33,037 nt of DNA from Myxococcales bacterium (GTDB taxonomy: Bacteria; Myxococcota_A; Polyangia; Polyangiales; Polyangiaceae): NCBI GenBank assembly GCA_003154095.1, contig PMCK01000562.1, positions 19,902 through 52,938 of the forward strand. The letters run 5' to 3'. The notes beneath the pieces are model-generated. The model made no database searches and had not been told where the DNA came from. It saw nothing but the letters and a program-made list of their open reading frames with translations. Every line of letters starts with the position of its first letter. The first letter of the stretch is position 1. A program made the position numbers and the translations under genes. Positions 1 through 33,037 of this stretch are shown in pieces.

Positions 1-674
1 GGCGTGTTTTCGGACACGCGCAGTAGTCCAATCGTATCCACTTGCCGGAAGTACTTCAGTGTGTCGCCGCTGCCGGACCAACATTGAGACTTCATGTCGC
101 TGGCTTGCACAACTGCACCCGGCGTATAGTAGTCGATGCAGTACTGCTTGGAATACGGATCACCGGCAATATGCGCGGTCAAGCGGAAATGGCCCGCACT
201 GCCAGCCTGCGCGACGGACGTGTAATTGACGGTCACCAGGCGAGGCGCATTGTCGCCCCAGGGCCCTGCCGGTTGAGTTGTATTGAATCCCAAGACAACA
301 CCCCAGTTCTTGTCCCAGTCACATTTGAATTGCGGCGTACCTTGCCCAGTGCAGGACAGTGCCTTGATATTACCCTTAGTGCAAAGCGGACCTCCGGTGT
401 TCTTGAAGCAGCCGTTGGAATTGCAGGGACTAGGCGAATATACGGTGGCTGACTCGCTTGCAGCCACCCAAGCATATCCGCTGGCAACTCCTTCGAGCTT
501 TCCATTGCTGCCAATGACGACTTGTCTACCCGAAGGGGCAGCACTTACGGTTATGGCACCAAGGATCGAGATTATGAACGCAATATGTCCCAATCGGAGC
601 CGATTAGGCGCCAATGCGACAGCACTAGTTGAAGTCGATGCGGGTTTTTTAGTGTCGGTTTGTAGCATTGTCAT
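1..674 (-). CDS. Secreted protein, partial (3' end beyond window)
   Basis: Reading the minus strand from ATG at 674 gives an open frame of about 224 codons that reaches the window edge without a stop. The N-terminus has a basic stretch, then a hydrophobic segment (HIAFIISILGAITVSAAPSG) that looks like a signal peptide. The mature part is rich in Gly, Asn, Ser and paired Cys (SPCNSNGCFKNTGGPLC, YCIDYYTPG), a style seen in secreted, possibly sugar-binding proteins of Myxococcota. A second ATG lies two codons inside. It sits 85 bp downstream of the anti-sigma gene on the same strand and may be a target of that sigma factor. Function is not recognised. It is too long and too protein-like to be chance, but the C-terminus cannot be judged. 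Confidence 0.6.
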   Translation of the reverse strand, partial: MTMLQTDTKKPASTSTSAVALAPNRLRLGHIAFIISILGAITVSAAPSGRQVVIGSNGKLEGVASGYAWVAASESATVYSPSPCNSNGCFKNTGGPLCTKGNIKALSCTGQGTPQFKCDWDKNWGVVLGFNTTQPAGPWGDNAPRLVTVNYTSVAQAGSAGHFRLTAHIAGDPYSKQYCIDYYTPGAVVQASDMKSQCWSGSGDTLKYFRQVDTIGLLRVSENT

Positions 675-758
675 AGATACACACTTTCTGTAGGTAGTGA
701 GCGAAACTCAGGAAGTTTGTGGCAGGTTCATGCGCTTTTCGAACCTGGACGTATCTAA

Positions 759-1712
759 CTAACGCGGGATAAATTTCAAATCGTCGATCCAAATATCGAA
801 AGGAGTGTCACCAGGCTGAATCAAGAAGGCGATGCTATGAACTCGGGTAGCATCGAGCGGTGGAGTGTCGTAACCGCGCTGGCGCAATTCACTCCACTTG
901 AGTGAATAGTTCTGCCAGCGAGCGCTCAGATCGACCTTCTTCTGATGTGTGTTGTAACAGTCGTGCGTGCAGGTCCCTCCCCATTCAACTTGCACGACAC
1001 GCACTTCGTGCACTCCCGCGTAAACGCGCCCCGGGCCCTTCGCGCTGAACGATATGCCACCATAGACGCTCGCATCGTAGCAAGAGGGTTGAAATGAAAG
1101 CTGAACCGTCGCACCCCAATCCCGCAGCTCGCCACCTACTGCGTGTAGAGCAAATCGGTTGCCTCGCGTCGGTTGCGGACGAATCGTCGGCGTTAGCGGC
1201 ATACTTGCGCCTGGCGTATCCGTATCCCGGTACAAGCCCCAAAGTCCTACGCGACTTTCGAAGGAGCCAACCAAGGGATTGCCATCCTCAAAATCATCGA
1301 TCGACGGCTGGTTACCTGCGGCTCGAATATGAGCCACGCAAGGATCGGCTGCGACGCGTGACACCGAACTTACGGCGGCGGGTGCTGGCAGAACCTGCAC
1401 AGCCGTCCGTAAGGGTTCTGGCGACACCTCCACCTTGAGCACTGGACGACGCATCCACCCCCAAAAACCAATCAGCGCCAGCGCTGCCACCCCAGTTGCA
1501 GTCCAAGTGAAGGGTCGCGCAAAGGCCGCTTTCAGTTTGTCGCCAAGGCCTTGAAGTACGACTATACGGCGCTGCAAATTGCTCATTTGCTTCAGTCGTT
1601 GCTCGAAGTCCATGCGCAAGTCCGGCAGGCATGGTTCCCCTTGATCGAGCGTTCGTGCGTGCAGCGACTCGAGCTCCGAGACGAGACGGTCATATGCCTT
1701 ATGCTCAGTCAT
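759..1712 (-). CDS. Membrane anti-sigma factor with carbohydrate-binding-like ectodomain
   Basis: Protein of 317 aa. Residues 1-65 are cytosolic and charged. Residues 69-86 form one transmembrane segment, then comes a Pro/Ala/Val-rich stalk. Residues about 137-317 form a beta-rich domain opening with IDDFEDGN and closing with FDIWIDDLKFIP, a pattern typical of CBM11/CIA30-type jelly-roll domains that bind carbohydrate. The start codon overlaps the sigma-factor stop by 4 bp (ATGA), so the two are translationally coupled. The inferred role is to hold the partner sigma factor at the membrane and release it when the outer domain senses a ligand. The N-terminal part shows no clear zinc-binding anti-sigma motif, so the role rests on gene order, topology and the ectodomain. 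Confidence 0.75.
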   Translation of the reverse strand: MTEHKAYDRLVSELESLHARTLDQGEPCLPDLRMDFEQRLKQMSNLQRRIVVLQGLGDKLKAAFARPFTWTATGVAALALIGFWGWMRRPVLKVEVSPEPLRTAVQVLPAPAAVSSVSRVAADPCVAHIRAAGNQPSIDDFEDGNPLVGSFESRVGLWGLYRDTDTPGASMPLTPTIRPQPTRGNRFALHAVGGELRDWGATVQLSFQPSCYDASVYGGISFSAKGPGRVYAGVHEVRVVQVEWGGTCTHDCYNTHQKKVDLSARWQNYSLKWSELRQRGYDTPPLDATRVHSIAFLIQPGDTPFDIWIDDLKFIPR

Positions 1713-2392
1713 GCGTCGCCTCCATCGCTCAGGTGCTCGCGCAGAACGGCGTCGCGCTGGGCCAATTTTCGAAAGCGAGCGTCGGCACTAGTGAGTCGCC
1801 GCTTCACGGTTGCCAACGATACACCAACACTGCTCGCAATTTCGTCAAGACTCATGCGCTCGAAGTGGCGCAGCAGCCAAGGCGTCTGAAGGCGATTGGG
1901 AAGTTGCATTATTACCTCGCGGGCCCTGCGAAATACTTCGGCGCGCACTGGATCGCAGGGGGGCAACATTTCATGAGCCAATTCGTAAGGCTCAGACCGA
2001 GTATCGAACCTGCTCCTGCGCCGCCGTTCCGCGTAAGCAAGACGAATCGCGATGGCTACCAACCAAGCCCTTAGCCCTGACTCATCGCCCGCCAACTCGA
2101 CCTTCCGAGCCGTTACCGAGCTAAACGCAGTGACGAATACCTGTTGCGCTACATCCTCCAAGTCAGCGCCGTATCCCAGGTGCCCGGCGAGTACGCCCCT
2201 AATCAGTCGACGATGCTGGAGGTAAAATTGTCCCCAAGACTCCGTGTCCAATTCTTGAAGTCTGCGGCAAGTCGCGGCGTCCAAATGTTCGTGGCCGGGC
2301 AAACATTCGGCGGCCCGACTAATGGGAAATCCTGACACTTGGAGCATGCGAAGTCTCACCGTAAATGCGCAGAGTCGCCCAATTCGGCTCAA
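1709..2392 (-). CDS. ECF-type RNA polymerase sigma-70 factor
   Basis: A 227-aa sigma factor of ECF type. Region 2 is at about residues 50-95, with the core-binding stretch DLEDVAQQVFVTAFSSV. Region 4 is at about residues 165-210, with a helix-turn-helix MSLDEIASSVGVSLATVKRRL. No region 1.1 or 3 is visible, which fits the ECF class. Length is normal for the class. An inner ATG at codon 16 is an alternative start, because the first 15 residues look poorly conserved. It is the first gene of a minus-strand operon with the overlapping anti-sigma gene. Such genes usually activate their own operon, but I see no clear ECF-type promoter upstream. Confidence 0.9.
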   Translation of the reverse strand: MSRIGRLCAFTVRLRMLQVSGFPISRAAECLPGHEHLDAATCRRLQELDTESWGQFYLQHRRLIRGVLAGHLGYGADLEDVAQQVFVTAFSSVTARKVELAGDESGLRAWLVAIAIRLAYAERRRRSRFDTRSEPYELAHEMLPPCDPVRAEVFRRAREVIMQLPNRLQTPWLLRHFERMSLDEIASSVGVSLATVKRRLTSADARFRKLAQRDAVLREHLSDGGDA

Positions 2393-2785
2393 ACATTTTC
2401 AGGTTCCCAGGATACCGAGCCGGCCGGTCGAACCCGACTCGATTGATTCACGACGACCCAACAATTTGTGGAGTGAAATAGCCGAAGGGCAGAGCCGAAA
2501 CCGACCCTGCCCTTCGAAGGTGTAAAGGCGTCATCCTGTCTGAAACTACAATCCAACTAAGCTAAGCGAAAGCAAAGATTTATGTGTGTTCACTCTCCTC
2601 GGTGACTTGACCCGCGAGATCGGCAACATCGACGACAATCTTCACCGAAGACGACGCGACCACGACCGCTGGGCTCTAACCATTGAAGACTGGAAGGTAG
2701 CCCACAAGAGCGTCGGCCAGAAGATTCTCACCGGTAACGGGCAAGTCGACGCGCGTCGCTGGAGCGCGAGTCGTTGACGACTTCG
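2393..2785. other. Gene-poor interval with a 10-bp hairpin
   Basis: About 390 bp between the sigma operon and the acetyltransferase gene. The only clear structure is a perfect 10-bp inverted repeat, CGAAGGGCAG at 2483-2492 and CTGCCCTTCG at 2507-2516, with a 14-nt loop. No T-run follows on either strand, so it is not a standard intrinsic terminator. It could be an operator or a structured leader of the sigma gene. A 63-codon frame at 2586-2777 has arginine-rich, frameshift-like sequence and no family resemblance, so I do not call it a gene. Confidence 0.4.
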
Positions 2786-3235
2786 ATGAAGAACGTTCAA
2801 ATTCGTCCGGCAATCTCTGCGGACCACGAGTTCCTATTGATGCTGAACCGTGCAGCATACGAGACGCTGGCGATTCGACTATTCGGCTTGTGGGACAACA
2901 GGTCGCAACAATCTAGATTCGAAAACAAGATCCAGCAACTTCAGTTTCGCATAATCGAGCTCAATCATGAACCCGTAGGCGCCATATGCTCGTCTGAGCA
3001 TGACGATCACGTATTTCTACATGAAATGCTCATTCTGCCGGAATTTCAGAATCGAGGTATCGGTTCATTCGTTCTTCGCCTTGAACTTGATCATGCTCGA
3101 ACATTCAAAAAGTCCATCCGTCTCCATATAGCAAAGCTAAATCGGGCCCGTGAATTCTACAGAATTCATGGATTCGTGGAAACTGGACGCGACGAGATGT
3201 TCATTGATATGGAGGCGCGGCTAACTCGGCAATGA
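2786..3235 (+). CDS. GNAT-family N-acetyltransferase
   Basis: A 149-aa protein with the Gcn5-related acetyltransferase fold, which transfers an acetyl group from acetyl-CoA to an amine on an unknown substrate. Motif A is at residues 78-97 (LHEMLILPEFQNRGIGSFVL) and holds the pyrophosphate-binding Q-x-x-G-x-G loop at 88-93. Motif B, LNRAREFYRIHGFVETG, is at about 118-134. I chose ATG 2786, which gives the usual short N-terminus (MKNVQIRPAI). A TTG at 2774 is possible. No strong ribosome-binding site is seen. Single acetyltransferase genes of this size are common integron-cassette cargo. The gene lies just left of the attC-like repeats, although no such repeat borders it directly. Confidence 0.85.
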   Translation: MKNVQIRPAISADHEFLLMLNRAAYETLAIRLFGLWDNRSQQSRFENKIQQLQFRIIELNHEPVGAICSSEHDDHVFLHEMLILPEFQNRGIGSFVLRLELDHARTFKKSIRLHIAKLNRAREFYRIHGFVETGRDEMFIDMEARLTRQ

Positions 3236-3245
3236 ACTTCTCGGC

Positions 3246-3698
3246 TTGGACCAGTGCGCTAAGCCTGTGGCTGCGGCGGTGCTTTCACGTCAAAGCCAGC
3301 AGCCAGTAGCACTTGTTGGACACCTGGGTGTCGAGCCCACGACATTGGCGGCGCGGCCTGGGTCAACTGTAAAGCCCATCCTCGCGTGGTTGGCAGCCGA
3401 CGCCGGTCTGCTTCAACCCAACGAAGAGGTCTCGTGCAACAGCACGTTTGAATCCGGGTTTCACTGCTTCGCGTCACACGGGACACTCACACTTCCAGAT
3501 GCAATTGCTGCTTCCTGCAACGTGTACGCTTTCGAACTAGCCAAGCGCGTCGGGTTAGAACGAATCTCCTTTGGATTCACTCAATTTGGGCTGGGTCAGA
3601 AGACTGGGCTCGTCATGCACGAGTCGTCTGGCTTCCTTGCGACACCCCAATGGGTCGCAACACGGCCGTCGTCGCGCTCCGCCGTTCGGGCATCCTAA
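3246..3698 (+). pseudogene. Penicillin-binding-protein transpeptidase fragment
   Basis: About 140 codons match the core of a PBP2-type D,D-transpeptidase. PGSTVKPI carries the active-site S-x-x-K, AASCNVYAFELA carries the S-x-N motif, and FGLGQKTGL matches the family stretch that normally leads into a P/G-rich loop. The membrane anchor and N-terminal domain are missing. So is the C-terminal K-T-G box and everything after about 3665. The piece therefore cannot be a working peptidoglycan cross-linking enzyme. It begins without a convincing start (TTG at best), 10 bp after the acetyltransferase stop, and fades into unrelated sequence just before a half-copy of the attC-like repeat. A 7-bp inverted repeat (3637-3643 and 3654-3660) lies at the point where similarity ends. 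Confidence 0.75.
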
Positions 3699-3722
3699 TG
3701 GCACCTTCCGCTGCTGGATGAG

Positions 3723-3749
3723 CCGCGGCAGAAGCACAAGCCGTTGGCT
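3723..3749 (+). repeat. Half-copy of the attC-like repeat (right end only)
   Basis: The bases at 3723-3749 match the right end of the dispersed repeat family. A GC-rich L'-like block (CCGCGGCAGAAGC) is followed by a short spacer and GTTGGCT at 3743-3749. The fuller copies end in the same way, for example CTGAAACGC, spacer, then GTTGGGC. No left arm or central stem is found upstream, where the penicillin-binding-protein remnant ends. It could be the R' end of a lost cassette. It is short, so a chance match cannot be excluded. Confidence 0.35.
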
Positions 3750-4002
3750 GGCGCTGATAACGAAAGGCAGGGCCAGCATGACTGAGTACAGGGATTCCAT
3801 CGACTGCCGTCAAGTCTGCGGCAATCTGAATCGTCGCCTTTGGCGTCTGTACCGTAAGGTTATACTTTGCTCACGCCTACCACCGGCCATCGCGTCAATT
3901 CTCATGGCAGCGGAGCTTTCATTTCCCGCTTAACCGTTCATGCGCTCGGCCGTACTCCGATATTGCTCCACTTCCGTTCGCCCACTCCTGAGGGTGCGTA
4001 TC

Positions 4003-4434
4003 GTGTCGAATCTCGAATTCGAATATCTCGCTGAACTGCGCTTGATGGTCTCCTATCAAGGAGCCACGAACGCGAGTGATAGCGCCTGGGATGCATACCT
4101 TACCGAGTTAAGGCAGGCCTTTCAATCGGGAGGACTCTCCCGTTCCTTGGTGGTGACCGAAGGAGCTTTTCCAACCCGCTGTCAACAGAGTCGAATGACG
4201 TCGGTCGTTGGCGGCCGCGCTCCGCGGGTTGCCGTCATTTCGTCGTCCGCTCGACTTCGCTTCGTTGTTTCGATGCTTGCACTTCTGAACAAAAACGTGG
4301 ATTGTTTCGACCCCAAGCAGGGCAAAGCAGCGTTTTCCCACCTTGACCTAAGTCCCTCCCAACAGGCGCTAGCCGAAGCCACGATCGAGCGTCTTCGTCG
4401 AAGAATGACTCTCGCGAGCACGACGGCGGCATAA
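4003..4434 (+). CDS. SEC14/STAS-like small protein, hypothetical
   Basis: From GTG 4003 this encodes 143 aa (SNLEFEYLAELRLMVSYQG...). The alternation of hydrophobic strands and helices (APRVAVISSSARLRFVVSML, then FDPKQGKAAFSHLDLS) resembles small SpoIIAA/STAS-like or SEC14-like proteins common in Myxococcota. The exact function is unknown. GTG 4003 is chosen because GAGGG lies 8 nt upstream (3990-3994). The longer frame from 3940 adds a Cys/Arg-rich stretch with no protein character. The gene stands alone between a right-end repeat half (3749) and a full attC-like repeat (from 4511), as a cassette gene would. A small hairpin follows the stop. Confidence 0.6.
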   Translation: MSNLEFEYLAELRLMVSYQGATNASDSAWDAYLTELRQAFQSGGLSRSLVVTEGAFPTRCQQSRMTSVVGGRAPRVAVISSSARLRFVVSMLALLNKNVDCFDPKQGKAAFSHLDLSPSQQALAEATIERLRRRMTLASTTAA

Positions 4435-4447
4435 AATTCTGAACGCA

Positions 4448-4461
4448 CCGACGTGCGTCGG
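4448..4461 (+). other. Small hairpin after the SEC14/STAS-like gene
   Basis: CCGAC-GTGC-GTCGG forms a 5-bp perfect hairpin 14 bp after the stop codon. It lacks a following T-run, so it is only a weak terminator candidate. Confidence 0.25.
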
Positions 4462-4510
4462 CGTGGATATGCTGCCGTGCCGTTGCCCAGCGACGCTTTG
4501 CCGAGCCCAG

Positions 4511-4718
4511 CCAACTCGCGGTTGGATCAGCCAAAGGCCTGTAGCTCAAGCAATTGCCTTTTGTCGCGGTCCAAGCGATCATCCGTACCTTGAGGTTGAC
4601 GCTGGCCTTTGCGCCATCCGTGGCTCGGCAACGATTTTACGGCTGGCGCCTGTAGTGGCATACGGCTGCATGTTTCCGCGCCGGATTGGGCCGCCGCTGA
4701 AACGCAAAGCCGTTGGGC
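4511..4718 (+). repeat. attC-like structured repeat, copy P (degenerate)
   Basis: The right end is well kept: L'-like CGCTGAAACGC at 4695-4705, spacer CAAAGCC, then GTTGGGC at 4712-4718, which fits the attC R' consensus GTTRRRY. The central stem is ACGGCTGGCGCC at 4639-4650 against 4610-4621, with two mismatches. The 17-nt loop between them (GGCTCGGCAACGATTTT) matches loops of other copies. The left end is less certain. AGCCAAC at 4509-4515 is a plausible R'', followed by a distorted L''. A tight palindrome CCAAC-TCGCG-GTTGG sits at 4511-4525. The copy lies between the SEC14/STAS-like gene and the PPOX gene. Confidence 0.6.
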
Positions 4719-4810
4719 AGACCTGTCAACGTGTTGCGTCTACGCGCGAAAAACGGGCGTGTTCGAAACGCAGCGGATCGAACTCTGCGAACATTGCGCT
4801 GGCCAGTTGG

Positions 4811-5302
4811 CTACCCCCATAGACCTTGAGTCATTGCGCCGCAAGAAACCGGTTCAAAGGAATCGAAGAAGATATCTCTGACCGTCCGCATGTCTTTCCA
4901 AAGTAGCTCATGGCCCTTCGTTCCCCGTGCGGTCTTCACGCGGTCTTGCCAAATGGCGATCTCTTGGTCAGTCCCGTTTCGCTTATTGCCCAAAGAGCCC
5001 ATGAGCCTCACTGCAGGAGGTGCTAAGAATTTTCCGGCGAGTAGTGATCGCTGCCAAAAAGCTGGAGTGCTGTTCACAGCAAGAATGCACACTCTGGGGT
5101 TCCGATTCACGTTCTTTGATGTTGTAACGGTAAACTCATCGAAATAGAAGCCCGTCTTATCGTCACGAAGAAAAAGTGCACCAATCGGCGCTACATGCGG
5201 AGAGCCGTCTTCAGCCACCGTGGCCACGGCAAAGTGCATAGAGCTGTTTCTGCCTTCTTCAAAGATTGCTCGGATTGTTTCCCAATGTTTGCCAATTTCC
5301 AT
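4811..5302 (-). CDS. Pyridoxamine 5'-phosphate oxidase-family (flavin-binding) protein
   Basis: 163 aa with the split-barrel fold of the PPOX/FMN-binding family. The N-terminus has the family pattern MHFAVATVAEDGSPHVAPIGALFLRDDKTGFYFDE, followed by SKNVNRNPRVCILAVNS. These proteins bind FMN, F420 or heme and act as small oxidoreductases. The substrate here is unknown. ATG 5302 is supported by a strong ribosome-binding site, GAGGAGG, about 9 nt upstream. The gene runs opposite to its neighbours and sits between two attC-like repeats (P ends at 4718, A starts at 5631). Reverse-oriented genes do occur in integron cassettes. It looks complete for the family. Confidence 0.85.
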   Translation of the reverse strand: MEIGKHWETIRAIFEEGRNSSMHFAVATVAEDGSPHVAPIGALFLRDDKTGFYFDEFTVTTSKNVNRNPRVCILAVNSTPAFWQRSLLAGKFLAPPAVRLMGSLGNKRNGTDQEIAIWQDRVKTARGTKGHELLWKDMRTVRDIFFDSFEPVSCGAMTQGLWG

Positions 5303-5630
5303 GCAATTTGCCTCCTCGCTTTCACGGCCCTTTCTGTATCACCACGGGAGCAGCTACTATGCCAACGACAGGAGTGAATAGATCATTCTTCTGCAATGAA
5401 TTTTGTACCTGTACCACAATGAAAACGCTGACCGCCGCAGCTATTGGCCCCATTGTTTTGGGCGGCACGAAACACATTTGCTGCTGTTATGGCGTGCCTT
5501 TCGGTAGGCGAGCTAATTGTGAACTCGCCCGGTAGTGCGTAACCAGTTTTGCAGCAGTGGTACGGTGACCTACGCGTTGACATTCAACCGATCTTTCGTT
5601 TGTACGCTCCGTGTCTGCCCGAGCGAGACC
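5303..5630. other. Gene-free interval upstream of the PPOX gene
   Basis: About 330 bp hold the upstream region of the minus-strand PPOX gene and lead into attC-like copy A. Short frames on both strands have no family character. I see no clear promoter consensus, RNA gene or repeat here. Confidence 0.35.
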
Positions 5631-5790
5631 GTTCAACTCACGCTTGCACCTGACGGCCTAGTTTTCTGGGGCGTTGTGGTCAGCCGCCGCCGTGGCTTCG
5701 CGACAATTTTACGGCGGCGGCTTGTTGTGGCATGCTGATAGGTACTTGCGGGTCTGACGGGCCCGCAGGTGAAGCGCAAACCCGTTGATA
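5631..5790 (+). repeat. attC-like structured repeat, copy A (best preserved)
   Basis: R''-like GTTCAAC at 5631-5637 fits RYYYAAC fully. After the spacer TCA, L'' CGCTTGCACCTG (5641-5652) pairs with L' CAGGTGAAGCG (5766-5776) over 11 perfect base pairs, leaving one unpaired G at 5646, as in the extrahelical base of attC sites. The central stem AGCCGCCGCCGT (5682-5693) pairs perfectly with ACGGCGGCGGCT (5711-5722) around a 17-nt loop. The right end is GTTGATA at 5784-5790, a partial match to GTTRRRY. Total length is 160 bp. The conserved blocks GTTGTGGTCAG before the stem and TTGTTGTGGCAT after it recur in other copies. Confidence 0.75.
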
Positions 5791-6162
5791 TGGAACGACC
5801 CGTCAAGTCTTGGCGTGACGTCATTTTCGCTTTTTTCCTTGTTCGATAGTTTTCTTTCTTCTTGGCGGGGGATGAAACAAAGAGTGAACGACCGAAAGCG
5901 TGCTTATTCGACGGTCATCAAGCTGATATCCGAGGGTCAGTTGAGCGCGCTCACGTTATTTGAGGGACGGATTCTCAAGATATTTGAGGGACGCATTGAG
6001 TCAAGCCAAGACAAGCAAATTCCGTCGGACTGTGGTTCGACAGCGATCACTGGTTAGAAGTATTCATCGAGTCGAAGGGATCGCGATGGGCGCAAAGCGC
6101 GCAGCCGGCTACGGCGATAACGACGGATGATCGCTCGCAGGGTTCGAATGGTGGCGATAAGG
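5791..6162. other. Gene-free interval with a short tandem repeat
   Basis: TATTTGAGGGACG occurs twice, at 5957-5969 and 5981-5993 (24-bp period), with similar flanks (ATTCTCAAG and ATTGAGTCAAG). A T-rich stretch at 5821-5860 follows the repeat copy A. The 90-codon plus-strand frame across this stretch is partly made of the tandem repeat and shows no family, so I do not call a gene. Confidence 0.4.
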
Positions 6163-6387
6163 TCAAACGCTGCCTGCTGACTGGGGCTGCCTGGCTCGTA
6201 ACCGTGCGTGCCGGATTCGACCCTTCAGCCCTTTGGGGCCGCCGAGCTTTTCAATGAATCTCCTCACCGCTTCAGGCCGATTGGGAAATTGCCCAATGCT
6301 TCGGATCTTCTGCCTTCCCTCGGCGATTGCTGCCGTGATCGTTTCTGCATGTACATCCAAACCCAGATATCGTGTATTCTTGCTCAT
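6163..6387 (-). pseudogene. IS110-family transposase fragment (N-terminal)
   Basis: From ATG 6387, backed by a GGAGGAG ribosome-binding site 5 nt upstream, the frame reads MSKNTRYLGLDVHAETITAA. This is the start of the DEDD (RuvC-like) catalytic domain of IS110/IS1111 transposases, with the first Asp in GLDVH. Similarity runs for about 58 residues (to KLGGPKGLKG). It then breaks where CYEAGP should follow, giving an Arg/Gln-rich tail and a stop at 6163. The rest of the domain and the C-terminal transposase domain are absent. No IS ends were found. IS1111-type members of this family are known to target integron attC sites, so a remnant beside attC-like repeats is notable. Confidence 0.8.
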
Positions 6388-6493
6388 GACCGACTCCTCC
6401 TTTGTGGCTCTGCGTTTCAGTTTCCTTACCGAGACCGAGCGTAACCCACGCCTAAGGCGCGAGTCGGTCGTTCCATCATGACTGGACGGACCG

Positions 6494-6910
6494 ATGACAT
6501 CCTCGTTCCAAGATGCACTCGTGGAGGTGCTCGCTAAAGAGTTCACCGGGGAATACCGTGAAGATTTTGCTGCGGCCACCGCATCTTGGTCCGACGCAAA
6601 GATCGCCGCGTACGTCGAGTCACTGGTCTCTGCCCACTTCGGAGTCCAACCTTCCCGTCCACTCTTTGCGGAGAAGAGCGTCGGCGTGGTGTTCGGGATC
6701 GAGCTGATCAATAGCCATTCCGTTGTTCTCAAGCTCTTCGCGCCGTCACTAACTCTCGCCCAGTTGAATGGCGTTATTCGGTGCCTGCAACATCTTGAAC
6801 GAGCCCACTTTCCCGCAACGCCCGCTGTTTCAATGCCATTCTCCACTTCATTCGGGCAGCTTGGGTGTTTCTTTTCCTATGCTTCGGCACACCTTTCGCG
6901 GGAGTGGTAG
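6494..6910 (+). pseudogene. Aminoglycoside-phosphotransferase-like kinase, N-lobe fragment
   Basis: The first about 115 residues resemble the N-terminal lobe of APH/choline-kinase-like phosphotransferases. SVGVVFGIELINSHSVVLKLFAPS has the strand pair with the ATP-binding lysine (VVLK), followed by an alpha-C-like helix (LNGVIRCLQHLERAHFPATP). The catalytic loop (H-x-D) and the Mg-binding Asp are missing. The frame ends at 6910 after an unrelated tail, so only about one third of the gene remains. The substrate cannot be told, and resistance should not be inferred. It starts just upstream of, and antisense to, the upstream region of the IS110 remnant. Family assignment rests on a short region. 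Confidence 0.5.
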
Positions 6911-6920
6911 AAGCCGAGCA

Positions 6921-8757
6921 ATGTCATCTCTCGAGAGCCCAGCTGGCGCCGACACAGTGCCCGGTATCGTAGCGCGGCTCATTTGGCTCTGGGCGGCTTT
7001 GTTGGCGGTGCTCGCATCCTTGCCAAGCTTGTTCGTCGGGTTTGTGAACGATGATCTCAACCACCGCCTGGTGCTCGAGGGGCGTGTCCCAGGCCGCTCG
7101 GGGACCTGGTTCGGGCTCTACGATTTTACATCACCCAGCTTGCCGGCGTCCGCACTGACTAGGCAAGGAATCTTTCCTTGGTTTACGGATCCCGCGCTCG
7201 CTTTGAGGTTTCTGCGACCGCTGTCGAGCGCGACCTTGGCGCTCGACCACGCGCTGTTCGGGCGCAATGCGCTGATCGCTCACGTGCATTCGTTGCTCTG
7301 GATGGCAGTTCTTGCGGGAATTGTTGGCCGGCTCTTTCAGCGCTGGTTCAGTGCGCCCGCAGCGCTCGTATCGGCGGTCGTGTTCGCGCTTTCGGGCGTG
7401 CACGCGATCCCGCTGAGCTGGCTCGCCTCGCGGCACACCCTAGTGGCAGCCAGCTTCGGCGCGCTGTCCCTATGGGGTTGGGTACGCCTTCGGGAGGATG
7501 GCTATAAGCCGGGGCTCGCCTTGTCAGCGGTCGCATTGGTCGCAAGCTTGCTATCCAGCGAATCGGGGCTGGTGACTGCTCGCCTGCTACGAGCTCGGCA
7601 CACGGGGTTTGTGGCGCGGACTACGAGGCGCAGCTCTACCGGTGGGATTGGGTTTGTGTTACCTCGCCTTATACGCGGCGCTCGGCTATGGCACACGGGG
7701 CAGCAACTTCTATGTCTCCCCCTTTAACGCACCCCTCGACTATTTGAAGGCGGTGTTCTGGGGAGTTCCGGCACTCGCTACGGAGTTGCTGCTTGGTGTG
7801 CCGTCCATCGTCCTAAGCATCGGAGGGCGTTCCACACAGGTGCTGTTGGTCGGCGCTGGATCGTGCGCCGTTGTCGGAACCGTCTTGCTGTTGCGTGCCG
7901 TCAACACGGCACTGTCTGTCAGCAACCGGCGGTTGCTCGCTTGGCTGGCAATCGGCTCGGTCGTGAGCCTGCTTGCACTCGTTGGAGCACCGGTGTCAGG
8001 CCGGGTCCTACCGCTGCCTTTCTTGGGAGCCGCTGCGGTAGCGGGTCACGTCCTGTGGGGCTCCTGGGCGATGGCTCGCGGCAAGGTGGGGCTTGTGGCA
8101 CCAAGAGGCTCTCATTCAAAACGTCCGCAACAGGGCTCAATGGGTCACAAGCGCTGGTGGATGGCGTTCGGTGTGGTCGTTCTGTTCCAGCTCGGACTGT
8201 CACCTTTGATGCGGCTGAGCATGCCATCCCAGTTCAGAAAGGCGGGTGAAAGACAAAAGCAGCTTGCTCTGGCGGCCGATATCGGTTCCTGTTCTCATGG
8301 TGGCTCTCTTTACGTCGTGAACGGTCCCGATCCGACGCTAACGCTGTACGGCTGGGCCGCGATTCTCTTTTACAGGCATGAGAAGCCGGGCGCCGACCGC
8401 CTAAGGATTCTCTCCATGGCGCCGCAGCCTCAGCGCCTTTCCCGAGCCGCATCAAACGTCCTAGAGCTGGAAGTGTTGGACCCGCCGCGGCAAAGTAATC
8501 TATTCGAGCCGCTGTTTCGCTCCCCAAGCCACCCGCTCCAACGGGGCCAAAGCGTCCAGCTCGATGAGCTCGCGGTGCAGGTGGATGCGGCGAGCGCGGG
8601 CTTATTCACACGGGCGCGCTTCGAGTTCGAGAACGACCTTGACCACTCGCGATCGTGTTTGATGGTTTGGAAAAACGGGCGGCTCGAGAAGCTGCCGATG
8701 CCTCACCTCGGCGAGAACGTGCGCATCGAGCACGAGCCCGGACCCATGGGACTGTGA
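6921..8757 (+). pseudogene. Polytopic membrane protein, glycosyltransferase-39-like, with one frameshift
   Basis: Two overlapping frames form one protein of about 612 residues. The first runs from ATG 6921 to about 7578, the second from there to the stop at 8757. The break falls in ESGLVTA / LACYELGTRGLWRG, where the reading frame moves by one base. The N-terminal half has the layout of lipid-linked-sugar transferases of the GT39/PMT or ArnT type: a first membrane helix, a loop with an acidic pair (GFVNDDLNH), then many membrane helices. The C-terminal 180 residues are soluble and probably periplasmic. The frameshift is either a real mutation or a sequencing indel. If it is an error, this is an intact gene. 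No substrate can be assigned. It lies between attC-like copies A and B. Confidence 0.7.
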
Positions 8758-8884
8758 CGAAACACACGTTTGGATGTCGTGCGCCTCGAAGCGGAATTCC
8801 AAGGCTTACCCTAGCGATGGTGGGCGCCGTCGTAGAACAATCAATCAGCCGAGCGTCGACAATCATAAGAGCGTCACTTGAGCG

Positions 8885-9043
8885 CACCAACTCACGCTTG
8901 CACCGGACGGCCTAGTTTTCTGGAAGGTTGTGGTCAGCGGCAGCGGTGGCTTCGCAACAATTTTACTGCTGCCGCTTGTTATGGCATCCTGACAAGTGCT
9001 GTGCGGACCTAATGGGGCCGCAAGTGTGGCCCCCACGGCGTAT
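8885..9043 (+). repeat. attC-like structured repeat, copy B (right end decayed)
   Basis: The left half is nearly identical to copy A (CAACTCACGCTTGCACC, then ACGGCCTAGTTTTCTGG, then GTTGTGGTCAG). The central stem AGCGGCAGCGGT (8936-8947) pairs with ACTGCTGCCGCT (8965-8976), with one G-T wobble, around a 17-nt loop ending in ATTTT as in copy A. The stem sequence differs from copy A although the flanks are the same, so pairing rather than sequence is kept. The right end has GCAAGTG in the L' position, but the GTTRRRY end is not recognisable. Confidence 0.65.
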
Positions 9044-9106
9044 TCGGCGATTTCTCAACCCAAACTGTAGCAACATGGACAGACTATCGGCTGGGGGCCT
9101 GAATCA

Positions 9107-9115
9107 TGGTATACT
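9107..9115 (+). promoter_or_regulatory. Extended -10 promoter element for the toxin-antitoxin pair
   Basis: TGG-TATACT (TGn extension plus a near-consensus -10 box) lies 10 bp upstream of the antitoxin ATG at 9125. No good -35 box is seen at 17 bp, which extended -10 promoters can lack. The very short distance implies a nearly leaderless mRNA or overlap with an autoregulatory operator. Confidence 0.4.
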
Positions 9116-9124
9116 GGTGGCATC

Positions 9125-9331
9125 ATGTCGCAGCCTCTGACGGCCAATGACCTACTACCCCTCGTTGCTCGGCTAGCTCCCCAAGAGCGGGAGCGTTTGG
9201 CTCGCTTGATCAGCGCCACGTCTGAGCGTGATGCCGCTATCTACGCGACCGCGCCGATCAGGCAGGATGAATTCGCTGCCGACGACGAATCCTTGGCATG
9301 GGATGCCGAGGGCTGGGAGGACGTAAAGTGA
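9125..9331 (+). CDS. Antitoxin of a MazF/PemK-type toxin-antitoxin pair
   Basis: A 68-aa acidic protein (MSQPLTANDLLPLVARLAPQ...) that ends in a very acidic tail (DDESLAWDAEGWEDVK), as toxin-binding tails of small antitoxins often do. The N-terminal half is a probable helical DNA-binding or dimerisation segment, but I do not recognise the fold. It overlaps the toxin gene by 4 bp (GTGA), the normal antitoxin-toxin order, so the two are co-translated. Its function as antitoxin is inferred from the neighbour. Such antitoxins usually repress their own promoter, and the extended -10 element just upstream would be the target. Confidence 0.8.
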   Translation: MSQPLTANDLLPLVARLAPQERERLARLISATSERDAAIYATAPIRQDEFAADDESLAWDAEGWEDVK

Positions 9332-9654
9332 ATCGTGGTGAGATTCGCTGGTGCACGTTCCGACTGCCTGACAAAAGAAGACCCGTAATGGTCCTAAGCC
9401 GAACTGAGGTTCTTGAACACCTAAACGAAGTGATTGTTGTTCCCATAACGCGGACAATTCGTGGACTGGCAACCGAAGTCGTCCTGACTCAAGATGACGG
9501 AATGCCCGTAACGTGTGCTTTGAACTTCGATCATGTCGCCCTCGCTCAGAAGGATCGCATCGGTTCTGCTCTGAGTACATTTGCGGAATGCACGCTGGCC
9601 CGAAGTGAGAAATGCGCTCCTGATAGCGTGTGGCTTCGAATCCAGCGAAGCTAG
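9328..9654 (+). CDS. MazF/PemK-family mRNA-cleaving toxin
   Basis: 108 aa from GTG 9328, which overlaps the antitoxin stop; GGGAGG upstream serves as ribosome-binding site. Family marks are NRGEIRW at the start, RRPVMVLSR on the second strand, VVPITRTIRGLATEV, and the DDGMPVTCALNFDHV stretch with the conserved Asn-x-Asp. MazF-type toxins are ribosome-independent RNases that cut mRNA at short sequence motifs. The cut site cannot be read from sequence. Length is normal and the gene looks intact. The stop codon TAG (9652-9654) overlaps the first bases of attC-like copy C, the spacing found in integron cassettes, where toxin-antitoxin pairs are frequent. Confidence 0.88.
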   Translation: MNRGEIRWCTFRLPDKRRPVMVLSRTEVLEHLNEVIVVPITRTIRGLATEVVLTQDDGMPVTCALNFDHVALAQKDRIGSALSTFAECTLARSEKCAPDSVWLRIQRS

Positions 9655-9817
9655 CTAACTCTGCTTGCACTTGCCGGCTTTCCATTTTGCAAGGTCGTGG
9701 TCAGTGGCAGGAGTGGCGCGCCCGCGCGCTTCGATCATACTCCTGCCACTTGTTCTGGTAACCTGAAACGTGATTGCGAGTCCGCATCGGCCGCAAGTAA
9801 AGCAACCGCCGTTGGCC
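9653..9817 (+). repeat. attC-like structured repeat, copy C
   Basis: R''-like AGCTAAC at 9653-9659 overlaps the toxin stop codon. L'' GCTTGCACTTGC (9663-9674) pairs with L' GCAAGTAAAGC (9793-9803), with one unpaired G at 9667 in the same place as in copy A. The only mismatch becomes a G-T wobble on the bottom strand, the strand that folds in attC recombination. The central stem AGTGGCAGGAGT (9703-9714) pairs perfectly with ACTCCTGCCACT (9739-9750), but its sequence is unlike those of copies A, B and D. The loop is 24 nt instead of 17. The right end is GTTGGCC at 9811-9817, 6 of 7 to GTTRRRY. Confidence 0.72.
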
Positions 9818-9952
9818 AGACGAACATGCTTGGCACCCTCATAAGGGACAACGACCGTTCGCCAAACAAGTACGCACATTGTCAATTGCAGCCCCTACTA
9901 CCCGGATGGCAATGCTATCTTGTCCCGATCGGAACTCTACTGAACCTGCTTT

Positions 9953-10603
9953 TTGCCATTGCCGGCTACGGGGGTTTCGACCGTCACCGGCAGCATGACT
10001 ACCAGGCGTCTTCACCACACGGCCACAGTACTTGCCGATGGGACAGTGCTGGTGACGGGAGGGCAGGACAATGTTGACGCTTTCAAAAGCCTCGCAAGCA
10101 CAGAAGTCTACAACCCCGTCGCCGGAACTTGGACGGCCAAGGGCAACATGGGAAAATCGCGCACCTACCACACGGCGACCTTGCTCCCTAGCGGCAAGGT
10201 GCTGGTGGCGGGTGGTGCCGAGTGCTCCTGCAAGATCCCGGTTGGTGCCACTAGTTGTGTGGAGTCGCGGAACGTACTGTCAAGCGCGGAACTCTACGAT
10301 CCTGAAACTGGGACCTGGACTGCTACGGGCAGCATGACTATGGCGCACTACCTCGGCACGAACACGCTGCTCTGCAATGGAACGGTGCTGGCTGTCGGTG
10401 GCTACAACACGAACTTGTCCGACCCAACGCTCGCGAGTGCAGAAATTTACGATCCAACCACAGGGACCTGGACCACTACGAGTTCAATGGCCGCGGCGAG
10501 TTGCTCCCACACGGCCGTGGCACTTGCAAACGGGAAGGTCCTCATAACAGCGGGCGATGGCCGTCCGGGAGGTTACTTTCTAGCGCGATCGGAAGTCTAC
10601 TGA
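9953..10603 (+). pseudogene. Kelch-repeat protein remnant
   Basis: About 216 codons with three to four kelch repeats of the pattern H(T/L)AT-L-G-VLV-GG ... AE(V/I/L)Y(D/N)P-TGTWT-TGSM. Kelch motifs fold as blades of a beta-propeller, and in Myxococcota such proteins are usually secreted and longer. There is no signal peptide and too few blades for a closed propeller. In the same frame, just upstream, SRSELY ends in TGA (9941-9943), mirroring the SRSEVY end at 10592-10603, so the gene looks interrupted by a stop. The start is uncertain (TTG at 9953). It directly follows attC-like copy C. Confidence 0.65.
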
Positions 10604-10611
10604 TGACGCCT

Positions 10612-10830
10612 GCTCGACGTCGGACCTGCATCCCCACACGCAATGCATTCGCCAATGCCCAGCACGCGACCATGCGCCAGGATCCCGACGTCATTCTGGT
10701 GGGCGAGTTGCGCGACTCTGAAACCATTGCCCTGGCCATCACCTCCGCCGAGTTTTCGCTGTCGACCGCGCACTCATCGTCAAGAACGGGCAATTGGCGC
10801 ATCATGGCGCTGCTGCACTGCCGATAAACA
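10612..10830 (+). pseudogene. PilT/GspE-type secretion ATPase fragment
   Basis: The stretch FANAQHATMRQDPDVILVGE followed by LRDSETIALAITSAE is the Walker B region of type IV pilus retraction and type II secretion ATPases (PilT, PilB, GspE). It carries the Asp-box R-x-D-P-D and the ATP-binding core ILVGE-RD-ETI. The following A-E-T-G-H-L-V-F-x-T-L-H-T block is damaged (AEFSLSTAHSSS). The Walker A half is missing upstream and the rest is missing downstream, so about 50 recognisable residues remain. It begins immediately after the kelch remnant. No other pilus or secretion genes are nearby. Confidence 0.72.
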
Positions 10831-10963
10831 CGGCGTCGTCGGGCGGTACCTTGCCTCCATTTTCCGACAAGATTGCCGGGATAACCGTGATCATCGCGCG
10901 CAGGCGACTGCGACCGCAAGACCCGATGGCACGGCTTCCCCAAGCCCTATATGATTGGGCTGA

Positions 10964-11149
10964 GTGGTTCTCTCCGCTAAATTCCGTCGATGGCGCCGCT
11001 GGCTCATCCTAACCGGAGGACTCGTCGTTGCATACTTAGCTCTGTGTGTTTATCCGCAACCACTCTTCTATACGACGCAGCAAGAAGGCATCGTGGTGCA
11101 CTCGATCCATCCGATACCAGAGGAGATGCGGGCAGTAGTTGTACGCTGA
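10964..11149 (+). pseudogene. N-terminal fragment of a membrane-anchored protein
   Basis: A 61-codon frame with an Arg-rich start, one strong hydrophobic segment (LILTGGLVVAYLALCVYPQP) and a short outer part ending at a stop. It looks like the signal-anchor start of a longer envelope protein, cut off after about 60 residues. There is no clear ribosome-binding site. I do not recognise the family. It could instead be a genuine small membrane protein. Confidence 0.3.
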
Positions 11150-11371
11150 CTACGTAGCGAGGGACATTGACTATGCTCGGACATGATATCGCCGGGGTCG
11201 CGCGGACAAGTGCTCGGTGCGCGAACATCTGTCCGCCGCAACCTATCGCGGGTTTGACGAGGAATCTGCCCGGTTTTCAGGTGGCATGCGCGATGCTCTC
11301 GTAAGCGCGTACGCAAGCCGCGTCGCCCCTAAGAGCGGACGGCGAATGCGTCATAGACCAGGAGTCGCACC

Positions 11372-12229
11372 ATGTCTGCCCTGTCGTATCGCACCTATAC
11401 CGCATTATTCGGCATCTCCACACTCTTGCTCAGCGGAATCTCGGCGGCACAGCCAGCCACTGGGTCGCCACAGTCCGCTCCGGCGCAAACTGAAAATGAA
11501 GCACAACCAGCAGCGCAGCAGACGTCAACCGAGGGCGAACCGAGCGGGGCCCACGTAGTTGCCTCGGCGCCACCCGCTTCATCGGGGCCAATCGCCAGTG
11601 CGCCCAACGCCGCAAGCCCTGAACCAAACCATGCGCCTCAAAGCGCGCCGGCCCCCGACGATGGTCCACGCACGCTGATCCGAGCAGACAGCAAATTGGG
11701 CGGCTACGGCGGCCTCGACGTGGGATATACGCGCCTAGTCGGCAAGGATGCGGCGCTCGCCTGTGTCGGGGGCGCGCTGCTCGTGGATCACTCATTTTCC
11801 CTGGGCCTCATCGGTTGCGGCAACGCATCGCGGATCTCAGGACAGAATTACGGCAACGTGGTTCACGAAGCGGGCGACCGACTTGAACTTGGATACGGTG
11901 GCCTGGTCGTTGGTTATCACTTCTTTCCAAGGCAGCTTTACAATCTTTCGCTCACCGCGATGTTCGGGGGAGGCGGCGCGGCCATCGTCAATTACAGGGG
12001 CACGTCGTGGAGCGACGATGACTACGACGAACACCGGCACCTCAAGACTCACGATGCGCTGTTCGTGGCTGAGCCCAGGCTGACGGGATACATCAACCTA
12101 ACGCGCTGGGCCAGAATGGGGGCCTTTGCCGGCTATCGTTTCGTCGGTGGCGTCAACATGCAGAATCTTTCAGCAGGCGACCTCTCGGGGCCCGTCGTAG
12201 GTGGCACCGTTCAATTCGGATGGTTCTGA
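11372..12229 (+). CDS. Outer-membrane beta-barrel protein with Pro/Ala-rich linker
   Basis: 285 aa. Residues 1-26 form a signal peptide ending at SAAQP. Residues about 27-100 are a Pro/Ala/Ser/Gln-rich, low-complexity linker. Residues about 105-285 alternate Gly and aromatic residues in short amphipathic strands (GGYGGLDVGYTRL, LGYGGLVVGYHFF) and end in an aromatic C-terminus (VQFGWF), the usual outer-membrane barrel sorting signal. ATG 11372 follows GGAG about 8 nt upstream. The gene stands alone between remnants. Its role, as a porin-like or structural barrel, is unknown. It looks intact and is much more protein-like than its neighbours. Confidence 0.8.
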   Translation: MSALSYRTYTALFGISTLLLSGISAAQPATGSPQSAPAQTENEAQPAAQQTSTEGEPSGAHVVASAPPASSGPIASAPNAASPEPNHAPQSAPAPDDGPRTLIRADSKLGGYGGLDVGYTRLVGKDAALACVGGALLVDHSFSLGLIGCGNASRISGQNYGNVVHEAGDRLELGYGGLVVGYHFFPRQLYNLSLTAMFGGGGAAIVNYRGTSWSDDDYDEHRHLKTHDALFVAEPRLTGYINLTRWARMGAFAGYRFVGGVNMQNLSAGDLSGPVVGGTVQFGWF

Positions 12230-12337
12230 GACTGCATCACCGAACACGCGCGGTATCCGAATTAATTGTCGTGACGCCACGCACACGGCGTGTCGCCCTA
12301 CAAACTCGTGGGGCTTGCCTGAGTGAGTAGTACTGAT

Positions 12338-12765
12338 TCATTCAAGGCGCCCCGACGCCGTGAGCGTCTGGCATCGCTCGCGGTGCGTCTCGAACGGCAT
12401 TGTCCGCGCGACGAGGCTGTCACGGTTCACGTAGAGGTCGAGGAGCGAACCTTCAACCGCAATATTGCGCGCGAGCTCTCGACGCTCGCCGGGTCGATCG
12501 AGTGTCAGCGTGGAGGTGGCTGGTACCGCAAAGTGCCCAGTCTCGATAAGAAGCAATCCTGCACCTTCCGCGACTCGAACCTCGACGGCATGTCCGAGCG
12601 CGATGGATCGCCAGGCGTTGGCGGAGCCAAGCGCGACGGGACTGCGCACGAACGCTTGACGATCGACGTCCCCCCAGCGGCTGCGGCGCCGCGCGTCATA
12701 TACAGCTTGCCCAAAGATACACGCGATATCAGTGCTTCGGGGCTGTCGGGGTAGGTCTGTTGCAA
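12338..12765 (-). pseudogene. Possible broken FecR/TPR-type regulator remnant
   Basis: On the minus strand one frame opens with LQQTYPDSPEALISRVSLGKLYM. This resembles a tetratricopeptide helix pair found at the C-terminus of FecR-like anti-sigma proteins of Myxococcota. After about 30 residues the coding character moves to another minus frame (VALGSANAWRSIALGHAVEV). No start, no complete domain and no sigma gene are seen. Both strands are open here, so coding is uncertain. Confidence 0.25.
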
Positions 12766-12899
12766 TGACCGCAGCAGTGCTAAGCTCCAATGCTGGAGGT
12801 CTTTCGTCTATTGGTGGAGACATTGCCACGGGGGGTTCACCTTCGACGGGTGGGTCCACGAACACTAGTGCATCAACCTGCCCGTCGGGGATTCAGGCT
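12763..12899 (+). pseudogene. Thr/Ser-Gly-Gly linker fragment of a lipoprotein
   Basis: One plus-strand frame reads AGGLSSIGGDIATGGSPSTG and then CPSG before a stop at about 12899. Such TGG-rich linkers follow the lipid-anchored cysteine in many Myxococcota lipoproteins; compare 25860-26333. No signal peptide or folded domain is left. A similar Gly-rich stretch lies on the opposite strand at 12940-13040, so two lipoprotein remnants may face each other here. Confidence 0.35.
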
Positions 12900-13054
12900 T
12901 CGTGAACCTCGGCATCGGGTTCCGTTGCTGCTCCCCGTGACCCGGCACCATCCATTGGCGTTGGACCCGCCGGTTGCCGTAGCTCCGCCCGGCGACGAAC
13001 GTCCGCCCGTTGCCGGCATGCATCCGCCGCGATCCGCGTTGCTTCGACCGGACT

Positions 13055-14053
13055 TTACTGATTGGCCAGACACCGTGCCAAGAATTCTAGATAACCCGTT
13101 TCATCCGCGCCGTCAAAGGACGAGAAGAGTAAGCCAACTTGCGCGGAGTGCTCACAAAGTTGTTTAGCAATCGTGAGGATATCCTCCATCCCCAACCCCA
13201 GAGCTTGAACCGAATCGAGTAGAACCCGAATAGGCAGATCCGTGGCCAGCGTCTCCATTCTGAGTTCGTTGAGCGACGACACGAGCCGCACGTAGTGGGT
13301 CTCGACGTTATCGCGCGTTGCCGGCAGTGGCGTTTCGTCCTCGTGCTGACACAAACTAACGAGAGAGACGGGCATGTTGAAAGTCGTCAATGCGGACACG
13401 CCGATCGGCACTCGAGTTTGCTGCAAAATTACTTCTATGGCTTCGTCGTTGGGAACGCCCGGATATTCACCGCCGATGATGAGCTTCGAAAGCGAGCGCA
13501 ACGCCAAAGATTTGCCGATGTTGTGAAGCATCCCCGCAAGAAAGATCCCCTCGGACGCGTGTCGCTCTCTCTCAATCACCACAAATGAAACCGCAAAAGC
13601 TTCGGTCATAGCAGCATGAAAGAGCCGTTCCCACCACCCATGGAACAGCTCATGCTCCACACGAAGTTCGACATCGAACAGTGCTCGACACGCTACGCCA
13701 ACCGCAACATTGGCGACACGCTTCAAGCCAAGCAGGGAAATAGCGGTTCGAATCGATTGAACGGGGTCGGCACGGCGATTTGCCGCCGAATTTGCCACCA
13801 TAAGAACGGCGGCACAAATCGCGGGGTCACGCTCGATCAGGTGGGCGAGGCGCCCGATATCGACATCCGGGTGTTCGGCGAGATCGATCACTCGCGAGGC
13901 CATCGCGGGAAACGAGGTGGGCTCCAGCTGATGCCGCTCGAAGTGGCTCAGAACTTGCTTGACAAGTGCACCAAGTGACGAAGCATCGAGCGCGAGACGA
14001 GTTGCCCCCGACTGCCTACCCTTTCGTTTGGTGTTCGATGTTGCGTCAGCCAT
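13055..14053 (-). CDS. HDOD-domain signalling protein
   Basis: 332 aa from ATG 14053. A longer frame to 14155 adds a poorly structured Arg-rich stretch. The HDOD domain covers about residues 46-240: FPAMASRVIDLAEHPDVDIG, RLAHLIERDPAICAAVLMVANS, then AISLLGLKRVANVAVGVA. Where true HD phosphohydrolases have H-D, this protein has LHNIGKSL, so the metal-binding Asp is lost, as is normal for HDOD proteins. HDOD proteins act as non-catalytic scaffolds in signalling, for example in cyclic-di-GMP or motility control. No partner domain is attached and no signalling gene is adjacent. No strong ribosome-binding site is seen at either start. Confidence 0.85.
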   Translation of the reverse strand: MADATSNTKRKGRQSGATRLALDASSLGALVKQVLSHFERHQLEPTSFPAMASRVIDLAEHPDVDIGRLAHLIERDPAICAAVLMVANSAANRRADPVQSIRTAISLLGLKRVANVAVGVACRALFDVELRVEHELFHGWWERLFHAAMTEAFAVSFVVIERERHASEGIFLAGMLHNIGKSLALRSLSKLIIGGEYPGVPNDEAIEVILQQTRVPIGVSALTTFNMPVSLVSLCQHEDETPLPATRDNVETHYVRLVSSLNELRMETLATDLPIRVLLDSVQALGLGMEDILTIAKQLCEHSAQVGLLFSSFDGADETGYLEFLARCLANQ

Positions 14054-14255
14054 TGTCCACGATTCGCACCAGAAACGGCCACCGCCGGGACCGCTGTAGT
14101 GTCCGAACAAAAACCCTGAGTTTCTATGCGGTTTGCGTCGCGGCCGAAGAGCCATTCTTACGATTCACCCATAGTCGCAGCGCGTCAGCCACAAGCGGAT
14201 GCTCCGAAGGCCATACCGACGACCGAAGAACCTAAGATGAAATTCTGCTTGCGCA

Positions 14256-15320
14256 TCATCGAACACTTCCCTGGGCGGCATTGGTATTGTAGGACAATCC
14301 TCCCGCTCCAAACCAGGCGCCACCTGATGGGTGGAACGTTCCAAACGTGGCTTTGGCGAACTCAGGATGCCCCCGCAAGACCCGTCGAATGGCCAGATAC
14401 TTATCGGCTGGATCTGATAGCCGGGGTCCGGATAGGCGCACAAAGACGCTTGCGCAGGAGGTTGTTGGCGCAACGAGGGGTTCGTCGGGTTCCGCTTCCT
14501 TCTTGCAGACGGGTTGGATGCGCGTTGGCCGAGGTTCATGCGCAACGGTTGAACCCAAGTGAAAGATGCCGTAGCGGCATTTGCCCGAAATGAGCGAACA
14601 GTCCGGGTGTTTCGCGAGGAGCCACACATCGTTGTGCCCCGTGAGTCCCAGGGCAACTGGCAGGTACGACTCTCGTGTCTCGTCGATGGTTGCTGCAAAG
14701 GGCACTGTCAGCAGTTGCTGTTCGCCGTTCGACGATTGTCGAATGACAATACCGCGGGCTGCTGCGAAACCCGCTGCCCAAAGCGAACCGTCAGGGCCCA
14801 ATTCCAAGGATTCGATGCTAAACCCGGGCTGCAGCAAGCGAATCTTGCTCCAACTCGTGCGGTAACCCCGGCGAGCCACTGACGGGTTGGGGTTCCGGCA
14901 CAGGCTTCGGCGGACCGGCCACGATTTCAAAATGGTGCTCATCTTTTGCCGGCTTTCCCTTGCACGGGTCCACTTTTGGCCTGCCACATCCGTCGTCGGG
15001 TCAAGGCACGCAATCTGCGCCACCGATGCACGGAACGAACTAGCGGTGTCCGGGGACGGCTCTTGCTCAACTGCGTCCGGCACATCCGCAGTTGTTGTAG
15101 GCGTCGGCACTTTGACGGGCGACAAGGTTGCCGATACGGGAATCTTCGACTGTGACGGAGTGCTTGCGGAAAGAGAATTTGCACTTTGGCACGCCACTAG
15201 AAGTGCAGTGATTTCGCAAACAGCCGTACGCCCGAGTAATTTCCTGCATGCGCCTCGCGCGCTCAGCAGCAGCGCCCGCCGAATGAGCCCGGTTGAGGAA
15301 ACGCGAGCGTTTATCACCAT
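14256..15320 (-). CDS. Probable lipoprotein with an internal out-of-frame segment
   Basis: 354 aa from ATG 15320. The N-terminus has a long basic region and then ITALLVACQS, a lipobox (LVAC) for lipid attachment, followed by a Ser/Thr/Pro linker. The C-terminal half (LELGPDGSLWAAGF, LGLTGHNDVWLLAK, FHPSGGAWFGAGG) has strand patterns like a beta-propeller. Between about 14870 and 14995 the annotated frame is Arg/Trp-rich and unlike the rest. The neighbouring minus frame reads CGRPKVDPCKGKPAKDEHHF and then PPKPVPEPQP, which looks genuine. Two opposite frameshifts would explain this. Either the protein carries about 45 wrong residues or the sequence has two indels. Confidence 0.5.
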   Translation of the reverse strand: MVINARVSSTGLIRRALLLSARGACRKLLGRTAVCEITALLVACQSANSLSASTPSQSKIPVSATLSPVKVPTPTTTADVPDAVEQEPSPDTASSFRASVAQIACLDPTTDVAGQKWTRARESRQKMSTILKSWPVRRSLCRNPNPSVARRGYRTSWSKIRLLQPGFSIESLELGPDGSLWAAGFAAARGIVIRQSSNGEQQLLTVPFAATIDETRESYLPVALGLTGHNDVWLLAKHPDCSLISGKCRYGIFHLGSTVAHEPRPTRIQPVCKKEAEPDEPLVAPTTSCASVFVRLSGPRLSDPADKYLAIRRVLRGHPEFAKATFGTFHPSGGAWFGAGGLSYNTNAAQGSVR

Positions 15321-15590
15321 TCCGATAGTCTCACGGCTCAAGGTAACAATGCCATGGTCTCGGCGACTTGCCGAAGCGTTGCTGCCGAACGGCCGACGCC
15401 CCCCAACTTTGCAACGAAACTCGCCACTCTTGCGCGGCAGGGATTGCGCATCCCAACCTCCATGCGGGGCTGATGTGATTTGTCCCAGCCAGTGCCCCGT
15501 CGCGGCATGCCACAAGAACGCGCCATGCAGGCCGTTACCGACAATGACTCGATCATCGAGGGCAAGGCCACCTAACCGTGGAAGTCGCAT
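15321..15590 (-). pseudogene. Possible beta-propeller remnant
   Basis: The in-frame stretch upstream of the lipoprotein start reads LGGLALDDRVIVGNGLHGAF and then LWHAATGHWLGQI, resembling one WD40/PQQ-type blade (LWDAATG). It lacks a start with a ribosome-binding site and becomes Arg/Ser-rich after about 60 residues. It is either a gene remnant or chance. Support is weak. Confidence 0.25.
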
Positions 15591-15759
15591 CCGAGGGTCC
15601 CGTAGTCGTTCCTTCGGCGGCTCTGCGCAAGGTCACACGAGCTTGCAAGCGCTAGAGCGATGTCCCGTGGGAACGGGCTTCGGTTCAGTGGGTGTAAGAC
15701 AAAAAACAAACGCCGGCGGAGTCGACCAACTGCGCGTCGCGCATGGTAAAAGAGCTGTA

Positions 15760-17826
15760 ATGCCCGCCTGCTCCCATTGTGTACCTGCCGGGGTTCAAGT
15801 TTCTGGCTTCGCGGTTTTCGCAATCTTCAGTTTGGTTGTCGGCTGCAAGGGGAAGTCTGCTCCGTCTGCCGCCACACCCACGCTTCGATCGGCAGGTGCT
15901 GCGAGCGTCCCCATATTCGTTGCCAATCCCTCCACCGCTGATGAGAAGACGCCGCGGCCTCGCTCGAAGGCGAGCCGGCTCGTTGTGGGAGACAACCGCG
16001 CCTGCGCTATCCTCGAGAACCGCACCGTAGCCTGCTGGGGACAAGACAATACGCTAGCCAGTTGGGGACGGGACGGCTCGTCGACGCCCCGTGTCGTGGC
16101 AGGCTTAACCGACGTTGTGGACGTCGCAATCTCCCAAGGTATCGTGGCGGTGCGCTCGGACGGCAGCGTACTTGTAGCTGCTGTGGATGGTCGTGGTCCG
16201 CCCCGCACACTCGAGCGGCTCACAGGCGTCACGCGTGTGAACGGAGACTTTTACTCGTTATGCGCGATCGCTGCCGAAGGTCGAGTGATCTGCTATTCGA
16301 ACCCGCCTTACGAATGGCATAGGGGCAAGGAGGCCGCCGGTTTGGAGGTGCGTGGCGTGCGTGGAGCAACCGAGCTCGGCTTTGGCCGTGACTACGCTTG
16401 TGCGCTGGTCACCGGCGGTGAGGTAAAATGCTGGCGGATGACATCAGCGGTGTCGCCGTCGAAGGTCCTGTCGGCCTTCACTTTGCGCGGTGTGAAGGAC
16501 GTTAGCAGCTTAGCCATGGGCAGCTCGGCCATCTGTGTGCGCCATACGGACGGCAGCGCAGCGTGCTCGAGCCTCAAATCCAGCAGCAAGAAGATTCACG
16601 ACCTCGGCCAGGTCAACGCGCTTGCAATGGATCAGCGGGGCTACTACGGCGATGACGGCGTACCGGTCGTCTGTGCGGCGCACGGAAAGGCAATCTCGTG
16701 CCAACGATTCGAGGATTTTGGCTCGGATTCTTCTACCAAGCTCCCCAAAGCGGGTCCGGTTCCAGCGGGCGAACTCGGTCGTATCGTTGAGCTCGGGGTT
16801 AAAGGGGCCACCGCTTGTGCGCGCGACGAAAGCGGGCTCGTCGCATGCTGGGGTAGTAACGCGGGGGGAGCCCTGGCGCGCCCCGACTTGTGCCATGTGG
16901 ATCGGCCCATGCGAGTCCCGGGCGTCCCCGAGGCTACCGAAGTAGCGCTGGGAGAGAAGTTCAGTTGTGCGCTCAGCGTAGCCGGCGAAGTCTGGTGCTG
17001 GGGAAAGAAGGGCAAGGGGGGTGACGCTCACTGCGGCGAGCCGCACATGGAACGGGTCGCGGGACTCGAACACATCCACCATATCTTTGCGGCCTGGGAC
17101 TATTGCTGCGCTGAAACTGCTGGCGGCGAAGTCCACTGCTTTTCGGGCATCGAGGGGCCTGACCGTCAGCGGCGCCCCGTTCGTGTTCCCGTGTTCGAGG
17201 GGGCACGTTCGGTGGCGTTGCCGCAATCAGGTTGGGACTCGTGGGTTGCCGTAGCGAGCCACGATGGCGAGCTCTTGCTGGGCAAGACGCCGAACCCCAA
17301 CACCCTAGAAGGCCTGTCTCTAGCACCCGTCCGCGGAGTGAGCGGCATCCGGCGCCTTGTGGGCGCCTACGAACTTGTGGCACTCGACGACGCGGGGCGA
17401 GTTTTCGTGGACAGCATCTACGCAGGCAAACTCAGCGAGAAGCGCGAGCGCGGTTCTCTCAACGGTGCCCTCGATGTGGCATACGCAACGGCACTGTTTG
17501 CGGGCGGGCAAATCCGAAGCTTCATGCAGTCTGGACCGGAAGATACGAGCGGTGTGATCCGCGAAAACAGCCCCATCGTTTCGTTACTCGAAGGCCCCGA
17601 GCCGTGCGGGCGCACGGCGTCCGGCAATGTCATGTGCTTCATAGGAAGCAAAGACGAGGTGCTGCTCGAGGGCATGAAGAGCTCGGCGGGTAGCAAACAC
17701 GGGCATCTGTGTGGAGTTGACGCACAAGGTCGCGTCTTTTGCCGTGGTCATAACGATACCGGACAGTGCGGCGTCAGCGTCGGGATCGACGCCTCCGAGG
17801 TTCCGCTCACCGTGCCATTACCGTGA
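15760..17826 (+). CDS. RCC1-repeat lipoprotein
   Basis: 688 aa from ATG 15760. The signal peptide ends in a lipobox (SLVVGC, Cys29), so the protein is probably lipid-anchored in the envelope. From about residue 75 it has repeated RCC1-like blades, each with C-A-hydrophobic, then G-x-V-x-C-W-G (RACAILENRTVACWGQ, TACARDESGLVACWGSN, FSCALSVAGEVWCWGKK, HLCGVDAQGRVFCRGHN). RCC1 repeats form a seven-bladed beta-propeller. The regular Cys pairs suggest disulfides in the periplasm or outside. The frame is open far upstream to 14887, but that part is antisense to another gene. The ligand is unknown. It converges with the next gene, with only 4 bp between stops. Confidence 0.85.
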   Translation: MPACSHCVPAGVQVSGFAVFAIFSLVVGCKGKSAPSAATPTLRSAGAASVPIFVANPSTADEKTPRPRSKASRLVVGDNRACAILENRTVACWGQDNTLASWGRDGSSTPRVVAGLTDVVDVAISQGIVAVRSDGSVLVAAVDGRGPPRTLERLTGVTRVNGDFYSLCAIAAEGRVICYSNPPYEWHRGKEAAGLEVRGVRGATELGFGRDYACALVTGGEVKCWRMTSAVSPSKVLSAFTLRGVKDVSSLAMGSSAICVRHTDGSAACSSLKSSSKKIHDLGQVNALAMDQRGYYGDDGVPVVCAAHGKAISCQRFEDFGSDSSTKLPKAGPVPAGELGRIVELGVKGATACARDESGLVACWGSNAGGALARPDLCHVDRPMRVPGVPEATEVALGEKFSCALSVAGEVWCWGKKGKGGDAHCGEPHMERVAGLEHIHHIFAAWDYCCAETAGGEVHCFSGIEGPDRQRRPVRVPVFEGARSVALPQSGWDSWVAVASHDGELLLGKTPNPNTLEGLSLAPVRGVSGIRRLVGAYELVALDDAGRVFVDSIYAGKLSEKRERGSLNGALDVAYATALFAGGQIRSFMQSGPEDTSGVIRENSPIVSLLEGPEPCGRTASGNVMCFIGSKDEVLLEGMKSSAGSKHGHLCGVDAQGRVFCRGHNDTGQCGVSVGIDASEVPLTVPLP

Positions 17827-17830
17827 GCAT

Positions 17831-18727
17831 TCAACGAAACTCGTACGCAAAGCTAAACAGACCTCGCTGCGGCGTATCTTTATCGAATGAACTAGTCAAG
17901 AGAGCCGAAATGTCGAATTGTTCCTCGTTGCCTGCTAGGATTCCTAGCCGTAGGCCCCCCTCGCGAACTACGTGGTTCTGAATCGATGTGGTCGGTGCGA
18001 GCCACTGAACGAATTCATTCGAGTACCAGCGATAGCCTACGAGCAACGCAGGTCCGACGTAGAAACGCTCGAAGGGCCCGAAGTAGGCTGAGACGCTCCC
18101 TTCGGCCTCGGATAGCGTGAGCTGTTTCGAGTTGCCGGACTCGTCCGTGACGATTCTCAGGCCCAAAGTACCGATGAGCTGCGCGTGGATTCCGACGAGC
18201 TCAGTCAATTGTTTGCGGAGCCCGACGTGGGCCACGAACATTCCGGCTGTCTTTAGGCTATTATCCATGCTGACGCCGCCCGTACCAAGACCGATCGCGT
18301 ATCGCGGCCAATACCGGGCACGGCGACGTCGCTTGATGCTGCGGATCGCGTCGCGCTCGTGTTCTGCCGCCTTGGCGATTTCCAGCGCTATGTTGCGAGG
18401 AGTCACCACCTGAACACAGATGCCATCGACGCCGCATACGCTCCCGGCTGGGCAGGCTTCTTGGCACAACGCCGCGCAATCGCCCCATTGGCACACAGGG
18501 ACAGTCAAGAATATCGGTGCCGGCGCAGCTCCAGCTACCGGCGCGGGTGCAGCTGCCGGTGCGCGTGCAGACGCAGGTACTTGATCAGATGCTGGCGTTG
18601 GTGCGGGCGCAGGATCTGATGCCGGCACGAATGTCGGCGCGGGTGCGGGTGCCGGCTGTCCCAAGGCTAATCGAGTGACAGTTATTGCCAACGCGACGTT
18701 GCTCCAATGCCCGGCAAGCCTGCGCAT
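17831..18727 (-). CDS. Envelope protein with Pro/Ala repeats and barrel-like C-terminus
   Basis: 298 aa. A short N-terminal hydrophobic segment (NVALAITVTRLALGQ) is followed by a repetitive Ala/Pro linker (PAPAPAPTF, DPAPAPTPAS) and a Cys-rich patch (CQWGDCAALCQEACPAGSVC). After a basic helix come amphipathic strands typical of a small outer-membrane barrel (YWPRYAIGLGTGGVS, FYVGPALLVGYRWYS), ending in SFAYEFR. No family is recognised. The ATG overlaps the stop of the upstream gene by one base (TGATG), so the pair is translationally coupled. It converges with the RCC1 gene. Confidence 0.72.
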   Translation of the reverse strand: MRRLAGHWSNVALAITVTRLALGQPAPAPAPTFVPASDPAPAPTPASDQVPASARAPAAAPAPVAGAAPAPIFLTVPVCQWGDCAALCQEACPAGSVCGVDGICVQVVTPRNIALEIAKAAEHERDAIRSIKRRRRARYWPRYAIGLGTGGVSMDNSLKTAGMFVAHVGLRKQLTELVGIHAQLIGTLGLRIVTDESGNSKQLTLSEAEGSVSAYFGPFERFYVGPALLVGYRWYSNEFVQWLAPTTSIQNHVVREGGLRLGILAGNEEQFDISALLTSSFDKDTPQRGLFSFAYEFR

Positions 18728-19509
18728 CAGAAATGCCCCGAGAGTCCTAAGAATGCGCCGTCATGGTTCGGAACCACGGCAATTTTGATGGCAGTCGGAT
18801 CGTCATGCAGTCTGGGGTGGCGATTGTGCGCCCAAGTGACCCAGCCGATTGGCGTCATGACGGCACCCGCAACGAATGCAGCCAAGCCACCGAGAAACAG
18901 CCCTGATCCGGAGTTGTCCTGGTTCTGGCATTCAGCCATGAGGCACGCATGCTGCATTCCCTCTCCCATAAGCACCACGGCGGCCACGACAGAGGCCGTT
19001 CCCAGGATCCCAAACACCAAGCCAGTAGATGCAGTGTCTGGGTCGGCGTCTTTGATTTCGATGCCCCCCGGTCCTTGCACTGAGAACTTGAACTCATGTT
19101 CCGCGCCAGACTGATCGTAGAAGAGCGCTTTGTAGTCGCCGCTCGGTAGGCTGAGCCAACAACCGCCAACACAGCGCGCGATCGCTTCGTCGTGACTCGA
19201 GCGGACTTCGATGCGACGCTCCGCCGTGCGCGAGCGAACCCTGAACGCGTAGAGCTTCAGCGGCTCCACGTAGACAGGACTAGCCGAAGCGGCACCGACC
19301 GGAACACCGGGCGCGACAGCGACTTTGGATTCACTTTCACCCGCGGGCGCGCCTTCGCGGGTCGGCTCATCTTCACGAGCGGCACTGTTGCCGTTTTGCG
19401 ACACACTGGGCGGCTGAGTCGCAGCCTCTTGTGCCGGCGCGGAAACAGCGAAGAACTGCAGGGCGGAACCCAGGCACAATACCGGGAGCTTTCTCGTCAG
19501 GGGAGCCAT
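18727..19509 (-). CDS. Envelope protein with signal peptide and two C-terminal membrane segments
   Basis: 260 aa from ATG 19509 (MAPLTRKLPVLCLGSAL...SAPAQE), which gives a standard signal peptide. A start at 19545 would add 12 residues before it. After a Ser/Glu/Pro-rich linker comes a domain with RSSHDEAIARCVGGCWLSLPSG and an Ig-like end. It is followed by two hydrophobic segments (GLVFGILGTASVVAAVVLMG and LFLGGLAAFVAGAVMTPIGW). This layout, a PEGA-like presentation domain plus a membrane hairpin, recurs in hypothetical proteins of Myxococcota. It is coupled to the gene at 17831-18727 and probably works with it at the envelope. Function is unknown. Confidence 0.72.
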   Translation of the reverse strand: MAPLTRKLPVLCLGSALQFFAVSAPAQEAATQPPSVSQNGNSAAREDEPTREGAPAGESESKVAVAPGVPVGAASASPVYVEPLKLYAFRVRSRTAERRIEVRSSHDEAIARCVGGCWLSLPSGDYKALFYDQSGAEHEFKFSVQGPGGIEIKDADPDTASTGLVFGILGTASVVAAVVLMGEGMQHACLMAECQNQDNSGSGLFLGGLAAFVAGAVMTPIGWVTWAHNRHPRLHDDPTAIKIAVVPNHDGAFLGLSGHF

Positions 19510-19811
19510 GGGGGTCGCCTGAGCAATGAGCGTGCCGCCGAGCACGAGGCTGTCCGCGCATCAGGGTCGGCCCTGTGGCATGTACTTTGCTCAACATCCG
19601 GGATTGAGGTTGCACTTAGCTACGCCGACATGGCCCACAACGGGCCGCATCTCAAACCCCAGCATGACGACGACGACTCAACAGGCGGTACGTAACGACC
19701 TGAACAACTTCGGTTCCTGCACCGCACCGACCTCCTGTGCGATTAACGGCATCACTTATTCGAACGGTACACTGCGCACAGCGACGCTTGAGCCCTGCAT
19801 AAGGCCCGTAG

Positions 19812-21110
19812 CTACTTAGACCGTTGGCCTGCATGAAGCCACCGGTGAGCTTGCCACGCCAGGATCATCGTTGCCAGTGTCAATAGTGCCGATGCCGGTG
19901 CGGCAAGGCTGGTGGCAACGATAATCCAAACTACCAAGAATGCGGCGAGCAAGGCAGCTACTCGCGTTGAGACCGACGGGACGTGCTGGTCGCTCAGCGC
20001 GCGCAGCCGAAATATCCCGAGCAAGGCAATCAACGTGGAAAGACTGAGCATGATCCCCACGTAGGTCAGTAGTGCCTCGAAACTCGACGTTAGAACGAGA
20101 ACGGATGCAAGGCCCGACAGCACCAAAGTGGAGCGGATCGGTGGGGCAGCCGCACTTTTCGGAGTGAAGATGCGGAGTCGAGCGGAGTCGAGGCTCATCG
20201 CCGAAAGCACGCGAGCGCCCGAAAATGTGAGCGCGCTGACACAGCTTGCAAGTCCCACACAGACCAAGAAGGTCAATGCCAAAGCCGCCTTTTGTCCGAA
20301 TAGATGTCGAGCGGCAACCGCTCCGATGTCGAGTGCGCCGGACAATTCACCAAGCGGCGCGGATGCCAGGTAGACAACGTTGACCAAAACGTAAAGAAGC
20401 GTGACCAGGGCCGTTGCTCCGACCAATGCACGCGGCAAAGTGCGTTCGGGATTCCTGATTTCACCTGCCACGTAGACCGCGGCATTCCATCCGCTGTATG
20501 CGAAAGTGACATATACGAGCGCGTGGGCGAATTGGAGCGAGTACCAGCGTGTTCCGAGATGTGGCGGCGCAAAAGTGCGTCCAATGTGTCCAACGACCAG
20601 TCCACAAATTACAAGTACTGTCATCAGGGCGATTTGAAGCGCTGTCGCGCCAACCTGAAGTTTGCCGCTGAAGGAAGCGCCGCGTAGATGAACAGCGGTC
20701 ATCACACCGATCAGCCCAACCGCTAGCAACTCGCGCGGCACCTGCGGAAAATAGCGACCGGAGTAGGTGGCGAATGCAACCGCGGACGCCGCCAATGGAG
20801 CCGAGAACCCTGCCACAATCGACACCCAACCAGCGACGAATCCGACTGTGGGGTGATACAGACGACCGAGCAGCTGGTACTCGCCTCCGTTGAACGGCAA
20901 CGCAGTCGCCAACCGGCCATAGGCGAGGGCACCGCAGCACGCCACGAGGCCACCTAACACCCACGCCAGAAGCACCAGCCTCGCCGAACCCAAGTCGCGG
21001 ATCAAAAGGCCCGTAGTCGTGTAGATACCCGTACCAATCATGCTCGACACGACCAAAGCAGCGCCGCTCGCCAAACCGAGACGTCGGACTACAGGAGCGT
21101 CACTTCGCAC
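19812..21110 (-). CDS. APC-superfamily amino-acid permease
   Basis: 432 aa with about twelve membrane helices. The first helix has the unwound substrate motif SSMIGTGIYTTTG, a hallmark of the APC superfamily (G-S-I-I-G-x-G-I-F), and the sixth-helix region has VYVTFAYSGWNAAVYVAGEI-RNPERTLPRA, typical of amino-acid/LAT-type transporters. It moves amino acids or a related amine across the inner membrane, probably with protons or by exchange. Its start overlaps the end of the PLP-enzyme gene by 11 bp, so the two form an operon and may share a substrate. The gene looks intact. Confidence 0.9.
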   Translation of the reverse strand: MRSDAPVVRRLGLASGAALVVSSMIGTGIYTTTGLLIRDLGSARLVLLAWVLGGLVACCGALAYGRLATALPFNGGEYQLLGRLYHPTVGFVAGWVSIVAGFSAPLAASAVAFATYSGRYFPQVPRELLAVGLIGVMTAVHLRGASFSGKLQVGATALQIALMTVLVICGLVVGHIGRTFAPPHLGTRWYSLQFAHALVYVTFAYSGWNAAVYVAGEIRNPERTLPRALVGATALVTLLYVLVNVVYLASAPLGELSGALDIGAVAARHLFGQKAALALTFLVCVGLASCVSALTFSGARVLSAMSLDSARLRIFTPKSAAAPPIRSTLVLSGLASVLVLTSSFEALLTYVGIMLSLSTLIALLGIFRLRALSDQHVPSVSTRVAALLAAFLVVWIIVATSLAAPASALLTLATMILAWQAHRWLHAGQRSK

Positions 21111-22230
21111 CGGTCACCGCGTAGGGTAGTAGCTCTTTGGGCAATCGTTGCGGGTAAAGCGGGCATTGTGGCGCGTCTCCTGCATGTGTGTTCCAGAGCA
21201 GTATAGTCTGCCCGCGGAGCGCCGGCCCGTCCGTGACGAGTGCCGCCAATGTTTTGGCCGTATACGTGAGGTCCAATTGCAGGTTCTCCCGCTGCTGGGC
21301 AAGAAGCATCGACTTTTTTCCTTCACTGGTTGGGATTGCGTAACCTGCTCCAAGATGGCGACCATCGATGGTGAAGGTAGTTTCGTCGAACGGCAATTCG
21401 GGAAACGTCGAGTCGCGTGCGCGCAACCATTGCTGCGTAGCATCGTAAAGCTGCCGGAACTTGCGCGACGAGGAAGTGCCGGGGTTGGAGGTGCGCACTG
21501 CAACTAAGCGAGACTTGAGCCGTGTCAATCTAAGCCCCAGAAGCAGCCCCACGGCGCAACCCATCGTGCCGAGCGGCACGTAGATTCGAGCAGGCTCGGG
21601 CAGTATGCCTTGTTCGACTTGATGCTCGAGTTCGAGAGCAGCATCGATATACCCGACGTTGCCCACCGGTGAGGATCCGCCAAGTGGTATCGAATGAGTC
21701 ACGCCCGGATAACGCGCCAGCGCCTGTTGCCACATTTGCGTCAAATCGCGCGCAGTCGGAACATAGTGGATAACCTGAGCATAGTGGGCGCTCGCGGTGA
21801 GCACACGCCGAGCTTCCTCACTCGGGGGTTCGGGCATCAGCAGCAGCTCGACGAAAAAACCGTGCTGGCTGCCGTAAATCGCGGTGGCGAGCGCATGGTG
21901 GGAACCGACACTGCCACCGGTGACAAGACGGCTGCACCCCATTGCCCGCGCTTCACCGAGAAGGTACTCGAGCTTACAGACCTTGCTGCCCGCGTACGTG
22001 TCACACGCAAGGTCATCGCGTTTGACGTAGAGTTGTCCAAGTTCCAGTTGCTCGGCGAGCCGCCTGGCGTGCGTGATTGGAATCGGCCTTTTTATCAAAG
22101 ACAAGCGCGGTAAGACCGTTGCGAGCTTCGGGAAGCGCGCGAGCAGTGACCCGTCGGTCCCCCGTGCGCTTGGAAGAAGCGGCTCTGCTGCGAGCAGCAG
22201 GCTCGAACCTAGGAACTGTCGGCGATCCAC
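21100..22230 (-). CDS. PLP-dependent D-cysteine desulfhydrase / ACC-deaminase-family enzyme with Tat signal
   Basis: 376 aa. The N-terminus MDRRQFLGSSLLLAAEPLLP is a twin-arginine (RRxFLG) export signal. The body is a fold-type II PLP enzyme: LYVKRDDL at 68-74, then YAGSKVCKLEYLLGEA, where Lys83 should carry PLP (family: GGNKxRKLE). Then come VTGGSVGSHHALATA, the phosphate loop PLGGSSPVGNVGYIDA, and LLWNTHAGD near the end. Relatives release ammonia from D-cysteine or 1-aminocyclopropane-1-carboxylate. Ser replaces the usual Asn before Lys83, so the exact substrate is open. Tat export would place a folded, PLP-loaded enzyme in the periplasm. It is first in an operon with the amino-acid permease. 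Confidence 0.85.
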   Translation of the reverse strand: MDRRQFLGSSLLLAAEPLLPSARGTDGSLLARFPKLATVLPRLSLIKRPIPITHARRLAEQLELGQLYVKRDDLACDTYAGSKVCKLEYLLGEARAMGCSRLVTGGSVGSHHALATAIYGSQHGFFVELLLMPEPPSEEARRVLTASAHYAQVIHYVPTARDLTQMWQQALARYPGVTHSIPLGGSSPVGNVGYIDAALELEHQVEQGILPEPARIYVPLGTMGCAVGLLLGLRLTRLKSRLVAVRTSNPGTSSSRKFRQLYDATQQWLRARDSTFPELPFDETTFTIDGRHLGAGYAIPTSEGKKSMLLAQQRENLQLDLTYTAKTLAALVTDGPALRGQTILLWNTHAGDAPQCPLYPQRLPKELLPYAVTGAK

Positions 22231-22371
22231 GAAATTATCCTACCTAAGGCGCAATTGGGTTCCGATAGCCTTGGACGGCTGACCCGGCGATTCGATTCAC
22301 CCTATTGCGAGAACATGCATTGTACAAACATCAAAAGACTCTCGAGCCTGAATCGCGCTAGTATAACGCAC

Positions 22372-23565
22372 ATGCTTTGCTCGAGAAACGGTTGGTTTCT
22401 GGCGGGCTGCCTTGCCGTTGCAGCGCAGACGGCAGGCTGCCGCAAGCCGGCACCGAAACAAAACCCGGTGCCTGCCGCCACCCCAACCGCAAGCTCACCG
22501 ACAACGATATCGTCCGAGCTTGCTCTGGCGTCCGCGCAGGGCCAGCTCACGGCATTGAGGCGACTTTTTGCGCTGTCCACTGAAGGAGAGGCCTTCATCA
22601 GTGACAATGTCGTCAGCAACGAGACCAGCCTCCTGCAACCCGCCCAGGCATTGGCCGCGCTGCGCGGAGGCGTCTATATCGGAGTTGGACCAGAGCAGAA
22701 CTACACGTACATAGCGCTGAGCCGGCCCGAGTTGGCGGTTATCGTCGATCTACGGCGCGACAACGCGCTGTTGCATTTGCTGTACAAGGCACTGTTCGAT
22801 GTTGCGGCCTCGCGGCTCGAGTTCCTTTGTCTATTGTTGGGTCGCCCCTACAATCCAGCATTCGAGCCCGAAACCGACTCCCATGCCAAAGCCCTGATCG
22901 CTGCGGCCCAAGGCATTGCCCCAAGTCGCGATTGGTTCGATCGACAACATGCCCGATTGATTGACCGAGTTAACAGCTATGGCTTAGGACTATCCGAGTC
23001 CGATATTGCGCGGGTTGGAAGGATACACGAGCTGTTCTTCGAGCGCCAACTCGAATTGCGGTTCGAATTGCACAAAGCCAATGGTCGAAAGTATCCTTCG
23101 TTGCAACGCCTGTTGACGCTGCGATCTCGCACCGGCGTCGGAACCTTCTTGGACGATCGCGAATCCTTCCAATTCGTCCAACAACTTCATCGACAGCACC
23201 GCATCGTGCCGCTCGTCGGCGATGTTTCCGCACCGCAGCCTCTGGGCGCGGTAGCTGACGAGCTGCGCCGACGAAAACTTGAACTTAGCGCGCTTTATAT
23301 CTCGAACGTCGAACAGTACCTGATTGGGCAACCAAGCTTTCGCGGCTGGCTCGATAACCTGCACCAATTGCCCCACGACCATGGGAGCATCTTGCTGCGC
23401 TGCTATCTCGATCAAGGACGCCCCCACCCCCTCCAACAACCCGGGCAACGCTCGGTCAGCATTGCCCAGCGCCTGACCCCATTCCTTGACTCCGCGACGA
23501 AGCGACTCAACCGGAGCTACTTCGATATCGTTACTGATGATACGCTCCTCGCGGAGCCCCCTTAG
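22372..23565 (+). CDS. LIC_10091-family lipoprotein
   Basis: 397 aa from ATG 22372, giving MLCSRNGWFLAGCLAVAAQT followed by AGC, a signal peptide with Cys23 as probable lipid anchor. A Pro/Ala/Ser linker follows. The domain begins with GEAFISDNVVSNETSLLQ and continues with GGVYIGVGPEQNYTYIALSR, PELAVIVDLRRDNALLHLLYKALF and a long helical part. This signature is that of LIC_10091-like proteins, whose biochemical role is not established. An upstream ATG at 22315 is possible but would hide the signal. It is divergent from the PLP-enzyme gene, so the 140 bp between them should hold both promoters. No clear consensus was found there. Confidence 0.75.
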   Translation: MLCSRNGWFLAGCLAVAAQTAGCRKPAPKQNPVPAATPTASSPTTISSELALASAQGQLTALRRLFALSTEGEAFISDNVVSNETSLLQPAQALAALRGGVYIGVGPEQNYTYIALSRPELAVIVDLRRDNALLHLLYKALFDVAASRLEFLCLLLGRPYNPAFEPETDSHAKALIAAAQGIAPSRDWFDRQHARLIDRVNSYGLGLSESDIARVGRIHELFFERQLELRFELHKANGRKYPSLQRLLTLRSRTGVGTFLDDRESFQFVQQLHRQHRIVPLVGDVSAPQPLGAVADELRRRKLELSALYISNVEQYLIGQPSFRGWLDNLHQLPHDHGSILLRCYLDQGRPHPLQQPGQRSVSIAQRLTPFLDSATKRLNRSYFDIVTDDTLLAEPP

Positions 23566-23953
23566 GCAATCCGATGCCAACGATTCGACTTCAGCTTGCG
23601 CTTGGCGACAGTTTCAATTGTCGCTCTGCTTCGGCCAGTGCCTGCTTTATGGCATGACGGCACGCATAGCCACGTGACGTCATTTCGTCGCCCTGCGGGC
23701 ACGCCGGCGCCGCCAACAACAAGCAAGCCGCACGTATGCTTGCGCTGGTTTATTCGTTTTTGAGGACAAACCTTTTTCCCTCATAACCATCTTCACACAG
23801 GCGCGGGGAACGCCGCGGCTTGCGCATGACGAATATATCAATGAGCACCGGGGTCACCGGGTCGAGAGGCAATATGTATTGAATTGGCGTAAGCGCCCCT
23901 ATGGGTCAGAGCGCGCTCGTGAACGTACTGTGCATGTAGCCTAACGAGGATCA
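23566..23953. other. Gene-free interval with a hairpin
   Basis: About 390 bp with no convincing gene. A 6-bp hairpin GCGACA (23605-23610) / TGTCGC (23619-23624) lies 40 bp after the LIC_10091-like gene and could help end transcription, though no T-run follows. Near the right end, GAGGA at 23945-23949 is the ribosome-binding site of the next gene. Confidence 0.35.
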
Positions 23954-24292
23954 GTGAGGGTCAAGCTTGACGAGAATTTAGGGACTCGCGAGGCCGAGCA
24001 TTTAACTGTTGCTGGGTTGGACGTCGCGACCGTAGTTGGAGAGGACTCATGTTCGGTGGCAGACGCAACCCGTCGGAAAGCTCGTACGTCGAACGCCCAG
24101 GCTTTCTTTCTAGTTACTGTCCTTGTTGTTTACGACGATTCGAAACCGGCAACCGCCCATCGCGAATTATCCACTGATTCAAATCATTCACTGGGTACAT
24201 CGGAGCCCCGCCGGGGACGAAGGCCTGCCTTGCCACCCATTGCCTTACACCGTATTTGGTGCGATCATTCTAGCCTTGAGTTTTTGGGGTAG
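23954..24292 (+). pseudogene. DUF5615 PIN-like toxin fragment
   Basis: From GTG 23954, with GAGGA 5 nt upstream, the frame reads MRVKLDENLGTREAEHLTVA and continues GLDVATVVGED. This is the N-terminus of DUF5615 PIN-like proteins: the K-x-D-E-N-L strand holds the first acidic residue of the nuclease-like fold. After about 40 residues the sequence departs from the family, and the second acidic motif (LVTLDxDF) is replaced by LVTVLVV and a random tail. The fragment probably lost function through a frameshift or recombination. Members often act as toxin parts of toxin-antitoxin pairs. No antitoxin is seen upstream. Confidence 0.55.
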
Positions 24293-24341
24293 GTCTTCGC
24301 GGCTCAAGCCCCATCCGCTATGCCGACGTGAGTTGAATACG

Positions 24342-24692
24342 ATGCCTAGACTCCTTCTTGCGGACTTTGCCTGGCCTGGGCTCCTATTTACGTTTGGATA
24401 TTGGTCTTGGTGGGTCGTCCCAGTGGGTCTCCTTATTGAACTGTTTGTTGTGGTCCGAGTTCTTCAACTACCCATTCGTCGAGCGTTTTTTGCGAACCTA
24501 TCTATGAATGCTGCTTCGGCCAGTCTAGGCATGATAGTCATTGCTACCGCGGACTTTGGTTGGCAATTCTCCATTGGTGAGTGGCTTTTCGCCTATTCCA
24601 CACGCGCGCAACCATCCACAGTGTCGTTCCCCCACTCAATAGCGTTACGAGCAACCACACCACCAAAATTAACCGTGCACCCATTTTGCTGA
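24342..24692 (+). CDS. Small polytopic membrane protein, C-terminus possibly altered
   Basis: 116 aa from ATG 24342: MPRLLLADFAWPGLLFTFGY, then SWWVVPVGLLIELFVVVRVL, a basic turn (LPIRRAFFANLSMNAASA) and another hydrophobic segment (LGMIVIATADFGWQF). The pattern, a W-P-G near the start, a hydrophobic helix, then an N-A-A-S motif, is seen in small orphan inner-membrane proteins found in many accessory regions. The last 35 residues are polar and Thr/Pro-rich and do not look like membrane protein, so the 3' part may be frameshifted or replaced. On the opposite strand, 24552-24683 could encode another single-pass membrane peptide. It lies 90 bp before attC-like copy D. Confidence 0.5.
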   Translation: MPRLLLADFAWPGLLFTFGYWSWWVVPVGLLIELFVVVRVLQLPIRRAFFANLSMNAASASLGMIVIATADFGWQFSIGEWLFAYSTRAQPSTVSFPHSIALRATTPPKLTVHPFC

Positions 24693-24781
24693 TGCTCTGA
24701 TGGTACCACAAGGAATTTTTGCAAAACGTGTAGAGTCTGCTGCGGCACGGTCGAGCGGCGTTCCGACAGTGTAAGCGTGCG

Positions 24782-25001
24782 GCATAACTCACGTTTGCAG
24801 CGCTCGGCCAAGTTTTGGCTGGGTTCATGCTGGCGCCAGCCGTGGCTATACATCCATTTTGCGGCTGGCGCCCGTTGTGGCAATTTGACGCCTCCTTCTG
24901 GATAGGTCTCCAAAATTATTGGGACTGAATGAATCAGTGAATCTTGGATTTAGCTTTTCAGTCGGGCATTCTGAAGGCGTGAGTCGATGCCTCCGTTGGG
25001 C
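24782..25001 (+). repeat. attC-like structured repeat, copy D (distant, expanded)
   Basis: The left end GCATAAC (24782-24788) fits RYYYAAC in 6 of 7 positions, and GCATAAC/GTTATGC is the form used by Vibrio attC sites. It continues TC-ACGTTTGCAGCGC, an L''-like block with the same unpaired-G position. The central stem GGCGCCAGCCGT (24832-24843) pairs with GCGGCTGGCGCC (24861-24872), with one wobble, around a 17-nt loop ending in CATTTT. The right end is CTGAAGGCGT ... GTTGGGC (24995-25001), which fits GTTRRRY fully and is followed by AGAC as in copy P. About 60 bp of extra sequence lies between the stem and the right end. Confidence 0.6.
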
Positions 25002-25065
25002 AGACTTGACTACTATAGAGGGTGGCGCTGCAACGTGGCACCGCGACGAGCCCCACCGCGAACAA

Positions 25066-25392
25066 CTACCTCTTCCCCTCAACCAACCGTACCAAGGTTC
25101 CAGTTATACGATTGATCAAAGCCAAAAACTCCGAGTCCAGAGTGCGCACATATCCAAACGCGCGAGCCACCTCCAAACATGAGTAACTCTCCCGCATGGA
25201 ACCGAGCGCGGTATGATAACGAACAGTCCGCAATTCGCCGCGCGAATACATCCCCTCCCCAAGATTCAAGGCTACGCTGCTAGACGCGCGCCGCAGCTGA
25301 CGCCCCAAGTCCCGATCCCGCCGCTCAATCTGGGCGAGTAACGGACGCAACGCGGCGATGAATTCAAGAACAACTGGGTAAATCTTGAGCAT
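25066..25392 (-). CDS. Four-helix-bundle (S23/Avd-like) protein
   Basis: 108 aa from ATG 25392, which has a very strong ribosome-binding site GAGGAGG 7 nt upstream; the longer frame to 25545 is discarded. The sequence is almost all helix (MLKIYPVVLEFIAALRPLLA, then RRDRDLGRQLRRASSSVALN). The family hallmark SSVALNLGEG is followed by helix three (YHTALGSMRESYSCLEVARA). Such proteins are encoded in 23S rRNA intervening sequences and, as relatives, serve as the Avd protein of diversity-generating retroelements. No reverse transcriptase or rRNA is in this window. The leader holds a cloverleaf-like fold (25438-25507). The fold implies nucleic-acid binding, but the role is unknown. Confidence 0.82.
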   Translation of the reverse strand: MLKIYPVVLEFIAALRPLLAQIERRDRDLGRQLRRASSSVALNLGEGMYSRGELRTVRYHTALGSMRESYSCLEVARAFGYVRTLDSEFLALINRITGTLVRLVEGKR

Positions 25393-25437
25393 TGGGTACC
25401 TCCTCAAAAAACACCCCACCCACAGCCGGCGCGCGCA

Positions 25438-25507
25438 GGGCGTGTCAAGGAGGCGAAGCCCCGCGAAGCGGCAAGCTGGCAAAGCCAGCGCAGTCCTTGA
25501 TACGCCC
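25438..25507. other. Cloverleaf-folding structured element upstream of the four-helix-bundle gene
   Basis: A 14-bp outer stem (GGGCGTGTCAAGGA at 25438-25451 with TCCTTGATACGCCC at 25494-25507, one G-T wobble) encloses three stacked hairpins. These are GGC-GAA-GCC (25452-25460), CCGC-GAA-GCGG (25461-25471) and GCTGGC-AAA-GCCAGC (25475-25489). The whole makes a compact four-way junction of 70 nt. It sits 46 bp upstream of the four-helix-bundle ATG, so it would lie in the 5' leader of that mRNA. The wobble pair is stable only if the plus strand is transcribed. It may be a structured RNA, a mobile palindromic repeat or a protein-binding site. I know no named family for it. Confidence 0.6.
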
Positions 25508-25555
25508 GAGCACGACGGTAAAATCAAAAAGCCAAGGAGAGGCAACTCTAACTGG

Positions 25556-25726
25556 GGTCAGTGTGGAGTGTGCAGCGCGCAGGGTCAAAGCGGTGTGGTT
25601 TGGGGTTTGGGTGGTGTGGATCAAGGCAACGCGCAACCACCCATCCCACAACCCAAATCCCACGCCGCTCCCACAACACAAAACCCACCCCACAAACCAC
25701 TTGCCACTGCACCCTGCACTCTGACC
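25556..25726. repeat. 171-bp element with 20-bp terminal inverted repeats and a G-quadruplex motif
   Basis: The ends GGTCAGTGTGGAGTGTGCAG (25556-25575) and CTGCACCCTGCACTCTGACC (25707-25726) are inverted repeats with 3 mismatches in 20. The left half of the interior is G/T-rich (GTGTGGTTTGGGGTTTGGG) and the right half C/A-rich, so the whole can fold into one long imperfect hairpin. On the minus strand, positions 25640-25661 read GGG-ATTT-GGG-TTGT-GGG-AT-GGG, a perfect G-quadruplex motif. No coding capacity. It could be a MITE-like mobile remnant. No flanking target duplication was recognised. Confidence 0.6.
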
Positions 25727-25859
25727 ACAATTACTAGCTGGGGCGCACAGCCACCAAAACGGGTGCCGCGAAACATTTTTAGTCGCCGAAGATCAGGATT
25801 GAGATGCGATTTCGCAAGAACATCGAGGGACTGGTGTCAAAATTGGGCTGGAGTCGAGA

Positions 25860-26333
25860 ATGTTGTCGCAACCATCAGTGCACGTCGGCGCAGTCAAGGA
25901 GATCGCATGTGTGGTGCTTTGCATGTCTCATGCAACAATCGCGTGCAGCGGAGACATGTCGAGTGCCAGTGATTCGTCCGGTGGAACGCAGTCGGTGACT
26001 GGAGGCGCCTCCAACGGCGGAGCCAAGGCAACTGGCGGTCGCATATCTGCAGGAGGAACGTCGGCGAGCAGTAGCACAATGGCGGTTGGCGGAGCGGCGG
26101 CGGGCGCGACTTCGACTGGCAGCTGCGGCAACGTCAATTGCGCACACGGGACCCAATATTGCCATGCCGTAATCGGAGGTTATGTCGGCAATCCCGGAAC
26201 CTACACGTGCATACCGCTGCCAGCTGGTTGCGGTTCGAACCCGAATTGCGCGTGTCTCTCGGGTGACAGTTGCGGCTACAATTGCATGCAGTCCGCCAAC
26301 GGCGATTTGTTCACGACATGCTTGGTTCCGTGA
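25860..26333 (+). CDS. Cys-rich lipoprotein with Thr/Ser-Gly-Gly linker
   Basis: 157 aa from ATG 25860, with GGAG 7-8 nt upstream. The N-terminus holds a hydrophobic stretch IACVVLCMSHATIAC, with a probable lipid-anchored Cys in ATIAC. Residues about 33-85 are a low-complexity linker (GGTQSVTGGASNGGAKATGG). The C-terminal domain of about 70 residues has ten cysteines in CGNVNC, YCHAVIGGYVGNPGTYTC, CGSNPNCACLSGDSCGYNC, so it is probably disulfide-rich and extracytoplasmic. This layout is very common in Polyangia. Function is unknown. It ends 9 bp before the MetF-like gene, although the two do not look functionally linked. Confidence 0.7.
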   Translation: MLSQPSVHVGAVKEIACVVLCMSHATIACSGDMSSASDSSGGTQSVTGGASNGGAKATGGRISAGGTSASSSTMAVGGAAAGATSTGSCGNVNCAHGTQYCHAVIGGYVGNPGTYTCIPLPAGCGSNPNCACLSGDSCGYNCMQSANGDLFTTCLVP

Positions 26334-26342
26334 CTTGTCGAC

Positions 26343-27263
26343 ATGCGCGAGCTCGTTCGAACCTTTCGGTCTGGGATCCTTACTTACCGAATCACTCCCC
26401 CCAAGCAATCGTATTCGAGTGAAAGACTCGCCGATGTCGCCACCGCTCAAACTGAACGGATCCGTCAACTTCCAGTCGATGCCCTTGTCGTTTATGACAT
26501 TCAGGATGAGTCCATGCGGACTGAAGCACCGCGCCCTTTTCCGTACCTCGCCTGCGTTAACTCTACGAGATACGCCTTGGATGCTCTCGCGCAATTAGAT
26601 ATCCCCAAGGTCGTATACCGTTGTGTGGCGCCTCTTTCGAAGCAAGAACTATCCGCAAGCTTCGGGCGGCTCAATGCGTCTTCGTGTCTCTCCGTATTAG
26701 TGGGGGCTGCCTCGCGCCGCCAAGCCGCTTCGATGAAACTGACTGAAGCATGCGCACTCGCAAAAAGCGAGTACCCCGGCCTGCCTATCGGAGGGGTAAT
26801 CATCGCCGAGCGTCACGAGCAGTCTCACGCCGAAGATCAACGGGCTATGACAAAGATCGATGCGGGTTGCACCTTTTTCATTAGCCAAGCCGTGTATTCG
26901 GTTGACGCTACCAAGAATCTGCTAAGTGACCTTTTTTACCTTTGCGAGGCACAGCAGCGCCGCATGCCACCCGTTCTGATCACGCTCAGCCCATGCGGCT
27001 CCCTGCGGACACTCGACTTCATGCGATGGTTGGGTGTTTCGGTTCCTCGTTGGCTTGAGAACGACTTGCGTCGTTCGAAAGACATTCTGCAGGCCTCACT
27101 GAATATTTGCACGGAAGTGTCAGCGGACTTATGCGATTTCGCGGCATCTCGTGGTATCCCTCTGGGGTGTAATGTCGAAAGTGTATCGTTGTCAAAAGTG
27201 GAAATCGAAGCCTCGGTGGAACTCGTCCATAGGGTTGCTCGTCAACTTGGCCGAAGCATATAG
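26343..27263 (+). CDS. Methylenetetrahydrofolate reductase-family (MetF-like) protein
   Basis: 306 aa of the MetF TIM-barrel family, which reduces 5,10-methylene-tetrahydrofolate to 5-methyl-tetrahydrofolate with FAD. Visible marks are YRITPPKQSYSSERL at the start (family: F-E-x-x-P-P), VDALVVYDIQDES-R-EAPRPFPYL, the central GGVIIAERHEQSHAED, KIDAGCTFFISQAVYSVDAT (family: K--AGA-F-x-T-Q) and LSPCGSLRTLDFMRWLGVSVP. It is a divergent member: the usual first-strand Glu is not seen, so the substrate may differ. There is no clear ribosome-binding site before ATG 26343. No methionine-pathway gene is adjacent. The length is normal and the frame intact. Confidence 0.78.
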   Translation: MRELVRTFRSGILTYRITPPKQSYSSERLADVATAQTERIRQLPVDALVVYDIQDESMRTEAPRPFPYLACVNSTRYALDALAQLDIPKVVYRCVAPLSKQELSASFGRLNASSCLSVLVGAASRRQAASMKLTEACALAKSEYPGLPIGGVIIAERHEQSHAEDQRAMTKIDAGCTFFISQAVYSVDATKNLLSDLFYLCEAQQRRMPPVLITLSPCGSLRTLDFMRWLGVSVPRWLENDLRRSKDILQASLNICTEVSADLCDFAASRGIPLGCNVESVSLSKVEIEASVELVHRVARQLGRSI

Positions 27264-27487
27264 TGGCCGTTCTCTCCCATTTGCGGGGCCACTCTCCGCG
27301 CTGACCCCGACGATGATGTTCAATCGCCTGAGCGCGCCGGGAAAAACAAAAGACACGAATCGTATGACGCGTTTCAACCGGTAATTCGCGCCACCTGGCC
27401 GACAATGACGAAAAGGTAGATCGCTTCCGTGACCCCCGGCATTACTCTCGCGTCACTACTCCAAAAAGGTGTCTCGAATCACTCGCC

Positions 27488-27694
27488 GTTTGGGTCAAGA
27501 GCAGCGCGGCGGGCGCGCAACTGTCCGCCAAGGGGTTCGGCGGCACCGACAAGACATCCGCAATCGCCAGTTCCACGGCTTGGACCAATTTGTCCATCAC
27601 GGGCATTGCAGTCAGCAATGGCCAATGCGACGTCAGCGTGACGAGCTCAGGGCAGACCGTGACGGTGGATGACTTTACGTTGATCAAGAACTGA
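27488..27694 (+). pseudogene. C-terminal carbohydrate-binding-like domain remnant
   Basis: The frame ending at TGA 27692-27694 reads VWVKSSAAGAQLSAKGFGGT, then TAWTNLSITGIAVSNGQCDV, then VTSSGQTVTVDDFTLIKN. This is the second half of a beta-sandwich carbohydrate-binding module: the final V-x-V-D-D-F-x-L strand is typical of modules at the end of secreted sugar-degrading enzymes. Upstream of about 27485 the frame loses this character and there is no start or catalytic domain. The tail of a secreted hydrolase was therefore left here. It points toward the entericidin-like gene on the other strand, 22 bp away. Confidence 0.6.
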
Positions 27695-27716
27695 ATGTCG
27701 TCGCAACGTGATCTTA

Positions 27717-27986
27717 TTAATGTCGTGACGGCACGGAATCACCGATTCTAATTGGTGCTTGCGCATCCGGCTGATCCTCTTTTTTGGCCGCCTTCTGCGA
27801 GACCGCGTCGTCGTTTCCTTTGATTTTCGCCGCCGCCTTTTGGAGCCCTTTGCCGGTTGCATCCAGCGCATTCTTTGTGTCCTGTTTCACACCTTCAGCA
27901 GTGTGACAGCCACTGGTTAGCGTGGTGAACGCAGCCAACGTTAGCCCTCCTACGATTCGCCGGACCGAGCTATTCGTGATCGACAT
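27717..27986 (-). CDS. Entericidin-like small lipoprotein
   Basis: 89 aa from ATG 27986. A signal peptide leads to the lipobox LTSGC (Cys27), and the mature part begins CHTAEGVKQDTKNALDATGK, then GLQKAAAKIKG, resembling the EcnA/EcnB entericidin pattern (C-x-T-x-x-G-x-x-x-D). Entericidins are small membrane lipoproteins linked to a bacteriolytic toxin-antidote system. Many relatives have no proven role. The lysine-rich tail (KAAKKEDQPDAQAPIR) is longer than in the classic peptides. A longer frame to 28055 adds 23 residues with no signal character. The gene is bracketed by an imperfect direct repeat (27726-27755 and 27986-28011). Confidence 0.7.
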   Translation of the reverse strand: MSITNSSVRRIVGGLTLAAFTTLTSGCHTAEGVKQDTKNALDATGKGLQKAAAKIKGNDDAVSQKAAKKEDQPDAQAPIRIGDSVPSRH

Positions 27987-28011
27987 GACGGCACGGAATA
28001 CCATCAATTGG
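27726..28011. repeat. Imperfect direct repeat bracketing the entericidin-like gene
   Basis: TGACGGCACGGAATCACCGATTCTAATTGG (27726-27755, shown split as TGACGGCACGGAAT and AATTGG) recurs at 27986-28011 as TGACGGCACGGAAT...AATTGG with a shorter middle. One copy covers the 3' end of the gene, the other begins at its start codon. The spacing is 260 bp. Confidence 0.5.
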
Positions 28012-28126
28012 AGCGCGCGCACGAGGTTTATTCCCAGCAGGGCGATACGCTGCACCTCGATGAAGCCCGCCCCGCGGCTTTCCGTGCCGCAGCACCCAGC
28101 CCCTGATGCAGATCACGCTCGCGGCT

Positions 28127-29329
28127 TCAGTCAGTATGTCGTAATGGCGGGTCGATCTCGAGTCGAAAGTCTTGATCGGCTGCATACGAGTATAGTCTCA
28201 GCGACGGCGAATAGGTCTTCATATGCACCGTACGCCCGTCGGGGTGAATCTCGAAGAAGCGCAGGTACCCTAGCCCCCCTTGGTCGAGCATTTGGTAATT
28301 TACCAGGACTTGATGCACGGCGTTGCCGGCATTGCCGCGGCTGGTCAGGCGCCCTGTGCCTTGGCCGAGGACGTGACCACTGACGACCATGAAGATACCG
28401 GGGTGGCGCCGAACGAGATCGTTCCAAAGCTGCTCGCCATCGTGGTTGCCATCCTCCGCGAACGCTCCCTCGGCTGTATGGTAGTCTAATGGGCTCCACT
28501 GCTGATCGGGACGAGTGGCACGATCGTATCGCGTGCTGTCATCATACGTATAGGCATGTGTGGCAACGATGACCCGATGATCCTTGAAGCGTGTGAGCAC
28601 CTGGTTTGCCCATTCGACGGTGATACGCCGTGGGCTCCATTCGAGCATGAGCACGCCTAGACGATATCGACCCGCATTCAACGAATAAAACGCGTTTTCG
28701 ATGTGACCCGGTGTCATGACTGCGCGAAGCGCTCCGTTCGACTGCGCCCATTTCTCGTCGAAATAGTTCGAAAGTAGGCTTTCGCGGCTGTCGGTGGTGC
28801 CATCATTGCCAAGGTCGTGATTGCCCGTGGTCAGCAATAGCGGAAACCCTTGGGTAATGGGTGCCAATGCGTCGCGAAAGAATGCCCATTCCTCCGGGGT
28901 ATTTCTGTCCGTGAGATCTCCCAATGTGATGGCCGTCAGGATTTGCCTTTGTGCGCGCTGCTCGGCGATCCAATTGCCCTGGTTTCGCAGATGCGGGTAA
29001 CGACAATGGGCGTAGTATTGCGTATCCGGCAAGAGCACGAAAGTGATGGCATCAGGAGGTGCGGGCTCGAGCTCTCGATCGAGCGTCGCCGTGAGCGACT
29101 TTGGCCACTCCGGGTGCCAAAGCTCAACCGGAAGCCCGCACGGCGGCGGGCCTGCATCGGTCGATGACGATTCGGCAGAAGATTTCACATGGGTCGTCTT
29201 CGCGCAATCGAGACTAGAGGCTTCGCGCTGCCCATATCCGGCGTGATTGCAGGACTCAATGCCGAGCAGGCAGATCGAAGCGATCGCCAGTGCTATCGGG
29301 GATTGTCGGTGCGATTGCCGCAACTTCAT
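28127..29329 (-). CDS. Calcineurin-like metallophosphoesterase, exported
   Basis: 400 aa with all five metallophosphoesterase blocks: PDTQYY (101-106; the D-x-Q variant of D-x-H), GDLTDR (137-142), GNHD (169-172), VIVATHAY (His258) and VVSGHVLGQGTGR (His319). These residues bind two metal ions and hydrolyse phosphoesters. The D-T-Q subclass is common among secreted bacterial enzymes. The N-terminus has a hydrophobic signal (ALAIASICLLGIESC) that may be a lipoprotein signal with a poor lipobox, so the enzyme is periplasmic or surface-exposed. The substrate is unknown. The gene stands alone and looks complete. Confidence 0.88.
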   Translation of the reverse strand: MKLRQSHRQSPIALAIASICLLGIESCNHAGYGQREASSLDCAKTTHVKSSAESSSTDAGPPPCGLPVELWHPEWPKSLTATLDRELEPAPPDAITFVLLPDTQYYAHCRYPHLRNQGNWIAEQRAQRQILTAITLGDLTDRNTPEEWAFFRDALAPITQGFPLLLTTGNHDLGNDGTTDSRESLLSNYFDEKWAQSNGALRAVMTPGHIENAFYSLNAGRYRLGVLMLEWSPRRITVEWANQVLTRFKDHRVIVATHAYTYDDSTRYDRATRPDQQWSPLDYHTAEGAFAEDGNHDGEQLWNDLVRRHPGIFMVVSGHVLGQGTGRLTSRGNAGNAVHQVLVNYQMLDQGGLGYLRFFEIHPDGRTVHMKTYSPSLRLYSYAADQDFRLEIDPPLRHTD

Positions 29330-29737
29330 GGCCGTCAGATCCCTAGCTGAGGGATGAAACGGGCGCCAGTCTAGTGAGTCACTTTACTCGAAGCTTCATC
29401 ACCGTGCCGGTACTCGCTACTGAACCCAATCGCTAGACGCTGTATCGGAAAGCCAAGTTTTGGTCACATTTCCGAAATCCGTCAGAGTGGTAAGCGCTGA
29501 CCTCGAGTCAATCTTCAATATTCCTGTGCGGAGGAAGACTTCTATTCCTTTGACTCAATCGCGTGTTAAATTTCAAGTGCAGGATTGGGTTGCCGATCCC
29601 ACGACGAGTCGAATCTTCGAAGTGGCAAGACGAATGAACTGATAGTTCTCTGCTGCCCCCATGAGTGTGCAGGAATTGCTTGGCCGTCGGATTATCCCGG
29701 CATCAAGACCTGTGACTGCCCATAAACAGAAACGGGT
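29330..29737. other. Gene-poor interval
   Basis: About 410 bp with no convincing gene. A 60-codon plus frame at 29460-29642 has ordinary composition but no ribosome-binding site or family resemblance. A small palindrome AGTGA-G-TCACT lies at about 29374, upstream of the metallophosphoesterase gene. No RNA gene or repeat is seen. Confidence 0.35.
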
Positions 29738-30982
29738 TCATTGCGGGCCTTTGGGTTGAGCTAGCACCCAGTCGCAGCGCTCGGCGTTCATCAAGGGGGA
29801 GAGCAGTGGATCGACGAGCAGCTCGACCGGGGCAACCTGAGCGTGACCAACAGGCAACCAGCGCACCACCGTCTGTTCGATGATGGCCCAGGCCGCGGAA
29901 GGATTTTGCCGGAACGAATGCCAGCGGGCGACTTTTAGCGCGTCGTCGAACTGCAGCCCGTCGCCCACCTCGTTCCACAGTCGATGGATCTCCGGCTCGA
30001 TATTGTACATTGTCGCCAGGGCGAAGCAGTGTCGTCCCAGGTCCTTGGTTTTGCCGGCGAAGCGTTTGCTCGTGGTTGCGGTGGCGACTGCTCCCTCGTA
30101 AGCCTTGGTCTCCTCGGGCGTCGGCTCAGCAACTCGCTGCGAGGGACGCACCAAGTCCTTGAGGAGCGACGCCTGTGTTTGCGATGTGTACTTGGCGGGG
30201 ATCTTCGCGGCAGCCCGTTCGATAATCTCCGGCGTGCCAAGCTCGCGAGCTGCACGTCGGAAGAGCCGGGTCAGGTCCGTGAACACATTGCCGGCGTATT
30301 CCACCGACGGATCGACGAAATACACTTCCGCTCGCGACACGAAATCCGCCCATTTCCCCTGGAAGGCGAGGATCTCAGAGAGCGATGCGCATGCAGCGCC
30401 CTCGCCCGCATTGGCGAGCTCCTCTAGTACGGGGATGGCTTCGTCGAGATGCCCGCGCCGAGCCGCGTGCGCCGCCTGCTTGGCATTCTTGATCTTGGAT
30501 TGACGCTTCGGCTTCTCCAGTGGCAGTGGCGTCCAGCGTTTGACGACTCGCGGATCCGCCCGGGGACTGGGCCAGAGCGCAATCGTGATCTTCTCCCTCT
30601 TCGCGAGCCCCGAGTGCGAAACCCGAACTCGGTACCAACCCGCAACCACGGCAATGCGCTTGGCGTCTGGCAGATAGTCAGTGCATCCAAGAGCGACCAG
30701 TTGACCCGATTTGATCTCGATACTTCCCTCGGTGACGTGATCGGCATCACTCCCTGTCGTTGGCTCGGACGCATGGATTGCGACGATAACGGACAGCGTG
30801 TCGGCCTCTTGGGTGCCGATGCCCAGACCTCCCTCGGCAACCGCCAGCTTGTCCTCCGTAGCCTGGACGGTCCATGCCTCCGCGAGGTCGGGATTCATTC
30901 CATCGTCGAACAGGTGGATCTGGTGATAGTCGGCAAACAGGTCGAGGCGCACGGGTTTGGTAGGTTTCGAGACATTGGCCAT
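29738..30982 (-). CDS. Hypothetical cytoplasmic protein, two-domain
   Basis: 414 aa from ATG 30982 (MANVSKPTKPVRLDLFADYH), chosen because GAGG lies about 12 nt upstream and the extra residues from 31099 look unstructured. Residues 1-160 form a beta-rich domain (DLFADYHQIHLFDDG, then AEAWTVQATEDKLAVAEGGL, GLVALGC-like strands and GWYRVRVSHSGL). This resembles orphan proteins found near polymorphic-toxin or immunity loci. Residues about 185-414 are helical (AKQAAHAARRGHLDEAIPVL) and may fold as TPR/HEAT-like repeats. There is no signal peptide. No toxin gene is adjacent in this window. The function is not recognised. Confidence 0.72.
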   Translation of the reverse strand: MANVSKPTKPVRLDLFADYHQIHLFDDGMNPDLAEAWTVQATEDKLAVAEGGLGIGTQEADTLSVIVAIHASEPTTGSDADHVTEGSIEIKSGQLVALGCTDYLPDAKRIAVVAGWYRVRVSHSGLAKREKITIALWPSPRADPRVVKRWTPLPLEKPKRQSKIKNAKQAAHAARRGHLDEAIPVLEELANAGEGAACASLSEILAFQGKWADFVSRAEVYFVDPSVEYAGNVFTDLTRLFRRAARELGTPEIIERAAAKIPAKYTSQTQASLLKDLVRPSQRVAEPTPEETKAYEGAVATATTSKRFAGKTKDLGRHCFALATMYNIEPEIHRLWNEVGDGLQFDDALKVARWHSFRQNPSAAWAIIEQTVVRWLPVGHAQVAPVELLVDPLLSPLMNAERCDWVLAQPKGPQ

Positions 30983-31478
30983 GTCCAATCCTACCTCAGT
31001 GAGCCTCGTGTTGGTCCCCTTATTACTTTGGGAGTGCAATATGATATGTAAGTGCTTTGCCAGAGCAGCCAAAGCATTGTTGCGCAATTCGGTCGACATC
31101 TCGCGAGCACGAAACCTAGTGCGGAAAGAGTCGTCCTACACCCGTTGCCTCGCAAGCAGTAGACGAACCTGCAGCGTCCTGGCAATGAGAGAAGCGAAGG
31201 CTTGCGTCCGGCCTGTGCAAGCGCTCTCGCGAACATCCCGCAAGCAGGTTGCTATAGACGCCGATGACGGCCAAACATGCAGGTTTCAGTCCAACACATG
31301 CTCTCAAGGGTACCACTCTGAACGAGTATCACCGATGTCCAATGTTCGCACGAGTCTCTTCGCGGAGAACCGAACCGCGGCTTCGCGACACGCGCCGTTA
31401 TCCACCAATTTCTGACCAACATTTGCGTCATCGCCCAACGGGGCTAAAGTGGCGGCCACCGGGGCGACGAGTAACGGA
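30983..31478. other. Gene-free interval
   Basis: About 500 bp between two minus-strand genes. Overlapping short frames on both strands lack family resemblance and ribosome-binding sites. It should contain the promoter of the hypothetical protein at 29738-30982 and the end of the glycerophosphodiesterase transcript. No hairpin with a T-run, RNA gene or repeat was found. Confidence 0.35.
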
Positions 31479-32426
31479 TCATTCGAGCGTATCTTGCCAG
31501 ATACTATAGAGTGACTCCGGTTGGTTCGTCATGATGCCATCGACCGAGTAGTAGAGCAGTTCGGCTAGCTGCATGTCGCGATCGAAGGTCCAAACGGTGA
31601 CACTATCGATTTGACCGGCCTCGCGCGCGTCGACATTATGCGCGACATCACGTTTGAAATCCGACCACGCGACGCTGGGCACGAGGCCCGCGCTGATGTC
31701 GCGAAGATGCGCCTCGAGCGTACCCTGGAGTGCGCCGAGGCCTTCGGTGTCCAGGACCACGCGCATGTCGTCTATTCCGAGCGCCATCCGCTCCGCTTCG
31801 TACGTATCCACAATGCTGCGATGCACGCTGAGCATGTAGAAGCGCACGTGCGCAAGAGCAGTGTCGGCGGCCTTCGCGGAGTGGATCATGTCGAAGAGTG
31901 CCTTGGCCTCGGCCGTCTGTGTCTCGGTCAACTTGGTGTCGATGTAGACAGCCTTGAGTTCGGACTCATCGCGTGCAAAGTCCAGTGCCTCAGCCACCGT
32001 GGGGATTTGGTAAATTTCGGCGCGGGTGCCGTCAATGCTACCATAACCGTAGTTCTGACGAAGCTCCGCGAGCGTAAGTTGATCGACCGGGCGTCGCATG
32101 TCGGAGCCAATTGGGGGTACCAGAGGAATATACGCAAGCCCTTCCGCGCCACTCTGACGCGCAACTGCCTCGATGCTGTCGGGATCGCGGTCATGCCAAA
32201 TTACGAAGATGCCGTCACTCGTGATGCATACATCAGTCTCTATCGCGTTGGCGCCGACTGCGGTTGCGACTTTGAATGAGGGAATAGTATTTTCGGCGGC
32301 CACATTCGGCGCACCTCGGTGTCCTATCACAAGGAAGTTGGGGTTAGGTCGGCCAAGGCCGCGCGGGTCGCAAGCAGCCAGTGCAATCAATACCCCCATG
32401 CGTAGCGCGAACGCATTCCATTTCAT
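31479..32426 (-). CDS. Glycerophosphodiester phosphodiesterase, lipoprotein type
   Basis: 315 aa of the GDPD family, which hydrolyses glycerophosphodiesters to glycerol-3-phosphate and an alcohol. The active-site residues are all present: GHRGAPNVAAENTIPSF (His36, Arg37, Glu45), AIETDVCITSDG (Glu63, Asp65) and VIWHDRD (His78, Asp79). The C-terminal VTVWTFDRD and GIMTNQPE match the family end. The signal peptide ends in ALAAC (Cys19), a lipobox, so the enzyme is anchored in the envelope and likely acts on lipid-derived diesters. The ATG overlaps the stop of the upstream barrel gene by 4 bp (ATGA), so they are co-translated. Confidence 0.92.
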   Translation of the reverse strand: MKWNAFALRMGVLIALAACDPRGLGRPNPNFLVIGHRGAPNVAAENTIPSFKVATAVGANAIETDVCITSDGIFVIWHDRDPDSIEAVARQSGAEGLAYIPLVPPIGSDMRRPVDQLTLAELRQNYGYGSIDGTRAEIYQIPTVAEALDFARDESELKAVYIDTKLTETQTAEAKALFDMIHSAKAADTALAHVRFYMLSVHRSIVDTYEAERMALGIDDMRVVLDTEGLGALQGTLEAHLRDISAGLVPSVAWSDFKRDVAHNVDAREAGQIDSVTVWTFDRDMQLAELLYYSVDGIMTNQPESLYSIWQDTLE

Positions 32427-32992
32427 GGGTGCCTCCGATCGCTCGAGCCATCCCAGATGGGAAAGGTTGCGGTCCCGGTGATTGTCACTGCGGGCAGCCC
32501 ACCAAACCCGCCAATGACTTCAAGACCTAGCCAGCGATATTCGACGCCAACACCCAACTCGTACCCCGACTCGAGCCCCCAGCAGGCGTGTACATCATAG
32601 CGATTGCACCACGTGGCAAAGGGGCCCACGGGAACGTAGTAAATCAGTGAAGTGCCAACAGCGGGATAGAAACCAAGCGCCCCTTTTCCCCCGATCCACC
32701 ACTCATACAACAAACGTAAGCTCGGGCGAAACGTCATGTAGTTACCTCCTAGACCGATTTGCCCGACCGGCTCGAGTGCAAGACCGCCCAAGCAAGGCAA
32801 GTTGATCCGCACGTGGCCTCCGAGTGCCCATTGGTCGCCATTGAGCGTTCCGCCCAGGCGCGGCCCGCCACTGAACGAGACGCATTGGGGCGTTGGATTC
32901 GAACAAACCTGCGGCTCTTTACCTTGATTAGGCAAGGCCGCTGCTGTCGCCGATATTGCGAGAAGAATGCCAAGCATCGTGCGGTTAATCAC
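32423..32992 (-). CDS. Small outer-membrane barrel-like protein
   Basis: 189 aa. The signal peptide is MINRTMLGILLAISATAAAL. The mature protein has many Gly/aromatic strands (GGPRLGGTLNGDQWALGGHV, LALEPVGQIGLGGNYMTF, YELGVGVEYRWLGLEVIGGF) and four cysteines in pairs, a layout expected of an eight-stranded outer-membrane barrel. The usual C-terminal Phe is lacking (ends SSDRRHP), probably because the gene runs into the overlapping glycerophosphodiesterase start. No family is recognised. As first gene of the operon its promoter should lie in the last 45 bp of the window. The coupling suggests a surface partner of the lipoprotein enzyme. Confidence 0.72.
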   Translation of the reverse strand: MINRTMLGILLAISATAAALPNQGKEPQVCSNPTPQCVSFSGGPRLGGTLNGDQWALGGHVRINLPCLGGLALEPVGQIGLGGNYMTFRPSLRLLYEWWIGGKGALGFYPAVGTSLIYYVPVGPFATWCNRYDVHACWGLESGYELGVGVEYRWLGLEVIGGFGGLPAVTITGTATFPIWDGSSDRRHP

Positions 32993-33037
32993 ATATCCGT
33001 TTGCCGACTCAATTACAATACTTGCCTGACTTTTGAA

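What the first reader, a model, noticed from the sequence alone, without database searches (positions are those of the whole stretch)
25438..25507. Cloverleaf-shaped element in the leader of a four-helix-bundle gene
A 14-bp outer stem holds three short hairpins with GAA/GAA/AAA loops in only 70 nt. It lies between a very strong ribosome-binding site and a 171-bp inverted-repeat element. Four-helix-bundle proteins of this family bind structured nucleic acid in other settings (23S intervening sequences, DGR Avd), so the pair could be a protein-RNA module or a mobile unit.
Basis: partly seen in the sequence, partly recalled or inferred. Interest (0 to 1): 0.6.

Follow-up and report, generated by a model that had tools for sequence, protein, structure and literature searches.

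The report
Hairpin-headed mobile four-helix-bundle gene unit
The folded element is the conserved head of a small mobile gene unit that has spread through the genomes of soil bacteria of the family Polyangiaceae, mostly just in front of a four-helix-bundle gene of unknown function, which gives a protein family long suspected of selfish behaviour a defined element that can be tested.

Summary
The cloverleaf at 25438-25507 is the core of a larger ~101-nt element (25424-25524) that ends 31 nt before the start of a TIGR02436/PF05635 four-helix-bundle (4HB) gene on the minus strand. It is not a lone curiosity: 11 copies in this genome, and copies in 36 of 108 Polyangiaceae genomes, most directly upstream of a 4HB gene. 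Pairing is maintained by covariation (26 of 33 pairs with compensatory double changes in 65 sequences; 0/500 shuffles). All 25 4HB genes of this genome with readable upstream DNA carry one of three structured heads (A, B, C); type C contains the start codon. In Polyangium the unit is: hexamer tract, cloverleaf, 4HB gene, terminator, sigma-factor gene, often an inverted tract. It is mobile on an evolutionary scale: at 21 sites orthologous to six insertions, 20 lack the element. Type C heads also precede DUF559 nuclease genes, and Sorangium has gene-less copies. Best reading: the hairpin is the cis-acting head of a mobile single-gene unit and also covers translation initiation. What moves it, and whether it acts as DNA or RNA, is not shown.

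The parts
25066..25392 (-). four-helix-bundle protein gene (108 aa), TIGR02436 / PF05635 family, type A
25399..25405 (-). Shine-Dalgarno GAGGAGG, 6 nt before the ATG
   Evidence: sequence
25424..25524 (-). full type A cloverleaf head (covariance model R1 match, 115 bits)
25549..25575 (.). one arm of an imperfect inverted repeat made of GTGCAG-type short units; similar DNA recurs upstream of most type A copies
25707..25733 (.). other arm of that inverted repeat, 81% complementary

Best explanation
The cloverleaf is the conserved head of a small mobile single-gene unit. SHOWN: the unit consists of a short-period tandem tract, a structured head directly before (types A, B) or overlapping (type C) the ribosome-binding site and start codon, and a 4HB gene; in Polyangium also a terminator, an ECF-like sigma-factor gene and, in several copies, an inverted tract. 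The head is held in pairing register by compensatory change. Units sit at sites that are empty in close relatives, and occur as internally deleted, truncated and solo copies. INFERRED: the hairpin is the cis-acting handle recognised when the unit is copied or inserted, as hairpin ends are in IS200/IS605- or REP-type elements, and the 4HB protein, the only gene common to the type A units, binds this kind of structure and takes part in mobility or in its control. Because the head covers translation initiation in types B and C, the same structure probably also throttles expression of the unit's own gene. The enzyme that cuts and joins DNA is not in the unit and presumably acts in trans.
For: Own genome: 10 BLAST copies, 8 next to a TIGR02436 gene (chance about 2e-29). 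All 25 of its 4HB genes with readable upstream DNA carry head A (8), B (6) or C (11). R1 hits 36/108 family genomes, 19/48 genera; of 27 best loci with room, 18 have the 4HB gene starting 24-56 nt after the head, one an N-truncated gene at +191, one a C-terminal remnant; in Polyangium 29/32. R1-positive genomes have 4HB genes in 33/36 cases against 37/72 (p 3e-5). Covariation: type A 26/33 pairs with double changes in 65 sequences, type C 18/37 in 10, both 0/500 shuffles and far above slid controls. Type C: the 3' arm is coding (MHNPQSS, MHKAMSN, MHTPLRS) and the 5' arm changes with it; same layout in another family of the order. Tract: 30/32 Polyangium copies have a period-6 tract ending 6-50 nt before the head, against 8 tracts in 58 kb of other loci. 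Mobility: 21 orthologous sites of six G084 insertions in four congeners, one occupied, 20 without the element; copy number 1-15 within the genus. Decay forms: L039 (head plus last 25 codons), L040 (solo), L274 (gene end only), L279 (left tract joined to inverted tract, no unit).
Against: No transposase, recombinase or reverse transcriptase in the unit, and no target-site duplication defined, because the ends are repeat tracts that change quickly. Gene-less head copies occur in genomes without a TIGR02436 match (such as G062), so the 4HB protein cannot be needed there now. Type C heads serve DUF559 genes too, which argues against strict one-to-one recognition. Some 4HB genes have unstructured leaders (15 of 25 sampled). 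Empty sites could in part be losses rather than gains.
Confidence: 0.6

Rival explanations
1. Autogenous translational operator. The element is an mRNA leader; the 4HB protein binds it and represses its own translation. The multi-copy spread is a side effect of ordinary duplication and transposition.
For: Heads always lie directly before or over the start: type B hides the Shine-Dalgarno in a covarying hairpin, type C has the AUG paired inside a 127-nt stem-loop; predicted mean unpaired probability of the SD-AUG window is 0.08-0.42 in B and C. The Avd relative works with RNA in DGRs (own knowledge).
Against: G-U and A-C cells are equally rare in the main helices (5 vs 5 in type A helix 1; 5 vs 7 in type C), whereas a selected RNA should tolerate G-U. 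The 44 vs 11 excess over all type A pairs comes mainly from a poorly aligned side hairpin. Solo copies without gene and heads shared with DUF559 do not fit a cognate operator. In type A the SD is only partly hidden (0.27-0.57).
Confidence: 0.25
2. The head is a MITE- or REP-like palindrome mobilised by an unrelated transposase; the 4HB and DUF559 genes are passengers.
For: Gene-less copies in Sorangium-type genomes, solo copy L040, heads in front of two unrelated gene families, no enzyme in the unit.
Against: In most genomes the head is found mainly with the gene, at fixed spacing, and head type tracks 4HB subfamily (A, B, C) within one genome; a pure passenger should be lost more often.
Confidence: 0.3
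3. Pairing is kept by template-switch correction of quasi-palindromes during replication, not by selection; the element has no function.
For: Near-pure Watson-Crick pairing with few wobble intermediates and many double transversions.
Against: Specific positions are near-invariant across genera (GTGCTCG, TCAAGG/CCTTGA, GCGCG), and some mismatches are kept; correction would erase them. The link to the gene is retained down to 49% protein identity (L038).
Confidence: 0.12

Closest known systems
23S rRNA intervening sequences (IVS) with S23p ORF (Leptospira, Coxiella; PMC4990558)
   Same: Same protein family (PF05635/TIGR02436); inverted-repeat stem-loop plus a single 4HB ORF; described as selfish, proposed to be mobile; S23p without known function.
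   Different: Here the units lie in intergenic DNA, not in 23S rRNA; the structured head is upstream of (or overlaps the start of) the gene rather than enclosing it; tandem tract, three head types, sigma gene in Polyangium.
REP/REPIN elements with RAYT (TnpA-REP) transposase
   Same: Dispersed short palindromes, with gene-linked and gene-less copies.
   Different: The linked protein is a 4HB protein, not an HUH Y1 transposase; one head upstream instead of flanking REPs.
IS200/IS605 subterminal hairpins
   Same: Conserved imperfect hairpin at one end of a small mobile element.
   Different: No TnpA/TnpB; ends are repeat tracts.
DGR Avd
   Same: Four-helix-bundle accessory protein that acts with structured RNA (own knowledge).
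   Different: No reverse transcriptase, template repeat or variable repeat seen next to the gene.
Drosophila foldback elements
   Same: Terminal inverted repeats built from short tandem repeats (own knowledge).
   Different: Bacterial, hexamer units, conserved internal cloverleaf and 4HB gene.

Membership tests
23S rRNA-intervening sequence protein / four helix bundle family (PF05635, TIGR02436) | profile match over the curated cut-off | tested here: met
   TIGR02436 43.4 bits (cut-off 24), PF05635 38.5 bits (cut-off 33.8); solved relative 2gsc XCC0516
23S rRNA IVS | insertion inside a 23S rRNA gene helix | tested here: not met
   the unit lies between protein genes; Rfam finds no rRNA in the window
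23S rRNA IVS | inverted arms enclosing the ORF | tested here: inconclusive
   types A and B: head wholly upstream; type C: 3' arm contains only the start of the gene; in several Polyangium units inverted tracts enclose 4HB plus sigma
REP/RAYT | adjacent Y1 HUH transposase gene | tested here: not met
   adjacent gene is 4HB or DUF559
Diversity-generating retroelement | reverse transcriptase next to the Avd-like gene | tested here: inconclusive
   none seen in the downstream DNA read; one RT/maturase-like fragment by eye in L079 without Pfam hit; no genome-wide RT search was run
Mobile genetic element (general) | presence/absence at orthologous sites | tested here: met
   20 of 21 orthologous sites without the element;
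Mobile genetic element (general) | target-site duplication or defined end | tested here: inconclusive
   ends are variable short tandem tracts; no duplication visible
Known Rfam RNA | match over gathering score | tested here: not met
   0 matches in the window
Selected structured RNA | excess of G-U over A-C in covarying helices on the transcribed strand | tested here: inconclusive
   main helices 5 vs 5 (type A helix 1) and 5 vs 7 (type C); over all type A pairs 44 vs 11, mostly from side hairpins of uncertain alignment; no control RNA measured

The most novel reading that the evidence does not exclude
A previously undescribed class of bacterial mobile elements: hairpin-headed single-gene units with short-tandem-repeat ends, in which S23/IVP four-helix-bundle proteins (and in sister units DUF559 nucleases) are the mobility or copy-control proteins and the head acts both as mobility handle and as translational lock.
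Probability: 0.35. Interest if true: 0.9.

Novelty: new variant of a known kind. Interest (0 to 1): 0.72.

Why it matters
S23/IVP four-helix-bundle proteins have no known function, and IVS elements were proposed to be mobile decades ago without a mechanism (PMC4990558). A free-standing, multi-copy unit with a conserved covarying head, occupied and empty sites in sequenced congeners, and cultured hosts (Polyangium, Sorangium) makes that question directly testable. The same head type on DUF559 nuclease genes suggests a shared mobility or control principle across two orphan families.

Tried and rejected
Known RNA family: no Rfam match in the window. Solo repeat without gene link: rejected as the general case. 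RNA-sense proof by G-U tolerance: the first count (44 vs 11) looked positive but the main helices show none, so it is not used. Colinear empty site by joined flanks: L090 uninformative, L080 at a rearrangement breakpoint; replaced by a one-sided multi-flank test. The 171-bp inverted repeat as a precise long palindrome: only imperfect. A structured leader on every 4HB gene: not so, 10 of 25 sampled loci have z < -3 against 2% of control windows. Literature searches found no prior description in the open-access library.

Full report
OBSERVATION. The 70-nt cloverleaf is real (z -5.7 on the + strand, -4.3 on the mRNA strand of the 4HB gene). The gene lies on the - strand, 25392-25066, and matches TIGR02436 and PF05635. 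Comparison of copies shows that the conserved element is larger: an outer helix extends it to 25424-25524. The neighbouring '171-bp inverted repeat' is imperfect.

COPIES AND LINK TO THE GENE. The 8.66-Mb genome (window = C118:19902-52938) holds 10 BLAST copies of the 70-mer, eight beside one of 28 TIGR02436 genes; the covariance model finds 11. Reading upstream of all 28 genes shows that the 25 with sequence available fall into three protein subfamilies, each with its own head: A (8, the cloverleaf), B (6, an upstream hairpin plus a hairpin that hides the Shine-Dalgarno) and C (11, a 127-nt stem-loop whose 3' arm holds the ATG and first codons). A covariance model of type A hits 36 of 108 family genomes in 19 of 48 genera. 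In 27 best loci with room, 18 have a 4HB gene beginning 24-56 nt downstream, one an N-truncated gene at +191, one a C-terminal remnant, seven nothing. In Polyangium (genus of G084-G089; a copy is also in the named record Polyangium sp. 6x1) 29 of 32 copies have the gene. Genomes with the head have TIGR02436 genes in 33/36 cases, others in 37/72. Type C was found in 25/108 genomes and type B in 4/108, and type C also in a second family of the order, again with the ATG in the 3' arm and 4HB-like genes, and in L298 with a GGGTTC-type tract upstream.

STRUCTURE. Type A (65 distinct sequences): 94.5% of cells paired, 26/33 pairs with double changes, 252 double-change cells against 62 in shuffles, 0/500 shuffles as high, slid controls at 30-51% paired. 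Type C (10 sequences): 94.6% paired, 18/37 pairs with double changes, 0/500. Alignment A4 was fitted to the model and leans towards it; A6 was aligned by sequence alone, though its structure was derived from it. In the main helices G-U and A-C are equally rare, so the data do not say that the RNA sense strand is the selected form; a DNA hairpin, or correction between arms, fits as well. The larger G-U excess over all type A pairs sits mainly in side hairpins of uncertain alignment.

UNIT ANATOMY IN POLYANGIUM. Upstream of each copy lies a hexamer tract, (GCGGGA)n, (GCGCAA)n and others, ending 6-50 nt before the head in 30 of 32 copies by an automatic criterion, against 8 tracts in 58 kb of other loci. 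In several complete units the 4HB gene is followed by a terminator, a hairpin, a gene with sigma-70 regions 2 and 4 (PF04542, PF08281) and an inverted hexamer tract. Left and right tracts of one unit resemble each other more than those of other units (mean 0.79 against 0.42, permutation p 0.017, six units). In the window's own genome the tract equivalent is weaker: GTGCAG-type repeats forming the imperfect inverted repeat upstream of most type A copies.

MOBILITY. Copy number in the genus is 1 to 15. Left flanks of six G084 insertions were located in G085-G088: 21 orthologous sites, one occupied, 20 without the element. Some empty sites run straight into the next gene (L277, L283, L284 at the L072 site); one shows the left tract fused to an inverted tract with no unit (L279), one a gene remnant (L274). 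A further site (L080) is empty in five congeners but coincides with a rearrangement. Deleted and solo forms exist in the window's genome (L039, L040). Direction (gain or loss) at each site was not established, but 20 of 21 favours gain in G084.

NOT ONLY 4HB. Five type C hits in other genomes precede DUF559 genes (PF04480 E below 1e-25 for the three tested). This genome has 25 DUF559 genes; those read have long palindromic heads, and the type C model built from 4HB heads alone finds 14 of 17 DUF559 loci at E below 1e-5. Sorangium-type genomes have 87-94-nt heads without a gene; G100, whose length equals that of S. cellulosum So0157-2 (14,782,125 bp, PMC3696898), is not among the genomes listed with a TIGR02436 match. 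So the head is a module that can serve other genes or none.

INTERPRETATION. The best-supported reading is a mobile unit with a structured head (mobile: well supported; head as mobility handle: inferred; 4HB as the binding protein: inferred; throttling of translation: inferred from position and predicted pairing). Rivals are a cognate RNA operator, a MITE-like palindrome with passenger genes, and non-selective arm correction. The nearest known thing is the 23S IVS with its S23p ORF, described as selfish and proposed to be mobile (PMC4990558). The present units share the protein family and the logic of one ORF plus a stem, but are not in rRNA, so they are not filed as IVS. No prior description was found in the open-access library; subscription papers were not searched.

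LIMITS. The genome is a fragmented draft (83.6% complete). RNA-seq was not available. The phylum-level search used strict filters and may miss copies. Linkage counts outside Polyangium use one best locus per genome. The tract comparison rests on six units. Coordinates of gene starts in other genomes are approximate.

Noticed in passing
G000:C50 (L006:200-1390): An IS3-type two-ORF transposase gene pair (by sequence inspection) lies upstream of a type A head, between two tract fragments.
   Followed up: no
G000:C87 (L004:170-1300): A VapBC-like toxin-antitoxin pair plus a small gene (by inspection) lies between two direct copies of the tract upstream of a type A unit, suggesting that tract pairs may carry other cargo.
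   Followed up: no
L035:303-325, L033:1-16, L021:1919-1941: A 26-27-bp repeat TGGTTCTTCAACCACTCCTCGGCGTC occurs as in-frame insertions within type C 4HB genes and downstream of another 4HB gene.
   Followed up: partly
L087, L088, L098, L101 (Polyangium): Several 4HB genes are cut near codon 55 and joined to the same sequence (TTTCGCCTAAAGAACGCTAACG...GTTGACCTTTCGCCAAACGCAC), which looks like the end of another element.
   Followed up: no
L079, just after the head (G084:C27): A reverse transcriptase/maturase-like fragment (GFTHYWGRT..., by eye, no Pfam match) replaces most of the 4HB gene inside a unit.
   Followed up: partly
L093/L102 and L079/L099: Orthologous insertions in different Polyangium species keep the site but carry different hexamers in the tract, so the tract turns over quickly.
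   Followed up: partly
L074, L085 downstream of the sigma gene: The sigma gene is followed by an array of 15-nt repeats that reads as pentapeptide-type repeats on the other strand.
   Followed up: no
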